NCBI GenBank assembly: GCA_038396605.1
Contig: CP121690.1
Span: forward strand, 1,024,500 to 1,088,499
Length of the DNA: 64,000 bases
From: Eubacteriales bacterium mix99
GTDB lineage: Bacteria; Bacillota; Clostridia; Caldicoprobacterales; DTU083
Direction: 5' to 3'
Of the stretch, positions 1 to 64,000 are shown in pieces (position 1 is the stretch's first letter; every line of letters begins with the position of its first letter). The position numbers and the translations under genes were made by a program. A model generated the notes under the pieces. The model saw nothing but the letters and a program-made list of their open reading frames with translations, made no database searches and was not told the origin of the DNA.

Positions 1-1
1 A

Positions 2-274
2 GTCCGGCAAGTCGTGGCGGCCAAACTGAATGTCAGGGATACGGAAAGGCTCATTGATCAATATATTGAGAAAATACGGGATCATCAAAGAAATAATATA
101 ATCCGGTCCAGGAAAAACAGGAACTCCTTATCGGGAAAAAAGGATTTGAGAATCTTCACCAATACCATTCACAATGCCATACGTTTAATGGAGAAGTATG
201 GGCTGTCCGTAAAATATCATCAGGTTGAAAAAGAGGATCGCATTGAAATCACTATAAGCATACCAAAAAGTTGA
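2..274 (+). CDS. noc: Nucleoid occlusion protein Noc (ParB family), C-terminal part
   Basis: This is the last 90 codons of a gene that starts before the window; the frame is open from base 2, so the GTG at 14 is only an internal valine. The visible part begins in the end of the HTH region (LNVRDTERLI, the usual 'LNVRxTE' segment of Noc/ParB) and runs into the C-terminal dimerisation region, with DLRIFTNTIHNAI and a final EITISIPKS that resemble the Noc C-terminus (DMRIFVNTI..., KIRIPK). Noc binds DNA, spreads on the chromosome and blocks FtsZ assembly over the nucleoid. parA and parB lie just downstream, the usual Firmicute neighbourhood. A second ParB-type protein rather than Noc is possible, but a true ParB gene is present at 1476. 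Confidence 0.8.
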   Translation, partial: VRQVVAAKLNVRDTERLIDQYIEKIRDHQRNNIIRSRKNRNSLSGKKDLRIFTNTIHNAIRLMEKYGLSVKYHQVEKEDRIEITISIPKS

Positions 275-296
275 GCAGTATCCCTTTCGGATGTCG

Positions 297-563
297 TCAT
301 ACTTTTCCACTGATCAGCAAGATACCAATAACGAGAAAAGCCAGCCCAGATGCTGTTTGGATGATATTTTGCGGTATAAACTTTATAAGAAGTCCCCCTG
401 CAAATACACCAATCAGGGAAGATGCAGCGAGAGCAAGAGCAGAGCCAATAAAGACCATCCAAATGGATTTGGTTTTGGCAGCCATCAACATGGTTGCCAT
501 TTGTGTTTTATCCCCCAGTTCAGCAAGGAACACCAAACAAAAGGTTGTCAGTAATGTTTTCAT
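297..563 (-). CDS. GDT1/TMEM165 family (UPF0016) small membrane protein
   Basis: An 88-residue hydrophobic protein starting MKTLLTTF and carrying the family signature ELGDKTQMAT near residues 15-24. It has about three membrane segments, so it is the half-size form of the UPF0016/GDT1 family, which are thought to export divalent cations such as Mn2+ or Ca2+. I start at 563 because a GGGGG stretch lies 5-6 bases upstream and the protein then begins as homologues do; an ATG seven codons earlier is also in frame but lacks a good ribosome site. Half-size members usually act as homo- or heterodimers; no partner gene is visible. It stands alone on the minus strand between noc and parA. Confidence 0.8.
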   Translation of the reverse strand: MKTLLTTFCLVFLAELGDKTQMATMLMAAKTKSIWMVFIGSALALAASSLIGVFAGGLLIKFIPQNIIQTASGLAFLVIGILLISGKV

Positions 564-632
564 GAAAACCCCCGAGTCTCTCATTTGATATCTTATTTAT
601 ATTATAATGTTTGAAAAAGTATGCCTTCACTC

Positions 633-661
633 TTTTCAGAAATATCATAATCAACTATAAT
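633..661 (+). promoter_or_regulatory. Probable sigma-A promoter of parA-parB
   Basis: TTTTCA (633-638), 17-base spacer, TATAAT (656-661), ending 32 bases before the parA ATG. A further TATAAT at about 603-608 is also present upstream and reads as TATAAT-like on the other strand, where it could serve the GDT1-type gene. Confidence 0.5.
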
Positions 662-693
662 AGAGATAACAACGAAAAAAGAGGTGCAAATTC

Positions 694-1485
694 ATGTCTA
701 AAGTAATAGCGGTTGCCAACCAGAAAGGCGGTGTTGGCAAGACGACGACGAATGTAAATTTAAGTGCCTGTCTGGCCGTTCTCGGGAAAAAAGTGCTGAC
801 CATTGATATTGATCCACAGGGAAATACAACAAGTGGATTGGGGATAGATAAAAACCATGCGAAGTATTCCATTTATGATATTATTGTCAATGGAGTGGAT
901 GCCAGGGATACGATTCTACATACTTCTGTCAAGAACCTGGATATCATCGTATCAAAGATCCAACTGGCCGGAGCCGAGATTGAATTGGTGCCAATGATGG
1001 CACGGGAAACGATTTTGAAAAAAGCATTGACAGATATTAAGGAGGATTATGAATATATCCTGATTGACTGTCCTCCCTCTCTTGGCCTGATTACCATAAA
1101 TGCCCTCACGGCTGCGGATAAACTGCTGGTACCCATACAATGCGAATACTATGCCCTGGAAGGACTGACGCAGTTAATGAGCACCTATGAGCTGGTAAAA
1201 AAGAATCTGAATCCGAATTTGGAAATTGAGGGAGTCGTACTGACCATGTTTGATGCAAGAACCAATCTTTCCATTCAGGTAGTGGATGAAGTAAAGAAAC
1301 ACTTTAGGAATAAAGTCTATACGACGATTATTCCGAGAAATGTACGGCTGGGAGAAGCACCAAGCCATGGGGTTCCTGTGATCCTGTACGATCCAAAATG
1401 CATTGGAGCAGAAGCCTATACGGATCTGGCAAAGGAAATGATCTCGAATGAAGAGGAAGAGGAGGGCGAAGAATTATGGCGATGA
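694..1485 (+). CDS. parA: Chromosome partitioning ATPase ParA (Soj)
   Basis: A 263-residue ParA/Soj protein. The deviant Walker A motif KGGVGKTT is at residues 11-18, Walker A' DIDPQGN at about 39-45, and Walker B ILIDCPPSLGL follows near 122-132. ATP-bound ParA dimers bind DNA nonspecifically and respond to ParB-parS complexes to separate origins; in Bacillus Soj also controls DnaA activity. The start is supported by GAGGTG about 8 bases upstream. The gene overlaps parB by 10 bases, so the two are translated together. Length and motifs are ordinary; nothing suggests a plasmid type. Confidence 0.97.
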   Translation: MSKVIAVANQKGGVGKTTTNVNLSACLAVLGKKVLTIDIDPQGNTTSGLGIDKNHAKYSIYDIIVNGVDARDTILHTSVKNLDIIVSKIQLAGAEIELVPMMARETILKKALTDIKEDYEYILIDCPPSLGLITINALTAADKLLVPIQCEYYALEGLTQLMSTYELVKKNLNPNLEIEGVVLTMFDARTNLSIQVVDEVKKHFRNKVYTTIIPRNVRLGEAPSHGVPVILYDPKCIGAEAYTDLAKEMISNEEEEEGEELWR

Positions 1486-2357
1486 AAAAAGGTCTGGGGA
1501 GAGGACTGGATGCCCTATTTGAAAGTTATAAGGAAGAAACGGAGAATGCGGATGAAGCGTTAAGTGAACAGGAAAAAAAGCAGATACAGGAAATCCGGAT
1601 TAATGATATTGATCCCAATCCCAATCAACCACGCAGGCAGTTTGATGAAGAAGGGATTCAGGAACTGGCGGAGTCTATCCGAAGCCATGGAGTGGTGCAA
1701 CCCATTATTGTGAAAAAGAGTGGATTCCGATATCAGATCGTAGCCGGCGAGAGACGCTGGAGGGCAGCCAGGGAAGCTGGGTCGATTACCATACCTGCGA
1801 TGGTAATGAATTTGACGGAGGAAAAAGTCATTGAAATTGGCCTGATTGAAAATTTACAGAGAGAGGATCTCAACCCAATCGAAGAAGCACAGGGAATTCA
1901 ACAATTGGTGGACAGGATGGATCTTACCCAGGAGGAAGCAGCGAAGCGCCTGGGAAGAAGTCGGCCTGCCGTTGCAAACGCATTGCGTCTGCTGCATCTT
2001 TCTGAAAGAATACAGAGGTATTTGTCCGATAAAAGAATTACGACCGGCCACGCAAGGGCATTGCTTTCCATTGAAGACAAAAAGCTGCGCGAACAAGTTG
2101 CAGGGATGATTATAGAGAAAGGCTTAAATGTACGGGATACTGAAAAAATCATTCAGAATTTAGATAAGAAGAAGAAAGCAAGAAAGAATGCCAGGGAGAA
2201 GCCAAGCTATATTATGGAGATTGAAAATGGATTGGAAGAATCTCTTGGCACAAAAGTACAGATCCGGCCCGGCACAAAGAAAGGAATTATAGAAATTGAA
2301 TATTACAGTAATGAGGATCTGGAACGGATTATCAACAGAGTATCCTATCAGCAATAA
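1476..2357 (+). CDS. parB: Chromosome partitioning protein ParB (Spo0J), CTP-dependent clamp
   Basis: A 293-residue ParB. It begins KKGLGRGLDALF, the conserved N-terminal stretch that stimulates ParA. The ParB/Srx domain follows with NPNQPRR (about 46-52), the box II motif GERRWRA (about 89-95) that binds CTP, and ENLQREDLNPIEEA (about 127-140). The HTH region (LGRSRPAVANALRLL) recognises parS, and the C-terminus is a basic region plus dimerisation segment. It loads at parS and slides as a clamp to recruit ParA and SMC. Two perfect parS sites lie 12 and 62 bases past the stop codon, so protein and sites are physically linked. A second ATG three codons in is also possible as start. Confidence 0.97.
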   Translation: MAMKKGLGRGLDALFESYKEETENADEALSEQEKKQIQEIRINDIDPNPNQPRRQFDEEGIQELAESIRSHGVVQPIIVKKSGFRYQIVAGERRWRAAREAGSITIPAMVMNLTEEKVIEIGLIENLQREDLNPIEEAQGIQQLVDRMDLTQEEAAKRLGRSRPAVANALRLLHLSERIQRYLSDKRITTGHARALLSIEDKKLREQVAGMIIEKGLNVRDTEKIIQNLDKKKKARKNAREKPSYIMEIENGLEESLGTKVQIRPGTKKGIIEIEYYSNEDLERIINRVSYQQ

Positions 2358-2368
2358 AAGCAAAAAAA

Positions 2369-2384
2369 TGTTTCACGTGAAACA
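2369..2384. promoter_or_regulatory. parS: parS site 1
   Basis: TGTTTCACGTGAAACA is a perfect 16-base palindrome matching the Firmicute parS consensus (TGTTNCACGTGAAACA). It lies directly after parB. Confidence 0.96.
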
Positions 2385-2418
2385 TCGAACTATCCTGCAG
2401 GATACTTTGAACAGCAAT

Positions 2419-2434
2419 TGTTTCACGTGAAACA
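2419..2434. promoter_or_regulatory. parS: parS site 2
   Basis: A second identical perfect parS (TGTTTCACGTGAAACA), exactly 50 bases after the first. Between the two is another palindrome, TATCCTGCAGGATA (2391-2404). The pair sits between the converging ends of parB and the CvpA-family gene. Confidence 0.96.
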
Positions 2435-2443
2435 TTCCAATAT

Positions 2444-3145
2444 TTATAGGCTTCCACGAATCAGGTTTGTAAAAATATTGGTGTTATAAAAAAACTTTGC
2501 AAACAGGGATCCATCCAGAAATTCATTGATCACATCGGCAGGAGCAATGGTCATTAGAATAGGAACAAGGGCAAAGAACATATAGATTACAAAGATCCCG
2601 CGGATCAGGCCAAAGCCCATGCCGGCTACTCCATCAAGCTGCTTGAGAACAGGCAGATTCCTTATTGTTTTAAACGCATCGATCACAATGTTTAAAATCA
2701 GTTTTGTTATCAGGAACAGCAAAAGAAAACTGACAATATGGATCACAATGGTTGCCATAGTCGTATCAAAGAATTCTCCAAGTGATTTTGTTCCATTTGC
2801 TGATTGAAAAATATTGGATTTCAGGATTCTGAAAAAGGGATTGGGCAAAGCGGTTTTCTCCATGACATGAGAAAGCTGGTCCTTTGAAAAGGAGCCGATC
2901 TTTGCCATCTTGTTTTCCACATTTCCAATCCTGGAAGAGCCGTCCACATAGAATGCAGTAGTGCTCAGCAACCTTGGAAAACGGCTGACAATGAACTTGG
3001 ACAGCATGGGATAAAAAATCGCGGCAATCATCCAGGACAAAAAGAAAGATGCTGCATGCAGCGCAGACAGGATAAACCCATTGTATGCGCCGTTCAGCAT
3101 ACAGACAGCCATAATAAAGAGTATTGCAATGTCCAAAATATTCAT
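2444..3145 (-). CDS. CvpA family membrane protein
   Basis: A 233-residue integral membrane protein with hydrophobic segments near residues 4-22, 28-48, 130-150 and 175-205. The N-terminal NILDIAILFIMAVCMLNGAYNGFI and the later DGVAGMGFGLIRGIFVIYMFF fit the CvpA (colicin V production) family, whose GxxxGxxRG-type segment is visible. The family is linked to envelope stress tolerance but its molecular role is unknown. It is the second gene of a two-gene unit: its start overlaps the stop of the DUF5711-type gene by four bases. It ends 10 bases from parS site 2. Confidence 0.85.
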   Translation of the reverse strand: MNILDIAILFIMAVCMLNGAYNGFILSALHAASFFLSWMIAAIFYPMLSKFIVSRFPRLLSTTAFYVDGSSRIGNVENKMAKIGSFSKDQLSHVMEKTALPNPFFRILKSNIFQSANGTKSLGEFFDTTMATIVIHIVSFLLLFLITKLILNIVIDAFKTIRNLPVLKQLDGVAGMGFGLIRGIFVIYMFFALVPILMTIAPADVINEFLDGSLFAKFFYNTNIFTNLIRGSL

Positions 3146-4281
3146 TTTTTGTTTTCCTCCTGTTTTTTAGGGATATACATCTGCAAGGTATTACTTTTTG
3201 TACGAACATACAGACGCTCTGACCGGTAAGGATTGATCTCAATGGCATTCACCGGCTCTTTCAAATTTTGCTTTTTTCGGATTTCCCCTCTCCTGCTAAG
3301 AGACACCAGTGTCTTTTCATATTCCAATCCAAGATAGCCATTCTGATAAGGTTGTAAGTTGGATAAATATTTTGGAAAATTCTTAACGGAATACTCTCCG
3401 CTGTTATTTACCATAAGGCAATTTCCCTTTTCCCTTTCAATATCTGTACTATTCGGAAAATACAACAAAAGGCCATCCTTTCCATGGACTGCATCAAATT
3501 TCCCATCATAATTGTTTTTTATGGACCATTTCCGCTTCCCATTTACGTTGTAACATAATATATTCCTGTTTCCCATCAGGACGATCGTGTTCCCGAGACG
3601 GTATATATTATATATAAACTGATCTTCCAGGGAAAGAACGCCGAACAGTTCATTCCGGTTTATAAAATGAAAGATCCGGGAAACGGGTACCGGAGTATCC
3701 ATACTCATGGTCAGCAGGGAAAGATCCTTACTGCCGTCATCGCCTGTCGGGCTGTCGGCAGAGAGATACTTTGCATCTCCCATGCCATCCAGGGGAAGCA
3801 GGGAATCCTCCCCTTCTGCCAAGATCAAAGGCTCTACGACGGATTCCTTATTTTTCACCAGAAGCAGGAGAAAATCATGATACTCTTTGATATCCCAAAT
3901 GGAAAGGTCCTTATTTTCATAGACCTTTGTAAACGGTACGGTCTGCGTATTATAGATTCGATTCCCTGGCGTAACGATATAATGTTTTGAATGGGCGACA
4001 ATGGAAATCTTCTCACCTTCTGCAGAGATATCCTCCTGTTCAAGGGGAGGTTTCTGTTCCGCTCCATCCCAACTGTAAAAGCGGGAAGGAGAACCGCAGA
4101 GGATCATGCCGTCCTTATAAAAATGCAGGGATTCTTCCTGGGAAAAGGCAATCGGCTTCCCGGAAGAAGCAGGGATCAAATCGGGATGTAACATTTGACG
4201 AATATGGGGCATATAAAAATAAGATGTGACAAGGACTGCCACGATCAAAAAAATCAGGATGACGTTCCATCTTCGGTGCAT
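3142..4281 (-). CDS. DUF5711-like membrane-anchored beta-propeller-type protein
   Basis: A 379-residue protein with one N-terminal membrane anchor (about residues 8-24, VILIFLIVAVLVTSYFYM) and a large outside part. That part has short repeated hydrophobic strands with SW/W and GN turns (FYSWDGAEQK, IVLMGNRNILCYNVNGKRKWSIKN, LSRRGEIRKK), as in PQQ/WD40-like propellers. It resembles the DUF5711 family commonly found next to CvpA in Clostridia. Function is unknown; coupling to CvpA by an ATGA overlap suggests an envelope role. An AAAGGAGA-type ribosome site precedes the ATG. Confidence 0.65.
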   Translation of the reverse strand: MHRRWNVILIFLIVAVLVTSYFYMPHIRQMLHPDLIPASSGKPIAFSQEESLHFYKDGMILCGSPSRFYSWDGAEQKPPLEQEDISAEGEKISIVAHSKHYIVTPGNRIYNTQTVPFTKVYENKDLSIWDIKEYHDFLLLLVKNKESVVEPLILAEGEDSLLPLDGMGDAKYLSADSPTGDDGSKDLSLLTMSMDTPVPVSRIFHFINRNELFGVLSLEDQFIYNIYRLGNTIVLMGNRNILCYNVNGKRKWSIKNNYDGKFDAVHGKDGLLLYFPNSTDIEREKGNCLMVNNSGEYSVKNFPKYLSNLQPYQNGYLGLEYEKTLVSLSRRGEIRKKQNLKEPVNAIEINPYRSERLYVRTKSNTLQMYIPKKQEENKK

Positions 4282-4530
4282 TCTACTTCTCCTTTCAACT
4301 CACTTTAAATATTATTCGTTATAAATCAACAAAATCCTGCATTTCATACAAATAACACAAGCTTCACACCCAAAGAAAACAGGGAGGCATCCCATGAAAC
4401 CGGTATAAGTGGACGATTTTTGAACATAAGATAGGATGGAAGGAGAAAGAAACCAGGTGGCTACATGATTCCGGATGAGAAAGGACAGAATAAACGAAAG
4501 TCCGTCCATTAAAGTCAATGGGAGGTTTGT

Positions 4531-5166
4531 ATGGAGAATGTTCGTGATGAAATATCAGTCGGCGTGAGAGATCCCCATGCATTAACCCGATTCAGCAGAG
4601 GATTTGAAAGAATCTTCCGAAGTTGCTATTCAAGGAAGTTCGGAGATATTGTAATCGTCTGTATCGGAACGGATCGTTCCACCGGGGATTGTCTGGGACC
4701 TTTGGTAGGACATAAACTTCAGCTGATTCAATACAGCATGGTGTCCGTATGTGGAACCCTGGAACATCCTGTTCATGCAAAAAACCTGGAGGGAGAGATC
4801 CATAGCATTGAGCAGAATCATAAACATCCTTTTTTGATAGGGATCGATGCCTGTCTGGGGAAACCGGAACGCATTGGTCAGATCACAATAGGCAAGGGTC
4901 CGCTGCGTCCAGGAGCAGGAGTCAGTAAGGAGCTGCCGGAGATCGGGCATATGCATATCACAGGGGTTGTCAACATGAGCGGCTTTATGGAATATCTGAC
5001 TCTGCAAAATACCCGGCTGAATCTGGTCATGCGGATGGCGGATATCATAAGCAATGGGATACATTTTAATATTTGGAAATATATAGATGACAAGGGAGAC
5101 AGGCATTCTTTTTTACCCGATAAGATATCGGACCATGGGACCACTGAGAAGCAGGATCAGAAATAG
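4531..5166 (+). CDS. yyaC: Spore protease-like protein YyaC (DUF1256)
   Basis: A 211-residue protein with the YyaC signature IVIVCIGTDRSTGDCLGPLVG (about residues 46-66; first residues quoted only in part as IGTDRSTGD) followed by HPVHAKNLEG and GIDACLG. YyaC belongs to a family structurally related to hydrogenase-maturation proteases and is made in the forespore in Bacillus; its substrate is not established. In Bacillus it also follows spo0J, so the position is conserved synteny. The ATG at 4531 has GGGAGG 6 bases upstream. The 3' end overlaps the convergent UPF0180 gene by 10 bases. I found no convincing sigma-F/G promoter by eye. Confidence 0.9.
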   Translation: MENVRDEISVGVRDPHALTRFSRGFERIFRSCYSRKFGDIVIVCIGTDRSTGDCLGPLVGHKLQLIQYSMVSVCGTLEHPVHAKNLEGEIHSIEQNHKHPFLIGIDACLGKPERIGQITIGKGPLRPGAGVSKELPEIGHMHITGVVNMSGFMEYLTLQNTRLNLVMRMADIISNGIHFNIWKYIDDKGDRHSFLPDKISDHGTTEKQDQK

Positions 5167-5453
5167 CCGGGAGGAAACAGCGGACTGTACACCCTGTTTT
5201 CAATCATGGTGATAATTTCCTCCGGTGTTTTATTCTCTGCGGGAATCATCAGAATATTGGAAGCAGAAGAAGCTGAAAGCTCTTCCATGTTCCGGAAGGA
5301 AGGAAAGGTTTTCTGACTCAGAGGATTCTGCTCCCGATAGATATAGCAGGTTGCAGTGTCGCTTTCCTCATCTTCATATATGGTATGATATCCATGTTGT
5401 TCCAGTATGGTTTTCAATTCTTCCATTCCCCGCTCCAGAACGATAGTTTGCAT
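5157..5453 (-). CDS. UPF0180 / YkuS-like small protein
   Basis: A 98-residue protein with the layout of the UPF0180 (YkuS) family: an N-terminal GMEELKTILEQHGY that matches the 'L..v...L...GY' opening and a C-terminal TPEEIITMIENRVYSP. It is somewhat longer than the roughly 80-residue Bacillus protein and lacks its cysteine pair, so the family call is tentative. Function is unknown. Its ribosome site (GGAGG) is buried in a hairpin (5459-5501) that resembles a terminator. It is downstream of the DUF4446 gene on the same strand and may be co-transcribed with it. Confidence 0.6.
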   Translation of the reverse strand: MQTIVLERGMEELKTILEQHGYHTIYEDEESDTATCYIYREQNPLSQKTFPSFRNMEELSASSASNILMIPAENKTPEEIITMIENRVYSPLFPPGYF

Positions 5454-5458
5454 AAAAA

Positions 5459-5501
5459 AACACCTCCGTTGCTTATTTTATTATTGTTACGGGAAGGTGT
5501 T
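5459..5501 (-). promoter_or_regulatory. Terminator-like hairpin covering the ribosome site of the UPF0180 gene
   Basis: On the minus strand AACACCT-TC-CCGT pairs with ACGG-AGGTGTT across an AT-rich loop and is followed by a run of T. The 3' arm contains the GGAGG that serves the ATG at 5453. It can act as terminator of the DUF4446 gene, as a lid on translation of the next gene, or both. Confidence 0.5.
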
Positions 5502-5513
5502 CCTTTTATGCAT

Positions 5514-6020
5514 TTATGTAGAAGATGATTGAAAGGCTCTGTCGATCGCTTCTTTTTCTTCATTGGAAAGGTCATAGGTGGATAGTCCTTTCTGGATTGG
5601 CTTGGCAAATATAGCCGAGGAGTTTCTGCTGTAAAGGCCTGTCAATACGATACCATTTCCCTTTTCATCCAGCAGTGCTACGGAAAAGCTTTGATTCCCG
5701 CCCATCTGTTCAAAGGCGTTGTAGCGAACGATGCCAACCCGCTGCAGGCATTGGCTCATTCTGCTGTTCATGGAGGGAATGGAAAGCTCCAGCTCCCGGA
5801 TGCTCGAAAACCGGTTCTCCAGCCTGTCCATATGCTGATTCAGCATGGCTTCCAGATTCTTATTGTTGCTGCCTCTCATGAGCCGTTTATATTTTCGAAG
5901 TATTTTGCTGGTCCGGAAATAGTTGGCCAGAGCAATCAAAAAGGAAATCAGGGATAAAATGGCTATGCCGAAGACAATTTCTGTTGTGTAATGACTGATA
6001 AATGTAATGATACTATCCAT
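5514..6020 (-). CDS. DUF4446 family membrane protein
   Basis: A 168-residue protein with an N-terminal membrane segment (about residues 10-32, TEIVFGIAILSLISFLIALA), a charged heptad-like stretch that may form a coiled coil (RKYKRLMRG...NQHMDRLENRFSSIRELE) and a C-terminal domain with VGIVRYNAFEQMGGNQSFSVALLDEKGNGIVLTGLYSR. This last segment is the hallmark of DUF4446, a family common next to parAB in Clostridia. Function is unknown. I start at 6020 because AGGAGG lies four bases upstream; a longer frame to 6050 lacks this support. Confidence 0.85.
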   Translation of the reverse strand: MDSIITFISHYTTEIVFGIAILSLISFLIALANYFRTSKILRKYKRLMRGSNNKNLEAMLNQHMDRLENRFSSIRELELSIPSMNSRMSQCLQRVGIVRYNAFEQMGGNQSFSVALLDEKGNGIVLTGLYSRNSSAIFAKPIQKGLSTYDLSNEEKEAIDRAFQSSST

Positions 6021-6169
6021 AGAGCCTCCTCGTAAGATATCTTCCAGCACCGAATGGACATTGGCATCTGCTGAGACGGAACCAATTTCTCTCCGTTTTG
6101 TCTTTGTTCATCCGGACAAAATGATGTTCTTTAAAAAATAGAAACGTTTTCTGCCCTGATCTGTTGAAT

Positions 6170-7504
6170 TTATCGGAAGATATAGCCTTTTCTCCTTCGT
6201 CTTTTCTTCCTTATAATATGGATAATCAACAGGAGAAGGATCAGCAAAACGGCCAGGAAGATCAATTCCACAGGAATGTCCACTCCACCCACGGATACGG
6301 ACTTTATCAGCGTTTCCCCGTTCCTGTCAGCGGATGCCGGTTCCTTCTTCGGCGGAGTCGCCTTTGCGGTGGGGCTTGGTTTCCCGGCAGGGGCAGACAG
6401 GGTGGAAAGCTCCTCCTTTATCCATTTCTGGAACAGTGCATTGTCCGCAACAAGATTTTTGGATTGGTTCAGATATTTGGAGAGTTCCGCATTGTCCGCC
6501 AAGGAATCCTTTTTATACTGGTACTGATCAAATATCATCCGTCCCTTCATGGTGCTTTCCAGTTCTCCGAAAAGAGGCTGTTCTTTCAGTTGATCGTAGA
6601 TTGCTGACATTTGATCTTCCTGATACAATCCCTGACAGGACAATGCCTTTATAAAAAGAAGCTCATTTTTTAAAGGCGTGTCACCCTGCGCATTCAGATA
6701 TTCATCAATGCTGTGGATAGTCTCTTCATAGGACTGATTGAGAAAGGCCTTTCCAATGGACTGAATGGCGGAACCGCCGGAACCCTGTGTCAGTATGTAT
6801 TCTGCTGCTGCCTGTTCCACAGGGAGGAAAGTGAAGCGGATCAACTCCGGAACTTCAGAATTCCGGTATCGCCAGGTCAAGCGTCCCCTTCCGTCATATT
6901 CCTGAGGGAGTGGATCGGGAGTAAAGGCACAGGGAGCCTGCACATCCGGATCCTCCATATTCACGACGACCTCAACATTCTGAGCCGTGCCGTTCCAGGA
7001 TTTCAGATATTCCAGCGGGATTCCTATGCTTGTGGTGCCATTTCCCTCTTTTTGATTCTCTGTGGAATAGGACAGGCGGATCACTCTGTGTTCGTTTGGA
7101 GACAGACTGATCTTCCATGTGTACCAATGGTCCGGAATGTCCCGTGCAAAAGCTTCTTCTGATTTTGTACGGTCCCTTCGCCGGACGGTTTTTGGATGCT
7201 CTCCGGCCATGGTGACTTCCAGATCGGATATTGTTGTGGTGTTCTGGTCTATGGAAGAAGGCATGCCCATGGTGAATTTTGCTTCCCTATCCGGGCTTGT
7301 GTTCTGAAGGACCAGAGCGGCATTGATTTTTGTAACGTCGGAATCTACTTTCAGATAAGCTTTATAGGAAACCACCTGCACGCTTTCATTTTTATGTAGT
7401 ACGACGGAGGAGGATTCCCTGGACAGGGAAGACGGCATGGCTCCTGCTGCAACTGGTATGGCCAGTATCATTAAAACACATAGCAGTGATATGCTTCTTT
7501 TCAT
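6170..7504 (-). CDS. Secreted, C-terminally anchored surface protein of unknown function
   Basis: A 444-residue protein with a signal peptide (MKRSISLLCVLMILAIPVAAGA, probable cut after AGA near residue 22), a beta-rich ectodomain with YKAYLKVDSDVTKINAALVLQNTSPDREAKFTMGMP, a helical region from about residue 240 to 370, a Pro/Thr/Lys-rich linker (PAGKPSPTAKATPPKKEP), and a C-terminal membrane helix followed by RKKRRRRKG. The arrangement is that of a type I membrane protein with the basic tail in the cytoplasm. The N-terminal half looks like proteins that decorate or sense the cell surface (DUF4424-like), but I do not recognise the family with confidence. No partner gene is adjacent; HelD upstream is separated by 146 bases. 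Confidence 0.55.
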   Translation of the reverse strand: MKRSISLLCVLMILAIPVAAGAMPSSLSRESSSVVLHKNESVQVVSYKAYLKVDSDVTKINAALVLQNTSPDREAKFTMGMPSSIDQNTTTISDLEVTMAGEHPKTVRRRDRTKSEEAFARDIPDHWYTWKISLSPNEHRVIRLSYSTENQKEGNGTTSIGIPLEYLKSWNGTAQNVEVVVNMEDPDVQAPCAFTPDPLPQEYDGRGRLTWRYRNSEVPELIRFTFLPVEQAAAEYILTQGSGGSAIQSIGKAFLNQSYEETIHSIDEYLNAQGDTPLKNELLFIKALSCQGLYQEDQMSAIYDQLKEQPLFGELESTMKGRMIFDQYQYKKDSLADNAELSKYLNQSKNLVADNALFQKWIKEELSTLSAPAGKPSPTAKATPPKKEPASADRNGETLIKSVSVGGVDIPVELIFLAVLLILLLLIIHIIRKKRRRRKGYIFR

Positions 7505-7650
7505 GATTGGTTCCTGCCTTTCAGATAAAATAGCTTATGATAAAGTACATTCCTATACGTTATCAGTTTAGCATACTCTATAAAAAAGGACAAGAAAATA
7601 CAAATTACAAAAGCAGGAAATTTATATGCCACAGGGAAGGAAGGGTAGAT

Positions 7651-9924
7651 TCAGGGCAAATCGTTCAGGAGTGGTGACAATTTTCCAATGAAGTAAATAT
7701 ACAATCTGTGCAAAGGGCGTGTCATGGCAACGTACAGTACTTTGGTATGCAGTTCGTCTTCCGGATAACAATTTTCCGAAGCGTTGGACAGGAGAACGGC
7801 ATCGAATTCCAGCCCTTTTGCCAGATAAACGGGAAGCAGGACTGCTCCTCCGGGATATTCCCCTTCCCTGCCTGTTATCAACCGAATATCCGGAATCCGA
7901 TTTCGGATCCGCTTGCCAAGCTCTCTGCATTCCTCTTCCGTTTTGCAAAGGACTGCAATGGTCTTCAGGCCGTTTTCCCGACAATCCCTTATATTTTTTG
8001 CCATTTTATCAGATAACTCCGCAAGATCGCATACCTGTTGGATTTCAGGCGGTTGTCCGTGACGGATTACCGGTTCGGCAGGCGGCAAATCATAGGGCAG
8101 TCTGCGAGCTGCTGCATTGGCGGCATTCATAATTTCCACGGTGGTACGGTAGCTCTTCTTCAGGGTCAGGTAACGGCATTTGCCCTGGAATACCTCTTCC
8201 ATCACCGTATTCCAGTCTGTTATGCCCCGATAGGAATGAATTCCCTGGCATAGATCCCCCAATATGGTCATGGACCCGCCATGCATCATCCTTTTCAGCA
8301 GATATAGCTGAAATACGCTGAGATCCTGTGCCTCATCCACGACAATGTGCCTGATGGGCGTTTTTCGGTCCAGGCCGTCTGTTTCCAGCTTCAGATAGAG
8401 CAGGGGTGCCAGGTCTTCCATTTCCGGCTTTCCCTGATGGATATGGTCCAGTGTTCTTTCCCTGATATATCGTATCTGTTCCGGATCAATATAAGGCCCG
8501 GACAGCTGTTCAAAGGCGCCGCTCAAAAAGAAATCCCTGTAATATTCCAGGGGGGTTCTTTTCCTGATCTGCCTGAGATACCCCTTCACGGCCGATTTGG
8601 ATGCCCTGCGGATCTGGCCGAGGTACGCATCCTTTTTCTCAATGGTCTGAATGATCCGCTGTCTTCTGTCGCTTTCTTTCACGGGAGACTGCTTCAGCGC
8701 GTAAACCTTTTGATCACAGATTTTCTGTACCCGTTCGGTCATTTGCTTCTCCGCATTTTTTACTTTGTGCTGCAGGGTATGCCGGATTCTTCCCATGCGT
8801 TTCCGAAAGGGGAGATCGTTATATTCCTCCTGGAACAGGCTCTGGATCTCTTCCCGCGTCATGACCGTATCGGACTCCAGCCTGAAGTCCTCCTCCGGGA
8901 GATAAGTTTGCTCAAGCTGATGAAGATAAGCTTCCAGGATCCTTTTCCAGTCCATGGACGACTTAAAAAGAGAACATTTTATCATTTGTTCGGATTCGGC
9001 GGCAGGTACGCGGGGATCGGTCAGGAAGGCCAGCTTTTCGTTGGGATCCTGCATCTTCCATCTGCAGTGGAGACAGTTCAGGGCAAGGTCCGGGAATGTG
9101 GTCTGCCTTACATTTTCTGCTCCCAACTCCGGCAGGACTTCTGATATGTAGTTCAGAAACAGCTTGTTGGGTGCAAGGATCAGAAAGTTTTCCGGCCGGA
9201 TGGTCTTTTTATAGGTATAAATAAGGTAGGAAATCCGATGAAGGGCTATGGTGGTTTTCCCGCTGCCGGCAGCCCCCTGCACGATAAGCGGATTCCACAT
9301 ATCCGCACGGATCACCCGGTTTTGTTCTGCCTGAATGGTGGAGACAATATCTTTCAGGCGATTGTCGGCATTGGCTCCGAGGTAGGACTGCAGAAACGCA
9401 TCGTTTGTGGTGATATCGATATCCTGAATATCCAGCAGTTCCCCCTTTTCAACGGAGAATTGCCGTTTCAGGCGGAGATCACCGCGGATCGTTCCTTCCG
9501 GGCAATGATATTCCGCTTTTCCCAGCCTCTCTTCATAATACAAATTGGCGACGGGAGCACGCCAGTCCACAATAATGACCTCCTGATCCTCTTCCCGGAT
9601 CAGGGAAGTCTTGCCGATATAGACTTTTTCCAAATGGCCGGTACCGTCTTCGCAGAAATCGATACGGGCAAAATAGGGCTTTTTCCGGGAAGAGGCAAGA
9701 TTCTTCAGCCGTTGTCCCATTCGGTCCTGAAACATGGTGTTGATCATCATTGTGATATAGTTTTCACTGTCTGCGGAATCAAAGTGCATCATTGTTTTTT
9801 GAATGGTTTGATCCACCTCTGCCTTTTTGCCCATCTGAGACAGGATGGTCTGATTGATATCCTGAATGGTATGATCCAGTCTGTTTTGCTCCTGATGGTA
9901 ATCCGGATGTTTTTTTGCATCCAT
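7651..9924 (-). CDS. helD: HelD-like superfamily 1 helicase (RNA polymerase recycling factor type)
   Basis: A 757-residue UvrD/Rep-type ATPase. It has an N-terminal coiled-coil arm (about 1-60, HPDYHQEQNRLDHTIQDINQTI), the family segment VIIVDWRAPVANLYYE (about 125-140), Walker A GAAGSGKTTIALHR near 220, a long insert, Walker B VVDEAQDLS near 530, and the C-terminal motif KGLEFDAVLL and TRPLHRLYI. HelD of Bacillus binds RNA polymerase and strips it from nucleic acid. The N-terminal arm and DWRAP motif separate it from PcrA/UvrD. GAAAGGAGGTG lies just before the ATG. It is a single-gene unit on the minus strand. Confidence 0.9.
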   Translation of the reverse strand: MDAKKHPDYHQEQNRLDHTIQDINQTILSQMGKKAEVDQTIQKTMMHFDSADSENYITMMINTMFQDRMGQRLKNLASSRKKPYFARIDFCEDGTGHLEKVYIGKTSLIREEDQEVIIVDWRAPVANLYYEERLGKAEYHCPEGTIRGDLRLKRQFSVEKGELLDIQDIDITTNDAFLQSYLGANADNRLKDIVSTIQAEQNRVIRADMWNPLIVQGAAGSGKTTIALHRISYLIYTYKKTIRPENFLILAPNKLFLNYISEVLPELGAENVRQTTFPDLALNCLHCRWKMQDPNEKLAFLTDPRVPAAESEQMIKCSLFKSSMDWKRILEAYLHQLEQTYLPEEDFRLESDTVMTREEIQSLFQEEYNDLPFRKRMGRIRHTLQHKVKNAEKQMTERVQKICDQKVYALKQSPVKESDRRQRIIQTIEKKDAYLGQIRRASKSAVKGYLRQIRKRTPLEYYRDFFLSGAFEQLSGPYIDPEQIRYIRERTLDHIHQGKPEMEDLAPLLYLKLETDGLDRKTPIRHIVVDEAQDLSVFQLYLLKRMMHGGSMTILGDLCQGIHSYRGITDWNTVMEEVFQGKCRYLTLKKSYRTTVEIMNAANAAARRLPYDLPPAEPVIRHGQPPEIQQVCDLAELSDKMAKNIRDCRENGLKTIAVLCKTEEECRELGKRIRNRIPDIRLITGREGEYPGGAVLLPVYLAKGLEFDAVLLSNASENCYPEDELHTKVLYVAMTRPLHRLYIYFIGKLSPLLNDLP

Positions 9925-10219
9925 TGATCCACCTCCTTTCGATGCGCGTAAATTTTATTTTACACAAAAGATACCAATAAATCAAATAAAAAAGAGGAAC
10001 AAATTCTGACTGTTTTTTCGTCTCTGCGGCATAGTTGCTTTATGGAACGGGATTTCTTTGTCGAAACTATGAGCATTATATTTATTGGTGTAGATAGGAA
10101 TATATGGGTAATAATATGGGAAATAAAGGTTTGCCGTAGGAGGAAGGCGAAAATATGGAAAACAGGGGACAGAATCCGGATGAAAAAACCGGATGCAAGA
10201 AACGAATGGAGGAATTCGT

Positions 10220-11359
10220 ATGGGAAAGTTTCATGGAAATAATGGAAACAGAAGAAAGGCAAGCAGGAACGGCAATGTGGATACGGAAAGAAACGTCCTG
10301 CCTTTATTGCTGTTTCGTGTCTGCGTTTTGATCTTTTCGGCCTTATTGATTCTGAAGACAGATGGGTTTTTTCAGAATGGAAAGGGCCTGCTTCTGTGTT
10401 TTGGGATCTATCAGGTCCTGGTCTTTTGTATGTTCCGGCCGATTATCCATATCGGACCGGCCACGCTTCTCTTCTGCGGGGCGGATCTTTTGATCACCCT
10501 GACACTGTTGTTCCTGACAGGCGGAATCGCCAGCCCGCTTAGCCCCTGTATTTTCCTGCCGATTTTCACCCTGCATGTCCTGTACGGAATCCGGGGCATG
10601 GTATCCGGACTGGCAGGCTGCGTCCTTTGCATTGGGACGGTGTCCCGTATCCCGCCCGAATTTTTTAAACTGGCGGTAAATGCAGGAAGGATGGGTGAAA
10701 CCATGGGCCTGATGGTGATTGGCATCAGTGTCGTATTGTTTTATGTGCTGCCTTATATTTTATGGAAACAATATTCTACCAGGTCCGATCGGCTGAAGAC
10801 TCTGAAGAAAAAGAACACGGATCTGGGGGATATGAACCGGAAACTGATGGCACTGTATGAGATGGCCGGAAAGCTCCGGTGCGATGCCGATACCGGAGAG
10901 GTGATGAACCGGCTGCTTGCTTTGTGTAATGAGCTGTTCTGGGTGGAACGATCCTGTATCTTCCTGATCCGGAACGGGGAAGTGGAGACATATGGCAAAC
11001 CCTCCGCCGGGGAAAAAGAAAACATTTATCAGCTGATTCTGGAATACAGGAAAGGGGATTCCCCGAAAGAAGAGAAGGAATACATCCTTCAGGAGCATTC
11101 CCTGGCTGTTCCCCTGATCCGGGGTCCCCACATCAATGGAGTACTTTCCCTGAGCGGATGGAACCGGGCTGAGATCACCGGCGGGGAGGCCATATTGTTT
11201 TCCATGATTGCTAATCTGCTCTGCACCTATCTGGAAAATATGGAATATATGGCATCCCTGCATCGGAAGCATACTTCCGAAACCAGTGTTCTTTTGAACC
11301 AGCTGGACTCCGGAAAGTCGGTCCGGGGAATCCTGGACAAACGAATTTTATCTGTTTAA
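10220..11359 (+). CDS. Orphan multi-pass membrane protein with a GAF domain
   Basis: A 379-residue protein. Residues about 30-195 form five or six hydrophobic segments, followed by a coiled coil (SDRLKTLKKKNTDLGDMNRKLMALYEMAGKLR) and a GAF-like domain (about 230-350; RSCIFLIRNGEVETYG, LAVPLIRGPHINGVLSLSGW). It ends shortly after the GAF domain, with no kinase, GGDEF or phosphatase domain. The architecture resembles the sensor half of a histidine kinase whose output has been lost or replaced by a partner protein. The start at 10220 is chosen for GGAGGAATTC just upstream; a longer reading from 10193 has no ribosome site. Ligand and role are unknown. Confidence 0.65.
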   Translation: MGKFHGNNGNRRKASRNGNVDTERNVLPLLLFRVCVLIFSALLILKTDGFFQNGKGLLLCFGIYQVLVFCMFRPIIHIGPATLLFCGADLLITLTLLFLTGGIASPLSPCIFLPIFTLHVLYGIRGMVSGLAGCVLCIGTVSRIPPEFFKLAVNAGRMGETMGLMVIGISVVLFYVLPYILWKQYSTRSDRLKTLKKKNTDLGDMNRKLMALYEMAGKLRCDADTGEVMNRLLALCNELFWVERSCIFLIRNGEVETYGKPSAGEKENIYQLILEYRKGDSPKEEKEYILQEHSLAVPLIRGPHINGVLSLSGWNRAEITGGEAILFSMIANLLCTYLENMEYMASLHRKHTSETSVLLNQLDSGKSVRGILDKRILSV

Positions 11360-11465
11360 CGGAAGGAACAGAAAATTTTTGAAATTGAATGGACGGAAGC
11401 ATGAAATCCATCCCTCCAATGAATACTAACTGTGTGACAAATTCAGCGGAAAAGGAGGGAAAATC

Positions 11466-11780
11466 ATGTGGTGGGATCCAAACAATTTCAATGGATATTG
11501 GCCTCCCTGGCCCATTGTCAGCCAGGATAACGGCAGAAACCGTGTAAAGGAAGGCAATGAATTCTATCAGGTTTATGTCAATCAGGATTTCGTGGGAGAC
11601 AAGGAATGCGTGGCCCAGGGAGACGGCGGGCCGTCCTCTGTAGGGGATTATCTGAAGTCCAGGGGATTTGGGAACCTTGCAATTCAAACGGAAGGCAATC
11701 AAATCCGGATTCACACCGATGAGGCGAATCAGGCGGAAGAAATAAAAAGACACTTATCGGTTTATCTCAGCATCCGATAG
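11466..11780 (+). CDS. Small protein of unknown function with Trp/Pro-rich N-terminus
   Basis: A 104-residue protein with a strong ribosome site (AAAGGAGGGAAAATC) before the ATG. It opens MWWDPNNFNGYWPPWPIV, unusually rich in tryptophan and proline, then has EFYQVYVNQDFVGDKECVAQGDGGPSSVGDYLKSRGFGNLAIQTEGNQIRIHTD and a helical end. The body alternates strands and helices like a small alpha/beta domain. One cysteine is present. I do not recognise the family. It sits alone before a clear terminator, 106 bases after the GAF protein. Confidence 0.6.
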   Translation: MWWDPNNFNGYWPPWPIVSQDNGRNRVKEGNEFYQVYVNQDFVGDKECVAQGDGGPSSVGDYLKSRGFGNLAIQTEGNQIRIHTDEANQAEEIKRHLSVYLSIR

Positions 11781-11826
11781 TATGGAATGGAATGCGTTTA
11801 TTAAAATGATTTTTGTAAAGTTTTGT

Positions 11827-11854
11827 AAGGCTGCAGGCTCATGCAGCCTTTTTT
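11827..11854 (+). terminator. Rho-independent terminator
   Basis: AAGGCTGCA (827-835) pairs with TGCAGCCTT (842-850) around a six-base loop and is followed by a T run. It ends the 11466 transcript. The following 220 bases up to moxR hold no gene I can support. Confidence 0.85.
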
Positions 11855-12073
11855 CCGTGTCCGGAGCGAATCCATTGAAATGTTGTGCTGTAGCAGGAAT
11901 GAAGGATTGCATGTCGAATGATTAACTATTAATGTATGTGTCGGCGAAAAGGGACAATGAAGAAAAAGCACAATGAAAATAAGCTCAGGGAATCCGGATA
12001 CAAAATACGAAAGCATCAGCATTTCCGGCAAAGCCGGAAATGGGACAGCCAGTGCAGGGATAAGGAGTCGAAG

Positions 12074-13048
12074 ATGGATCATTTAAAAATCAAACAGCTT
12101 TCCGAAAGGGTAAAATCCAATATACAGAAGGTCATTGTCGGCAAGGGGGAAGTCATTGACGAGCTCCTGATTGCGCTTTTTGCGTCCGGCCACATTTTGC
12201 TGGAGGATGTCCCGGGTATGGGGAAAACCCTTATGGCTAAGGCAATGGCACGTTCCCTGGATCTTACGTTCCGTCGGATTCAGTTTACTCCTGATCTGCT
12301 TCCAACGGACATCAGCGGCCTCAACTATTTCAATCAGAAAGCAGGGGAATTTGTTTTTCGGCCGGGTCCGGTGTTCACCAATATTCTGCTGGCGGACGAG
12401 ATCAACCGCGCCACACCCAGGACCCAGTCCAGCCTGCTGGAGTGCATGGAGGAACGTCAGGTAACCATAGACGGGGAGACACAGGCTTTGGACCGCCCCT
12501 TTCTGGTGATAGCCACTCAGAATCCGGTGGAAACACAGGGGACCTTTCCACTGCCGGAAGCCCAGCTGGACCGCTTCCTGCTGAAGATCAAAATGGGCTA
12601 TCCCTCCACGGAGGAAGGACTGGAGGTCCTGCAGAGATTCCGGGGCAGACAGCCTTTGGAGGAGATTGGGAAAGTGGCCTCCAAAGAGGAAATACGGGAG
12701 GCACAGCAGAGTTATTCGGACTTGTATGTAAGCGGGGATATTCTGAAATATATTATGGATATTGTGGAAAGAACGAGGGAGCATCCGGATCTGATCCTAG
12801 GGGTCAGCCCCCGCGGCAGCCAGGCATTGCTGAAGTGTGTCCAGGTCCATGCGATATTGAACGGCCGGGAGTATGTTTCCCCCGATGACGTAAAGGCCAT
12901 GGTGAAACCGGTGCTGGCTCACCGCATTATCCTGCGCAATACCTCCAGGATAAAGGAAAATTACAATGAACAGGTTCTGGACCGGATTCTCCGGGAAATT
13001 CCGGTTCCATCCGAGGAAGAATTAACAGAGGAAGGCAGGCATGCATAA
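12074..13048 (+). CDS. MoxR-family AAA+ ATPase
   Basis: A 324-residue MoxR ATPase with Walker A EDVPGMGKTLMAKAMA (about 37-52), Walker B LADEINRA (about 105-112), sensor 1 VIATQNP (about 145-151) and the conserved TQGTFPLPEAQLDRFL segment. MoxR proteins act as chaperones that activate partner proteins, usually with a DUF58 protein encoded next door. The start at 12074 (AAGGAG 8 bases upstream) places the protein at normal length; the frame is open for 46 codons before this. Its stop overlaps the DUF58 start (ATAATG), so moxR, DUF58 and the DUF4129 gene form an operon. Envelope or stress role is inferred from the family. Confidence 0.93.
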   Translation: MDHLKIKQLSERVKSNIQKVIVGKGEVIDELLIALFASGHILLEDVPGMGKTLMAKAMARSLDLTFRRIQFTPDLLPTDISGLNYFNQKAGEFVFRPGPVFTNILLADEINRATPRTQSSLLECMEERQVTIDGETQALDRPFLVIATQNPVETQGTFPLPEAQLDRFLLKIKMGYPSTEEGLEVLQRFRGRQPLEEIGKVASKEEIREAQQSYSDLYVSGDILKYIMDIVERTREHPDLILGVSPRGSQALLKCVQVHAILNGREYVSPDDVKAMVKPVLAHRIILRNTSRIKENYNEQVLDRILREIPVPSEEELTEEGRHA

Positions 13049-14184
13049 TGTCCCTATCCTGGTTCCTGTTCCTGATTGCCGCAATCATCCTGCTGGAAGG
13101 CTGGATCTATAAGCATTGGGGGCTGACGGGGCTGACCTATACTCGTTCTTTCAGCGCACCTGCTGTTTTTGAAGGGGAAGAGGCCGAGATGGTGGAACGC
13201 ATTCAGAACAAAAAGCTTCTTCCCATTCCCTGGCTCCGGGTGGAGTCCAAAATGAATCCCAACCTGAAGTTTCACCGGCAGTCTGATCTGGCGATTAAAT
13301 ATGAGGAATTCCATAAAAGTGTCTTCAGTCTGATGCCCTATACCGCCATTACCCGGCACCATCGGATTCTTTGCAAAAAAAGAGGCTGTTACCGGTTGTC
13401 CTCTGCCGCCATGACCTGCGGGGATGCGTTCGGCGTACAGGAACTGTACCGGGATTTTCAGGTAGATGCCCAGTTGCTGGTTTACCCCAGGCTGCTCCCC
13501 TTAAGCGAGATTCCCTTTCCTTCTCACAGCTGGATGGGGGAGGTTGCGGTGCGCCGGTGGATTCTGGAAGATCCCTTTCTGGTATCCGGCGTCCGGGATT
13601 ACCAATATGGGGATCCGCTGAACCGGATCAACTGGAAGGCGTCCGCCCGCACCGAAACATTCAAGGTGTACAACCGGGACCATACGGCAGATCCTCATAT
13701 CATGGTCCTGCTCAATATTGACCTGAGCGAGGACATGTGGGATGCTGTCACGGATCCGGATCGAATGGAACGGGGGATTTCCTACAGTGCCACCATTGCC
13801 GAGGATGCCATTGAAAACGGCATTCCGGTTGGTTTTGGCAGCAATGCCTGTGAGATGGACGAAAGGAAGCAGCCCATCCGGATCGGGCCACAGCCCGGCC
13901 GGGAGCAGCTGAATCACATTCTTGAAGTTTTGGCGAAGTTGATCCTTGTCCGAAGCTGTACGTTTTATACCTTTCTGGAAGAAGAACTGGATCGGGAAAG
14001 CATTCCGGCGGATATTCTCCTGATCACTCCTTTTGTCAGCAAAAGAATGGAAAATCAGATTGCCAGGCTGAGAGATCAGGGCAATTCTGTGGATTTGATC
14101 TTTTTGGAGGGTGCTGCGGAAGCGGACCGAACCGGGGAATCGCAGGAAGGTCTTTCGATGAAAGCGAAGGGGAATGTCGGATGA
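13048..14184 (+). CDS. DUF58 domain protein (MoxR partner)
   Basis: A 378-residue protein with two N-terminal hydrophobic stretches (about 3-30), a beta-rich region (SFSAPAVFEGEEAEMVERIQNKKLLPIPWLRVE) and the DUF58 core VSGVRDYQYGDPLNRINWKASARTETFKVYNRD near residues 180-210, followed by a vWA-like part (HIMVLLNIDLSEDMW). DUF58 proteins are the usual substrates or partners of MoxR. It is sandwiched between moxR and the DUF4129 gene with overlaps at both ends (ATGTCC at 13048; stop/start overlap at 14181), so it is translationally coupled. Confidence 0.9.
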   Translation: MSLSWFLFLIAAIILLEGWIYKHWGLTGLTYTRSFSAPAVFEGEEAEMVERIQNKKLLPIPWLRVESKMNPNLKFHRQSDLAIKYEEFHKSVFSLMPYTAITRHHRILCKKRGCYRLSSAAMTCGDAFGVQELYRDFQVDAQLLVYPRLLPLSEIPFPSHSWMGEVAVRRWILEDPFLVSGVRDYQYGDPLNRINWKASARTETFKVYNRDHTADPHIMVLLNIDLSEDMWDAVTDPDRMERGISYSATIAEDAIENGIPVGFGSNACEMDERKQPIRIGPQPGREQLNHILEVLAKLILVRSCTFYTFLEEELDRESIPADILLITPFVSKRMENQIARLRDQGNSVDLIFLEGAAEADRTGESQEGLSMKAKGNVG

Positions 14185-15488
14185 ATCGAAAATTTGTAAT
14201 CTCTGAAGCAGCAGCGCTCTGGACGGATGTCTGGTCGGCCTTTCCCATTGCGCTGTCCGTTTGCCTGGCTGCTTTCCCGCAGCGGAATCCCTATGTCGGG
14301 ATCGGGCTCCTGGCGGGGGTCTATGCCGCAGGCATGATCTTACGCAGCCTGCTGATCCGGAAGAGCCGGCTGCCCTCCGTTGTCCTTTCCCTCATCGCCT
14401 GCATTGGCTCGGGGCTCCTGTTCAGTGGAAGCACAGCCGGTGGGATCCTTTTTGCACTGCTCTCCCTTGCTGTTGCCTGCCGTGCCATTTTGACCACGGA
14501 TCTGCCCTTTCCGACAGTATTTCCCAGGGCATATTGCTTTGTATCCCTCCTGATTTATTTCCTTGCCTATTTCCTCTACGGCAGGATCGTGGTGCTGCGT
14601 CCGTATCAAAGCGCCGTACTGTATGCGGGGCTGATAGCCGTTCCGACTCATCTGCACTGGATCAATTCCGATGTACTGAAGAAGGCATCCAGGGAAGAAT
14701 TGAAGGATTCCTCCTCTTTGCCGGCGGTAAAAAGAAACAATCGCATCATTACGGCGGTTACCCTGGCGATCGGACTTTTGCTTGCCAGCTACCATACCCT
14801 GAAGGATGCGGTTTTGAATGCCCTGAAGTCTGCATATTTCTTTCTTTTGAGGATTTTCCGGCGGATCATGAGTCTGCTGGATACCGGGAATCCGGGAGGG
14901 GAGCCGGAGGGAGAGGGGCGGGCGCCGCAGCTGCCGCCTGCCGGGCCGGCAAAGTTCTCCCCTTTCTGGGATCAGGCAGTACGGATTATCGGATATGTTC
15001 TTGCTTTTGTTCTTATGGCCGGATTTCTGATTTTTCTTGTCCGAATGCTGATTCGTCTGTTGCGCCGTTTTGCCCGATGGATCCGGCGGTGGCTGGCGGA
15101 GGGCAGCCGGCAGGAAGAGACCCCGGACTACCGGGACGAAAAGGAGAGCCTGTTGGACTGGCAGGCGGTACGGCGCAGCTATGCGGACAGCATTCGGGAT
15201 CGGATGGACCGGCTTTTCCGAAGGGAACCCGGATGGGATCAGTTGACGGGCAACCGGCAGAGGATCCGGTATTTGTACCGTCACCTGGTGCAAAGATCCA
15301 TCCGGAACGGATATGAGTTTCATGCCAGTCGGACACCGGATGAAACCATTCGGGATCTGGCAGGAAGCGGAAGGCTGAAGAAAAATCTGCAGTCTCTGCT
15401 GAAACGGCTGTATGGGACCGCCCGGTATGGGAACGGAACCATTTCAGATGATGAAGTGCATGCACTCAAAAAGGATTTGATGGAATAA
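14181..15488 (+). CDS. Multi-pass membrane protein with C-terminal DUF4129-like domain
   Basis: A 435-residue protein with about six membrane segments in residues 15-215, a Gly/Pro-rich loop (GNPGGEPEGEGRAPQLPPAG), a seventh segment (about 268-290), and a soluble C-terminal domain. The C-terminal part (RIRYLYRHLVQRSIRNGYEFHASRTPDETIRDL ... RLYGTARYGNGTIS) matches DUF4129, the C-terminal domain of TgpA-type transglutaminases. No transglutaminase core (Cys-His-Asp region) is seen between the membrane part and DUF4129. In typical moxR-DUF58 operons the third gene is a full transglutaminase, so this is a reduced version. Third gene of the operon. Confidence 0.7.
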   Translation: MNRKFVISEAAALWTDVWSAFPIALSVCLAAFPQRNPYVGIGLLAGVYAAGMILRSLLIRKSRLPSVVLSLIACIGSGLLFSGSTAGGILFALLSLAVACRAILTTDLPFPTVFPRAYCFVSLLIYFLAYFLYGRIVVLRPYQSAVLYAGLIAVPTHLHWINSDVLKKASREELKDSSSLPAVKRNNRIITAVTLAIGLLLASYHTLKDAVLNALKSAYFFLLRIFRRIMSLLDTGNPGGEPEGEGRAPQLPPAGPAKFSPFWDQAVRIIGYVLAFVLMAGFLIFLVRMLIRLLRRFARWIRRWLAEGSRQEETPDYRDEKESLLDWQAVRRSYADSIRDRMDRLFRREPGWDQLTGNRQRIRYLYRHLVQRSIRNGYEFHASRTPDETIRDLAGSGRLKKNLQSLLKRLYGTARYGNGTISDDEVHALKKDLME

Positions 15489-15532
15489 ATCATCCAAAAA
15501 ATTTCAGGTTGGCAGAAGAATGGAGCAAGGGA

Positions 15533-16864
15533 ATGGCAAAATATACAAACGAAGACATCCTGCAGATATGCAGGGAAAAGCAGGTGCAGTTTATCCGCCT
15601 TCAGTTTACGGATATCTTTGGCACCCTGAAAAATGTGGCAATTACGACGAAACAGCTGGAAAAGGCCCTGAATCATGAGATACTATTCGACGGATCCTCC
15701 ATTGAAGGCTTTGTACGTATCGAAGAATCCGACATGGTACTTTATCCGGATCCGGATTCCTTTGTGATTTATCCCTGGAGTTCCGGGGAAGGCAGAACAG
15801 CCCGGCTGATCTGTGATGTTTATGGAGCGGACGGCACTCCTTTCGAAGGCTGTCCCAGGAATACGCTTCAGCGCGTGATCCGGGAAGCGGAGGAAATGGG
15901 TTACACCCTGGAGGCCGGACCGGAAGCGGAGTTTTTTCTGTTTCATACGGATGAAGAAGGAAGGCCCACTATTGCAACCCACGACAACGGAGGATACTTT
16001 GATCTGGGCCCGGTGGACCGGGGAGAAAGCGCCAGGAGGGATATGTGCCTGACCCTGGAGCGAATGGGCTTTGAGGTGGAGACCTCCCATCATGAGACGG
16101 CTCCGGGTCAGCATGAAATTGATTTTAAATACAGCGATGCCCTGACCACAGCGGACAATGTCATGACCTTCAAAATGGTTGTTCGGTTTATTGCGCAGCA
16201 GTATGGGCTCCATGCTACATTTATGCCAAAGCCCATTGCCGGAATTGCCGGATCCGGAATGCATCTGAATCAGTCCGTTTTCAGGGATGGAAAGAATGTA
16301 TTCTATGATCCGCAGGATCCGCATCAGCTCAGCCCGGAGGCATATCATTACATGGGGGGCCTCCTGGAACATGCACCGGCGGTTACCGCGATTACCAATC
16401 CTCTGGTCAATTCCTACAAAAGACTGATTGCCGGATATGAAGCGCCGGTATACATTGCCTGGTCTTTCCGGAATCGGAGCCCCCTGATCCGGATTCCCAG
16501 CAAACGGGGGCAGGGAACCAGACTGGAGCTGAGAAGCCCGGATCCATCCTGCAATCCTTATCTGGCGTTGGCGGTCACCCTAAAAGCAGGACTGGACGGA
16601 ATCCGAAGAAAGATACAGCCTCCGGCCCCTGTCAACCGGAACATTTTTGACATGACGAACTACGAGCGGGAAAAGGAATGTATTCGCTGCCTTCCCGGCA
16701 ATCTGAAGGAAGCTCTTGATGCGCTGGAGAATGACCCGCTGATCCGAAACGCTCTGGGCAGGCACATTGACAACCGGTACCGGGAGGCAAAGCGGATGGA
16801 GTGGAAGAAATATAAAATGCAGATCAGCCGGTGGGAGCTGGATCAATATTTGAATAAATTCTAG
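15533..16864 (+). CDS. glnA: Glutamine synthetase, type I
   Basis: A 443-residue GSI-alpha enzyme: glutamate + NH3 + ATP to glutamine. Visible signatures are DGSSIEGF (about 57-64), the metal-site region EAGPEAEFFLF, ETAPGQHEIDFKY, GIAGSGMHLNQS and NRSPLIRIPS. No adenylylation-loop tyrosine context of the GSI-beta type is evident. I place the start at 15533 (MAKYTNEDIL) rather than a TTG at 15509 because homologues begin here and GGAGCAAGG lies just before it. It begins 44 bases after the DUF4129 gene and may be its own unit. No GlnR-type operator was recognised. Confidence 0.96.
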   Translation: MAKYTNEDILQICREKQVQFIRLQFTDIFGTLKNVAITTKQLEKALNHEILFDGSSIEGFVRIEESDMVLYPDPDSFVIYPWSSGEGRTARLICDVYGADGTPFEGCPRNTLQRVIREAEEMGYTLEAGPEAEFFLFHTDEEGRPTIATHDNGGYFDLGPVDRGESARRDMCLTLERMGFEVETSHHETAPGQHEIDFKYSDALTTADNVMTFKMVVRFIAQQYGLHATFMPKPIAGIAGSGMHLNQSVFRDGKNVFYDPQDPHQLSPEAYHYMGGLLEHAPAVTAITNPLVNSYKRLIAGYEAPVYIAWSFRNRSPLIRIPSKRGQGTRLELRSPDPSCNPYLALAVTLKAGLDGIRRKIQPPAPVNRNIFDMTNYEREKECIRCLPGNLKEALDALENDPLIRNALGRHIDNRYREAKRMEWKKYKMQISRWELDQYLNKF

Positions 16865-16914
16865 ATATTTTCATCGGTTTTCCATCCGGAAAGCCTTTCA
16901 GGAGGCGGTTTGTT

Positions 16915-17631
16915 GTGAGGCCGATTATCGGCATTACCTGTGATTACAATTGGGAGACGGGAGACAGCCGGCTGAGACCGGGATACTTTGAAGGGGTTTA
17001 CCGGTCCGGAGGACTTCCGTTTCTGATCCCGGCACTGGATCCTGCTGCTGCAGGCCCGATAATGACCCGGCTGGACGGGCTTCTTCTGACGGGCGGGCAG
17101 GATCCGGATCCCTGCTGGTTCGGAGAGGAGCCTCACCCTGCCATCGGTAACGTCAACCCCTGCCGGGACAGGTTGGAACTTGCCCTTGCACGGGAGGCCA
17201 ATGCCGGAGACATCCCGGTATTTGGCATCTGCAGAGGGATACAGATGATGAACATTGCCATGGGCGGCGACATTTATCAGGATATTTACACGCAGGCGGA
17301 GGACGGCAAACCCCTTCTTTGTCATCAGCAGCCGGCACCCAAATGGTATGGGTTTCATGAGGTCCGGATTTCTGAAGAGTCTGTTCTGAGGAGGATTCTG
17401 GCAATCGGACAGATCCGGGTAAACAGCTTTCATCATCAGGCCGTCCGGCACCCGGGAAAGTCCCTTCATGCAGTGGCCCGTACCAGTGACGGGATTATCG
17501 AGGCGATCGAGTCGGAGGCCCATCCGTTCTTTATCGGGGTTCAGTGGCATCCGGAACGCATGCTGGAGAATCCGGTCATGATCCGGCTGTTTGAAGCGTT
17601 TGTAAAGGCTTCGGCTGCCCGGACATCCTGA
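16915..17631 (+). CDS. Class I glutamine amidotransferase-like hydrolase (peptidase C26, PuuD-like)
   Basis: A 238-residue C26 family enzyme with nucleophile elbow FGICRGIQMMNIAMGG (Cys near residue 104) and the His-x-Glu pair in QWHPERM (near 204). The opening PIIGITCDYN and GLLLTGGQDPDP are typical of gamma-glutamyl-GABA hydrolase/PuuD-like proteins. It probably cleaves a gamma-glutamyl bond; the substrate is unknown. The GTG start has AGGAGG nine bases upstream. The position directly after glnA (50 bases) hints at a link to glutamate/glutamine metabolism, but this is inference. Confidence 0.85.
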   Translation: MRPIIGITCDYNWETGDSRLRPGYFEGVYRSGGLPFLIPALDPAAAGPIMTRLDGLLLTGGQDPDPCWFGEEPHPAIGNVNPCRDRLELALAREANAGDIPVFGICRGIQMMNIAMGGDIYQDIYTQAEDGKPLLCHQQPAPKWYGFHEVRISEESVLRRILAIGQIRVNSFHHQAVRHPGKSLHAVARTSDGIIEAIESEAHPFFIGVQWHPERMLENPVMIRLFEAFVKASAARTS

Positions 17632-17688
17632 AAGATCCGGCCGGCGGAAAGTTGCAGCTGAAACTTTTTGGAAAGGAGGAGAAGAAGG

Positions 17689-17901
17689 ATGATTGTGGAA
17701 TGTAATATTGGAGATATCGTAATGATGCGGAAAAAGCATCCCTGCGGCGGCGACCGGTGGACCGTCATCCGGACCGGTGCGGATTTCAAGATAAAATGCC
17801 TGAAATGCGGCCGTATTGTCATGCTGGATCGGGAGACCTTTGGAAAGAGGCTGAAGAAAGTCCTGCAAAAAGCCGGGGATGAGGACAGCAGTCCGGAATA
17901 A
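17689..17901 (+). CDS. DUF951 family protein
   Basis: A 70-residue protein starting MIVECNIGDIVMMRKKHPCGGDRWTV. It carries KKHPCGG and the CLKCGR motif (three cysteines), which are diagnostic of DUF951. This small family is widespread in Firmicutes, often near parAB/ychF, and its role is unknown; the cysteines and basic surface suggest zinc and nucleic-acid binding. AAGGAGGAGAAGAAGG precedes the ATG. It lies upstream of lipB by 48 bases. Confidence 0.9.
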   Translation: MIVECNIGDIVMMRKKHPCGGDRWTVIRTGADFKIKCLKCGRIVMLDRETFGKRLKKVLQKAGDEDSSPE

Positions 17902-17949
17902 AGCCGAACAGGACATTTGCAGGATGGCCGGGAAAGGGTGGCGGAGCAG

Positions 17950-18663
17950 ATGACAATCAGGGTAGTGGATCTGGGCAGGATTTCTTATCCGGAGGCCCTG
18001 GATCTTCAAAATCAGTTGCTGTGTCTGAGGCAGCAGAATCGGATCGGGGATGTGCTCCTTCTTTTGGAGCATGCGGACGTTCTGACCATCGGGCGTTCCG
18101 GTCATCGGTCCAATCTTCTGCTATCGGAGGAAGAGCAGGACCGGAGGGGGGTCCGGGTATATAACATCAACCGGGGAGGGGATATCACCTATCACGGCCC
18201 GGGTCAGATCGTAGGATATCCGATTATCGACTTATCTTCCATGGGAAAAAGCATCCGGACATTTGTGCGTAATCTCGAAGAGGTGTTTATACGCCTTCTG
18301 AACCGGGAATATCATATTCCGGCAGGCCGGGACCCGGTTCATACGGGGGTCTGGATTGGAGAGAAAAAAATCACGGCCATTGGTCTGGCAGTAAAGCACT
18401 GGGTCACCCAGCATGGGTTTGCCTTCAATGTCAACACGGATCTGAGCCGTTTTCAATGGATTGTACCCTGCGGCATTGCCGATAAAGGGGTCACTTCCAT
18501 GGCGGACCAGCTGGGCAGGACGGTCGATCTCCCAAAGGTAAGGAATCTGGTGGCGGATTATTTTGGTCAGGTCTTTCAAATGAAAACCGAAGCAATGGAA
18601 AAGCAGCAGCTGTACGAAGTGATTCAGGGGGAGGGAGCAGCATGGCAAAGCCGGAATGGCTGA
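17950..18663 (+). CDS. lipB: Octanoyltransferase LipB
   Basis: A 237-residue lipoyl(octanoyl) transferase that moves octanoate from acyl carrier protein to lipoyl domains. Signatures: [35 protein letters not shown] (about 75-92) and the catalytic cysteine/lysine region [15 protein letters not shown] (Cys near residue 173). I chose ATG 17950 because homologues begin M.(I/V)RVVDLG; an in-frame GTG at 17938-17940 and an upstream TTG are alternatives. It overlaps lipA by 22 bases. Confidence 0.93.
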
Positions 18664-19487
18664 AGATAAGGGCAAGGAACACCCCGGAGGCGGCAAAGGT
18701 CCGAAAAATGCTGAAAGGCCTTTCTCTGCATTCCGTATGTGAGGAGGCAGCCTGTCCCAATCAAATGGAGTGTTTCGGAAGGAAAACGGCCACTTTCATG
18801 ATCCTGGGGAGGCATTGCACCCGGAACTGTACGTTCTGCAATGTCCGGAAAGGCCGTGCGGATCCGGTGGATCCGGAAGAACCGTCTCATGTGGCAGAGG
18901 CGGTCCGGGAACTCGGCCTGTATTATGTGGTGATTACCTCTGTTACCCGGGACGATCTGCCGGACGGCGGAGCGGATCATTTTGCGCGGACGATCCGGGA
19001 GGTGCGGGCCCTCAATCCGTCCACTGCTGTGGAAGTGCTGATTCCTGATTTCAGGGGCGATATCAACGCCCTGAAGTTGGTGGTGGATGCCCGCCCGGAG
19101 GTTCTCAATCATAATGTGGAAACGATTCCCCGGCTGTACGCCACCGTCCGGCCCATGGCACAGTATCATCGGTCTCTTTGCCTGCTCCGGAATGCAAAGG
19201 ATCTGTACCCGGATCAAATCACCAAATCCGGCATTATGGTGGGATTGGGAGAGAAGGAACAGGAAGTGGCGGAGGTGATGGGGGACTTAAGGGAAGTGGG
19301 ATGCGATATCCTGACAGTGGGTCAGTACCTGGCGCCCTCCAGGCAGCACCATCCTGTGACGGAATATGTCCGGCCGGAAGTTTTTGACCGGTACCGGGAG
19401 ATCGGCAGGGAACTGGGATTCCGGTATGTGGCTTCCGCTCCCCTTGTCCGGAGTTCCTATCATGCGGAGGAAGCCCTGCGGGCTTGA
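18642..19487 (+). CDS. lipA: Lipoyl synthase LipA (radical SAM)
   Basis: A 281-residue lipoyl synthase that inserts two sulphurs into octanoylated domains. Both iron-sulphur sites are intact: the auxiliary cluster cysteines C33-x4-C38-x5-C44 and the radical SAM C59-x3-C63-x2-C66. The C-terminal RSSYHAEEA includes the conserved serine that ligates the auxiliary cluster. The start lies inside lipB (22-base overlap), with GGGGGAGGG upstream, so the two are coupled and supply lipoate de novo. Length is normal. Confidence 0.96.
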
Positions 19488-19545
19488 CAGGCATGATGGA
19501 CTTTATTTGCACTGGCCTGCCGGTCCATGGAGGAGGGTTTATACC

Positions 19546-21507
19546 ATAAAAAAGAAACGAATAAATTACAGAGATTTCCTTTTTGGATTTCTGATTCTGT
19601 CGCTCCTTTTTTCAGGCGTTTGTACGCAGAAGGCACAGGCAGATGACAAGAATTATTCCGTCCGGCGATATGACGTGAATGTGGAGGTACAGTCCAACGG
19701 GGATGCTGTTGTCCGGGAACAGATCACCTATCAGTTTTCAGGGAAGTTCAATGGTATTTTAAGGGATATTGATACGGATCAGACCGATGGGATGGAGGAC
19801 ATCCGGGTATTTGTGGAAAAAGGTGACAAATTCAGGGCATTTCATCAGGCAAAAAAGAAGGGCAGAAATGCCTATGAAATGACCCGGGAGGACGGTCTTG
19901 TCAAATTAAAGGTCTACGAAACGTCCAAAGATGAGGAAAAGACCTTCCGATATGAATACCGGATGCGGAATGTGGCGGAAAAGTATCAGGATATTGGAGT
20001 TTATAACCGAAAGGTGATCGATAGAAACTGGGATGTCCCATTGAATAACATTACGATTACCATACGGATTCCGGAAGGCGCGTCAAAAGAGGATCTGAAG
20101 ATTTTTGCCCATGGCCCTCTGACAGGAGAGTCCAGGATTGCGGATGAGCGGACCTTTGTCTTTCATGTACCGGAAGTATCTCCCGGAACCTTTGTGGAGA
20201 CGCTGGCGGTGTTCCCTCCGGGGCTGATCCCGGGTGCCGGCCGGGTGCATGACGAAACAAAGCTTCCTGCCATTCTGAGCAATGAGCAGAAGCTGGCAGA
20301 GGAAGCCAATACTGCCAGGGAGGAAGCCAGGCAAAGGCAGAAGAAATGGGAAAAAGAGCAGAAGGAACTGCGCAAAAAGCGTGCAGGGCAAAAGAAAATC
20401 CGGGACGGACTGCTGCCTGTCTTTGTTGCTGCAATTCTGGCCGGAGCCTTATCGCTGATGGATTTTTTTGCGAAATATGCCCGTGGACCCAGACCGGAGT
20501 TTCAGGGGGATTACTGCAGAGAACTGCCCGGGGATTATCCTCCTGCCGTCATGAGCTATCTCATGAATACGAAATATATATACTCCAGGGACATCATGGC
20601 CACTCTCCTGGATCTGGTGAGGGAAAAGCAGATTACCATCCGCGGGAGCAAGGCGGAGAGCGGGCATCTGCTGAAGAGATCCCATGTGGATTATGAGATT
20701 TCCCGCGTCGAAGGAGCCGGTACAGAGCATCTCCTTGCCCATGAGGAGTTTCTGTTGTCCTGGTTTATCGACAGGCTTGGAAGGAATGGCGCGTTGGTTC
20801 TGGGGGATCTGAAGAAGATTACCGGCAAAAGGTCCAGGGCATTGGAGTTCAACAAGGATTTTGAAAAGTTTCAATCCATGGTACAGGCGGAAGGAAAAGC
20901 TCAGGGATTCTTCAGCCGGAACAGCTGGAGGGAAAATCTGAACGGCAGTGGGAGATACGCGCTGATTGCCACAGCGCTGTTGGTGGCTGGATCTGTGGCG
21001 GCAATACAGCTGAGCTCGGGATGGGGCGGGGCCGTCGCTGCAGTAGGCGGGATAACCCTGCTCTCCATGCTGTTGGTTTCCGTTATGCCAAAGAAAACCC
21101 AATATGGGGCGGAACAGGCTGCCAAATGGTCAGCCTTTAAGAGATTCCTGCTTCATTTCTCCGAGATGGAGAAGGCAGAGATTCCGTCCATTGTAATCTG
21201 GGAGCACTATCTGGTATATGCTGTTTCCCTTGGCATCGCCAAAGAGGTCATCGAACAGATGCCGAAAGTCTTCAGCGATGGGGAGATTCAGGATCCTGGC
21301 CTGACCTATATGGGATACTATGGATCCCTGCAGAATCTTGCGCTGATGAGCAGTATGTTCGATAGTACAATGGATTCCATTGATAATGCTGTCAATACTG
21401 CTGCCACAGCGGCATCTCCTGATTCATCCGGAAGCGGAGGCGGCGGGGGATTCAGCGGTGGCAGCTCCGGAGGAGGCGGGGGCGGAGGAGGCGGAGGCGC
21501 TTTCTGA
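19546..21507 (+). CDS. DUF2207 family predicted membrane protein, apparent ATA start
   Basis: A 653-residue protein with a signal peptide (KKKR... FLFGFLILSLLFSGV... AQA|DD), a DUF2207 ectodomain (VRRYDVNVEVQSNGDAVVREQITYQF, GILRDIDTD), a charged coiled coil (ANTAREEARQRQKKWEKEQKELRKKR), membrane helices near 285-305 and 465-510, and a final glycine-rich tail (GGGGGGGGGGAF) typical of the family. Only an ATA codon at 19546 sits at the right distance (9 bases) from AGGAGGG and at the right place for the signal peptide; no ATG/GTG is in frame there, and a TTG at 19507 (tat ttg cac) lacks a ribosome site. LemA follows, as is usual for these surface proteins. Confidence 0.85.
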   Translation: MKKKRINYRDFLFGFLILSLLFSGVCTQKAQADDKNYSVRRYDVNVEVQSNGDAVVREQITYQFSGKFNGILRDIDTDQTDGMEDIRVFVEKGDKFRAFHQAKKKGRNAYEMTREDGLVKLKVYETSKDEEKTFRYEYRMRNVAEKYQDIGVYNRKVIDRNWDVPLNNITITIRIPEGASKEDLKIFAHGPLTGESRIADERTFVFHVPEVSPGTFVETLAVFPPGLIPGAGRVHDETKLPAILSNEQKLAEEANTAREEARQRQKKWEKEQKELRKKRAGQKKIRDGLLPVFVAAILAGALSLMDFFAKYARGPRPEFQGDYCRELPGDYPPAVMSYLMNTKYIYSRDIMATLLDLVREKQITIRGSKAESGHLLKRSHVDYEISRVEGAGTEHLLAHEEFLLSWFIDRLGRNGALVLGDLKKITGKRSRALEFNKDFEKFQSMVQAEGKAQGFFSRNSWRENLNGSGRYALIATALLVAGSVAAIQLSSGWGGAVAAVGGITLLSMLLVSVMPKKTQYGAEQAAKWSAFKRFLLHFSEMEKAEIPSIVIWEHYLVYAVSLGIAKEVIEQMPKVFSDGEIQDPGLTYMGYYGSLQNLALMSSMFDSTMDSIDNAVNTAATAASPDSSGSGGGGGFSGGSSGGGGGGGGGGAF

Positions 21508-21609
21508 CAGCATGCCCCTGAAAGAGAATCCCTTCGAAATGGGGAGGTCAGATGGGTTTCCCCGGGGACAGAGAGAGAAATTTAAATGACGAATTGAGGG
21601 AGGAAAAAG

Positions 21610-22158
21610 ATGATAGGTTATATGATTGCGGGGATTGTTGTTCTGGTCGTTCTGTATCTGATATTTGCTTATAACGGATTTGTGGAACTGCGCAACAGGG
21701 TACGCAATGCGTGGGCCCAGATTGAGGTTCAGCTGAAGAAACGGGCCGATCTGATTCCCAATCTGGTGGAGACGGTGAAAGGGTATGCCGGTCATGAAAA
21801 GGAAACCTTTGACCGAATTGTGAAAGCCAGAACCGGAGTCCTGAATGCCAACACCCCGGAGGAAAGCATGAAAGCCAACGGCGCACTAACCGACGCTCTT
21901 CGCAGACTGATGGTGGTGGTGGAGGCCTATCCGGATCTGAAGGCCAATTCCAATTTTCTGAGTCTTCAGGAGGATCTGAAGGATGTGGAGGAAAAGATAC
22001 GGTATTCCCGTCAGTTCTATAATGACACCGTTTTGAAATACAATAACAGGATCCAGACATTTCCGAACAATGTCGTAGCCGGCATGTTTGGATTTCAGGG
22101 AGAGGTGTTTTTCCAGGTTGAGGAAGGGGATCGGGAGGTTCCGAACGTTCAGTTTTGA
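21610..22158 (+). CDS. lemA: LemA family protein
   Basis: A 182-residue LemA protein: short N-terminal membrane anchor (about 3-23, [19 protein letters not shown]) and a helical-bundle body with [32 protein letters not shown] (about 36-67), [17 protein letters not shown] and the end [19 protein letters not shown]. LemA proteins are exposed outside the membrane and are usually encoded beside DUF2207/TPM-type proteins, as here; their role is unknown. GAGGGAGG precedes the ATG. Confidence 0.95.
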
Positions 22159-22236
22159 ATTGTTCCATTGTTTGAATGGTTTGGAAGGAAGCTGGTTTCC
22201 TGAGCCGGCGGATTCCTATCGTGCAGGAGGGATTTT

Positions 22237-23121
22237 ATGGCTGCTTTGAGAAGGCGTCATCGTTTTCAGATTGCCGACAGGAAGCGATTCCTGCCGTTTT
22301 TGACTGTTCTGTTGCTCCTGGTTGCTGTATTGGTTCTGCTGTGCCTGAACTTTAACGTGCCCATGAGGCAATACACGGCAGATCAATTTTTGCCGGAGCA
22401 TCTGACGATGTATTTTTCGGTGGGGGAGGATGCCGGAGTGCCCTGGTATTATCTGGCTGCTGTGGATCAGGCGGAAAACATTCCAAAGAAAAAAATCAGT
22501 CAAAAGCGGACTTCCTCCATAGCCCTGCATCTTACCGGGATCCGGAATCCGGACGAACTTCCGCAGTATCTTGCCGGCTATAAAAAGAGTAAATCCCTTC
22601 TCCGCAGGGTGAAGGGACAGATCGGACGCTTTGACGATCTGCGGGCCATCCACGATGACAAGGTGTTTCCCTTATCCCCGGAGGCAGAGTATGTCTATGA
22701 GAACGGATATGGCGATACCCGCACCTATGGCGGGGAACGCACCCATGAAGGCATTGACATCATGACGGAAAAAGGAGTTCCGATCCGGTCTGTCTGCGAC
22801 GGCGTCATTGAGCAGGTCGGATGGAATGAACTGGGCGGTTATCGAATCGGTGTTCGGGGAGAGGATCATGTCTACTATTATTATGCGCACCTGTCCCGCT
22901 ATGAAGGGAAACCAAAAAAGGGAGATAAGGTGAAACGGGAACAGCAGATCGGATACAGCGGGGATACCGGGTACGGCCCGGAAGGGACCTCCGGGAAATT
23001 TGAACCCCACCTGCATTTTGGGATGTATTACTGTAAGGGGGAGGATCTTGAGGCATTCAATCCCTGGCCATTTCTCAGGGCCTGGGAAGGTGGGCATCCG
23101 GCGGCCGGTCAGCAGCAGTGA
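22237..23121 (+). CDS. Membrane-anchored M23 (LytM-type) peptidase
   Basis: A 294-residue protein with an N-terminal membrane helix (about 19-40), a helical region that looks like the lytic-transglycosylase-style 'PWYYLAAVDQAE' segment, and a C-terminal M23 domain. Zinc ligands are seen in THEGIDI (His about 170, Asp about 174) and HLHFGM (second His about 261). It likely cuts peptidoglycan cross-links or activates a partner. AGGAGG lies seven bases before the ATG. It is downstream of LemA but separated by 78 bases. The stretch after it (23122-23262) holds no gene. Confidence 0.9.
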   Translation: MAALRRRHRFQIADRKRFLPFLTVLLLLVAVLVLLCLNFNVPMRQYTADQFLPEHLTMYFSVGEDAGVPWYYLAAVDQAENIPKKKISQKRTSSIALHLTGIRNPDELPQYLAGYKKSKSLLRRVKGQIGRFDDLRAIHDDKVFPLSPEAEYVYENGYGDTRTYGGERTHEGIDIMTEKGVPIRSVCDGVIEQVGWNELGGYRIGVRGEDHVYYYYAHLSRYEGKPKKGDKVKREQQIGYSGDTGYGPEGTSGKFEPHLHFGMYYCKGEDLEAFNPWPFLRAWEGGHPAAGQQQ

Positions 23122-23262
23122 AAGCGGCGGGAGAAGAAAAAGGCGGGAGGTCTGACTGCAGGGGCAGGAGGTTTTTTTTGCCTGATTGTATAATGATTGT
23201 ATAAACATGAATATTATGATTCTTGAATTGCAGCCGGATGAAAATTTATTCGGCATATCCCC

Positions 23263-23291
23263 TTGTCACTTCATTTCAAAAATGCTATAAT
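23263..23291 (+). promoter_or_regulatory. Near-consensus sigma-A promoter of the opp operon
   Basis: TTGTCA (23263-23268), 17-base spacer, TATAAT (23286-23291), about 108 bases before the oppB ATG. The leader in between is very AT-rich. Confidence 0.8.
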
Positions 23292-23399
23292 CTATAATTG
23301 TAATTTTAAATGAATGATTTCTTATGCGGGAATTCAAAAATGGAATATATATAAATATCCGTTTTTGAATGTTTTTTTATTACAAGGTGGAGGTTTTTT

Positions 23400-24317
23400 A
23401 TGCTGTGGTATGTGGTCAAGCGGGTTTTGTTGGCTGCGATGACGATTTTTCTGGTTGCGACTATCACATTTTTTTTAATGAGAATGGTACCGGGCGGCCC
23501 GTTCATTGCGGAGAAATCCATTAGTGAGCAGGCACAGGCTGCTTTGAATGCAAAATTCGGCCTGGATAAACCGGTGTATGTTCAATATAAAAACTATATG
23601 ACAGGAGCACTTCATGGTGATTTCAGTCTGAGCCTGAAGCAGAGAGGGCGGACGGTTTCTGAAATTATCTCCAGTAAATTTCCGATTTCTGCAAAGCTGG
23701 GCGGGGTTTCCGTTCTGATTGCCCTGGCCGTGGGGATTCCCCTCGGAAGCATTGCTGCCCTGAACCGGGGCAAATGGCTGGATCAGGTGATTATGGTGAT
23801 TGCCACCTGCGGGATTGCGTTTCCCAGCTTTGTGATCTGTACGGTGGGGATGTATGTGTTTGGAGTTCGGCTGAAGTGGCTGCCTACCTTTGGACTGACG
23901 TCTCCCCTTCATTATATTCTTCCGGTATTTTCCCTGGCCTTTTATCCAACAGCCTATATTACCCGGCTGATGCGGTCTTCCATGCTGGATGTTCTCGACC
24001 AGGATTATATGAGGACGGCCAGAGCCAAGGGCCTGTCCTGGAACAGAAGCCTGTTCAAACATGCACTGCGCAATGCTGTTCTGCCGGTAGTGACCTATGT
24101 CGGTCCCATGCTGGCTTACACCCTGACCGGCAGTTTTGTTGTGGAGAAGATTTTTGTGATACCCGGTCTGGGAGGCCAGTTTGTCAGTTCCATAATGACC
24201 CGTGATTATACCGTAATTATGGGCACGACGATTTTTCTGGCAACGCTTCTCATCCTGATGAATGTTGTGGTGGACATTGTCTACAAGATTATTGATCCCC
24301 GCATTCAGTTGAAATAA
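23400..24317 (+). CDS. oppB: Oligopeptide ABC transporter permease OppB
   Basis: A 305-residue inner-membrane permease. The N-terminal MLWYVVKRVLLAAMTIFLVATITFFLMRMVPGGPF is typical of the OppB/DppB family, and the EAA loop DYMRTARAKGLSWNRSLFKHALRNA (about 202-226) docks onto the ATPases. About six membrane segments. First gene of a five-gene operon, with GGTGGAGG before its ATG. Confidence 0.95.
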   Translation: MLWYVVKRVLLAAMTIFLVATITFFLMRMVPGGPFIAEKSISEQAQAALNAKFGLDKPVYVQYKNYMTGALHGDFSLSLKQRGRTVSEIISSKFPISAKLGGVSVLIALAVGIPLGSIAALNRGKWLDQVIMVIATCGIAFPSFVICTVGMYVFGVRLKWLPTFGLTSPLHYILPVFSLAFYPTAYITRLMRSSMLDVLDQDYMRTARAKGLSWNRSLFKHALRNAVLPVVTYVGPMLAYTLTGSFVVEKIFVIPGLGGQFVSSIMTRDYTVIMGTTIFLATLLILMNVVVDIVYKIIDPRIQLK

Positions 24318-24330
24318 GGAGGCAGGTTAA

Positions 24331-25374
24331 ATGACAAGTAAAAACCCATTGAGTTTTCAATTGAATACCGATGATTTTCTGCCTGCCAGCGATGAGGAAA
24401 AGCAAAATCTGATAAAGATGCGGCCAAGCATCAGCTTCTGGAAAGACGCCATGCGCCGGTTGTGCAAAAATAAAGTAGCAATGATCAGCCTTGCAGTGAT
24501 CCTGGTCGTTATGATTTTTTCCTTTATTGTGCCGGCTTTCTATCCCTATCGGTATGCGCAGCAGATCAAAGGCTCGGAGTATCTGCACCCCATGACATAT
24601 TCGGAACAGGAACAGGCCCGCATGGATGAGGGGGAGAAGGTATTTCCCCATATTCTCGGTACGGACAATCTGGGACGCGATTATGCGGTGCGTGTGATGG
24701 TGGGCAGTCGGATTTCCCTGCTGGTTGGCCTGGTGGCATCCGCCATTGTTTTGATTATCGGATCCATATATGGTGCCGTGTCCGGTTTTTTCGGCGGCTG
24801 GGTGGATACCATAATGATGCGGATTGTGGATATTATTTATACCATTCCCGATATTTTGCTGATTGTCCTGCTTTCCTTTGCCCTGAAGGCGCCCATAGCA
24901 AAGCTGGCTGTACGGAAGGGTTTTGGATGGATCCAGGTAATGGGGCCCAACCTGATCAGTATTTTTATTGTATTTGCCCTGCTTTATTGGGTGGGGATGG
25001 CCCGGATTGTCCGGGGACAGATCCTGACACTCAAGCAGAATGAATATGTCACTGCGGCCAAAGCGCTGGGCGCTTCCAATGCCCGCATAATACGCAAGCA
25101 TTTGCTGACCAATTGTATCGGCACTCTGATTGTTACCACCACGCTGCAGATTCCATCTTCCATTTTTACGGAGAGTTTTCTCAGCTTTCTTGGTATGGGT
25201 GTGGCAGTTCCGCTTCCATCCCTGGGTTCTTTGGCCAGTGACTCTTTGAACGGACTGACCAGTTATCCCTATTTGTTGATGGCTCCGGCCCTTTTGATCA
25301 GTCTGATTATCTTAAGCTTCAATCTGTTCGGCGATGGGCTGCGGGATGCTTTTGATCCCAAGATGAAGAGCTGA
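24331..25374 (+). CDS. oppC: Oligopeptide ABC transporter permease OppC
   Basis: A 347-residue permease with an N-terminal cytoplasmic extension, then membrane segments beginning near residue 53 (VAMISLAVILVVMIFSFIV). Family marks are HILGTDNLGRDYAVRVMVGSRISLLVGL and the EAA loop NEYVTAAKALGASNARIIRKHLLTN. Partner of OppB in the channel. It begins 13 bases after oppB with AAGGAGGC upstream. Confidence 0.95.
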   Translation: MTSKNPLSFQLNTDDFLPASDEEKQNLIKMRPSISFWKDAMRRLCKNKVAMISLAVILVVMIFSFIVPAFYPYRYAQQIKGSEYLHPMTYSEQEQARMDEGEKVFPHILGTDNLGRDYAVRVMVGSRISLLVGLVASAIVLIIGSIYGAVSGFFGGWVDTIMMRIVDIIYTIPDILLIVLLSFALKAPIAKLAVRKGFGWIQVMGPNLISIFIVFALLYWVGMARIVRGQILTLKQNEYVTAAKALGASNARIIRKHLLTNCIGTLIVTTTLQIPSSIFTESFLSFLGMGVAVPLPSLGSLASDSLNGLTSYPYLLMAPALLISLIILSFNLFGDGLRDAFDPKMKS

Positions 25375-25390
25375 GGAAGGAGGAAAGAAT

Positions 25391-26398
25391 ATGAGTGAAA
25401 ACTTAGTTGACATCCATAATGAGAAGCTTTCTTTTTTTACCCCTGCCGGGGAAGTGAAAGCCCTCAATGATGTGTCGTTATATGTCCGTCCGGGTGAAAT
25501 CCTGGGGATCGTTGGCGAGAGCGGCTCCGGAAAGTCCGTTACCGCATACAGTCTCATGGGCCTGACCGCTCATCCCGGACGGCTGACAGGCGGGGATATT
25601 TACTTTAACAGTCATCATATCAACAGGATGACGGAAAAGGAGATGCGCCGGATCCGGGGGAATGAGGTTTCCATTATCTTTCAAGATCCGATGACCAGCC
25701 TGAACCCGGTTTATACCATTGGCAATCAGATCCGGGAGGTCATTCTCCTGCATACCAAACGAACCAAAAAGCAAGCCAATGAACGCGCCTGCGAGCTGCT
25801 GCGCCTGGTAGGCATCAATGAACCGGAAAAGCGGATGAAGCAGTATCCTCATGAATTTTCCGGCGGGATGCGGCAGAGGGTCATGATCGCAATTGCCCTG
25901 GCCTGCGAACCGAAGCTTCTGATTGCCGACGAACCGACCACAGCTCTGGATGTGACCATTCAGGCACAGATCCTTGAATTGATGATGAGCCTGAAGGAAA
26001 AGCTGGATATGTCCATTATTATCATCACCCATGATCTGGGCGTTGTGGCAGGCATGTGTGACCGGATTGCCGTAATGTATGCCGGCAAGGTGGTGGAATG
26101 CGGGACAACAGATGAGATTTTTTATCAGCCTTCCCATGAATACACCAAAGGGCTGCTGCGGAGTATTCCCAACCTGTATGAAAGAGAGCACAAAAAACTG
26201 GTTCCCATTCAGGGGCTGCCGGTGGATCTGCTCGATCTTCCGGAAGGCTGTCCTTTTGCAACCCGCTGTCCAAACTGCATGAAGGTTTGCATGAAGCACA
26301 TGCCGGAATACACTTATTTGAACGACAGTCACTACAGTGCATGCTGGCTGCTGGATAAAGAGAAATTTATGAAAAAACAAAGGGGTGCTTTGACATAA
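25391..26398 (+). CDS. oppD: Oligopeptide ABC transporter ATPase OppD
   Basis: A 335-residue ATPase with Walker A GESGSGKS (about 42-49), signature [12 protein letters not shown], Walker [13 protein letters not shown] and the C-terminal OppD-type cysteine-rich extension ([14 protein letters not shown]) that can hold an iron-sulphur or zinc site near the end. It pairs with OppF. Its stop shares one base with the OppF start codon (TAATG), so the two are coupled. Confidence 0.96.
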
Positions 26399-27396
26399 TG
26401 GAAGACAAAAAACTGGTCGAAGTGCAGCACCTGAAAGAATACTTTCCCGTAAAGGGGGAGAGGCCATTTGAGCGAAAATATGTCAAGGCTGTGGATGACA
26501 TCAGTTTTTACATCCGAAAGGGCGAAACATTCGGTCTTGTGGGAGAGTCCGGCTGCGGAAAGACCACTGCAGGCCGTACCATATTACGGCTGTACGAGCC
26601 TACCAGCGGGAAAATATTCTATGACGGGAAGGATATTACGCATGTCAATATGCTCCCTTACCGCCGGAAAATGCAGATCGTCTTCCAGGATCCCTATGCC
26701 AGCCTGGATCCCCGGATGACCGTGGGCGATATTATCGGGGAAGCCATTGATATCCATCATCTGGCAACCAATGCGAAAGAACGGCGGGATCGTATTGTGG
26801 AGCTGTTGAGCCTGGTCGGCCTGAATACAGAGCATGCCAATCGTTATCCCCACGAATTTTCCGGAGGCCAGCGCCAGCGTGTGGGCATTGCCCGTGCCCT
26901 GGCGGTGGATCCGGAGTTTATCGTGTGTGATGAGCCTGTTTCGGCTCTGGATGTTTCCATCCAGGCTCAGGTAGTCAACATGTTCGAGGAGCTTCAGGAA
27001 AGACTGGGGCTGACCTACCTGTTCATTGCCCATAACCTGAGCGTCGTGAAACACATTTCCAGCCGGATTGGCGTCATGTACCTGGGCAAGATGATGGAAC
27101 TGGCGGACAACTATGAGCTGATCTTTCACAGCGTGCACCCGTATACGCGGAGTCTGATCTCCGCCATTCCCATAGCCGATCCGAAAACTGCCCGGGCCGC
27201 TCACCGCATTGTGCTGAAAGGGGATGTTCCCAGTCCGGTGGATCCCCCTTCGGGATGCCGGTTCCGTACCAGGTGCCCGTATGCGGATGAGCGATGTGCG
27301 GCGGAGGAGCCGGAATGGCGGGAAGTGTCTCCCGGTCACTTTGCTGCCTGCCATCACCTGGATCGGGTGAAGGATGAAAAACCGGTAACCGATTGA
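26398..27396 (+). CDS. oppF: Oligopeptide ABC transporter ATPase OppF
   Basis: A 332-residue ATPase: Walker [10 protein letters not shown] (about 47-55), signature [16 protein letters not shown], Walker [13 protein letters not shown], and an OppF-type C-terminal zinc/cluster motif ([14 protein letters not shown]). Works as a heterodimer with OppD. It ends 143 bases before oppA; that gap holds no clear gene or terminator. Confidence 0.96.
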
Positions 27397-27539
27397 AGCA
27401 TGCACGGTACGGTGTGGAGGAACAATGGATCCGGATAGACGGTATGCCATGGAAGAATACAAATGACAATTGGTTTCCTGAAGGTGTCCGTATTGGACAT
27501 ATGGAAGGATCAAAGTAAGAATAAAAGGAGGACAAATTT

Positions 27540-29207
27540 ATGAGAAGAAAGATTGCATTGGTGCTGGCACTTACCGTGCTCCTGTCTTTCAGCGTTTACG
27601 GCTGCGGCAGTTCCGATAATAAATCAAAAGGCGGTTCCAATAAAACCAGCGAAGCACCCGGCAAAGAGGGAAAAGGCGGAAAACAGCTGGTGGCAGAGAT
27701 CGGTCCCAATCCCGAGACCATTGATCCTGCCCTGAACAGTACCGTGGACGGAGGCAATATGCTTCTGTTTGCCTTTGACTGTCTGCTGAACATTGACCAG
27801 AAGAATAAGGTGACCAGCGGTGCGGCGGAGAAGTATGACATAAGTCCGGACGGACTGACCTGGACATTTCATTTGCACAAAGATCTGAAATGGTCGGATG
27901 GTTCGGATCTTACCGCAGAGGACTTTGTATACAGCTGGAAGCGCATGGTGGATCCGGATACCGCTGCGCCTTATGCCAAAACTGCCCTGGGTATGGTAAA
28001 GGGATTTGACGAAGCGGAAAATGGTGATCCGGATAAGCTGGCGGTTTCTGCTCCTGATAAGAGCACATTTGTGGTGGAACTGTCTCATCCCTGTGTGTAT
28101 TTTGACAAGATGGCTGCCTTTGCACCATTGAGTCCGGTCAATAAGAAAACCATTGAAGAAAACGGAGACGCCTGGGCGACCAAGCCGGAAACCTATATCT
28201 GCAACGGTCCATTCTATATCAGCGAATGGGTGCCCAATTCCTATATCATGTTCAAAAAGAATCCCTATTTCCGGGATTCGGATAAAGTCAAGCTGGATTC
28301 GATTAAATTACTGTTGATCGAAGATGCGAACTCCGCCTATGCTGCCTATCAGACCGGTGAGACCATGATGATCAAGGATGTCCCGACTGCAGAAATCAAA
28401 GCTCTGCGGGATAATAAGGAGTTTCATATTGAACCCAGTCTGGGCACCTATTATGTCAGCCTGAATGATTCCCTGCCCCAGTTTCAGGATCCCCGTGTCC
28501 GCAAGGCACTGAGTCTGGCACTGGATCGGAAATATATGTCGGAGACCCTGGCAGAAGGAGTGTATACTCCTGCAGGCAATTTCCTGGGAACCGGTTTAAC
28601 CGATTGGGATGACAGTTCCTTTATGGACAATGCCAATGGCGGGAAACCGTATATTGACACGGACGACTACGAAGGCAATCTGAAGGAAGCAAAGAAATTG
28701 ATGGCGGAAGCCGGTTATCCGGATGGCAAAGGGTTCCCCACCATCACGTATTCCACCAATGATGCCAGCTGGCATAAGGTGTTTGCGCAGTACATGCAGG
28801 AAGCATGGAAGAAGCTGGGGGTTACGGTAAACGTGGATGTTGTCGAATGGGCATCCTTTACTCCCATGCGCCGTGCAGGAGACTATGAAGCCAGTCGGAA
28901 CGGCTGGGTCATGGACTATAATGATCCTTCCAATATGCTGGAGCTTTTTTACAGCGACAATGGAAACAATGACAGCAAATACAACAACCCTGAGTTTGAT
29001 GCCATGATGGATAAGGCCGCCATGGAAGCAGATGCGAAAACACGTTCCGGTTATCTGCATCAGGCAGAAGACATCCTGATGGAGGATGCCGGTGCGATAC
29101 CCATTGCCTACTACAATGACTTTTATCTGCAGAGCAGCAAAATCAAAGGTGCCTGGCACTCTCCCTATGGATATTGGTATTTCCAGTATGCGGATATTGA
29201 AGATTAA
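27540..29207 (+). CDS. oppA: Oligopeptide-binding lipoprotein OppA
   Basis: A 555-residue extracellular substrate-binding lipoprotein (SBP family 5). The signal peptide ends in the lipobox SVYGC, so the mature protein is lipid-anchored at Cys21, followed by a Ser/Gly/Lys linker. Family marks include NPETIDPALNS near the mature start, WTFHLHKDLKWSDGSDLTAEDFVYSWKR and QTGE. Peptides are the likely cargo. AAAGGAGG precedes the ATG. It is the last gene of the operon and is followed by a strong terminator. Confidence 0.95.
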   Translation: MRRKIALVLALTVLLSFSVYGCGSSDNKSKGGSNKTSEAPGKEGKGGKQLVAEIGPNPETIDPALNSTVDGGNMLLFAFDCLLNIDQKNKVTSGAAEKYDISPDGLTWTFHLHKDLKWSDGSDLTAEDFVYSWKRMVDPDTAAPYAKTALGMVKGFDEAENGDPDKLAVSAPDKSTFVVELSHPCVYFDKMAAFAPLSPVNKKTIEENGDAWATKPETYICNGPFYISEWVPNSYIMFKKNPYFRDSDKVKLDSIKLLLIEDANSAYAAYQTGETMMIKDVPTAEIKALRDNKEFHIEPSLGTYYVSLNDSLPQFQDPRVRKALSLALDRKYMSETLAEGVYTPAGNFLGTGLTDWDDSSFMDNANGGKPYIDTDDYEGNLKEAKKLMAEAGYPDGKGFPTITYSTNDASWHKVFAQYMQEAWKKLGVTVNVDVVEWASFTPMRRAGDYEASRNGWVMDYNDPSNMLELFYSDNGNNDSKYNNPEFDAMMDKAAMEADAKTRSGYLHQAEDILMEDAGAIPIAYYNDFYLQSSKIKGAWHSPYGYWYFQYADIED

Positions 29208-29304
29208 AGGAAGCGTGCAGACTCGAAGTCTTATAGATAAAGTTTTTTAAATGGAATCTTATAAACTGAGAGAGGAATGCGCAGAAAAAAAAAGTGCGCA
29301 TGGA

Positions 29305-29340
29305 AAAAGGTCCATCAATCCGATGGACCTTTTCTTTTAA
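29305..29340. terminator. Bidirectional terminator between oppA and nagB
   Basis: AAAAGGTCCATC (305-316) pairs with GATGGACCTTTT (322-333) around a five-base loop. T-rich tracts lie on both sides (A-run to the left, T-run to the right), so it can end oppA on the plus strand and nagB on the minus strand. Confidence 0.9.
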
Positions 29341-29370
29341 ACTTTTTTGCTTTTTTATCATTCCCGTATC

Positions 29371-30102
29371 TTATTGCTTTTTCAGTTTTCCTGCTGCAGC
29401 GTGATCCACAATTACGGTGATATTGGGATGCAGCTGAAGGATAGACGCCGGAACATTGGGGGTAATTGGACCCTGCAGGGCTTTTTGTACTGCATCCGCC
29501 TTGTCTTCCCCTTTGGCGATCAAAAGAATTTTTCTTGCGTGCATAATGGTTTTGATCCCCATGGAAAGCGCCCGGCGGGGAACCTGATCCGCATTGTCAA
29601 AAAACCTGGCATTTGCATCAATGGTACTTTGCGTCAACGGCACCACATGGGTAACGGCGTTGAAGGGCGTTCCGGGTTCATTGAATCCGATATGTCCGTT
29701 GCGGCCGATTCCCAGTACCTGCAGATCAATGCCTCCTGCTGCTTCCAGTTTCTTTTCATAGTTCATGCATTCCTCTTCCGGATCGGCAGCGGTTCCGTCC
29801 GGAAGGGAGGAAGCTTCCGGATCCAGATCCACTGCCTTGAAAAGATGCTTCTGCATAAAATAATAGTAGCTGCAGGGATGATCCTTTGGAAGGCCGACAT
29901 ATTCATCCAGATTAAAGGTCCGGACATGATCGAAATGGATTTCCCCGTCCTGGTATTTTTTAACGAGCCTTTGATACATGCCAATGGGGGTGGAACCTGT
30001 GGCAAGTCCCAGTATGGTATCGGGTTTGCTTTTGACTTGATTTACAATCTCCAAAGCGGCCTTTTCATCACAGGCCTCCTCTGTATCGATAAATAACTGC
30101 AT
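29371..30102 (-). CDS. nagB: Glucosamine-6-phosphate deaminase NagB
   Basis: A 243-residue NagB that converts glucosamine-6-phosphate to fructose-6-phosphate and ammonia. Motifs: LGLATGSTPIGMY (about 35-47), FNLDEYVGL (about 68-76) and the active site LGIGRNGHIGFNEPG (about 130-144). The start at 30102 has AGGAGG eight bases upstream; a longer frame to 30147 has none. It stands alone, without nagA next to it, facing the opp operon across a shared terminator. Confidence 0.95.
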   Translation of the reverse strand: MQLFIDTEEACDEKAALEIVNQVKSKPDTILGLATGSTPIGMYQRLVKKYQDGEIHFDHVRTFNLDEYVGLPKDHPCSYYYFMQKHLFKAVDLDPEASSLPDGTAADPEEECMNYEKKLEAAGGIDLQVLGIGRNGHIGFNEPGTPFNAVTHVVPLTQSTIDANARFFDNADQVPRRALSMGIKTIMHARKILLIAKGEDKADAVQKALQGPITPNVPASILQLHPNITVIVDHAAAGKLKKQ

Positions 30103-30254
30103 ATTTCTGACCTCCTGATAACTATTTCCTGATTGGATTGTCTCCATTATAACACAACATCACAATAAATTTAAAATATATTGAATGGCATACTATCCGG
30201 GAAGGCTCTTTATGGTATACTGATAAAGAAACAAGAGAAGTTTCCAGGGGAGGA

Positions 30255-31109
30255 GTGGTCTTTATCCTGAGCAAGAGGCAAAGGAATATGATATTCCGGA
30301 TTTTTATCATACTGTTGGGCAGCTTTATCTATTCCGTGGCGATCAATGCCCTGTTTCTTCCTCATCATCTGCTGAGCGGGGGACTGACCGGCGTGGCCAT
30401 GATGCTGGAATATTTGCTGCATCTGCCAACCGGTTTGTCTGTGGCTGTTTTAAACATTCCCCTGTTTTTTGGAAGCTATCGGGTGATCGGCAAACGGTTT
30501 ACCTGGCTGAGCGTCCTTGGCATCCTGAGTTCTTCCCTGTTCTTATCCCTGACAAGGGGATGGGTGATTCCGGTGAAGGATTCCATGGTGGCGGCCATTT
30601 TCGGCGGATTGATTTCCGGCATCGGCACGGGCATCGTGATCAAGAACCGGGGATCTCTGGGCGGGACGGATATTATAGCCGTTATCATCAATAAATATTT
30701 TTCCTTCAGCATTGGCGGCATCGGCCTGGCGATCAACGGCATCATTCTGACAATTGCCGCGTTTCTGTTTGATGTGGAAATGGCCATGCTGACCCTGGTT
30801 TCCATCTTTGTCGGCAACAAGGTGATTGATTCCATTCAGGAAGGATTCAATCACAGCAAGACCATTATCATTGTTTCCGACGCCTGTCAGGAAATTGCGG
30901 ATGAGCTGTTTCGAAAAGTGAAACGGGGCATTACCTTTATTGAAGCAGAAGGTGCTTATACAAAAAAGCAACGGAAGTTGATCTATATGGTTGTTCGGGT
31001 GATGGAGCTTGCCCGGGTGCGGGATATTGTCAAACGGATTGATCCTGATGCCTTCCTGTCCATTATTGATACCCGTGAAGTGGAGGGAAAAGGATTTTTA
31101 AGAGAATGA
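30255..31109 (+). CDS. YitT family membrane protein with DUF2179 domain
   Basis: A YitT family protein: about five membrane segments in residues 12-190 (FRIFIILLGSFIYSVAINALFLPHHLLSGGLTGVAM is the family opening) and a C-terminal DUF2179 domain (TIIIVSDACQEIADELFRKVKRGITFIEAEGAYTKKQRKLIYMVV). Role unknown; DUF2179 is a ligand-binding-like fold. The start is uncertain: the GGGGAGG site at 30247-30253 lies too close to the GTG at 30255 and well before the ATG at 30288, with CTG 30267 between. I list the GTG frame as the longest. Confidence 0.88.
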   Translation: MVFILSKRQRNMIFRIFIILLGSFIYSVAINALFLPHHLLSGGLTGVAMMLEYLLHLPTGLSVAVLNIPLFFGSYRVIGKRFTWLSVLGILSSSLFLSLTRGWVIPVKDSMVAAIFGGLISGIGTGIVIKNRGSLGGTDIIAVIINKYFSFSIGGIGLAINGIILTIAAFLFDVEMAMLTLVSIFVGNKVIDSIQEGFNHSKTIIIVSDACQEIADELFRKVKRGITFIEAEGAYTKKQRKLIYMVVRVMELARVRDIVKRIDPDAFLSIIDTREVEGKGFLRE

Positions 31110-31151
31110 TTGAAAAAGAATGATTGAAAAAATGTGGAGGGGAGAAGACAA

Positions 31152-32561
31152 ATGGATTGTAACAAATACGTTGAGGAACACCGGGAGGATGTGATCCGGT
31201 CGGTGCAGGACATCGTACGGATCCCCAGTGTGGAGGCATCCCCGCTGCCGGGGAAGCCGTTCGGGGAGAATGTGGATCATGCGCTGCGCAATGCTTTGGC
31301 TTTAGCGGAAAGGCTGGGATTCCGCGTAAAGAATATCGACGGATATGCCGGATACGCGGAGTTCGGCGAGGGGGACGAGACCATGGCGATTCTTGGTCAT
31401 CTGGATGTGGTGCCGGAGGGAAGCGGATGGACCTATCCGCCCTATGAGGCAAGAATTGTGGACGGCAGGATGTACGGACGGGGTACGGCGGACGACAAAG
31501 GCCCCACCATCGGCGCCCTGTACGGCATGAAAGCCGTCATGGAGTCCGGTAAGAAGATGAAGCGGAAGGTCCGGATCATTTTTGGCACGGATGAAGAAAG
31601 CGGATGGAAGGACATGGAGACTTATTTTCAAAGAGAGCCCATGCCGGACTTTGGAGTCACGCCTGATGCGGATTATCCGATCATCAATGTGGAAAAGGGA
31701 ATTCTGGCCTTCAAACTGAAGAAGGACTTTTCCGCGGGGGCAGATTCTGCCGTGAAAATTAAGTCCCTGACAGGAGGACACCGTTCCAATATGGTGCCGG
31801 ATGAATGCACCTGCTGCTTCCTGCCCACGGGAGATCAGGATAAAATCCTGACGCATCTTCACAGTATGGAGCAGTATTCCGGCTATGAGCTGACTGCCGA
31901 CTTCTGTGAGGACTCAGGGATTCGGATACGGTCAAAAGGGGTATCTGCCCATGCGAGCACGCCGGAAAAGGGGAGCAACGCCATTGGCAGAATGCTGGCT
32001 TTCCTGAGCACCATGGGGCTGGGCAACAGTGATATGGAGCAGTTTCTTCTGTTCCTGAACAACAAAATCGGTGTGGATACCACCGGTGCCGGCCTGAACC
32101 TGGATTTGAAGGATGAAGTGTCCGGTGCACTGACCCTGAACCTTGGTACCATTCTGGTGGATCAGGCCCATGGCGAGGCGGAGATTGACATTCGTTATCC
32201 GGTTTGTTACAGCCAGGATCAGATTATGGACATTCTGCAGAATGCTGTGAAAGGTACCGGTATCGGGGTGGAGTGCTGCAATGCCCAGGCTCCTCTGCAC
32301 GTACCGGAGGAAGGTTTTCTGATTGAGACGCTGAAGAAGGTATACACGGAGCAGACCGAACAGCCTGCAAAGGTACTGGCCATCGGTGGAGGAACTTATG
32401 CAAGGGCCATGAAGAATGCAGTGGCATTCGGAGCGCTGTTTCCCGGCCGGCCGGAGCTTGCCCATGAAACGGACGAGCATATTTTTATCGATGATCTCAT
32501 TCTCCATACGAAAATCTATGCTCATGCCATTGCCGCCCTCTGCTGTGAAGACGGGCGCTGA
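31152..32561 (+). CDS. pepV: PepV-type dipeptidase (M20 family)
   Basis: A 469-residue zinc dipeptidase. Metal and catalytic residues are visible in LGHLDVVPEG (His/Asp about 82-90), GRGTADDKGP (Asp bridging) and GTDEESGWKDM (Glu pair about 146-150), with a late HETDEH. PepV enzymes cleave dipeptides and some beta-Ala peptides in the cytoplasm. The peptide importer at 23.4-29.2 kb could supply its substrates. The start at 31152 has GGAGGGGAG nine bases upstream. Confidence 0.93.
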   Translation: MDCNKYVEEHREDVIRSVQDIVRIPSVEASPLPGKPFGENVDHALRNALALAERLGFRVKNIDGYAGYAEFGEGDETMAILGHLDVVPEGSGWTYPPYEARIVDGRMYGRGTADDKGPTIGALYGMKAVMESGKKMKRKVRIIFGTDEESGWKDMETYFQREPMPDFGVTPDADYPIINVEKGILAFKLKKDFSAGADSAVKIKSLTGGHRSNMVPDECTCCFLPTGDQDKILTHLHSMEQYSGYELTADFCEDSGIRIRSKGVSAHASTPEKGSNAIGRMLAFLSTMGLGNSDMEQFLLFLNNKIGVDTTGAGLNLDLKDEVSGALTLNLGTILVDQAHGEAEIDIRYPVCYSQDQIMDILQNAVKGTGIGVECCNAQAPLHVPEEGFLIETLKKVYTEQTEQPAKVLAIGGGTYARAMKNAVAFGALFPGRPELAHETDEHIFIDDLILHTKIYAHAIAALCCEDGR

Positions 32562-32602
32562 AAAACGGGCACTGAAATTTCTCACCATAGGGCAATCAAA
32601 TG

Positions 32603-32669
32603 TGGTATAATCAGGAAAGAGGGATGCATGACCATCCTGCATCAGGCTGCTCAGACAGCCCCTGATGCA
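32603..32669 (+). promoter_or_regulatory. Extended -10 promoter and structured leader of the nitroreductase gene
   Basis: TGG-TATAAT (32603-32611) is an extended -10 element. Just after it, TGCATCAGG (638-646) pairs with CCTGATGCA (661-669), and the same TGCATC can instead pair with GATGCA (623-628). No T run follows, so it is a leader hairpin rather than a terminator. Confidence 0.45.
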
Positions 32670-32712
32670 AAAGGAACGGGAAGGATGAAAAAAGAAAGGA
32701 GGTGTGTAATCT

Positions 32713-33222
32713 ATGGATGTACTTCAGGCAATTCAAACGAGGCGAAGCATTCGGTCCTATACCGATCGGCCCATTGATGAGGAGACTCTGCAGAAATTAC
32801 TGGAGGCTGCCATGTGTGCCCCATCCGCCAACAACAAAAAGCCCTGGCATTTTGTTGTGATCCGGGACAGGGAACAGCTTGCCGTGATTTCAAGGATTCA
32901 AAGATATCATAGGCCCATTGGACAGGCTGCCTGCTGTATCGTGGTCTGCGGAGATGAAAGTGTGCAGGAGACGCATGACTTTCTTTTGAACGATTGTTCT
33001 GCGGCAACGGAGAACCTGCTTCTCGCGGCCCATGGGCTGGGACTTGGCGCAGTGTGGTGCGGAATCCGCACCGGAGCGGATGTTTCGCGCTATTTAAAGG
33101 AAACGCTTTCGTTTCCCAAAAGTACTTTTCCCATTGCATTGATAGCCGTTGGCTATCCGGCGGAGGAACCCAAAGTGGGAGACCGGCTTGATCCTTCCAG
33201 GATTCATTATGAAAAATGGTAA
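32713..33222 (+). CDS. Nitroreductase family flavoprotein
   Basis: A 169-residue FMN-dependent NAD(P)H oxidoreductase-type protein with RRSIRSYTDRPI (about 10-21), APSANNKKPWHFVVI (about 36-50) and GLGAVWCGIR near 117-126, all standard for the short nitroreductase subfamily. Natural substrate unknown. AAAGGAGGTG lies upstream. Its leader contains a strong hairpin that may regulate it. Confidence 0.9.
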   Translation: MDVLQAIQTRRSIRSYTDRPIDEETLQKLLEAAMCAPSANNKKPWHFVVIRDREQLAVISRIQRYHRPIGQAACCIVVCGDESVQETHDFLLNDCSAATENLLLAAHGLGLGAVWCGIRTGADVSRYLKETLSFPKSTFPIALIAVGYPAEEPKVGDRLDPSRIHYEKW

Positions 33223-33280
33223 TGGATGGACAGAGAAATGCCGGAGCAGGAATGAAAAATATAAGAAATCTGGAGTGTGT

Positions 33281-34261
33281 ATGGATAAAAAGAATTTTGC
33301 GATATTCATTGATCTGGAAAACACCGGCGGCAAAGTCATCACCCTGAATCGTGTCATTGAGAAGATCAAGATAAAAGGCGACATTCTGATTGGCAAGGTG
33401 TACGGTTATCAGGAGGCTTTCTCCGGGCTGAAGGAGGTATTGCTTTCCAATACCTTCAATGTCCTGCCATCCATCAAGTACGGCGTAAACCAGAAAAACA
33501 ATTTGGATATACAGTTGGTCATCGATGCTCTGGATGTCGCTTATACCAATGACCTGATAGACTGTTTCTGTATCGTGTCCGGCGACAGTGACTATACCCC
33601 CCTGGTTGGGAAACTAAAGTCCATGGGCAAGTATGTGCTGGGCATTTCCCGTTCCGAAGTGGCTTCCAACATATTTATCAAGGCATGCAATGAGTTTATT
33701 TTTCTGGAATCCGTTACGACGGATTCTTCCAGCCCGGCATCGGACGAAGACGATACCTACAGTGATCCGGATGATCTTTCAGAGGTTCTGGAAAAAATCA
33801 TCAGTGATCAGGCAGATACGGACGGTACCATGTTTGTCAGTGAACTGAAAAAGACGTTGCTGCGTCTGCGGCCGGAGTTCAGTGAAAAGAGCTACGGCTA
33901 CAGTTCCTTTGGCAAACTGCTGAATGTTATGGAGACCCGATACCATACCATAAAGGTCTTCGGTGACAACAACTCCCTGAAGGTGAAATTACTCGGCGAT
34001 CAAAAAAATCTGTCAGGGGAGATCAGCAAGTCCAATTGGGTCAGTATTCTGCAGAACCTCCTGACCAGGCTGAAAAACAGTGGATTTAACCGTGTCAATC
34101 CCAGTATCATCAAGTCCGAGCTTCAGAAAAAGTACCCGGATTTTGACGAACGCCAGATTGGATTTAAAAAATTCAGCGACATGATGAAACGCCTCGAAAA
34201 GGATAAGATCATCCGGATCGAATTCAACGAGGCGAAGACCATGCTGATCAAAATCCTCTGA
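33281..34261 (+). CDS. NYN (PIN-like) domain protein with C-terminal OST-HTH/LOTUS repeats
   Basis: A 326-residue protein. Residues 1-135 form a NYN/DUF88 domain: FAIFIDLENTGGK (acidic Asp/Glu site), a central region, and FCIVSGDSDYTPLVGKLKSMGKYVLGIS with the second acidic cluster. PIN-like NYN domains are RNases. Two C-terminal segments, DQADTDGTMFVSELKKTLLRLRPEFSEKSYGYSSFGKLL and SGFNRVNPSIIKSELQKKYPDFDERQIGFKKFSDMM, look like OST-HTH (LOTUS) domains that bind RNA. The two parts are joined by an acidic Ser/Asp linker. ATG 33281 fits the family N-terminus; the frame extends upstream over the nitroreductase end but without support. Confidence 0.85.
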   Translation: MDKKNFAIFIDLENTGGKVITLNRVIEKIKIKGDILIGKVYGYQEAFSGLKEVLLSNTFNVLPSIKYGVNQKNNLDIQLVIDALDVAYTNDLIDCFCIVSGDSDYTPLVGKLKSMGKYVLGISRSEVASNIFIKACNEFIFLESVTTDSSSPASDEDDTYSDPDDLSEVLEKIISDQADTDGTMFVSELKKTLLRLRPEFSEKSYGYSSFGKLLNVMETRYHTIKVFGDNNSLKVKLLGDQKNLSGEISKSNWVSILQNLLTRLKNSGFNRVNPSIIKSELQKKYPDFDERQIGFKKFSDMMKRLEKDKIIRIEFNEAKTMLIKIL

Positions 34262-34353
34262 AGGGAAAAGGATTCGGAACCGGCAGGGCAGGGCATGGCT
34301 GCATGTCCTGCCCTGCATTTGTGCTGTGGATTTCAAAAAGCAAAAATTGGTGA

Positions 34354-34382
34354 TTGACAAAACTGCATAAACGGATTACCAT
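34354..34382 (+). promoter_or_regulatory. Sigma-A promoter of the trpXYZ T-box transcript
   Basis: TTGACA (34354-34359), 17-base spacer, TACCAT (34377-34382), placed just before the T-box leader. Confidence 0.75.
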
Positions 34383-34400
34383 AAAGATATCAATTGAAAA

Positions 34401-34740
34401 CCGTTGAGAAAGAGGAGTAGGCTTTTTACGACATGACAGAGAGTCGCCGTCGGTGGGAATGCGATATGGAGTTTTAAGCTGAATGGGCTTTTGAGGGCAA
34501 CCCGAACGATGACGGGATACTTGGATCCGGCAGTCCCAAAAGGAACCGGACGGAGGAATCCGTTTTCCGGATATTCCAGGGAGAGAAGGGGAGATCCGCC
34601 ATCGAAGTAGGCGTTGACGGAACCATACCCGTTATTTGATATGGCCTATATGATGGTATAGGAAGAGAGTGGACTTATGTCAATTTGAGTGGCACCACGG
34701 ATTTATTCGTCTCAGGCAATGCTTGAGACGTTTTTTGTTT
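34401..34740 (+). ncRNA. T-box riboswitch, tryptophan type
   Basis: The leader carries the T-box landmarks in order: stem I with AGTA of the specifier-loop E motif (34416-34419), AGAGAG (34438-34443), the GAA-codon side with GAATGG (34481-34486), and the antiterminator segment GAGTGGCACCACGG (34687-34700). The specifier is TGG at 34484-34486 (Trp). The TGGC bulge (34690-34693) pairs with the NCCA end of an uncharged tRNA whose discriminator is G, as in tRNA-Trp. When Trp is low the tRNA stabilises the antiterminator and trpXYZ is read. Confidence 0.93.
34708..34736 (+). terminator. T-box-controlled terminator
   Basis: CGTCTCAGGC (708-717) pairs with GCTTGAGACG (721-730, one G-T pair) around a three-base loop and is followed by TTTTTT. 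It is the off-state hairpin of the T-box. Confidence 0.92.
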
Positions 34741-34826
34741 TTTGGAGCTACGGGAGCATACCATCCGGATAATGGAAGGGAAGCAGCGGATTTTTAAGTG
34801 AAAAATTAATTGGGGGAGGATGTCAA

Positions 34827-35849
34827 ATGAAACGGATGAAACGGATATCGGCGATGCTGTCTGCACTTGGTTTGCTTCTCACTGCAGCTTCCGGATGCAC
34901 GGAAAAAGGAGCAGCGGCAGGAAAGTATACGGTGGGAATTGCGCAGTTTGCGGAGCACGGTTCGCTGGACAACTGCAGGGAAGGATTTCTCGCCGGGCTT
35001 GCGAAGGAAGGTTTTACGGAGGGCAAAAACCTGAGGGTTCGGTATGAAAATGCACAGGCAGATGGAGGCACTGCCAATCAGATTGCAGACAGTATTGTTG
35101 CCGGCAGGGCCGATCTGATTGCTGCCATTGGCACGCCGATGGCGCAGAGTGCTTTCCGTGCGGCGGGAAAAGCAGACACTCCGGTGATCTATACCGCCGT
35201 CAACGATCCCGTTGCCGCGGAGCTGGCCAGGGAGGATGGTACCCCGACCGGGAATGTCACCGGAACCAGTGACCGGCTTCCCGTGGAACAGCAGCTGGAG
35301 ATGATTCGTACCATCCTGCCGGATGCAAAAAAAATTGGTATTCTGTACAGCACCAGTGAAGTCAATTCCATTTCCACCGTTCAGGAGTACCGGGATGCAG
35401 CGCCCGCCTATGATTTTAAGATTGTGGAAAGCGGAATTTCCGTATCGGCTGATATTCCGCTGGCAGCGGATCAATTGCTTACCAAAGTCGATTGCCTCTG
35501 TAATCTGACAGATAACACCGTAGTCAGTTCTCTCCCGTTGATTCTGGAGAAAGCAGGCCGGAAAGGGATCCCGGTGTTTGGCAGCGAGATTGAGCAGGTA
35601 AAAATCGGATGTCTGGCTGCCGTCGGGCTGGATTATTATGAGCTGGGCATTCAGACCGGAAAAATGGCAGGCAAGGTGCTGAAAGGCGAAGCGAGGGCAG
35701 AGGAAATCCCTTTTAAGGTATGTAAGGAAGCTTCCTTTTACGGGAATACCGCTGTTGCCAAAAATCTCGGGATTTCCATACCGGAGGAACTGACCGGTAC
35801 CGCAGGGGAAATGTTCGACAGGATAGCGGAACATCAGGGGGAATCCTAA
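34827..35849 (+). CDS. trpX: Tryptophan ABC transporter substrate-binding lipoprotein TrpX
   Basis: A 340-residue ABC substrate-binding protein of the TrpX/YtnP-like (peripla_BP_4/ABC_sub_bind) family. Signal peptide with lipobox TAASGC (Cys24); mature domain starts KYTVGIAQFAEHGSLDNCREGF and includes DLIAAIGTPMAQSAF, VIYTAVNDPV and LCNLTDNTVVSSL. Trp as the cargo is inferred from the T-box specifier and from the known trpXYZ family. GGGGGAGG lies before the ATG. Confidence 0.92.
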   Translation: MKRMKRISAMLSALGLLLTAASGCTEKGAAAGKYTVGIAQFAEHGSLDNCREGFLAGLAKEGFTEGKNLRVRYENAQADGGTANQIADSIVAGRADLIAAIGTPMAQSAFRAAGKADTPVIYTAVNDPVAAELAREDGTPTGNVTGTSDRLPVEQQLEMIRTILPDAKKIGILYSTSEVNSISTVQEYRDAAPAYDFKIVESGISVSADIPLAADQLLTKVDCLCNLTDNTVVSSLPLILEKAGRKGIPVFGSEIEQVKIGCLAAVGLDYYELGIQTGKMAGKVLKGEARAEEIPFKVCKEASFYGNTAVAKNLGISIPEELTGTAGEMFDRIAEHQGES

Positions 35850-35931
35850 CAGCCAGGAGGTGAAGAAATATGACAGATATTGTAACGGAACAGCCAGGAG
35901 GTGAAAAGGCATGACGGATATTATAACAGGA
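35850..35931 (+). repeat. 41-bp tandem duplication of the trpY ribosome site and start
   Basis: Bases 35850-35890 and 35891-35931 are two imperfect copies (about 8 differences in 41). Each contains CAGCCAGGAGGTGAA, then an ATGAC start followed by GATATT.TAAC. The second copy is the real trpY start; the first copy creates a short ORF. Confidence 0.9.
35870..35914 (+). CDS. 14-codon micro-ORF coupled to trpY
   Basis: ATG at 35870 with its own AGGAGG reads MTDIVTEQPGGEKA and stops at TGA 35912-35914, overlapping the trpY ATG (35911) as ATGA. The peptide starts like TrpY (MTDII). It arises from the 41-bp duplication. Translation of it should deliver ribosomes to the trpY start; whether it is functional is not known. 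Confidence 0.5.
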   Translation: MTDIVTEQPGGEKA

Positions 35932-36798
35932 ATATTGGAGGAAGGCCTGACTTATGCGATTATGGCGCTGGGGGTATATCTTACTTACCGGATACTGAAC
36001 TTTCCGGACCTGTCCGTGGACGGAACCTTTCCGCTGGGAGGAGCGGTTACTGCAGCCCTGCTCCAGGCTGGTGTGAATCCCCTGGTTACTCTGCCTGTTT
36101 CCTTTTTTGCAGGGGCAGCTGCCGGAATGCTGACCGGACTGATTCATATAAAGCTCCGGGTAAGGGATCTGCTGTCCGGCATTATCATGATGACCGCCCT
36201 GTATTCCCTGAACCTGCGGATTGCAGGCAGAGCCAATGTACCTGTGTTCTCCAGGGAAACCATCTTTGACAATACTTTTCTGGACAAATGGGTTCCGACC
36301 GGTGTCCGGCCCTTTCTGGCAGTTCTCCTCCTGTTTCTGATGGGAATGGTCATGAAGCGGCTGCTGGATTGGTATCTTGGCACAAAATCCGGGAGTCTGC
36401 TCCGGGCTGCAGGGGACAACGAAGCCCTGGTCACCTCCCTGGCAAAGGACAAGGGCACGGTTAAAATCATTGGATTGTCCATTTCCAATGCGTTTGTTGC
36501 CCTGTCCGGCTGTCTCTATTGTCAGAAAAGCGGATTCTTTGAGATTTCCACCGGAACCGGCACCATGGTGATCGGTCTTGCCAGTGTCATTATCGGGATG
36601 AAACTGTTTCAGAGGCGATCCTCTGTAAAAGCGACAACCGCAGTGATCTTTGGCTCCATCGTCTACAAGACATGCGTGTCTGCTGCCATTTCCCTTGGCA
36701 TGGCCGCTTCCGATCTGAAGCTGATTACAGCCGTGCTGTTTCTGCTGATTCTGGCCGTGAGCAACGGGCAAAAAGGGCAGGTGACGGCAAATGCTTGA
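35911..36798 (+). CDS. trpY: Tryptophan ABC transporter permease TrpY
   Basis: A 295-residue permease of the branched-chain/ribose-type ABC permease family: about eight membrane segments, with the family pattern LTYAIMALGVYLTYRILNFPDLSVDGTFPLGGA near residues 11-43 and GSLLRAAGDNEALVTSLAKDKG. It pairs with TrpX and TrpZ. It has its own AGGAGG, duplicated just upstream. Its stop overlaps the TrpZ start by eight bases. Confidence 0.92.
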   Translation: MTDIITGILEEGLTYAIMALGVYLTYRILNFPDLSVDGTFPLGGAVTAALLQAGVNPLVTLPVSFFAGAAAGMLTGLIHIKLRVRDLLSGIIMMTALYSLNLRIAGRANVPVFSRETIFDNTFLDKWVPTGVRPFLAVLLLFLMGMVMKRLLDWYLGTKSGSLLRAAGDNEALVTSLAKDKGTVKIIGLSISNAFVALSGCLYCQKSGFFEISTGTGTMVIGLASVIIGMKLFQRRSSVKATTAVIFGSIVYKTCVSAAISLGMAASDLKLITAVLFLLILAVSNGQKGQVTANA

Positions 36799-37582
36799 GC
36801 TGCGGGGGATTCAGAAGCATTATAATCCGGGTACGGCTCACGAACTCTGTTTATTTGACCATTTTAATTTTACCGTGGGGGATCGGGAGTTCGTAACGGT
36901 GGTAGGGAGCAACGGCTCAGGGAAAACATCCTTGCTGAATATGATATGCGGCAGCATTCCGTTGGACTGTGGGAAAATTATCCTCCGGGGAAAGGACATC
37001 ACCGGCATGCCCGAGTACAAAAGACTGAAGTTTATCGGAAGGGTCTTTCAGGATCCGGCTATGGGCACCTGTCCCGGCATGACTCTTCTTGAAAATCTGT
37101 CCCTGGCGGATAATAAGGGGAAAGCCTTTGGACTGAAGAAAGGGATTGATGCGAAACGAATCTCCCGGTACCGGGAGGCTCTCCGGGAGCTGAACCTGGG
37201 ACTGGAGGAGAATCCGGACATTCCGGTAGGAGCCCTGTCCGGCGGTCAGCGGCAGGCCCTGGCTTTGCTGATGTCCACCATGACCCCCATCGAATTCCTG
37301 ATTCTGGATGAGCATACCGCAGCGCTGGATCCTGGCACGGCGGAACGGATTATGGAGCTAACGGACAAGATCGTAAAGGCGAAGGGAATCACCACCATTA
37401 TGGTGACACACAATCTGCGGTATGCGGTGGAATATGGAACCCGGCTGGTCATGATGCATCAGGGTAAAATGGTAATGGATCGGTCGAAAAAGGAAAAGGA
37501 GCAATTAAAAGTCGATGATATTCTTGATAAATTCAATGAAATCAGCATGGGTTATGCACAGAAACGCGATTTACGGAAATAA
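36791..37582 (+). CDS. trpZ: Tryptophan ABC transporter ATPase TrpZ
   Basis: A 263-residue ATPase with Walker A GSNGSGKTS (about 39-47), signature LSGGQRQA (about 149-156), Walker B FLILDEHTAALD and the switch histidine in VTHNLR. It energises TrpXY import. The ATG lies inside trpY, so translation is coupled. The usual DEP after Walker B is DEH here, as in other members of this branch. Confidence 0.93.
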   Translation: MLELRGIQKHYNPGTAHELCLFDHFNFTVGDREFVTVVGSNGSGKTSLLNMICGSIPLDCGKIILRGKDITGMPEYKRLKFIGRVFQDPAMGTCPGMTLLENLSLADNKGKAFGLKKGIDAKRISRYREALRELNLGLEENPDIPVGALSGGQRQALALLMSTMTPIEFLILDEHTAALDPGTAERIMELTDKIVKAKGITTIMVTHNLRYAVEYGTRLVMMHQGKMVMDRSKKEKEQLKVDDILDKFNEISMGYAQKRDLRK

Positions 37583-37599
37583 TAAAAATCAAATTCAGG

Positions 37600-37628
37600 T
37601 TGCATAACGCAATATTCGATGATATACT
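37600..37628 (+). promoter_or_regulatory. Sigma-A promoter of rpsF-ssb-rpsR
   Basis: TTGCAT (37600-37605), 17-base spacer, TATACT (37623-37628), 69 bases before rpsF. Confidence 0.75.
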
Positions 37629-37648
37629 TGTTTTAAATAACATCCTTG

Positions 37649-37670
37649 CTCTGCAGAATATGCAGGGCCG
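37649..37670 (+). promoter_or_regulatory. Leader hairpin before rpsF (possible S6:S18 control element)
   Basis: CTCTGCA (649-655) pairs with TGCAGGG (661-667, one wobble) and is followed at once by CCG (668-670). Ribosomal S6:S18 autoregulatory leaders carry a conserved CCG beside a hairpin, but I cannot confirm the full motif by eye. Confidence 0.35.
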
Positions 37671-37696
37671 TTTGTCCAGGAGGAGGTGAGCAGACT

Positions 37697-38002
37697 ATGA
37701 ATAAATACGAAACGATTTATGTCATCAAGCCTACAGTGGAAGAGGAAGGCTTGAAGGCTCTGATGGAAAAGTTCAACACTTTGATTGAGCAGCAAGGCGG
37801 TCACGTTGATAATGTGGACGAGTGGGGCAAAAGAAGGCTGGCCTATCCGATTCAGGATTTCAAGGAAGGCTACTATGTTCTTGTGAATTTTACTGCTGAA
37901 CCGACCGTGCCGCATGAGCTGGAACGTGTTTATAAAATAACCGATGATATAATACGCTTTCTGACGATTCGTGAAGATGAAAAAAAGGCGGGTGTTGATT
38001 AA
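37697..38002 (+). CDS. rpsF: Ribosomal protein bS6
   Basis: A 101-residue bS6, starting MNKYETIYVIKP with the central EWGKRRLAYPIQDFKEGYYVLVNFTA and VPHELERVYKITDDIIRFLTIR, all characteristic. Binds 16S rRNA with bS18. AGGAGGTG precedes the ATG. Its stop shares bases with the ssb start (TAATG). Confidence 0.97.
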   Translation: MNKYETIYVIKPTVEEEGLKALMEKFNTLIEQQGGHVDNVDEWGKRRLAYPIQDFKEGYYVLVNFTAEPTVPHELERVYKITDDIIRFLTIREDEKKAGVD

Positions 38003-38451
38003 TGTTAAACAAAGCTATTTTGATCGGACGTTTAACAAGGGATCCCGAACTCAGATCCACTTCAAACAATATAAGCGTTACATCCTTTACCATAGCTGTT
38101 GATCGGAATTTTACCAATCAACAGGGAGAAAGGGAAACGGACTTTATCCCCGTTGTTGCGTGGCGCAGCCTGGCGGAGACCTGTGCCAGGTATCTGACAA
38201 AGGGCAGGCTTGTTGCAGTGTCCGGACGTATGCAGGTGAGAAGTTATGAAGGCAATGACGGTCTGAAGCGTTATATCACTGAAGTTGTGGCAGACGAAGT
38301 TCAGTTCCTGGAGAGGAATCCGAATTCCGGCGGTGCACCTGGAAATGCGCCGATACCGGGCAGCGGAAATTCCAAACCTACCGGCAATGGAGCATCCGAA
38401 CCGGATGGATTCTCTCCATTGGATGTGGATGACGATGAACTTCCATTCTAA
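38002..38451 (+). CDS. ssb: Single-stranded DNA-binding protein Ssb
   Basis: A 149-residue SSB: OB fold in residues 1-105 (MLNKAILIGRLTRDPELR, FIPVVAWRSLAETCARYLTKG) followed by a flexible Gly/Pro/Asn tail and the acidic tip DVDDDELPF that binds partner replication proteins. Between rpsF and rpsR, the universal Firmicute order. Confidence 0.97.
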   Translation: MLNKAILIGRLTRDPELRSTSNNISVTSFTIAVDRNFTNQQGERETDFIPVVAWRSLAETCARYLTKGRLVAVSGRMQVRSYEGNDGLKRYITEVVADEVQFLERNPNSGGAPGNAPIPGSGNSKPTGNGASEPDGFSPLDVDDDELPF

Positions 38452-38470
38452 ATGAACAGGAGGCAGGAGA

Positions 38471-38713
38471 ATGGCTGATAATGCAAGAAGACAGAGGAAC
38501 AGAAGGCCCAAGAGACGGGTATGTGCTTTCTGTGCAGATAAAGTGGATACGATTGATTACAAGGACGTATTCAAACTGAGAAAGTATATTACAGAGCGGG
38601 GCAAGATTCTTCCCAGAAGAATATCAGGCAACTGCGCAAAGCATCAGCGTCAGGTGACCACGGCAATTAAAAGAGCCCGTCACATTGCACTGCTGCCTTA
38701 CTCTGCGGAGTAA
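38471..38713 (+). CDS. rpsR: Ribosomal protein bS18 (cysteine-containing form)
   Basis: An 80-residue bS18 with [22 protein letters not shown] (about 13-34) and [31 protein letters not shown]. It keeps CAFC and a later Cys, the zinc-binding (C+) type. GGAGGCAGG precedes the ATG. Ends the operon before a strong terminator. Confidence 0.97.
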
Positions 38714-38716
38714 AGA

Positions 38717-38748
38717 AAAAGCCGTTCCATTACCGGAACGGTTTTTGT
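38717..38748 (+). terminator. Rho-independent terminator after rpsR
   Basis: CCGTTCC (722-728) pairs with GGAACGG (735-741), followed by TTTTT. Confidence 0.92.
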
Positions 38749-38834
38749 TCTATATGGATTCGTGACAGGGGGATGGAATGCGGTATTGGATAATGATGTA
38801 TGGAAAGGGACGGAATGGGATGGAATTACCAATA

Positions 38835-38863
38835 TTGACAAAGAGACGGGATACGTATAAAAT
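38835..38863 (+). promoter_or_regulatory. Near-consensus promoter of the MazG-like gene
   Basis: TTGACA (38835-38840), 17-base spacer, TAAAAT (38858-38863). Confidence 0.75.
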
Positions 38864-38925
38864 AATTGTGTATTTATATGCCCGCTCCCTGTCTGTGGCG
38901 GGGCGCCGGTGAAAGGACGGACAGG

Positions 38926-38953
38926 CCTGGCAAGCCCGGGCAGGCTTGGCAGG
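38926..38953 (+). promoter_or_regulatory. GC-rich hairpin in the MazG-like leader
   Basis: CCTGGCAAGCC (926-936) pairs with GGCTTGGCAGG (943-953) with a single mismatch and a six-base loop. It lies 29 bases before the ATG in a leader much richer in G+C than its surroundings and has no T run. Confidence 0.55.
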
Positions 38954-38982
38954 ATGCCGGGAAAGGTGGTGGCCTGCTTCAG

Positions 38983-39309
38983 ATGGCAAAAGATGCAGAG
39001 CTGGACATTGCAAAGAATATACGATTGGTGGAATGGCTGAAAAGTGAAATCCTGACATCAGTAGCAGAGATTTACCGGCTGCTGGCCAATGGCATCAAAG
39101 GATCCCAGGAAGCGTTGGCGGATTGTCTTTCCAGTATGATTGTTGCTGCTTATTTGCTTGGAAAGAGGCTGGGTATCTCCTATGATACGATTGGCCGCAG
39201 GATCGAACGCAAAATCCGCCTTGGCATTGTGGAGGAGCACGATGTGGAAAAGTATTATGGGGACCTGACCTCTCTCGGTGAATACTGTAAAACCGGGAAA
39301 GAGGGTTGA
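38983..39309 (+). CDS. MazG-like family protein
   Basis: A 108-residue helical protein (DIAKNIRLVEWLKSEILTSVAEIYRLLANGIKGSQEALADCLSSMIVAAYLLGKRLGISYDTI) that matches the MazG-like family common in Clostridia near ssb/rpsR. MazG folds hydrolyse (d)NTPs, but the canonical EExxE motif is not evident, so activity is uncertain. The ribosome site AAAGGTGG is 14 bases from the ATG; CTG 38974 is an in-frame alternative with better spacing. Confidence 0.75.
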   Translation: MAKDAELDIAKNIRLVEWLKSEILTSVAEIYRLLANGIKGSQEALADCLSSMIVAAYLLGKRLGISYDTIGRRIERKIRLGIVEEHDVEKYYGDLTSLGEYCKTGKEG

Positions 39310-39331
39310 AAGAAATATTTGAGGTGTTGAA

Positions 39332-40111
39332 ATGAATTTGCAGTTTGTCTCGGGCTTTTTCCTCATTGCTCTGCCAATTGTGCTGATTGTGCTGCAGGCC
39401 TGGAAACTGGGAAAGCGGTCCGATTTCTATGAGAATATTTTATTGTCATCCGGGAGTGTCCTGCTTTCCATATTACTGTATTTAAAGGTTTATTCCATGA
39501 GAACCGGACAATCGGCTTTTGACGCAGTATGGAACTCCTTTCGGCAGGTATTGACCAGCGGCGCAGTCAATACAGATGAAATTTTGTCCAGGTATCATGA
39601 ATTGGGGATATTCAAGAATTTTACTTCTGCACAGCAGCTGGCCGATTTTATGATACAGCAGATGAAGCAGGCAGTGCCCGCTTCGCTTCTGATTTATTCC
39701 ATTGTTCACGGAGCATTTTTATTTCTTGTGATTTGTTTTATCATGAAGAAGTCCGGCCGCGACATGAGACAGATCCCTGCATTTGCGGAATGGAAGCTGC
39801 CCAGGGGGATGGGGTTTGGCTTGATTGTCCTGCTGCTGATTACCCTGTTTGGCAGCTGGATGGGGATTCCAAACTTTGAAGTGGTATATTCTACGGTCAC
39901 CGCATTGATTTCATTTCTTTTTATGGTGCTGGGCCTTTCGGCATTATGGTTTTTTCTGAAAGCAGTTCGGATTCCTTTTGTTTTTCGGCTGCTGCTGGCT
40001 GTTTTTCTTTATCTGCTTCTGGGGTTTGGACTGCCTCTTCTGGGGATACTGGACCATATTTTTCGGTTACGGAAGCGGTATCGGGATAAATTTATTCTCA
40101 ACAAGAACTAA
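39332..40111 (+). CDS. DUF2232 (YybS-like) membrane protein
   Basis: A 259-residue multi-pass protein with segments near 5-24, 35-52, 125-147, 168-185 and 190-250; the C-terminal LRLLLAVFLYLLLGFGLPLLGILDHIFRLRKR type ending fits DUF2232/YybS. Role unknown. It lies just before gdpP, where Bacillus yybS also sits. It is a little shorter than the roughly 300-residue Bacillus protein. Confidence 0.8.
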   Translation: MNLQFVSGFFLIALPIVLIVLQAWKLGKRSDFYENILLSSGSVLLSILLYLKVYSMRTGQSAFDAVWNSFRQVLTSGAVNTDEILSRYHELGIFKNFTSAQQLADFMIQQMKQAVPASLLIYSIVHGAFLFLVICFIMKKSGRDMRQIPAFAEWKLPRGMGFGLIVLLLITLFGSWMGIPNFEVVYSTVTALISFLFMVLGLSALWFFLKAVRIPFVFRLLLAVFLYLLLGFGLPLLGILDHIFRLRKRYRDKFILNKN

Positions 40112-40131
40112 ACAGAAGGTAGGGAAGGGCG

Positions 40132-42144
40132 ATGAAAAACCATTTCAAGAAACTGAACCTGCCGGAAGCCAGGATTTATTTGGCTGTTGTCCTGTTTTTG
40201 GCCCTGGTCCTTTTACGATTTGATTACCGGGTCGGCGGAATGGCTCTTCTTGTCTTTCTGCTTCTGGCTTGTTATAACCGGAGAATTGTGCGCCGCCGCA
40301 AGGTAGAATGGAACAGTTACCTGGAAGCTCTGTCGGAGGATATTGACTGGGCCACCAAGAATGCGGTATTGAGTATCCCCGTTCCCCTGGTGGTCATCGA
40401 GGCGGGAGGGGACATTACCTGGTACAATCCCCAGTTCGGGGAACTGTTTCAGGGGGAAAAGCTGCTGGAGCGCAATATTCATGACTTTGTACCGGAACTG
40501 ACGCCATCCAGGTTTGGCGACTCCCGGAAGGAAAGTCATCATGATCTGTTCTTTCACAATAAATGGTATCAAGTTCTGTGGACGCCTGTCAAGACGGGAA
40601 ATGACAGCCGCAAAAGCAAGGTGATCTTCCTGATCTATTGGCTGGATATCACGGAGGAACACCGGATCCGTGCATTGTATCAGGCACAGAGGATCGTGAT
40701 CGCCCATATCAGGGTGGACAATTATGACGAAGTCCTGGCCAATACGGAGGATACCAGAAGAGCAGCGGTTCTTGCGGAGATTGAATCCGGCATTGCAGAG
40801 TGGGCAGTTGGTATTCATGCCGCCTGGGTCAAATATGACCGGGAGAAGTTTATTGTGGTCATGGAGGCGCAGGCACTGAAAAAGCTGCAGAAGGAACGAT
40901 TCAACATCCTTGACCGGGTGCGGGGGATCCAGGCCGGCAACCGGATCCCGGTTACCCTCAGCATCGGTGTGGGACTGGATGCGGAAAACCCTGCACAGTC
41001 CAGCATCAGTGCACTGTCGGCTGTGGACCTGGCTTTGGGACGCGGAGGGGATCAGGCCGTTGTCAAACAGGGTACGAAGCTGTTCTTTTACGGCGGAAAG
41101 AGCCAGGGAGTGGAGAAACGGACAAAGGTGAAGTCCAGGGTGATTGCCAATGCGCTGTGGGAGCTGATGGAGCATTCCAATACCGTATTTATCATGAGCC
41201 ACGAAATCCCGGATCTGGATTCCATTGGTTCCGCATTGGGAATTTACTGCTGCGCCAGGCACGTCGGCCGGGAGGCCCATATTGTACTGAACAAATCCAA
41301 TGTTTCCGTGGAGCCCCTGATGAAGAGGCTGCAGGAAAAAGAAGCCTACAACGGGCTTTTTATCCGCCCGGAGGATGCGATGGAGCAAATGGATCATGAT
41401 ACGCTGCTGGTTGTAGTGGATACCAACCGGCCCGGCTTTACGGAGGCTCCGGATCTGGTCCGAAAAGCGGAGCATATTGTGGTCTTTGACCATCACAGAA
41501 GGAGCGGGGATTCCATTGAAAATGCCACGCTGACTTATCTGGAGTCCTATGCGTCTTCGGCCAGTGAGCTGGTAACTGAGGTCATGCAGTACTTCGGTGA
41601 GAATATAAAAGTAAATCCTCTGGAAGCCGATGCATTGCTGGCAGGGATCACCATGGACACCAAGAATTTTATTTTCAAGACCGGAGTCCGGACCTATGAG
41701 GCAGCATCCTATCTGCGCAGATTGGGAGCGAATCCCACTTCCGTCCGCCAGTTGTTCCGGGATGATATGGATACCTTTGTCAGCCGGTCGGAAACGGTAA
41801 AAAGGGCAACGATGATTCAGCAGGGCATTGCCATGTCGGAGTGCCCACCCGACACGCCCAATGCCCAGCTGATTGCAGCGCAGGCAGCAGACAGCCTGCT
41901 GGCCATTCAGGGGATTTCGGCATCGGTGGTTCTGTGTTCCACTCCGGAAGGCATTATGATCAGTGGACGTTCCTTTGGCAGCATCAATATGCAGCTGATA
42001 TTGGAAAAGCTGGGAGGTGGAGGGCATTTGACCATGGCCGGCGCACAGCTGGGGGATATCTCAATGGAAGAAGCCAGACAGCGGGTTATGGATGCCGTTG
42101 AGGAATATTTGAAAGAATTCAGTGAGGAAGGAGAAAACAAATGA
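40132..42144 (+). CDS. gdpP: c-di-AMP phosphodiesterase GdpP (YybT)
   Basis: A 670-residue protein that hydrolyses cyclic di-AMP. Two membrane helices (about 18-50), a PAS domain (about 85-160, LVVIEAGGDITWYNPQFGELF), a degenerate GGDEF (about 175-305) and a DHH/DHHA1 unit: HEIPDLDSIGSALG (about 355), DTNRPG, FDHHRRSGD (about 453) and GGGHLTMAGAQL (about 628). It controls turgor, K+ and wall stress. Its stop overlaps rplI by four bases (ATGA). Confidence 0.96.
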   Translation: MKNHFKKLNLPEARIYLAVVLFLALVLLRFDYRVGGMALLVFLLLACYNRRIVRRRKVEWNSYLEALSEDIDWATKNAVLSIPVPLVVIEAGGDITWYNPQFGELFQGEKLLERNIHDFVPELTPSRFGDSRKESHHDLFFHNKWYQVLWTPVKTGNDSRKSKVIFLIYWLDITEEHRIRALYQAQRIVIAHIRVDNYDEVLANTEDTRRAAVLAEIESGIAEWAVGIHAAWVKYDREKFIVVMEAQALKKLQKERFNILDRVRGIQAGNRIPVTLSIGVGLDAENPAQSSISALSAVDLALGRGGDQAVVKQGTKLFFYGGKSQGVEKRTKVKSRVIANALWELMEHSNTVFIMSHEIPDLDSIGSALGIYCCARHVGREAHIVLNKSNVSVEPLMKRLQEKEAYNGLFIRPEDAMEQMDHDTLLVVVDTNRPGFTEAPDLVRKAEHIVVFDHHRRSGDSIENATLTYLESYASSASELVTEVMQYFGENIKVNPLEADALLAGITMDTKNFIFKTGVRTYEAASYLRRLGANPTSVRQLFRDDMDTFVSRSETVKRATMIQQGIAMSECPPDTPNAQLIAAQAADSLLAIQGISASVVLCSTPEGIMISGRSFGSINMQLILEKLGGGGHLTMAGAQLGDISMEEARQRVMDAVEEYLKEFSEEGENK

Positions 42145-42587
42145 AGGTAATTTTATTGGAAGATGTAAAAAACAAGGGACAAAAAGGCGAGGTTGTCAAC
42201 GTCAGCGACGGTTATGCACGCAATTATCTGCTGCCCCATAAGCTGGCGGTTCAGGCCACCAGTCAGGGCCTGAATGAATTGAAGAACCGGCAGGCTGCAG
42301 AGGATAAGCGCAAGGAAACAGAACTGGAGGAAGCAAAGAAGCAGGCGCAAGCCCTGTCCGGTATGCAGGTGACGGTAAAGGCCAAAAGCGGGGAGAACGG
42401 CAAGCTGTTTGGTTCCGTGACGAATAAGGAGATTGCCGATACCCTGAAGTCCCGGCATCATCTGAATATTGACCGGAAGAAGATTGTGTTGCCGGAGCCC
42501 ATCCGAAACCTGGGGAATTTCCGTCTGGAGGTAAAGGTTTATCCTGAAGTAACCGCCATGCTGAATGTAAAGGTGGAGGAAGAGTAG
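42141..42587 (+). CDS. rplI: Ribosomal protein bL9
   Basis: A 148-residue bL9: N-terminal VILLEDVKNKGQKGEVVNVSDGYARNYLLP, long connecting helix and C-terminal rRNA-binding domain. Coupled to gdpP and followed by dnaB, the conserved Firmicute trio. Confidence 0.97.
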   Translation: MKVILLEDVKNKGQKGEVVNVSDGYARNYLLPHKLAVQATSQGLNELKNRQAAEDKRKETELEEAKKQAQALSGMQVTVKAKSGENGKLFGSVTNKEIADTLKSRHHLNIDRKKIVLPEPIRNLGNFRLEVKVYPEVTAMLNVKVEEE

Positions 42588-42615
42588 AGAGGCAATTCAT
42601 GGGAGGCTCTGGAGA

Positions 42616-43971
42616 ATGGAATCCGGTTCTATACAACAATTAAAGCAGCGTATTCCTCCGAACAGCATGGAAGCCGAGCAGTCGGTTCTTGGATCAATGC
42701 TTCTGGATAAAGAGGCGGTAGCCGCCGCGGCAGAAGTACTGCATGGGGAGGATTTTTATTCCGATGCACACAGGGAGATTTATGAGGCGATCCTGGATAT
42801 TTACGACCGCGGCATGCCGGCGGACCTGGTCACTTTGGCAGAAGCCCTGCGCCAGAGGGGAACTCTGGAATCGGTGGGAGGCGGCACCTATATCTCCGAT
42901 CTGTCCATGTCGGTGCCCAGCACCGCCAACGTGCGGTATTACATCCGGATTGTGGAGGAAAAAGCGATTCTCCGCAGATTGATTGCCGCTTCCGGCGATA
43001 TTATGCAGGAAAGCTATGCAGCTTCCGAGGACCTGGATATCATCATCGATCATGCAGAGAAAAAGATATTTGATATCTCCCAGCGGAAAAATGATCGGGA
43101 TTTTGAGCCCATAAAAACCATTCTGCTGGATACGTACTCCAGGATTGAGGAACTGGCAAAGAACAAGGGTAAGATTGTAGGGGTTGCCACTGGGTTTCGG
43201 GATTTTGACCTGCGCACATCCGGGCTGAATCCGTCGGATTTTGTTCTGATTGCCGGGCGGCCATCCATGGGGAAAACCAGTTTTGCCCTCAACATCGCTC
43301 AATATGCAGCCGTCCATTCCAAAGTGCCGGTGGCTATTTTCAGTCTGGAAATGTCCAGGGAGCAGCTGGTGCAGCGTATGCTCAGCTGTCAGGCGCATAT
43401 TGAGCTCCAGAAGATTCGTACCGGGGATCTGGCGGAAGAGGATTGGATCAGGCTGGTGCATGCGGCAACGCCTCTGTCCCAGGCTCCGATTTATATTGAC
43501 GACACACCGGCCATTTCTGCCATGGAAATCCGGTCCAAGGCCAGAAGGCTGAAACTGGAGCATGGTCTGGGGATGATCGTGATTGATTATCTTCAGCTGA
43601 TGTCCGGACGGGGGAACATCGAGTCCAGACAGCAGGAAGTTTCGGATATATCCCGATCCCTCAAGGCGTTGGCCAGGGAGTTGGAAGTGCCTGTTGTGAC
43701 CCTTTCCCAGCTCAGCCGCGGACCCGAAGCCAGACAGGATCACCGGCCCATGCTGAGTGACCTGAGGGAGTCCGGTGCCATTGAACAGGATGCCGATCTT
43801 GTGGTGTTTCTGTATCGGGATGAATACTACAATCCGGATTCGGAGAAGCAGAATATTGCCGAGGCAATTATTGCAAAGCAGAGGAATGGCCCCACAGGCA
43901 CCGTGGAGCTGGTGTGGCTGGGGCAGTATACCCAGTTTGCAAGTTATGAAAAGAACCGGCAGGAGTATTAA
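42616..43971 (+). CDS. dnaB: Replicative DNA helicase DnaB (DnaC in Bacillus naming)
   Basis: A 451-residue hexameric 5'-3' helicase. The N-terminal domain (PPNSMEAEQSVLGSMLLD) binds primase; the RecA-like C-terminal domain has Walker A GRPSMGKTSFALN (about 213-225), Walker B MIVIDYLQLM (about 318-327), the arginine finger region and RNGPTGTVEL. Loaded by the DnaI/DnaC-type protein whose probable gene is at 56543. Confidence 0.97.
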   Translation: MESGSIQQLKQRIPPNSMEAEQSVLGSMLLDKEAVAAAAEVLHGEDFYSDAHREIYEAILDIYDRGMPADLVTLAEALRQRGTLESVGGGTYISDLSMSVPSTANVRYYIRIVEEKAILRRLIAASGDIMQESYAASEDLDIIIDHAEKKIFDISQRKNDRDFEPIKTILLDTYSRIEELAKNKGKIVGVATGFRDFDLRTSGLNPSDFVLIAGRPSMGKTSFALNIAQYAAVHSKVPVAIFSLEMSREQLVQRMLSCQAHIELQKIRTGDLAEEDWIRLVHAATPLSQAPIYIDDTPAISAMEIRSKARRLKLEHGLGMIVIDYLQLMSGRGNIESRQQEVSDISRSLKALARELEVPVVTLSQLSRGPEARQDHRPMLSDLRESGAIEQDADLVVFLYRDEYYNPDSEKQNIAEAIIAKQRNGPTGTVELVWLGQYTQFASYEKNRQEY

Positions 43972-44022
43972 AAAATTTCGGGGGATGTTAACCAACAAAA
44001 GAGAAACGGGGGAGGAACTGTT

Positions 44023-44670
44023 TTGCCTATGTTTGAAGAAGAAGTCAATGCCATTGCGAATAAGTATAGCCTGAAGCGTCAGAATGAGATTATTTTTTAC
44101 GGCGCATCCAACTTCAGGATGTGGACAGATCTGGAAGATGACCTCAGTGAGTACAAGGTACAGAATCATGGGTTCGGCGGATGTACGGACAAGGATCTTT
44201 TGGAAAATGCGGACCGAATACTGTATCCGTATCATCCGTCCCTGGTCTTCTTCCAGACCGGTTCCAACGATTATGTGGATCAGACCGGTACCGAACACGA
44301 AATTGCCGCTGCATGCATGGCTTATAAGAAAAAAATGTTTGATACGGTTTATGAAAAATTACCGGAAGCAAAGCTGGTTGTAATGAGCGGACTTCTGCTT
44401 CCCGGCAGAAGCCGGTATGCGTCGCTGACGATGAAGATCAATGACAAGCTGAGAAAATACTGTGATTCCCCGGATTATATGTATTTTGTGGATACCACGT
44501 CCATGACTTATGACGGAAAGGATTATGACACTTCGCTGTTTTTGCCGGATGGGATGCATTTGAACCGCGAAGGTCAGCGGAAATGGTGTAAGGAATATAT
44601 CAAACCGCAGATCGACGCATTGGTCAGGGAGTATGACTTATTCTGGCTGCGAAACGAGCGATCCAAATAA
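44023..44670 (+). CDS. SGNH/GDSL-type hydrolase
   Basis: A 215-residue esterase-type protein with the four SGNH blocks: FYGASNF (Ser in a GAS variant of GDS, about 27), HGFGGC (Gly), GSNDYVD (Asn, about 86) and PDGMHLNREG (Asp/His, about 183-186). It is intracellular (no signal peptide). Substrate unknown; related proteins de-acetylate small glycosides or lipids. The TTG start at 44023 has GGGGGAGG at good spacing; ATG 44029 is an alternative. It lies between dnaB and the PBP gene. Confidence 0.85.
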   Translation: MPMFEEEVNAIANKYSLKRQNEIIFYGASNFRMWTDLEDDLSEYKVQNHGFGGCTDKDLLENADRILYPYHPSLVFFQTGSNDYVDQTGTEHEIAAACMAYKKKMFDTVYEKLPEAKLVVMSGLLLPGRSRYASLTMKINDKLRKYCDSPDYMYFVDTTSMTYDGKDYDTSLFLPDGMHLNREGQRKWCKEYIKPQIDALVREYDLFWLRNERSK

Positions 44671-44683
44671 AGGAAAGATGGAT

Positions 44684-46828
44684 ATGGGAAAGGGAAAAAG
44701 CAAAAAGAAGACCATTTTGCTGTTAAGTGTCGGTTGTATTTTATTGCTGGCGATAGGGGGATTGTTCGTACAGAAGAAGGTCCCTATTATGGAGCTGCTT
44801 CAGCACAGGACGGAGAGCCGGGTGAAGCCGGATCAGCTGTTGGAACAGTATTATTCCGATATTGAAAAAGGAAAGTATGAAGAAATGTATCGGATGCTGG
44901 AGAAGAAAAGCAGGGAAAAGATTTCGAAAGAGAATTTTATCTCCAGAAATCAAAGGATCTATGAAGGAATTCAGGCAAAAAATATCAGGGTAAAAGCCAC
45001 GGATGTGGAAAAGAGCAGAAAAGAAGGAACCACGGTTCAATATGAAGTAACCATGGATACCGTGGCCGGAAAAGTCTCTTTTTCCAATCAGGCGGTGTTT
45101 CAAGCCGGTCAGGAGAAAGAGAATCCCTATATGCTGCATTGGGAAGACAGCATGATTTTTCCGGAATTAACCTCCGGCGATAAGGTAAAGGTATCCAGGG
45201 AGGAAGCAAAACGCGGCAGGATCCTGGATCGGAACGGAGTCGTGCTTGCCGGGGAAGGAACGGCTTCCTTGGTAGGGCTTGTCCCGGGAAAGATGAGGGA
45301 AGACAGCAGTCAGGACATCGGGAAACTGGCGGAGATAACAGGGATTTCCCCGGAGGAAATCAGAAAAAGGCTGGGAGCCAAATGGGTAACAGCGGATTCC
45401 TTTGTCCCCCTCAAAACCGTAGAAAAGTTAACGCAGCCGGAGAAACTGTCGGAAGAGCCGGATGAAAAAACAACACGGAAAAAAGAGCGGGATGAAGCTC
45501 TTTTGTCGATTCCGGGGGTGATGCTGTCCGATATGGAAATCCGGCAGTATCCCACCGGCATGGCCAGCTCCCATTTAATCGGATATCTTCAGAAAGTAAC
45601 TGCGGAGGATCTGAAAGAGCATTCGGGAGAAGGATACCATGAAAACAGCATGATTGGCAGAAGCGGGATGGAAAGCCTGTATGAGAAGGAATTAAAAGGG
45701 CAGGATGGAGTGGAGATCGCCATAGTCGATTCGAAGGGGCAGAAAAAAGATGTTCCTGCAGATATCGCGAAGCAGGACGGAAAGGATATTGCCCTTACCA
45801 TTGATTCCAATCTGCAGCAGAATATCTATCAGAAATTTGCCGGTGAAAAAAGCTGTTCGGTAGCCATGAATCCTTATACAGGCGAAGTGCTGGCGCTTGT
45901 CAGCACCCCGACCTTTGACGGCAATGATCTTTTGCTGGGAATGGATGATGAATCCTGGAACTCCCTGAAGGAGGATGAAGGAAAGCCTCTCATGAACCGG
46001 TTCCGTCAGAAATTATCCCCGGGTTCTTCTTTCAAGCCGATTATTGCGGCAATCGGACTGAAGACAGGTACGATTGATCCTCAGGAAGATATTGGAAATA
46101 CAGGCCTTGATTGGCAGAAGGACAGCAGTTGGGGAAATTATTATGTAAAGACTCTTCATGCGGCAAAACCGGCTGTTCTGCAAAATGCACTGATCTGTTC
46201 CGACAACGTTTATTTTGCCAGGGCTGCGCTGAAAATCGGGAAGGAAAAGCTGCAGGCAGGGCTGGATGAGTTGGGATTTGGCAGGAAGCTTCCGTTTGAG
46301 ATTTCCGTGGCGGAATCCCAATATTCCAACACCAAACAGATGGAATCTGAAATCCAGGTGGCGGACAGCGGATATGGGCAGGGACAAATACTGATGAATC
46401 CCATCCACCTTGCTGCATTGTATACCGGCTTTGCAAATCAGGGAGATGTGATCAAACCGTATCTGCTGTATCAGGAGGAAGGCCGGCGGGAGGTATGGAT
46501 TCCCTCTGCATATGAGCCGGAACAGGCGGAGCTGATTGAAAATGCGATGAAGCAGGTCCTGCAGTCAAAACAGGGAACAGGGCATGAGGCTTATCGTGGG
46601 GATGTTTCCCTGGCAGGGAAAACCGGAACGGCAGAAATCAAGTCAACAAAAGAAGATAAAACTGGGACGGAACTGGGATGGTTCGGTGTCTTTACGGCGG
46701 ATCCGGATACGGAAAAGCCCTTGCTTCTCCTCAGCATGGTGGAGGATGTAAAGGGGAGAGGCGGAAGCGGTTATGTCGTGAAGAAGGACATTCCGATTCT
46801 GGATGACTGGTTTGGCGGAGCACAATGA
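44684..46828 (+). CDS. MecA/PBP3-type class B penicillin-binding protein
   Basis: A 714-residue membrane-anchored transpeptidase. One N-terminal helix (about 10-30), an NTF2-like (MecA_N) domain (about 45-165), a dimerisation domain, and a transpeptidase domain with SSFK (about 447, active serine), SDN near 508 and KTGTAE (about 645). Class B PBPs with the NTF2-like domain include low-affinity beta-lactam-resistant types (MecA, Bacillus PBP3), so reduced drug binding is possible but not shown. ATG 44684 has better ribosome-site spacing than ATG 44678. Confidence 0.93.
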   Translation: MGKGKSKKKTILLLSVGCILLLAIGGLFVQKKVPIMELLQHRTESRVKPDQLLEQYYSDIEKGKYEEMYRMLEKKSREKISKENFISRNQRIYEGIQAKNIRVKATDVEKSRKEGTTVQYEVTMDTVAGKVSFSNQAVFQAGQEKENPYMLHWEDSMIFPELTSGDKVKVSREEAKRGRILDRNGVVLAGEGTASLVGLVPGKMREDSSQDIGKLAEITGISPEEIRKRLGAKWVTADSFVPLKTVEKLTQPEKLSEEPDEKTTRKKERDEALLSIPGVMLSDMEIRQYPTGMASSHLIGYLQKVTAEDLKEHSGEGYHENSMIGRSGMESLYEKELKGQDGVEIAIVDSKGQKKDVPADIAKQDGKDIALTIDSNLQQNIYQKFAGEKSCSVAMNPYTGEVLALVSTPTFDGNDLLLGMDDESWNSLKEDEGKPLMNRFRQKLSPGSSFKPIIAAIGLKTGTIDPQEDIGNTGLDWQKDSSWGNYYVKTLHAAKPAVLQNALICSDNVYFARAALKIGKEKLQAGLDELGFGRKLPFEISVAESQYSNTKQMESEIQVADSGYGQGQILMNPIHLAALYTGFANQGDVIKPYLLYQEEGRREVWIPSAYEPEQAELIENAMKQVLQSKQGTGHEAYRGDVSLAGKTGTAEIKSTKEDKTGTELGWFGVFTADPDTEKPLLLLSMVEDVKGRGGSGYVVKKDIPILDDWFGGAQ

Positions 46829-46873
46829 CTGGTGCATCGATCGCTTCAAAAGACCGTGGAATGAGGTTCTGCG

Positions 46874-46948
46874 GAAGATGAAAAGCTCTCGCTGAATGGC
46901 AAGCCCTATGTTTACTGGTACGACTGCATTACCGATTATACTCTGTAA
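46874..46948 (+). pseudogene. Short C-terminal coding remnant
   Basis: An open reading ending in TAA at 46946-46948 gives AEDEKLSLNGKPYVYWYDCITDYTL, a protein-like C-terminus, but a stop codon lies just upstream and no start is present. It is a relic of an unrecognised gene. Confidence 0.3.
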
Positions 46949-46976
46949 GTAAATCAGGGCATCTCTGGCAACTCAC

Positions 46977-47231
46977 TTGAGGGGGGAGCTGCCATGGCCC
47001 GCCCGTCCTTTTCCTGAATTTGTAATATAAGCCAAACCGTTTCTATTGTCAGCAACGATGACCTTCGCCCCAGCGCGGGACTGCGACGTAAATGTTCCCG
47101 CTTTGATCCACTTTCATCCCAGTGGGTACAGCAAGTTTCCAATATTGGTTTGCTTCAAATTCGGACTTACTGTTTGTGTCCGGGAAAATCCAATCCGAAC
47201 GGTTCCAGGATAATACCATTTGGTAATTCAT
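46977..47231 (-). pseudogene. Truncated and frameshifted beta-propeller (SMP-30/royal-jelly-like) gene
   Basis: An ATG at 47231 with AGGAGG nine bases upstream begins MNYQMVLSWNRSDWIFPD and continues VPTGMKVDQSGNIYVAVPRW, a typical propeller strand ('GNIYVAVPRW'). The frame stops at 47049, but a shifted frame carries on as AKVIVADNRNGLAYITNSG before stopping near 46979. Intact N-terminus with promoter-side ribosome site but less than 90 codons left out of several hundred, so this is a degraded gene. The rest of 46829-47370 holds nothing else I can support. Confidence 0.5.
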
Positions 47232-47370
47232 GTTATCCATCCTCCTGATTACATTATGATAAGTCAGATCCATGAGTAAGTCATATATCGGTTTGGTATA
47301 AAGCTTTCTTAATAATCCTATGCAGCATCTCTTTACAGAATGCTTTTTTTCTGTTGTTTTTTGTTGCTTT

Positions 47371-47398
47371 TTGATAGAATAGTGGATGGTTATATAAA
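47371..47398 (+). promoter_or_regulatory. Probable promoter of the AraC-type regulator
   Basis: TTGATA (47371-47376), 16-base spacer, TATAAA (47393-47398), 87 bases before the coding start. Confidence 0.5.
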
Positions 47399-47484
47399 AG
47401 ATTTTTACGGGCTGGAAAATAGAATAGTTTTCTAATGCACATAAACGTAACGCAATTTCATACGAGATTGCCAGCGAGCGGGAG

Positions 47485-49842
47485 ATGAAGGCTTGGGGTA
47501 TGCATATAAAGGGTAAATGGAGGTCTGGGAAAAGTGTGTTTCTCTCATGGCTTGCTTCTTATTTCGTCATTCTGTTTGTTCCAGTTTTGCTGAGTATCGT
47601 AGTATACAATGAATCTGAGAAAATTATACATAATGAGATAAACAGGGCAAATGCAGCAATTCTGAAACAGGTCCAGCAGAGCATAGATGGACAGATGTCA
47701 AATATAGAACATATGGCAACAGATATATCATTAAATAAGAAGATTCGATCTGTTCTGTATCCGCAATATATCGATTCCTTTTATCGTTACCAGCTTCTGG
47801 AGGTTATTTCCAAGGAACTGAAGTATCACAGCATAGACAATGATTTTATTGATAAAGTTTATATTTATTTAAAGAACAGCAATATCGTTCTTTCCCAGGG
47901 GACATATTATTCCTCGGACGTTGCTTTTAAAGAGGTTCAAAAGGTAAGCAAAATAACCCGTGAGGAATGGAATCACTTGCTGCAACAAGGATATCACCAT
48001 ACCTGTATGACACTGCCTTCAGGCTCACGGGGGAAAGAAGGAAGTACAATTGCATATCTGCATTCCTTCCCATCAGAAGGAAGAGATGCTGCTACTATTA
48101 TTGTTCTGTTAAACAGCAGGTGTATTGATGATATCCTTTCCAGCACCGAATGGATTGCGAAAGGGAGCTTCTTTATCCTTGATAAAAGTAATCGTGTGAT
48201 TACTTCGCAAAATTCCAGGAATCTTCCTGCAACAGCAGATGTTCTTGAATATAGTAAATATCCGCATGCCAATAATGTTTCGCCTGTCCTGGAAAGCAGG
48301 AATGATATGGTAATATCGTATATTGATTCCGATATCATGAGCTGGAAATATATCTCCACTATACCGGAATCCGTCTTTTTGGAAAAAGCAAATTATATTC
48401 AAAAATATGCTGTCTTAAGCCTCGTTCTATGTATGGTGGCTGGAGGGATCATCAGTTTCTTTTTTACCAAAAGAAATTATCATCCATTGGAAGAGCTTAT
48501 TGTTTCGCTTAAGGACAGCATCCCTGCGGGGGATCCAAAGAATGATAATGAATATCATTTTATCCAGGAAGCATTGAGCAATATATTAGAAGAGAAGGAA
48601 TCTATCCACAGGAAGCTGGATCAGCAAAACGATGAAATGCGATTGAGTTTTATGCGAAGATTACTTTGCGGTAAAATTAAGGTGAATGATGAGTTTTTTC
48701 GCATTGCAGAATCCTATCACATCCAGTTTCACTCCAATTATTATGCGGTAATTTTATTTCACATAGAGCAATATGATCAGTTTTTTTACGGAGAAGAAAA
48801 CATTACGGAAGAAAGCAAGCTGGACTTGATTAATTATGTAATAGCAAATGTAGTGGGCGAAATAACGAATCAGGGCCACCAGGGGTATATCGTTGAAATT
48901 GATCACTCTCTGGCGTGTTTAATGGGTGTTAGCCTGACAGAAGCAACGGAAGCCGAAAATGAAATTCTGGACATAGCAAAGAACGCAAAGAGACTTGTTG
49001 AAAATTACCTGTATACCACGCTCACAATATCTGTAAGCCGTGTGCATGATTCGTTGGCTGGTTTTCCGGAGGCGTATCAGGAAGCGATCGAAGCTATGGA
49101 ATATAGGATGGTGATCGGAGCAGAACAAATAATTCAGTACAATAACATAAGGCATCCGAATTACCACTATTCCTATCCTATGGATGTGGAGTACAAACTG
49201 ATCAATGCCATTAAATCGGGGGATCTTACAAAAGCAAAGGCCATGGTAAATTCTGTTATATCAAACAATCTGGACGGGGGCATATTATCCGTTGATATGG
49301 CCAGGTGTTTGATGTTTAATCTGGTCAGTACCATGATCAAAACGATAAATGAATTCAGTGAAACGTCTGATCCGGATCTTTTGCAGACGATAGACCCGGT
49401 GGAAAGAGTTGAACAAATGTTGAAATGCAATACCATCATGGAAATGAAGGAATATATGGAATCTACACTGGAAGATATCTGTGGGTGTGTGGAGAGGAAG
49501 AAGCAAAGCCATAACAGCAAATTAAAGGATGATATTATAAACTTTATAAATGAAAACTATTCCTGTCCGGAAATGAGCAATGCAATGATTGCGGAGCATT
49601 TTTCCATTCACCCCGCATACTTGTCCCGCTTTTTTAAAGAGCAAACCGGAGAAAAAGTACTGGATTATATCAACAAACTTCGAATGCAGACAGCAAAACA
49701 GATGCTGCAGGAAAGCAGGTGTAAAATTGAAGAGGTAGCTCAGAAGCTTGGATACAACAACAGTGTCTCTTTCATTCGGGTATTCAAAAAATATGAAGGC
49801 ACAACTCCCGGGAAGTACAGGGATACGATGAGAGATTATTAA
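47485..49842 (+). CDS. Membrane-spanning AraC-family sensor-regulator
   Basis: A 785-residue one-component regulator: first membrane helix (about 18-40), an extracytoplasmic Cache-like domain (about 45-300), second helix (about 308-330, VLSLVLCMVAGGIISFFFTK), a cytoplasmic middle region, and a C-terminal AraC HTH (about 685-785; HFSIHPAYLSRFFKEQTGEKVLDYINKLRMQTAKQML and IEEVAQKLGYNNSVSFIRVFKKYEGTTPGKYR). Such proteins sense outside glycans or their binding proteins and switch on the adjacent ABC importer, which here starts 155 bases downstream. ATG/GTG choice is weak: no strong ribosome site is seen before 47485 apart from GGGAG (47479-47483). Confidence 0.9.
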   Translation: MKAWGMHIKGKWRSGKSVFLSWLASYFVILFVPVLLSIVVYNESEKIIHNEINRANAAILKQVQQSIDGQMSNIEHMATDISLNKKIRSVLYPQYIDSFYRYQLLEVISKELKYHSIDNDFIDKVYIYLKNSNIVLSQGTYYSSDVAFKEVQKVSKITREEWNHLLQQGYHHTCMTLPSGSRGKEGSTIAYLHSFPSEGRDAATIIVLLNSRCIDDILSSTEWIAKGSFFILDKSNRVITSQNSRNLPATADVLEYSKYPHANNVSPVLESRNDMVISYIDSDIMSWKYISTIPESVFLEKANYIQKYAVLSLVLCMVAGGIISFFFTKRNYHPLEELIVSLKDSIPAGDPKNDNEYHFIQEALSNILEEKESIHRKLDQQNDEMRLSFMRRLLCGKIKVNDEFFRIAESYHIQFHSNYYAVILFHIEQYDQFFYGEENITEESKLDLINYVIANVVGEITNQGHQGYIVEIDHSLACLMGVSLTEATEAENEILDIAKNAKRLVENYLYTTLTISVSRVHDSLAGFPEAYQEAIEAMEYRMVIGAEQIIQYNNIRHPNYHYSYPMDVEYKLINAIKSGDLTKAKAMVNSVISNNLDGGILSVDMARCLMFNLVSTMIKTINEFSETSDPDLLQTIDPVERVEQMLKCNTIMEMKEYMESTLEDICGCVERKKQSHNSKLKDDIINFINENYSCPEMSNAMIAEHFSIHPAYLSRFFKEQTGEKVLDYINKLRMQTAKQMLQESRCKIEEVAQKLGYNNSVSFIRVFKKYEGTTPGKYRDTMRDY

Positions 49843-49997
49843 AAATTGATAGTAAAAGTTTTTATTGTTTATAGAATTGTAACATATTGAAAACGAATAA
49901 AAAAATTAAAAATTGATTTTGGTTCTGGCAGCAAATACAATGAGCCATGGTTAAGAAAGCAGTCCTGAGAAAAAAATAAAAATGGGGGGAACGTATC

Positions 49998-51647
49998 ATG
50001 AAAAGCAAGTGGAAACGGCTTCTTTCTATCATGGTAACAGTTTTATTGTCAGGAAGCATTCTGATAGGGTGTGCTGCGGACCGGAAAGAGAAAACGGCAC
50101 AAGGAGAAGGGGGAAAAGCCGATCAAGAGGTATCCGGGAAGACGGCAAACGACGATGGGCAGAAAGATAAGGAAGATGACAAACCAATTAAGCTGACCTA
50201 TTGGGCTGCACTGGACAATAATGCTGCCACTGTGGTTTCCAATTTAGGCGAAGTGGAAATGGTAAAGAAGTGGCTGAAGGAATTCAACATTGATATCACA
50301 TTTATGCATCCGCCTGCTGGCCAGGAGAAGGAGCAATTCAATCTTGCCATTGTATCCAGGGAACTTCCGGATCTGTTTGAATATAACTGGCTGGGATATC
50401 CGGGAGGACCGGAAAAGGCAATAAGCGACAACATTATAATCAAGCTGAACGAATTGGTGAATCAAAATGCACCAAATTTCAAAACTGTTCTGGAGACAAA
50501 TGAATTGATCAATAAGCAGGTACGGACGGATGAAGGGGATTTATATGTATTCCCGGCTTATTCAGGAAGCAAGTATCATATCTCCGGAGGCCTGGTTCTC
50601 CGTAAGGATTGGCTGGACGAACTGCATTTATCCGTCCCGGAGACCATTGATGACTGGACGGAAGTGCTGACCGGTTTCAAGGAAGAAAAGGGCAGTTCTG
50701 CACCACTTACCGGCACTGTTGCTGATATTTTAAGCAATGAAGGAATTTTCAATGATCCTTTTCATATAGGAAAAGGATTCTATCTGGAAAACGGAAAGAT
50801 GATGTATGGTCCCATGCAACCGGAATACAGGCAATTCCTGGAGCTGATGTGTGAATGGTATCAGGATGGGCTACTGGATCCGGATTTTGCTGCAAATGAC
50901 GGTAATGCAGTGGACTCCAGGGTGATTGAAGGGCAGTCCGGCGCATTAATGACCCATATAGGCGGAGGAATGGGAAAGTATATGAATACCATGAAAGACG
51001 ATTCTTCCTTTGATCTGGTTGCCGCCCAATTTCCGGTTCAGAAGAAAGGGGAACAGCCGAAGTTTGTACCCAGGCCATGGGAATACAGAGGCGGCGGTTC
51101 CGTTGCCATCACTCCTCATAATAAATATCCGGAGGAGTCCGCAAAACTTATCGATTACTTATACAGCGAAGAAGGTGCTCTTCTCAAAAATTTTGGGGTG
51201 GAAGGCGTATCTTATAATATGGAAAACGGGTATCCCAAATATACAGACCTGATTATGAATAATCCCGATGGCCTTTCCGTGACACAGGCCCTGGGGAAAT
51301 ATACAAGAGGCAGTACTCCTACACCAGGGTATATTGATGGAAGATATCATGAGCAATATTTTCAATTGCCTCAGCAAAAGGATGCCGCAAATCTTTGGGC
51401 GAAGGTGGCCGATAATGCCCTGGATGTATTGGTACCTCCTATTACCAACTCAGCAAAGGAAGCAGAAGAAGTTTCGACGATTATGGCTACGGTAAGCTCT
51501 TATCAGCAGGAAATGGCTGTAAAGTTCATAATGGGACAGGAATCTCCCGATCATTTTGATCAGTATGTAAAAGAAATGGAAAAAATGAATATCAATCGTG
51601 TCATTGAGCTGAAGCAGAAGGCGTTGGACCGTTATAACAGCAGGTAA
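49998..51647 (+). CDS. Extracellular solute-binding lipoprotein (LplA/YtcQ-type)
   Basis: A 549-residue family 1-type SBP. Signal peptide ending in lipobox ILIGC (Cys25), an acidic/basic linker, then IKLTYWAALDNNAATVVSNLGEVEMVKKWLKEFNIDITFMHPP and a later YLYSEEGALLKNFGVEG, typical of LplA/YtcQ proteins that bind oligosaccharides. Cargo unknown. GGGGGG precedes the ATG. A long hairpin separates it from the permeases. Confidence 0.92.
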   Translation: MKSKWKRLLSIMVTVLLSGSILIGCAADRKEKTAQGEGGKADQEVSGKTANDDGQKDKEDDKPIKLTYWAALDNNAATVVSNLGEVEMVKKWLKEFNIDITFMHPPAGQEKEQFNLAIVSRELPDLFEYNWLGYPGGPEKAISDNIIIKLNELVNQNAPNFKTVLETNELINKQVRTDEGDLYVFPAYSGSKYHISGGLVLRKDWLDELHLSVPETIDDWTEVLTGFKEEKGSSAPLTGTVADILSNEGIFNDPFHIGKGFYLENGKMMYGPMQPEYRQFLELMCEWYQDGLLDPDFAANDGNAVDSRVIEGQSGALMTHIGGGMGKYMNTMKDDSSFDLVAAQFPVQKKGEQPKFVPRPWEYRGGGSVAITPHNKYPEESAKLIDYLYSEEGALLKNFGVEGVSYNMENGYPKYTDLIMNNPDGLSVTQALGKYTRGSTPTPGYIDGRYHEQYFQLPQQKDAANLWAKVADNALDVLVPPITNSAKEAEEVSTIMATVSSYQQEMAVKFIMGQESPDHFDQYVKEMEKMNINRVIELKQKALDRYNSR

Positions 51648-51653
51648 GTTGAA

Positions 51654-51698
51654 TATTGTGTTCCGGAAGAAGCAGGAATCTTCTTCCGGAACACAATA
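51654..51698 (+). promoter_or_regulatory. Perfect inverted repeat between SBP and permease genes
   Basis: TATTGTGTTCCGGAAGAA (51654-51671) is the exact reverse complement of 51681-51698, and one more G-C pair closes a seven-base loop. It lacks a T run. It can stabilise the upstream mRNA and partly stop reading into the permeases, giving more binding protein than channel. Confidence 0.85.
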
Positions 51699-51719
51699 TA
51701 AAATGAAGGGTGTGCTATT

Positions 51720-52688
51720 ATGAAGCTGAACAGTAATTATAAAGTAAAGCCGGGATCGGCGATACCAGTGGTAAACACACTGTCTGATAGGATTATAAAA
51801 GAACTTTCAAAGAATAAATACTTATATCTCATGGCGCTGCCCGTATTGGCTTATTATCTGTTGTTCCATTATGGTCCTATGTATGGCGCTGTGATTGCGT
51901 TTAAGAACTTTGATGTGTCAAAAGGGATCTGGGGAAGTCCCTGGGTAGGATTTCAATATTTCAGGGAATTTTTTCAAAGTTACTATTTTAGCAGATTACT
52001 TCGAAATACATTTTTGTTGAGCTTCTATCAGCTGTTGTGGGGATTTCCTGCTCCCATTCTGTTTGCCCTGCTGTTGAATGAGATCAGAAATCATGCCTTT
52101 AAGAGGACAATCCAGACAGCTGCTTATTTGCCTCATTTTATATCCACTGTAGTGGTATGCGGCCTGATTCATGATTTTTTTGCACGTGATGGGGTGATTA
52201 CCAGTCTGTATACCTTGTTTGGCGGAGAAGCAACAAGCTTTTTGAGTCAGCCTCAATATTTCAGGGGCATTTACGTCGGCACCGGGATATGGCAGGAGAC
52301 AGGATGGGGCGCTATTATATATTTGTCCGCATTAAGCAGCATCGATACTCAGCAGTATGAGGCTGCAATAATAGATGGAGCCGGAAGGCTCAAACAGCTG
52401 CTTCATGTGACGCTGCCCGGTATTATGCCCACGATTATTATCATGCTGATACTGAGAATCGGGCAGGTAATGAGTGTAGGGTTTGAAAAAATTATCCTGC
52501 TGTATAATCCCAATACATATGAAACAGCAGATGTGATTTCTTCCTTTGTGTACCGAAAGGGTCTCGGCGAAAGTTTTCAGTTCAGTTATACTTCGGCGGT
52601 TGGATTGTTTAACTCACTAATCAATTTTGCCCTTTTGATTTCTGCGAATTGGTTCAGCAAAAAAGTCAGTGATACGAGTTTATGGTAA
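51720..52688 (+). CDS. ABC sugar-type permease, LplB family
   Basis: A 322-residue permease. After an N-terminal cytoplasmic stretch the family segment KNKYLYLMALPVLAYYLLFHYGPMYGAVIAFKNFD appears (about 36-70), with six membrane helices and the EAA loop YEAAIIDGAGRLKQLLHVTLPGI. Forms the channel with the next gene. No ATP-binding subunit is encoded in the cluster. Confidence 0.93.
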   Translation: MKLNSNYKVKPGSAIPVVNTLSDRIIKELSKNKYLYLMALPVLAYYLLFHYGPMYGAVIAFKNFDVSKGIWGSPWVGFQYFREFFQSYYFSRLLRNTFLLSFYQLLWGFPAPILFALLLNEIRNHAFKRTIQTAAYLPHFISTVVVCGLIHDFFARDGVITSLYTLFGGEATSFLSQPQYFRGIYVGTGIWQETGWGAIIYLSALSSIDTQQYEAAIIDGAGRLKQLLHVTLPGIMPTIIIMLILRIGQVMSVGFEKIILLYNPNTYETADVISSFVYRKGLGESFQFSYTSAVGLFNSLINFALLISANWFSKKVSDTSLW

Positions 52689-52700
52689 GGAGAGACAGAT

Positions 52701-53588
52701 ATGGTTGTGAGAAAGAACGCAGGAGATCGAATCTTTGATTTCTTTAATGCATTGTTTATGATTTGCATGATGATTGTTACCGTGTATCCATTTATTTATG
52801 TAATACTGGCTTCTGTCAGCGAGTCCCGTCTGCTAATCGGCCATCATGGATTATTGCTTAAGCCAAAAGGATTCAGTCTGATGGCTTATAAACTGGTTTT
52901 CAAAAATCCCAATATTGCAACAGGATACCGCAATACTTTGTTTATACTGGTAATTGGAACGATCCTCAATATTCTCCTTACATCCTTTGGTGCATATATT
53001 TTGTCCAGAAAAAGCTTCAAGTTCAAAAATGTCATGATGATTCTGATTGTATTTACCATGTATTTCAACGGCGGGATGATTCCCAGGTATTTGATGGTGT
53101 ACAATAATTATCATTTGGGGAATAGTTTATGGGCATTAATTTTACCTCAGGCGATATCCACATGGAATTTGATTGTTATGAGAACATCTTTTTCGTCCCT
53201 TCCGGACAGCCTGGAGGAGTCTGCCAAAATAGACGGAGCAAATGATTTCGTTATACTCTTTCGCATTGTCCTGCCCTTATCCAAAGCTGTCGTTGCTGTA
53301 ATGATATTGTTTTATGGAGTCTCCCACTGGAATTCCTGGTTTGATTCCATGATTTTTCTGAGAGAGAGAGACCTTTATCCCCTGCAGTTGATCTTAAGGG
53401 AAATCCTGATCTCCAACAATACGGATACCATGCTGGAAGGGATAACGGGCGTGGATGACAGGGAAATGGTGGGGAAAAGCATTCAATACGCAACGATAAT
53501 CGTTGCCACACTGCCAATTTTGCTGGTCTATCCCCTTATCCAGAAGTATTTCGTAAAGGGTGTTATGGTTGGAGCGCTGAAGGGGTGA
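52701..53588 (+). CDS. ABC sugar-type permease, YtcP/LplC family
   Basis: A 295-residue permease with MicMMIVTVYPFIYVILASVSES near the start, YFNGGMIPRYLMV, the EAA loop LEESAKIDGANDFVILFRIVLPLSKAVVAV and the C-terminal IQKYFVKGVMVGALKG, the standard end of the YtcP/LplC group. It starts 12 bases after its partner. Confidence 0.93.
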   Translation: MVVRKNAGDRIFDFFNALFMICMMIVTVYPFIYVILASVSESRLLIGHHGLLLKPKGFSLMAYKLVFKNPNIATGYRNTLFILVIGTILNILLTSFGAYILSRKSFKFKNVMMILIVFTMYFNGGMIPRYLMVYNNYHLGNSLWALILPQAISTWNLIVMRTSFSSLPDSLEESAKIDGANDFVILFRIVLPLSKAVVAVMILFYGVSHWNSWFDSMIFLRERDLYPLQLILREILISNNTDTMLEGITGVDDREMVGKSIQYATIIVATLPILLVYPLIQKYFVKGVMVGALKG

Positions 53589-53757
53589 ACCCAGCTGTAT
53601 TTTATATAAAAGCGATCTTCAGGCATACGAAATTTTTTGTATAAATAATGTAAGGATCAGGAAGCCTGTGTGGATTTCCATGATAAGATATCAGTAGCGG
53701 CATCAGGCACACTTTAAGTGTACACAGGAAAGAGAATATCGGAGGGAGGATGTTATC

Positions 53758-54561
53758 TTGAAATATGATCTGGTGATCCTTGGCGCAACCAGTGCAGCCC
53801 TGGGCATTGCCAGCGAGGCAGGGGACAGGTATCATATCCTGATACTCAATTCCACCTCAATGGTCGCCTATGAATTCATTAATGCATACAAACCGGGCAC
53901 CGGCTGGGAGAAAGAGCCGGAGTCCATACCGGCCCGCACGATTCGGGAGGAGTTGCTGTCCGAAAACATTCTTTGTACCGGGAATGGCAGGAGCACACAT
54001 ATCTATTCGGCCGGGTCTGTGTTCTGTAAGGCATTTCGGGCACTGAAAGCGGATATCCTGCTGGAAACCGGACTGGTAAGTGTGAAGGAAAAGGACGGTG
54101 GCTATGAGCTTTCCGTTTACTGTATCGGAGGATTTCAGACGATATATGCGGATTGCATCATTGATACCACGGAGCGGGAAATCGGGATCCGGAACAAGTC
54201 CCTGAACTGTTTGCTGGTAAACCGGGATCAATCCGAACTGTTTCCTTCCATTTTTCCGGAGGGTGCGGAGTTTTATCCGGATGGGGATGAGACGGTGAAC
54301 AGTGCAGTGATGCGGTACCCTGTTACGAACGATACAACTCTGTATCAGGCCAGACATCAGCTTATCGGGTATTGGGCGCGGCGCCCGGAAGATATGAAAA
54401 ACTGGAAGATTGCGGCCGTTGGCTTGTGCTTTGATGTAACTCCATCCATAGGATATCGAAAGATCAGCAAAACACATTTTCTGCTTCCATCCGCCTGGCA
54501 GGTCAATCCCTTAATTGCCATGGACGTCGGTTTTGCTTTGGGAAGGAGTGCGGGCATATGA
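53758..54561 (+). CDS. Short FAD/NAD-type Rossmann protein, partner of the next flavoprotein
   Basis: A 267-residue protein opening YDLVILGATSAALGIASEAGD, a glycine-poor variant of the FAD-binding GxGxxG motif, followed by a domain with VFCKAFRALKADILLETGLVSVKEKDGGYELSVYC and DCIIDTTERE, which corresponds to the middle of FAD_oxidored proteins. It is about half the length of a complete enzyme and ends IAMDVGFALGRSAGI, the usual final FAD-binding helix. It may be a reduced flavoprotein or a non-catalytic subunit. Its stop overlaps the next gene (ATGA), so the pair is coupled. Function is unknown. Confidence 0.6.
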   Translation: MKYDLVILGATSAALGIASEAGDRYHILILNSTSMVAYEFINAYKPGTGWEKEPESIPARTIREELLSENILCTGNGRSTHIYSAGSVFCKAFRALKADILLETGLVSVKEKDGGYELSVYCIGGFQTIYADCIIDTTEREIGIRNKSLNCLLVNRDQSELFPSIFPEGAEFYPDGDETVNSAVMRYPVTNDTTLYQARHQLIGYWARRPEDMKNWKIAAVGLCFDVTPSIGYRKISKTHFLLPSAWQVNPLIAMDVGFALGRSAGI

Positions 54562-56432
54562 TTTACAGGAGAATGGCAGACGGCATCCCGAGGGAGACTG
54601 CAGCGGACGACATTGCATTTGACAGACATTATGATGTGATCGTAGCGGGAACAGGCACTGCCGGATCCTTTGCCGTTCTGGCAGCTGCCATGCAGGGAGT
54701 ATCTGTTCTGGGCGTTGATCGGTTTTCCGGTGCCGGTGGGATGAGTACGTTTGGTTATGTGGATGGTTATTATTATGGTGCCAATGGAGGCATGTATGAA
54801 AAAATCGACCGGGAGGGCAAAGCCCTGCAGGATGAGATGTTTCTCGGGAAAGTGGAAGCAAAACAATACCTGTTGGAAAAAAAGGCGGCAGATCAGGGAG
54901 CGGAGTTTTTATTTGAAACCGTTGTAACAGGGGTTTACTTGAACGGAAAGACCGTTCGGGGCATTTCCGTACTGACGGAAGATGGAGTACAAAATCTGGC
55001 CTGTGAGATGCTGATCGACGCCACTGCGGAGGCAGAGGTATGCGCTATGGCTGGTTGTGCGGTAGACTGCGGCAGGCAATCCGACGGGAAAACCAGGCCG
55101 TATACCAGCGTGAAGGTTTGGGTAACAGAGGAAGGAAATATCGCCAGAACCAATCATGACAGTGGCTATATCAATCAATACGATCCAAAAGAGCTTTCCA
55201 ACGCCATTTTGGCTGCCCATGAAAGTCAGCTCCTGGGGGAATTCCGCAATAAACATGGAAGAGTACTCTTTTTAGCTCCCTCTATCGGGATCCGGGAAGG
55301 CAGACGCATTCTGGCGGAGGAAACCGTCACCATGCAGAAAATTCTGGACGGGGACCAGACCAAAACTCCGTTGTTTTATGCTTACTCTGATTTTGACAAA
55401 CATGGAAAGGACAATGCTCTGGAAACGGAGCTTCTGCAGGACTGGTATGTGGCAAGCAACCTAAGCACAGTCTGTTTGTCGGTGCCCATTTCCATAAAAT
55501 CGCTGATTCCAAAAGGATACCGGTCTCTTCTGACTGCCGGGAGGCATATTGGAGTGGATCATGATACGGCAAGTCTTGTTCGCATGAAAAAGGATATGTT
55601 CAAATGCGGGGAAAGTGCAGGCGTCTGTGCTGCTTTGGCGGTAAAAAAAGGCGTTCAGCCCATAGATCTTCCTTATAAGGAAGTCCGGGAAATATTGCAG
55701 GAAACCGGATGTCTGCAGGAAGAAAACAATGTGGGAATCATGTTTGATGACCAGTATCGAAGAATGCAGGTTCGCTGGCTGACAGATGAAAATGAGATCC
55801 GGAGGGAATTGGCCGGAGATATGCCGGGCATTGCCATTTATTCCTGCAAACGTCTGGGGAATCGGATGGCGGAAGAGTTGAAGCAATGGATGTCTGGTGC
55901 GGACGGGAATGAATTGCTGCGCAGCAATTGTGCCATAGCTCTTGGATTGATTGGGGATAAAGCCTGTCTGCCCGTCCTTCGGGATATTGTCCGAAACCGT
56001 GATAGTTTTTATTATAAGGATAATCGGAGGACGAATCAGTTGAGAACGGTTATCGCCATCTATCTGGCTGGTAAACTGGGAGATATGGAATTGGCTCCAA
56101 TGCTGAAGGAAATCCTTTTGGACGAAAGGGAATATGGAAAAGGACTATATCATGAAATAACAAAAACCAGCTATCTGTTCAATCCGAACAGGAATTTCAA
56201 TGAAGTGTATTTCCAGGTGATTTCCTATGCAGCGGTTTCCCTGATCCGGATTATGGAAAAACATCCGGAGAATCAGGAGTTTCGGAAAGAAGGTCTGAAA
56301 ATACTGAAAGAAGCCTTTGGGGATGATTTTCATATTCAGAAGACGACTTCCATGCCGGAAGGAACATTTGAATATGCATCCATGCAAAATATCAGGGATT
56401 ATGTAAATCGTTACTGCCGTAAAAAGTTGTAA
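54558..56432 (+). CDS. FAD-dependent oxidoreductase (PF12831-like) with C-terminal helical repeat region
   Basis: A 624-residue flavoprotein: HYDVIVAGTGTAGSFAVLAAAMQG (FAD-binding, about 24-47), VDRFSGAGGMSTFGYVDGYYYG, LIDATAEAEVCAMAG (about 155) and GYRSLLTAGRHIGVDHDTASLVRM (about 315-338), all typical of the FAD_oxidored family. From about residue 430 on, helical segments (LLRSNCAIALGLIGDKACLPVLRDIV; LRTVIAIYLAGKLGDMELAPMLKEIL) look like HEAT-type repeats. No signal peptide. The presence beside a sugar-type importer suggests oxidation of an imported carbohydrate or glycoside, but this is inference. Confidence 0.8.
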   Translation: MIYRRMADGIPRETAADDIAFDRHYDVIVAGTGTAGSFAVLAAAMQGVSVLGVDRFSGAGGMSTFGYVDGYYYGANGGMYEKIDREGKALQDEMFLGKVEAKQYLLEKKAADQGAEFLFETVVTGVYLNGKTVRGISVLTEDGVQNLACEMLIDATAEAEVCAMAGCAVDCGRQSDGKTRPYTSVKVWVTEEGNIARTNHDSGYINQYDPKELSNAILAAHESQLLGEFRNKHGRVLFLAPSIGIREGRRILAEETVTMQKILDGDQTKTPLFYAYSDFDKHGKDNALETELLQDWYVASNLSTVCLSVPISIKSLIPKGYRSLLTAGRHIGVDHDTASLVRMKKDMFKCGESAGVCAALAVKKGVQPIDLPYKEVREILQETGCLQEENNVGIMFDDQYRRMQVRWLTDENEIRRELAGDMPGIAIYSCKRLGNRMAEELKQWMSGADGNELLRSNCAIALGLIGDKACLPVLRDIVRNRDSFYYKDNRRTNQLRTVIAIYLAGKLGDMELAPMLKEILLDEREYGKGLYHEITKTSYLFNPNRNFNEVYFQVISYAAVSLIRIMEKHPENQEFRKEGLKILKEAFGDDFHIQKTTSMPEGTFEYASMQNIRDYVNRYCRKKL

Positions 56433-56542
56433 GAGCTATAAAAACCGTGAAAGCTTTGTCATGCCTGTTTCAATATTACCTTACAACAGACTTCAATACA
56501 GAAGGATGGAGTGTTTTGGAAAAGCGTGATTTCTGTTCAGGG

Positions 56543-57649
56543 TCACGCTTTTTCCTTAAACGAGCTGTTGTCCCCGCAGTGCCGGGTCCGCAGACGGATA
56601 TCCTGACCGGCAAAACGGAATATCATGGTGTTCTGGGTGTCAAACAGCCGGGAGGTTACCCGGTCCGAATAAAAATCCCTCAGGTCCGACAAGGACAGAT
56701 TGGTGGACAGGAAGGTATGCTGTTTCTGCAGATACCGTTCATTCAGGATATTGAACAGTTCCTCAGCGGTGAAATTATTACGCCGGGTCTCCGTGCCCAG
56801 ATCATCAATGATCAGAACATCCACGCTGAAGATACGGTCCTTCAGGAGAAGGGCTCCTTCCTCCGAATTTTGCAGGGAACTGCGGAATAAATTCTCAAAC
56901 AGATTGAAGGAGGTCAGCTTCAGGACGGTATAACCCTTCTCCAATATGGATTTTGCCAGGCAATTCAACAGGAATGTTTTTCCCAGTCCGGTCTTTCCGG
57001 TAAACAGAATATTCTTTTTCGGATTGTCCGGATAGGCGGTCTGATAGTCCCAGAGTACATTTTTCAGGTGCTCCATATATTCCCTTTGATTCAGCTTGCT
57101 GCCTTCCATCGGTGCTTTCGGAAAGACGCCGGCATCAAAGGTTCCGAAGTTTTCCTGCTCTGTTTCGGAGAGTTCGGCAAAGCGATAGGAACGCTCTGCC
57201 AGCTTCTGAATCAGGCAGCTGCACTTTTTTTTCACCAGATCCCCCACATAACCGGTATCCCTGCACCTGGGGCATCGGAAATGGGTATCGAGATAATCCC
57301 TGGGATATCCGTGCTCTGCAAGAAGTGCGGCTTCCTTTTCCTTTGTCTGACGGCTCCATTCCGATTCCATGTCCGGACTGGATTCTGTGCCTTGATCCGG
57401 TTTTGCATTCCTGTCTGAATCGGCTGGCCCGCTGACCGATCCTTTTGCAGTGCTATGAGAGATGGGATCGGACTGCCGAACCAGGGTCCGGGCTTTTTTC
57501 GCCATGGAAGACACAAGAGAACGGCGCAGCCGGGCAAGCTCGGGTATGCTGCGAAGGACTTCCGCTTCCCGCTCTTTCTGCGCCTGCTGCTCTTCCAGCC
57601 GATAGGCATCATATTCTCTCAGTATTTCTTTCAGCAATTCATCTTTCAT
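56543..57649 (-). CDS. DnaC/DnaI-like helicase loader ATPase
   Basis: A 368-residue AAA+ protein. The N-terminal third has a helix-rich part and a zinc-type motif CPRCRDTGYVGDLVKKKCSC (about 120-140). The ATPase part has Walker A GKTGLGKTFLLN (about 220), Walker B VLIIDDLGTE and the C-terminal LSTNLSLSDLRDFYSDRVTSRL. It probably loads the DnaB helicase encoded at 42616. It is the downstream gene of a pair with dnaD, separated by 20 bases. Confidence 0.92.
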   Translation of the reverse strand: MKDELLKEILREYDAYRLEEQQAQKEREAEVLRSIPELARLRRSLVSSMAKKARTLVRQSDPISHSTAKGSVSGPADSDRNAKPDQGTESSPDMESEWSRQTKEKEAALLAEHGYPRDYLDTHFRCPRCRDTGYVGDLVKKKCSCLIQKLAERSYRFAELSETEQENFGTFDAGVFPKAPMEGSKLNQREYMEHLKNVLWDYQTAYPDNPKKNILFTGKTGLGKTFLLNCLAKSILEKGYTVLKLTSFNLFENLFRSSLQNSEEGALLLKDRIFSVDVLIIDDLGTETRRNNFTAEELFNILNERYLQKQHTFLSTNLSLSDLRDFYSDRVTSRLFDTQNTMIFRFAGQDIRLRTRHCGDNSSFKEKA

Positions 57650-57669
57650 ATGCTGCTGCTCCTGGTTTC

Positions 57670-59292
57670 TTATTTTTCGATATTTTCAAACAGGTTGTCC
57701 AGATCCTCTTCTGTATAGCTGTGTTGTGGGAATTTATTGAAGTCAAGCTGTTTTTTCAGTCCGTTTCCTTTCTTTCCCGTGTTTTGCTTCATGAGTTCCA
57801 GCTCCTTTTTGTGCTGCTCATGATCTTCTTTTCCTGCCCGGATCGTGCGGATGCCTTTTCCATGCCAGCTTTCAAGGATCTTATTCAAAAAGCGGATCTT
57901 GTCCTTTGCCAGGCTGGAGTACTCCGCTGCCAGCAGTATGACTTCAAAGGGCATATTCCAGGCTTCCGTCCATTGCCGATAAAGCTTCCGTTCGGAACCG
58001 GAAATATTTGCTGCGTTGTCTCCCGTACGTTCCAGGATTGCCCGGATCTCATTGTCCGTTGCCTGTCTCCTGGACAGGAAGTCCTTTACTTCCGGTACCG
58101 TGGTCAGACCGTTTTTGGCCCATTGTTTCAACATGCCGTCCAGATACTCAAAGGAATTTGCATTCTTTCGGACGCATTGCCTGCAGGCCTGGAGAATGAC
58201 GTCGTGGCCCAAATTATAGTCGTGGGTCCAGCTGCGGTACATGGCCAGATGCTCCGGAGTTGGTTTGCTGCCCTTATAACCCAGTTGCTGATACACTTCC
58301 TTGAGCCGGGAGGCATCGCTTTCCTGGGTATCCATATGCATTTTGACTTCCTGTGGGGTGGTAACATCCTTTTTGTGCATATTCTCCAGGATCTTGTCCA
58401 GATAGCCAAAGTTGGGGGACTGCACCTTGGTGGTTTCCTTGCAGGCCAGCAGAATGGAAGCCAGACTGAACCCCCAGCCGCGCCATTTTTTATACAGCTC
58501 CAACTCCGCCTTGGAGGGAGAACGGTGAATTCCCAGGTATTTCAGAACCGCTACCGAATCCTTGAAGCAGGTATCGTTGGATTGAATGTATTCCTCTGCC
58601 TTCTGCAATGTATTGATACCGTCCCTGGCCCAGGTTTCCGCTACCTTGTCCAGATAATTGATCCGGATTTTCTTTCCCATACGGGATATGTAAAACTGTA
58701 CCATCATCAGGACGACTTCCATAGGCAGGTTCAGTATTTCGATCCAGTCATAGATCCTCAGGTACTCCTGCGGAGTCAGCAGACGGTTGCCGAATACCTG
58801 CTGCATGTTTTGATTGAAGTCCTTGTATTTGTACATTGTCTTTTCGGAACTCAGGCCCTGATTGTACAGGACATCCTTGATATTGTAAAATTCAATGCAA
58901 AGCTGTCCGTCCTTGTCCTTGCGGTAGGTCAGGATTCCCTGTCGCTCCCAGTATTGAAAGGCATTTTCTATAGTCCCGTTGTCGATTTCCAGGGCACGTG
59001 AAAAAGAATCCAGGGAGTTTTCCGTCGTATTGGGGTTATAACACTGCATCAGTCCATACAGATAGACTTTTACAAAGTCTCCGGGTGCCTTCAGCATGAA
59101 TTCATTGATAAATAGATTTTCCACAGGGGTAATATCAAACATCTGAAAGTTTTCCGAAAATTTACATAACGGCATTGCCACATCATCCTTTGTATAAAAG
59201 CCGTAAATAAAAGCAGTATCAAGCGGTATATGGAACCTCAAAATATTGGCAGCGCCTGTTGGATGTAGTCCAGCGGCGAACCCATTTATCAT
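57670..59292 (-). CDS. DnaD-family replication protein with four tandem C-terminal repeats
   Basis: A 540-residue protein. The N-terminal winged-helix domain (about 45-150; FDITPVENLFINEFMLKAPGDFVKVYLYGLMQC) is the DnaD DDBH1 domain. Four copies of the DnaD C-terminal domain follow, near residues 163-236, 248-315, 332-405 and 416-487, each with a conserved 'Y..W......' and 'YLDKI...W...GI.T' core. The protein ends with SYTEEDLDNLFENIEK, the DnaD YxxxxLDxLF tail. Bacillus DnaD has one such domain and DnaB two. Start is uncertain: ATG 59292 gives 540 residues, ATG 59175 (before MPLCKF, AAAGGA upstream) gives 501. Confidence 0.85.
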   Translation of the reverse strand: MINGFAAGLHPTGAANILRFHIPLDTAFIYGFYTKDDVAMPLCKFSENFQMFDITPVENLFINEFMLKAPGDFVKVYLYGLMQCYNPNTTENSLDSFSRALEIDNGTIENAFQYWERQGILTYRKDKDGQLCIEFYNIKDVLYNQGLSSEKTMYKYKDFNQNMQQVFGNRLLTPQEYLRIYDWIEILNLPMEVVLMMVQFYISRMGKKIRINYLDKVAETWARDGINTLQKAEEYIQSNDTCFKDSVAVLKYLGIHRSPSKAELELYKKWRGWGFSLASILLACKETTKVQSPNFGYLDKILENMHKKDVTTPQEVKMHMDTQESDASRLKEVYQQLGYKGSKPTPEHLAMYRSWTHDYNLGHDVILQACRQCVRKNANSFEYLDGMLKQWAKNGLTTVPEVKDFLSRRQATDNEIRAILERTGDNAANISGSERKLYRQWTEAWNMPFEVILLAAEYSSLAKDKIRFLNKILESWHGKGIRTIRAGKEDHEQHKKELELMKQNTGKKGNGLKKQLDFNKFPQHSYTEEDLDNLFENIEK

Positions 59293-59440
59293 CTTATCAC
59301 ATCCGGAGATAATTTCAATAGAAACGACGGAGATCCATTTGAAATCTGAATAAAATGCTTGCCAAAAGAAAATAGTAAGTGTATGATAAAGGTGAGAAGA
59401 ATTGGAGAGATTACAGAGAGGATTAAGGGAGGTTTTGCAT

Positions 59441-59656
59441 ATGGCAGCACAGGCCACACAGATCACGAAGAATATGTCAATCGCTGAAGCCCTGAACATA
59501 GACCGCAGTACTGCTCCTATATTCATGCAGTTCGGGATGTATTGTCTGGGATGCCCGGCCGCTATGGGTGAGAGCATTGAAGATGCAGCCGCCGTTCATG
59601 GCATTGATGTGGATGCATTGATAAAAGCACTGAACGAGTATTTGGCAGACAAATAG
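59441..59656 (+). CDS. DUF1858 hybrid-cluster-associated redox disulfide protein
   Basis: A 71-residue protein with ITKNMSIAEALNIDRSTAPIFMQFGMYCLGCPAAMGESIEDAAAVHGIDVDALIKALN. The C35-x2-C38 pair and the surrounding residues define DUF1858, a likely redox or metal-binding module. GGGAGG lies seven bases upstream of the ATG. The gene starts 150 bases from the divergent dnaD and ends before a terminator. Confidence 0.93.
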   Translation: MAAQATQITKNMSIAEALNIDRSTAPIFMQFGMYCLGCPAAMGESIEDAAAVHGIDVDALIKALNEYLADK

Positions 59657-59675
59657 GTTTGACCTGCTTTGATTC

Positions 59676-59710
59676 AAGGCTCTTCCTCCATCGGGGAAGA
59701 GCTTTTTTAC
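59676..59710 (+). terminator. Rho-independent terminator after the DUF1858 gene
   Basis: GCTCTTCC (679-686) pairs with GGAAGAGC (695-702) and is followed by TTTTTT. Confidence 0.88.
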
Positions 59711-59727
59711 GCATTTTTTCGATAACA

Positions 59728-59878
59728 TGTGGATAACCCGTCGAAAATGTGGATAACTCTGTGGATAAGTGAGAAGGAAGTGGAAAGCAAGGCGGATTAT
59801 CCAGCGGAATCTGCAGGAAAAGTTGTGGAAAACAGGAGCTGTGGATTTTGGAGAAAACCATAAAGGAAATGTGGATAA
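59728..59878 (-). promoter_or_regulatory. Cluster of DnaA boxes
   Basis: Four perfect boxes read TTATCCACA on the minus strand (TGTGGATAA on plus) at 59728-59736, 59748-59756, 59760-59768 and 59870-59878. Near-matches lie between (TGTGGATTT at about 59840, TTGTGGAAAA at about 59823, and TTATCCAG on the plus strand at about 59796). All four perfect boxes have the same orientation. The region is intergenic, between the DUF1858 terminator and a flavoprotein gene. Confidence 0.85.
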
Positions 59879-59902
59879 CAGATAAGGAGGATCATACGGA
59901 AC

Positions 59903-61306
59903 ATGACGAAACAGGAATATGATGTGGTAATCATCGGAGCCGGGCCTGCCGGCATCTTTACTGCCCTGGAACTGTCAGGGAGGGACCGGAACCGAAAGAT
60001 TCTTATTGTGGATAAAGGCAGGGAAATCCGCAAAAGGAACTGCCCGGCCAGAAAGACGGGCAAATGCGTTAACTGCCAGCCATGCGCCATTGTCAGCGGA
60101 TGGTCCGGAGCGGGAGCCTTCAGCGATGGAAAACTCAGTCTGAGCCCGGAAGTGGGTGGCCGGATCCTGGACTATATGGATCGGAAAGAAGCCGAAGACC
60201 TGATTCAGTATGCGGACAGCATTTATCTCCGATTCGGGGCCAGCAGTGTCATTCATGGCCTGAACACAACCCGTGTGGATGAAATCAAATACGAAGCGCA
60301 GAAATACAATATCCGTCTGATTCCCTGCGGTGTGCGACATCTTGGAACGGAAAAAGCCTTTGATGTACTGATGGGCATGTATGATTACCTAATCAGCGAA
60401 ACCCATACGGAATTCTGTGAGCTCACAACGGCTCAGGACATACTGGTGAAAGACGGTAAAGTGGAGGGCGTGGTTCTTCAGAAGAAAGGAGAGGCACCGC
60501 AGACCGTCCATTGTGAGCACCTGGTTCTGGCTCCGGGACGGGATGGTGCAGAATGGCTGGCCGATCAGGCTGGAAAAATCGGAATCCGCACGTTCAATAA
60601 CGAGGTGGACATCGGTGTCCGTGTGGAAGTCCCCAATGCCATTATGGACCACCTTACAAAGGATTTGTATGAGGCCAAGATGGTCTATTATTCCGATACG
60701 TTTGAGAATAAGGTCCGCACCTTCTGCATGAATCCGGGCGGTGTGGTTTCCGAAGAACATTATGACGGGAAAATTGCCGTGGTCAATGGACACAGCTATG
60801 CGGATCCGAAGCTGAAAACGGATAATACCAACTTTGCGATTCTTGTTTCCACACGGTTTACCGATCCGTTCCATCAGCCCATTGAGTACGGCAAATATAT
60901 TGCACAGCTGGGGAATATGCTGACCGGTGGAGGAATCATGGTACAGAGACTGGGAGATCTGATGATGGGAAGGCGGACCGATGCAAGCCGTCTGCGCAAA
61001 TCAATCACGATACCCACCCTTTCCAGTGCGGTACCGGGAGATCTGAGCTATGTGCTCCCCCAGCGTTATCTGACTTCCATTACGGAAACAATGAAGGCTT
61101 TTGACAAGCTGGCGCCTGGTTTGTACGGAAGGGACACCCTGCTGTATGGGGTGGAAGTCAAATTTTACAGCAGCAAGGTGGAAGTGAACCATCAATTTGA
61201 GACAGAGGTTCAGAATATGTATGCCATCGGGGACGGCGCGGGAGTGACCCGCGGACTGATGCAGGCATCGGTTACCGGAATTGTCGTTGCCCGCAATATG
61301 ATATAA
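59903..61306 (+). CDS. COG2509-type FAD-dependent dehydrogenase
   Basis: A 467-residue flavoprotein: YDVVIIGAGPAGIFTALELS (about 6-25) for FAD binding, then the COG2509 marks CPARKTGKCVNCQPCAIVSGWSGAGAFSDGKLSL (cysteine-rich region, about 47-80), GRDGAEWL and the C-terminal NMYAIGDGAGVTRGLMQASVTGIVVA. The cofactor is predicted; the substrate of the family is unknown. AAGGAGG lies ten bases before the ATG. The start lies 24 bases after the last DnaA box, so DnaA could also regulate it. Confidence 0.93.
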   Translation: MTKQEYDVVIIGAGPAGIFTALELSGRDRNRKILIVDKGREIRKRNCPARKTGKCVNCQPCAIVSGWSGAGAFSDGKLSLSPEVGGRILDYMDRKEAEDLIQYADSIYLRFGASSVIHGLNTTRVDEIKYEAQKYNIRLIPCGVRHLGTEKAFDVLMGMYDYLISETHTEFCELTTAQDILVKDGKVEGVVLQKKGEAPQTVHCEHLVLAPGRDGAEWLADQAGKIGIRTFNNEVDIGVRVEVPNAIMDHLTKDLYEAKMVYYSDTFENKVRTFCMNPGGVVSEEHYDGKIAVVNGHSYADPKLKTDNTNFAILVSTRFTDPFHQPIEYGKYIAQLGNMLTGGGIMVQRLGDLMMGRRTDASRLRKSITIPTLSSAVPGDLSYVLPQRYLTSITETMKAFDKLAPGLYGRDTLLYGVEVKFYSSKVEVNHQFETEVQNMYAIGDGAGVTRGLMQASVTGIVVARNMI

Positions 61307-61327
61307 CGATTTGGCCAAAAATTCTGG

Positions 61328-61356
61328 TTGACATACGCAGAAGGCTGTTGTAGAAT
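61328..61356 (+). promoter_or_regulatory. Promoter of the tRNA operon
   Basis: TTGACA (61328-61333), 17-base spacer, TAGAAT (61351-61356), 34 bases before the first tRNA. Confidence 0.85.
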
Positions 61357-61390
61357 ATTACTTGTCCGCGAAACATAGGATATATTGCGG

Positions 61391-61466
61391 GACCCATTAG
61401 CTCAGTTGGCAGAGCACTTGACTTTTAATCAAGGTGTCCGGAGTTCGAATCTCCGATGGGTCACCA
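61391..61466 (+). tRNA. tRNA-Lys (TTT)
   Basis: Acceptor GACCCAT pairs with ATGGGTC; anticodon loop CTTTTAA gives anticodon TTT; T-loop TTCGAAT; CCA encoded. Confidence 0.97.
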
Positions 61467-61471
61467 TTTGG

Positions 61472-61546
61472 GACCCCTTGGTCAAGTGGTTAAGACATCG
61501 CCCTTTCACGGCGGTAACAGGAGTTCAAATCTCCTAGGGGTCACCA
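61472..61546 (+). tRNA. tRNA-Glu (TTC)
   Basis: Acceptor GACCCCT pairs with AGGGGTC; anticodon loop CTTTCAC gives anticodon TTC; T-loop TTCAAAT; CCA encoded. Five bases after tRNA-Lys. Confidence 0.96.
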
Positions 61547-61608
61547 TTTATAAAGTTTGGAAGGTCAGGGTTTGGAGACAGAACAGCTCTGGGTCCCGGC
61601 TTTCATTT

Positions 61609-61685
61609 GGCCCGGTAGTTCAGTTGGTTAGAATGCCAGCCTGTCACGCTGGAGGTCGTCGGTTCGAGCCCGTCCCGGGTCGCCA
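61609..61685 (+). tRNA. tRNA-Asp (GTC)
   Basis: Acceptor GGCCCGG pairs with CCGGGTC; anticodon loop CTGTCAC gives anticodon GTC; T-loop TTCGAGC; discriminator G and CCA encoded. Confidence 0.96.
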
Positions 61686-61687
61686 TT

Positions 61688-61763
61688 GCTGATGTAGCTC
61701 AATTGGCAGAGCAGCTGATTTGTAATCAGCAGGTTGACGGTTCAAGTCCGCCCATCAGCTCCA
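61688..61763 (+). tRNA. tRNA-Thr (TGT)
   Basis: Acceptor GCTGATG pairs with CATCAGC; anticodon loop TTTGTAA gives anticodon TGT; T-loop TTCAAGT; CCA encoded. Two bases after tRNA-Asp. Confidence 0.96.
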
Positions 61764-61766
61764 CAG

Positions 61767-61808
61767 AAAACCCACTAATCACAATGGTTGGCGGGTTTTA
61801 TATTTTGC
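61767..61808 (+). terminator. Terminator of the tRNA operon
   Basis: AAAACCCACTAATC pairs with GGTTGGCGGGTTTT (one mismatch, wobbles) around a short loop and runs into T-rich sequence. Confidence 0.75.
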
Positions 61809-61825
61809 TCCTGTTTATACGATAC

Positions 61826-61857
61826 GTAGTAATCACATAGTGTAGTAATCACATAGT
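61826..61857 (+). repeat. 16-bp tandem direct repeat
   Basis: GTAGTAATCACATAGT occurs twice head to tail (61826-61841, 61842-61857), just past the tRNA terminator. Confidence 0.9.
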
Positions 61858-61885
61858 AATGTCAAGGCAATCTCTCAGTAGAGTT

Positions 61886-62833
61886 TTATTTCCGTGCCTC
61901 GGCTTTCTTCATAAATCGGTCTGTTTTCACGATAAAACGACTATGGGTTCCGTGACCGATTTCCCCTGTATTGTCACGGGCGGTGACGGCAAAGCCGATC
62001 TTTCTTCCTGTCACCTCAGTGATCTCGGCGGTTGCAGTAATCTTTGCACCCCGGGGACTTGCTGCGGTATGTTCGACAGAGATTGCCGTTCCTACGGAAG
62101 TCTGACCGGATTCCAGGCAATCGGACAGGCATTTGCAGGAAGCCTGTTCCATGAGCGCCGTCAGGGCTGGTGTGGCAAGCACCGGCAGCGACCCGCTTTT
62201 TATCGAGGCAGCGGTATCGGTATCCTCCGCCGTTTTGCTTACAATGGCGGTTTTCCCTATCAGCGGATGAGGACTTTTCTGCGCCTGATAGTCTTCTGCA
62301 AGGATGGCATAGTAAGCACTGTCGCAGATCCCCTGTTTGTTTCTGTCTGCCTGTCGCATGGTACCTTCATAATGCATGCCGGCTTTTTTCATTACATTTC
62401 CGGAATGGGGGTTTCGTATGTCATGCCGGGAATCGATACGATTCACACCGACTTCCTCAAAGAAGAACCGGATCAATTCGGATAAAGCTTCTGAAGTATA
62501 GCCATGATGCCACCAGGCTTTGCCGATGCAATAGCCGATATGAACGCTGTTCACCTTGTCGTCGCGATGGACGACGCTGATGCTGCCGATTGGCTCTCCA
62601 GGGAATTTTGGTACAATTGCCCAGCAGTAAAAGTCGGATTTCTCATAGGACTCTGTCCAGTTTTTCAGTATTCGTCTGGTTTCCACAATGTCTCCATGGG
62701 GGCTCCACGTCAGATACTTTGTCACTTCCGGGTCATTTGCCCAGTTGCGGAACATGGCCTCCGCATCGTTCCCCGTGAAGCGGCGCAGCAGCAACTGCTT
62801 TGTTTCAAGTGTACACGTGCCTTTGTGTGTCAT
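61886..62833 (-). CDS. Fusion of a RimJ-type GNAT acetyltransferase and a FlK-like thioesterase
   Basis: A 315-residue two-domain protein. Residues about 8-175 form a GNAT domain of the RimJ/L type: LETKQLLLRRFTGNDAEAMFRNWANDPEVTKYL at the start, PIGSISV, IGYCIGKAWWHHGYTSEAL (acetyl-CoA site) and RHDIRNPHSGNVMKKAGM. Residues about 185-315 resemble the hotdog thioesterase of the FlK/COG5496 group: PVLATPALTALMEQA, GQTSVGTAISVEHTAASPRGAKITATAEI and GRKIGFAVTARDNTGEIGHGTHSRFIV. The usual active-site Glu (in ALMEQA), Thr (SVGT) and His (VEHTA) are in place. The two halves are normally separate proteins. ATG 62833 has GGGAGG upstream. Confidence 0.85.
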   Translation of the reverse strand: MTHKGTCTLETKQLLLRRFTGNDAEAMFRNWANDPEVTKYLTWSPHGDIVETRRILKNWTESYEKSDFYCWAIVPKFPGEPIGSISVVHRDDKVNSVHIGYCIGKAWWHHGYTSEALSELIRFFFEEVGVNRIDSRHDIRNPHSGNVMKKAGMHYEGTMRQADRNKQGICDSAYYAILAEDYQAQKSPHPLIGKTAIVSKTAEDTDTAASIKSGSLPVLATPALTALMEQASCKCLSDCLESGQTSVGTAISVEHTAASPRGAKITATAEITEVTGRKIGFAVTARDNTGEIGHGTHSRFIVKTDRFMKKAEARK

Positions 62834-62914
62834 ATCATCCTTCCTCCCTGGATCCATTGAAAATCAGCAAAGACTTTTTGTTGGGCTTTATTTTATCACA
62901 CAAATATTGTCCTG

Positions 62915-63484
62915 TCATCTTTCTTCCGCCAGAACTACCCGGCCGGAGTGCCGGGTGCTCTTCATGTCAATGATCCGCTGATTGGAAGAGCCGCGGAACA
63001 GCAGCTCATAACTCTTCTTTTCCTGTACGAACGGGCCGTCCACCAGAATATCCACGGCATTCAGCAGACTGCTCCAATCGGGATGAACCGCAGCACGGCG
63101 GAAAAGTTCCTCATAGGTATAGCCGCTGTAAACAAGGACATTCCAATCCTTATTTTGTTTTTTCACTTGCCTGGCCAGCTCTGCAAAGGCAGCTGCCTGT
63201 TCAAAAGGCTCCCCGCCGCTGAACGTGATGCCATCCAGCAGCGGGTTTTTCTTCATATCCCGGAGGACAGAGCCGATCTTCAACACGCTTCCCCCGTCAA
63301 AGGGCTGGGTCTGGGGATTGTGGCATCCCGGACAGCGGTGTCTGCACCCCTGGGCAAAGACCACATACCGGATCCCCGGACCGTCGACAATGGATTCCGG
63401 AATGACACCGGCGACCTGTAATGTGGCCGATGGAGCTATTGTCCGGATTGTTTTCACCATATTTGTTGTTGCTTTAGTTAACAT
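62915..63484 (-). CDS. nrdG: Anaerobic ribonucleotide reductase activase NrdG
   Basis: A 189-residue radical SAM protein that puts the glycyl radical on NrdD. The cluster cysteines are C47-x3-C51-x2-C54 (CRHRCPGC), with GITFSGGEPFEQ as the SAM-binding segment. It lies 28 bases downstream of nrdD on the minus strand. ATGs at residue 9 is an alternative start. It requires anaerobic growth. Confidence 0.95.
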   Translation of the reverse strand: MLTKATTNMVKTIRTIAPSATLQVAGVIPESIVDGPGIRYVVFAQGCRHRCPGCHNPQTQPFDGGSVLKIGSVLRDMKKNPLLDGITFSGGEPFEQAAAFAELARQVKKQNKDWNVLVYSGYTYEELFRRAAVHPDWSSLLNAVDILVDGPFVQEKKSYELLFRGSSNQRIIDMKSTRHSGRVVLAEER

Positions 63485-63512
63485 AACATCTCATGCCCTT
63501 TCTTCCAATGGT

Positions 63513-64000
63513 TCAGAAACTGCCGGCAAAATGCTTGACCCGGTCCCTTACTTCCGCTTTCTTGGCATCGTTGAAGTTGTCCAGGGTTCCCACCAGATAG
63601 CCGGTGATTCTCCGGATCCGCTCAAATTTCACATCTCCTTCCTTTCTGCCGCAGGATGGGCAGGTGTCATTTATAATTCCCGTAAACCCGCACACCGGAT
63701 CCCGATCCACCGGATGGTTTATGGATCCGTAACCCACTCCGGTCTCCTTCATGGCCCGGATAATCTTTTCAAAGGCGGGAAGATTCTTCAGGGGATCCCC
63801 GTCCAGCTCCACATAGGTGATGTGTCCGGCATTGGTCAGCTCGTGATACGGAGCCTCCAGGCGGATCTTATCAAAGGCGCTGATCTCATAATAGACCGGG
63901 ATATGGAAGCTGTTTGTATAGTATTCCCGATCGGTGATTCCCGGTATGGAGCCATAGATTTTCCGATCCATTTCAACAAAACGACCGGACAGTCCTTCCG
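63513..64000 (-). CDS. nrdD: Anaerobic ribonucleoside-triphosphate reductase NrdD, C-terminal part
   Basis: The C-terminal 160 or so residues of the class III reductase; the frame is open to the window edge. It shows GRFVEMDRKIYGSIPGITDREYYTNSFHIPVYY, NAGHITYVELDGDPLKN, the zinc region DPVCGFTGIINDTCPSCGR and the glycyl-radical segment RRITGYLVGTLDNFND. It makes deoxynucleotides without oxygen. Only one end is seen. Confidence 0.95.
   Translation of the reverse strand, partial: EGLSGRFVEMDRKIYGSIPGITDREYYTNSFHIPVYYEISAFDKIRLEAPYHELTNAGHITYVELDGDPLKNLPAFEKIIRAMKETGVGYGSINHPVDRDPVCGFTGIINDTCPSCGRKEGDVKFERIRRITGYLVGTLDNFNDAKKAEVRDRVKHFAGSF

Follow-up and report, generated by a model that had tools for sequence, protein, structure and literature searches.

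Why should a dense group of DnaA boxes lie beside dnaD, and does it mark a replication origin displaced from dnaA or a site at which DnaA is controlled elsewhere on the chromosome? The means by which Gram-positive bacteria without the control factors of Escherichia coli limit DnaA are a matter of continuing debate, and knowledge of DnaA-box clusters outside oriC comes mainly from Bacillus. The window, i.e., the whole stretch of 64,000 nucleotides analysed here (genome positions 1024500–1088499), contains a group of boxes in which three sites have kept their order and spacing across the bacterial family, and because of this conservation the stretch is probably a DnaA control site rather than a second origin. 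The conservation of this triplet is what is new here.

The box cluster and its distance from the origin

Four perfect TTATCCACA boxes, all on the minus strand, were re-found together with near-matches within 151 bp of intergenic DNA, as the sequence-only reading of this DNA had described (Table 1). Its judgement that this is far more than chance held up: perfect boxes number 63 in the 3.13-Mb genome (one contig), against 7 for the reversed pattern, and at the genome's own box density ~3 × 10^-7 clusters of at least four boxes per 151 bp are expected per genome. With consensus boxes grouped in non-coding DNA beyond chance, the stretch belongs by its sequence among the DnaA-box clusters. Similar clusters all over the genome, which the same reading had named as a refuting outcome, were not observed in a genome-wide check, with a single further group of at least three perfect boxes (1007176–1007261). 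The fifth perfect box, inside the flavoprotein ORF, is probably incidental, and the degenerate spacer abutting box 2 may have a role in the cluster.

Table 1. Features of the cluster region (window coordinates), and the tsaD-side cluster of the same genome
Feature	Position	Strand	Remarks
DnaC/DnaI-like helicase-loader ATPase gene	56543–57649	-	PF01695, PF00308, NF005304
dnaD-domain primosomal protein gene	57670–59175	-	501 aa from likely start; PF07261, TIGR01446
DUF1858/hybrid-cluster-associated redox disulfide domain gene	59441–59656	+	Constant left neighbour of triplet; PF08984, TIGR03980
Intrinsic terminator ending DUF1858 gene	59676–59708	+	Just before triplet; fold -19.4 kcal/mol, z -5.7; conserved in alignment
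DnaA box 1, conserved triplet	59728–59736	-	Perfect; position kept in 8 family genomes
Degenerate box-like spacer	59739–59747	-	Abuts box 2 directly; TTTTCGACG here, TTTTCGACA in G002 (sequence and alignment)
DnaA box 2, triplet	59748–59756	-	Perfect; 20 bp from box 1
DnaA box 3, triplet	59760–59768	-	Perfect; 12 bp from box 2
Near-match box	59824–59832	-	TTTTCCACA, 1 mismatch
Near-match box	59840–59848	-	AAATCCACA, 2 mismatches, read from sequence
Fourth perfect box	59870–59878	-	Genus-specific; unit multiplied into tandem row in sister species UBA4874
FAD-dependent oxidoreductase (flavoprotein) gene	59903–61306	+	Variable right neighbour; PF21688; absent here in several relatives (synteny)
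Fifth perfect box	60007–60015	-	Within flavoprotein ORF, codes IVDK
Sigma-70-like promoter P2 of tRNA operon	61328–61356	+	TTGACA-17-TAGAAT
tRNA operon Lys(TTT)-Glu(TTC)-Asp(GTC)-Thr(TGT)	61391–61763	+	
tsaD-side cluster, source genome	L037:7808–7879 (2639.8 kb)		Survey loci L193–L252

In the local order, the helicase-loader ATPase gene and dnaD on the minus strand are followed on the plus strand by the DUF1858 gene, a terminator, the boxes, the flavoprotein gene, P2, and the tRNA genes. The terminator, absent from the list of a simple scanner, was recognized by its fold and the alignment, and the Rfam search of the intergenic stretch for structured RNA had its thresholds reached by tRNAs alone. 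The distance of 24 bp between the cluster and the flavoprotein gene (ATG at 59903) was given correctly before, whereas that to dnaD is ~0.55 kb, measured from the likely dnaD start at 59175, instead of the earlier 0.44 kb. Because the DUF1858 gene on the opposite strand (59441–59656) separates the two, the cluster is not the promoter region of dnaD; control of the dnaD promoter is excluded by this divergent gene and its intervening terminator, and the tie between cluster and dnaD is one of neighbourhood.

The dnaA gene is located at ~1015.6–1016.9 kb in its usual setting, flanked by rpmH-rnpA-yidC-jag-like genes and, at its opposite end, by dnaN-recF-gyrB-gyrA (names other than dnaA were read from translations). 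The cumulative GC skew over 990–1088 kb has its minimum at 1012.5–1015 kb, at dnaA, and on sampled stretches the skew is mostly negative leftward and positive from 1084 to 2310 kb. The check suggested earlier, of locating dnaA and the skew switch, thus places both near 1015 kb, with the cluster at 1084.2 kb. DnaA-trios (TAGTAATAGTAGTAG adjoining AGCC and a box) occur between dnaA and dnaN and, as a second set, upstream of dnaA, and none was found in positions 59657–59902. The cluster has a G+C content of 43%; no AT-rich unwinding element was detected at it, the lowest 30-mer in 59657–59902 having 9 G+C as compared with 5–6 at dnaA. The cluster therefore lies outside the origin, showing neither a DnaA-trio, an unwinding element, nor a GC-skew switch, and is 67–69 kb to the right of oriC, or ~2% of the chromosome, as measured in one closed genome, the relatives being drafts.

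Conservation of the triplet and its changing neighbours

The triplet, with starts 20 and 12 bp apart and one orientation, stands after the DUF1858 gene beside dnaD in 8 of the 13 family genomes, which represent seven genera. In a pattern search allowing up to three mismatches, each of the eight genomes was matched once, at the dnaD–DUF1858 locus alone, and the 17 genomes of sister families gave no match. In the alignment, the spacer sequence varies while the boxes and their spacing persist, a combination that points to cooperative assembly; the retention of box order and spacing across seven genera suggests selection as defined DnaA assemblies and not as loose sinks. Elsewhere in the family, G004 has boxes in a different arrangement, G008 has dnaD with no DUF1858 gene or boxes within 1.5 kb, the locus is interrupted by contig ends in G010 and G007, and G012 gave no dnaD match. 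Two f4 genomes contain a degenerate box pair 20 bp apart. The sole exact triplet match outside the family, in the class sample of 391 genomes, was in G039 (L188), with the same spacing, spacer-like sequence, and a different gene context; further matches outside the family were found in G203 and G192, each with two mismatches, and in G329, downstream of tsaD. The tandem row formed from the fourth-box unit in UBA4874 runs into an assembly gap (L083:4055–4265).

The right-hand side of the triplet is far less constant. The gene after the cluster encodes the flavoprotein in G000, G001, and G004 and a DUF1638 protein in G005, and no gene lies between the cluster and the tRNA operon in G002, G003, G006, and G011. 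The tRNA-Lys operon follows in all seven triplet members readable that far (read from the printed sequence in G005; the contig ends after the first tRNA, Lys, in G003 and G006 and after the third in G011), and the same operon comes after the flavoprotein gene in G000 and UBA4874. A tie of the cluster to the flavoprotein gene is excluded, as the cluster persists without the gene and flavoprotein orthologues occur elsewhere without the cluster. That the element stays while the right-hand gene varies speaks in favour of its having a function of its own. Where the flavoprotein gene is absent, each of the five readable genomes has a promoter-like sequence, P1 (TTGNNN-17-TANNNT), starting 4–6 bp after box 3, a placement found in 0.2% of cases in shuffled sequence; no P1-type promoter was found in the window's own genus, which has extra boxes instead.

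Candidate functions of the cluster

The observed features, namely the boxes, their non-random clustering, their distance from oriC, and the conserved order, spacing, orientation, and neighbourhood, are best explained by an origin-proximal DnaA-box cluster of the Bacillus DBC kind that would lower free DnaA after initiation, a reading of the sequences that we consider reasonably probable. It coincides with the DnaA-titrating or regulatory cluster of the earlier interpretation, which is the part best supported by the near-uniqueness of the cluster, its position ~68 kb from oriC, and the family-conserved core geometry; the other part, a displaced origin, did not stand. The functional core would be the three co-oriented boxes with fixed 12 + 20 bp spacing, which extra boxes follow in the window's genus. 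The DnaA of the source organism is of the canonical type, and its DNA-binding domain closely resembles that of the solved DnaA 8btg (GGRDHTTVIHA), so that the boxes should be bound; they are strong and roughly on one helix face, and their fixed spacing would permit cooperative binding by several DnaA molecules. Since its distance from oriC is ~68 kb (2% of the chromosome), the site would be duplicated early after initiation, and the two copies of the cluster may then take up or remodel DnaA and so discourage re-initiation. In relatives where the triplet abuts a promoter, DnaA occupancy may tune transcription in the direction of the tRNA operon, or the reverse, a coupling that is perhaps part of the cluster's function. 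Given that the element is retained although the gene downstream of it differs between genomes, selection most likely acts on the binding of DnaA by the element itself, as with the clusters of B. subtilis, where the joint removal of six causes early initiation (PMC5295017, PMC13220808).

Against this explanation, the promoter situated 4–6 bp from box 3 in five relatives exceeds the needs of a pure titration site. It is conceivable, albeit unlikely on the sequences compared, that DnaA acts here as a local transcription factor, the triplet being an operator for P1, from which the flavoprotein gene, the DUF1638 gene, or the tRNA operon would be read; P1 would be activated by DnaA sitting upstream of the -35 element, or read-through would be blocked by bound DnaA. 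The close and non-random placement of P1 speaks for such a role, as does the precedent of B. subtilis DnaA, which is an activator of sda and seems also to repress ywlC, vpr, and others (PMC4447404). However, P1 was not found in the window's own genus, in spite of its perfect triplet, the gene that follows the cluster varies, and the tRNA operon already has a strong promoter of its own, P2. A bolder and still somewhat less likely proposal is a DnaA-dependent switch that would couple transcription of the tRNA operon (or of the preceding gene) to the replication cycle through the fixed-geometry triplet, convergent with the E. coli datA–glyVXY hub, and forming one node of a cluster set whose tsaD node spans the phylum.

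It is decidedly improbable that the cluster is a datA-like site promoting DnaA-ATP hydrolysis under the governance of neighbouring tRNA transcription. E. coli datA has few essential boxes and adjoins the glyVXY tRNA operon, whose read-through controls datA (PMC10950094), but there the operon reads into datA, whereas the tRNA operon here is transcribed away from the cluster, with no tRNA promoter reading through the site, and the likeness may be a coincidence. Marginally less credible again is an absence of function, with chance boxes amplified by local tandem duplication: the fourth-box unit in UBA4874 does belong to such a row, yet the triplet is older than the row, and its spacing was kept across seven genera while the surroundings diverged. 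To a part or relict of an origin displaced from dnaA we give almost no credence, for in spite of the dense boxes beside primosome genes, the skew minimum, the DnaA-trios, and the AT-rich DUE candidates are all at dnaA, and this suggestion of the sequence-only reading is contradicted by GC skew, trios, and AT content.

Other clusters and comparison with known systems

In a sample of 30 genomes across the phylum, one per family, 19 were found to have at least three boxes within 400 bp downstream of tsaD (gcp), against a background of 0.16 boxes per 400 bp; upstream of tsaD, no box cluster was found in the same 30 genomes. The tsaD-side boxes are co-oriented, with spacings of 9, 12, and 21 bp dominating, and among the genomes tested the cluster is present in almost every one of f1, f2, and f4 and absent from f3. 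No paper describing its breadth across the phylum was found in the literature consulted, mostly outside subscription journals. B. subtilis DnaA binds the corresponding place downstream of tsaD (gcp). Family f3 has neither the tsaD cluster nor the dnaD-side triplet (L203–L207, L220), which suggests a joint loss of such clusters.

Several further groups of boxes were observed. A second dense cluster at 1007.2 kb (L034:160–284), ~10 kb to the left of dnaA and between gyrA with its GAF-domain neighbour and the murG side, has four perfect boxes in both orientations beside a very AT-rich stretch; a resembling layout is present beside murG in G002, G006, and G008. Another cluster, at 1788.1 kb (L036:8066–8126), lies between genes of unknown function near a transporter gene, at a place conserved in several family members (L125, L127, L132, L135, L152). 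Perfect box pairs 23 bp apart are located near a phosphoglucomutase-like gene (L123, L124, L126, L136, L138) and adjoin a spo0A-like gene in some genomes.

With the cluster located upstream of a tRNA operon, a link between growth and initiation becomes open to testing, and the phylum-wide tsaD-side cluster is a candidate control site that can be studied in tractable laboratory strains. When compared with known systems, the cluster may be likened to the promoters that DnaA regulates in B. subtilis (sda and others) in that its boxes closely precede a sigma-70-like promoter in five relatives, and differs from them in that the promoter is missing in the window's genus and the driven gene changes between genomes. 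Like E. coli datA, it is a box cluster outside oriC beside a tRNA operon, with a possible coupling of tRNA transcription to initiation; the operon, however, points away from the cluster, and because the lineages differ, the likeness would be convergent. Whereas the B. subtilis DBCs have neither its dnaD–DUF1858/tRNA operon neighbourhood nor a lineage-fixed 12 + 20 triplet, and the present cluster is known from sequence, it resembles them in having several near-consensus boxes in intergenic DNA outside oriC, in occurring as one of few per genome, and in being, as some of them are, proximal to oriC.
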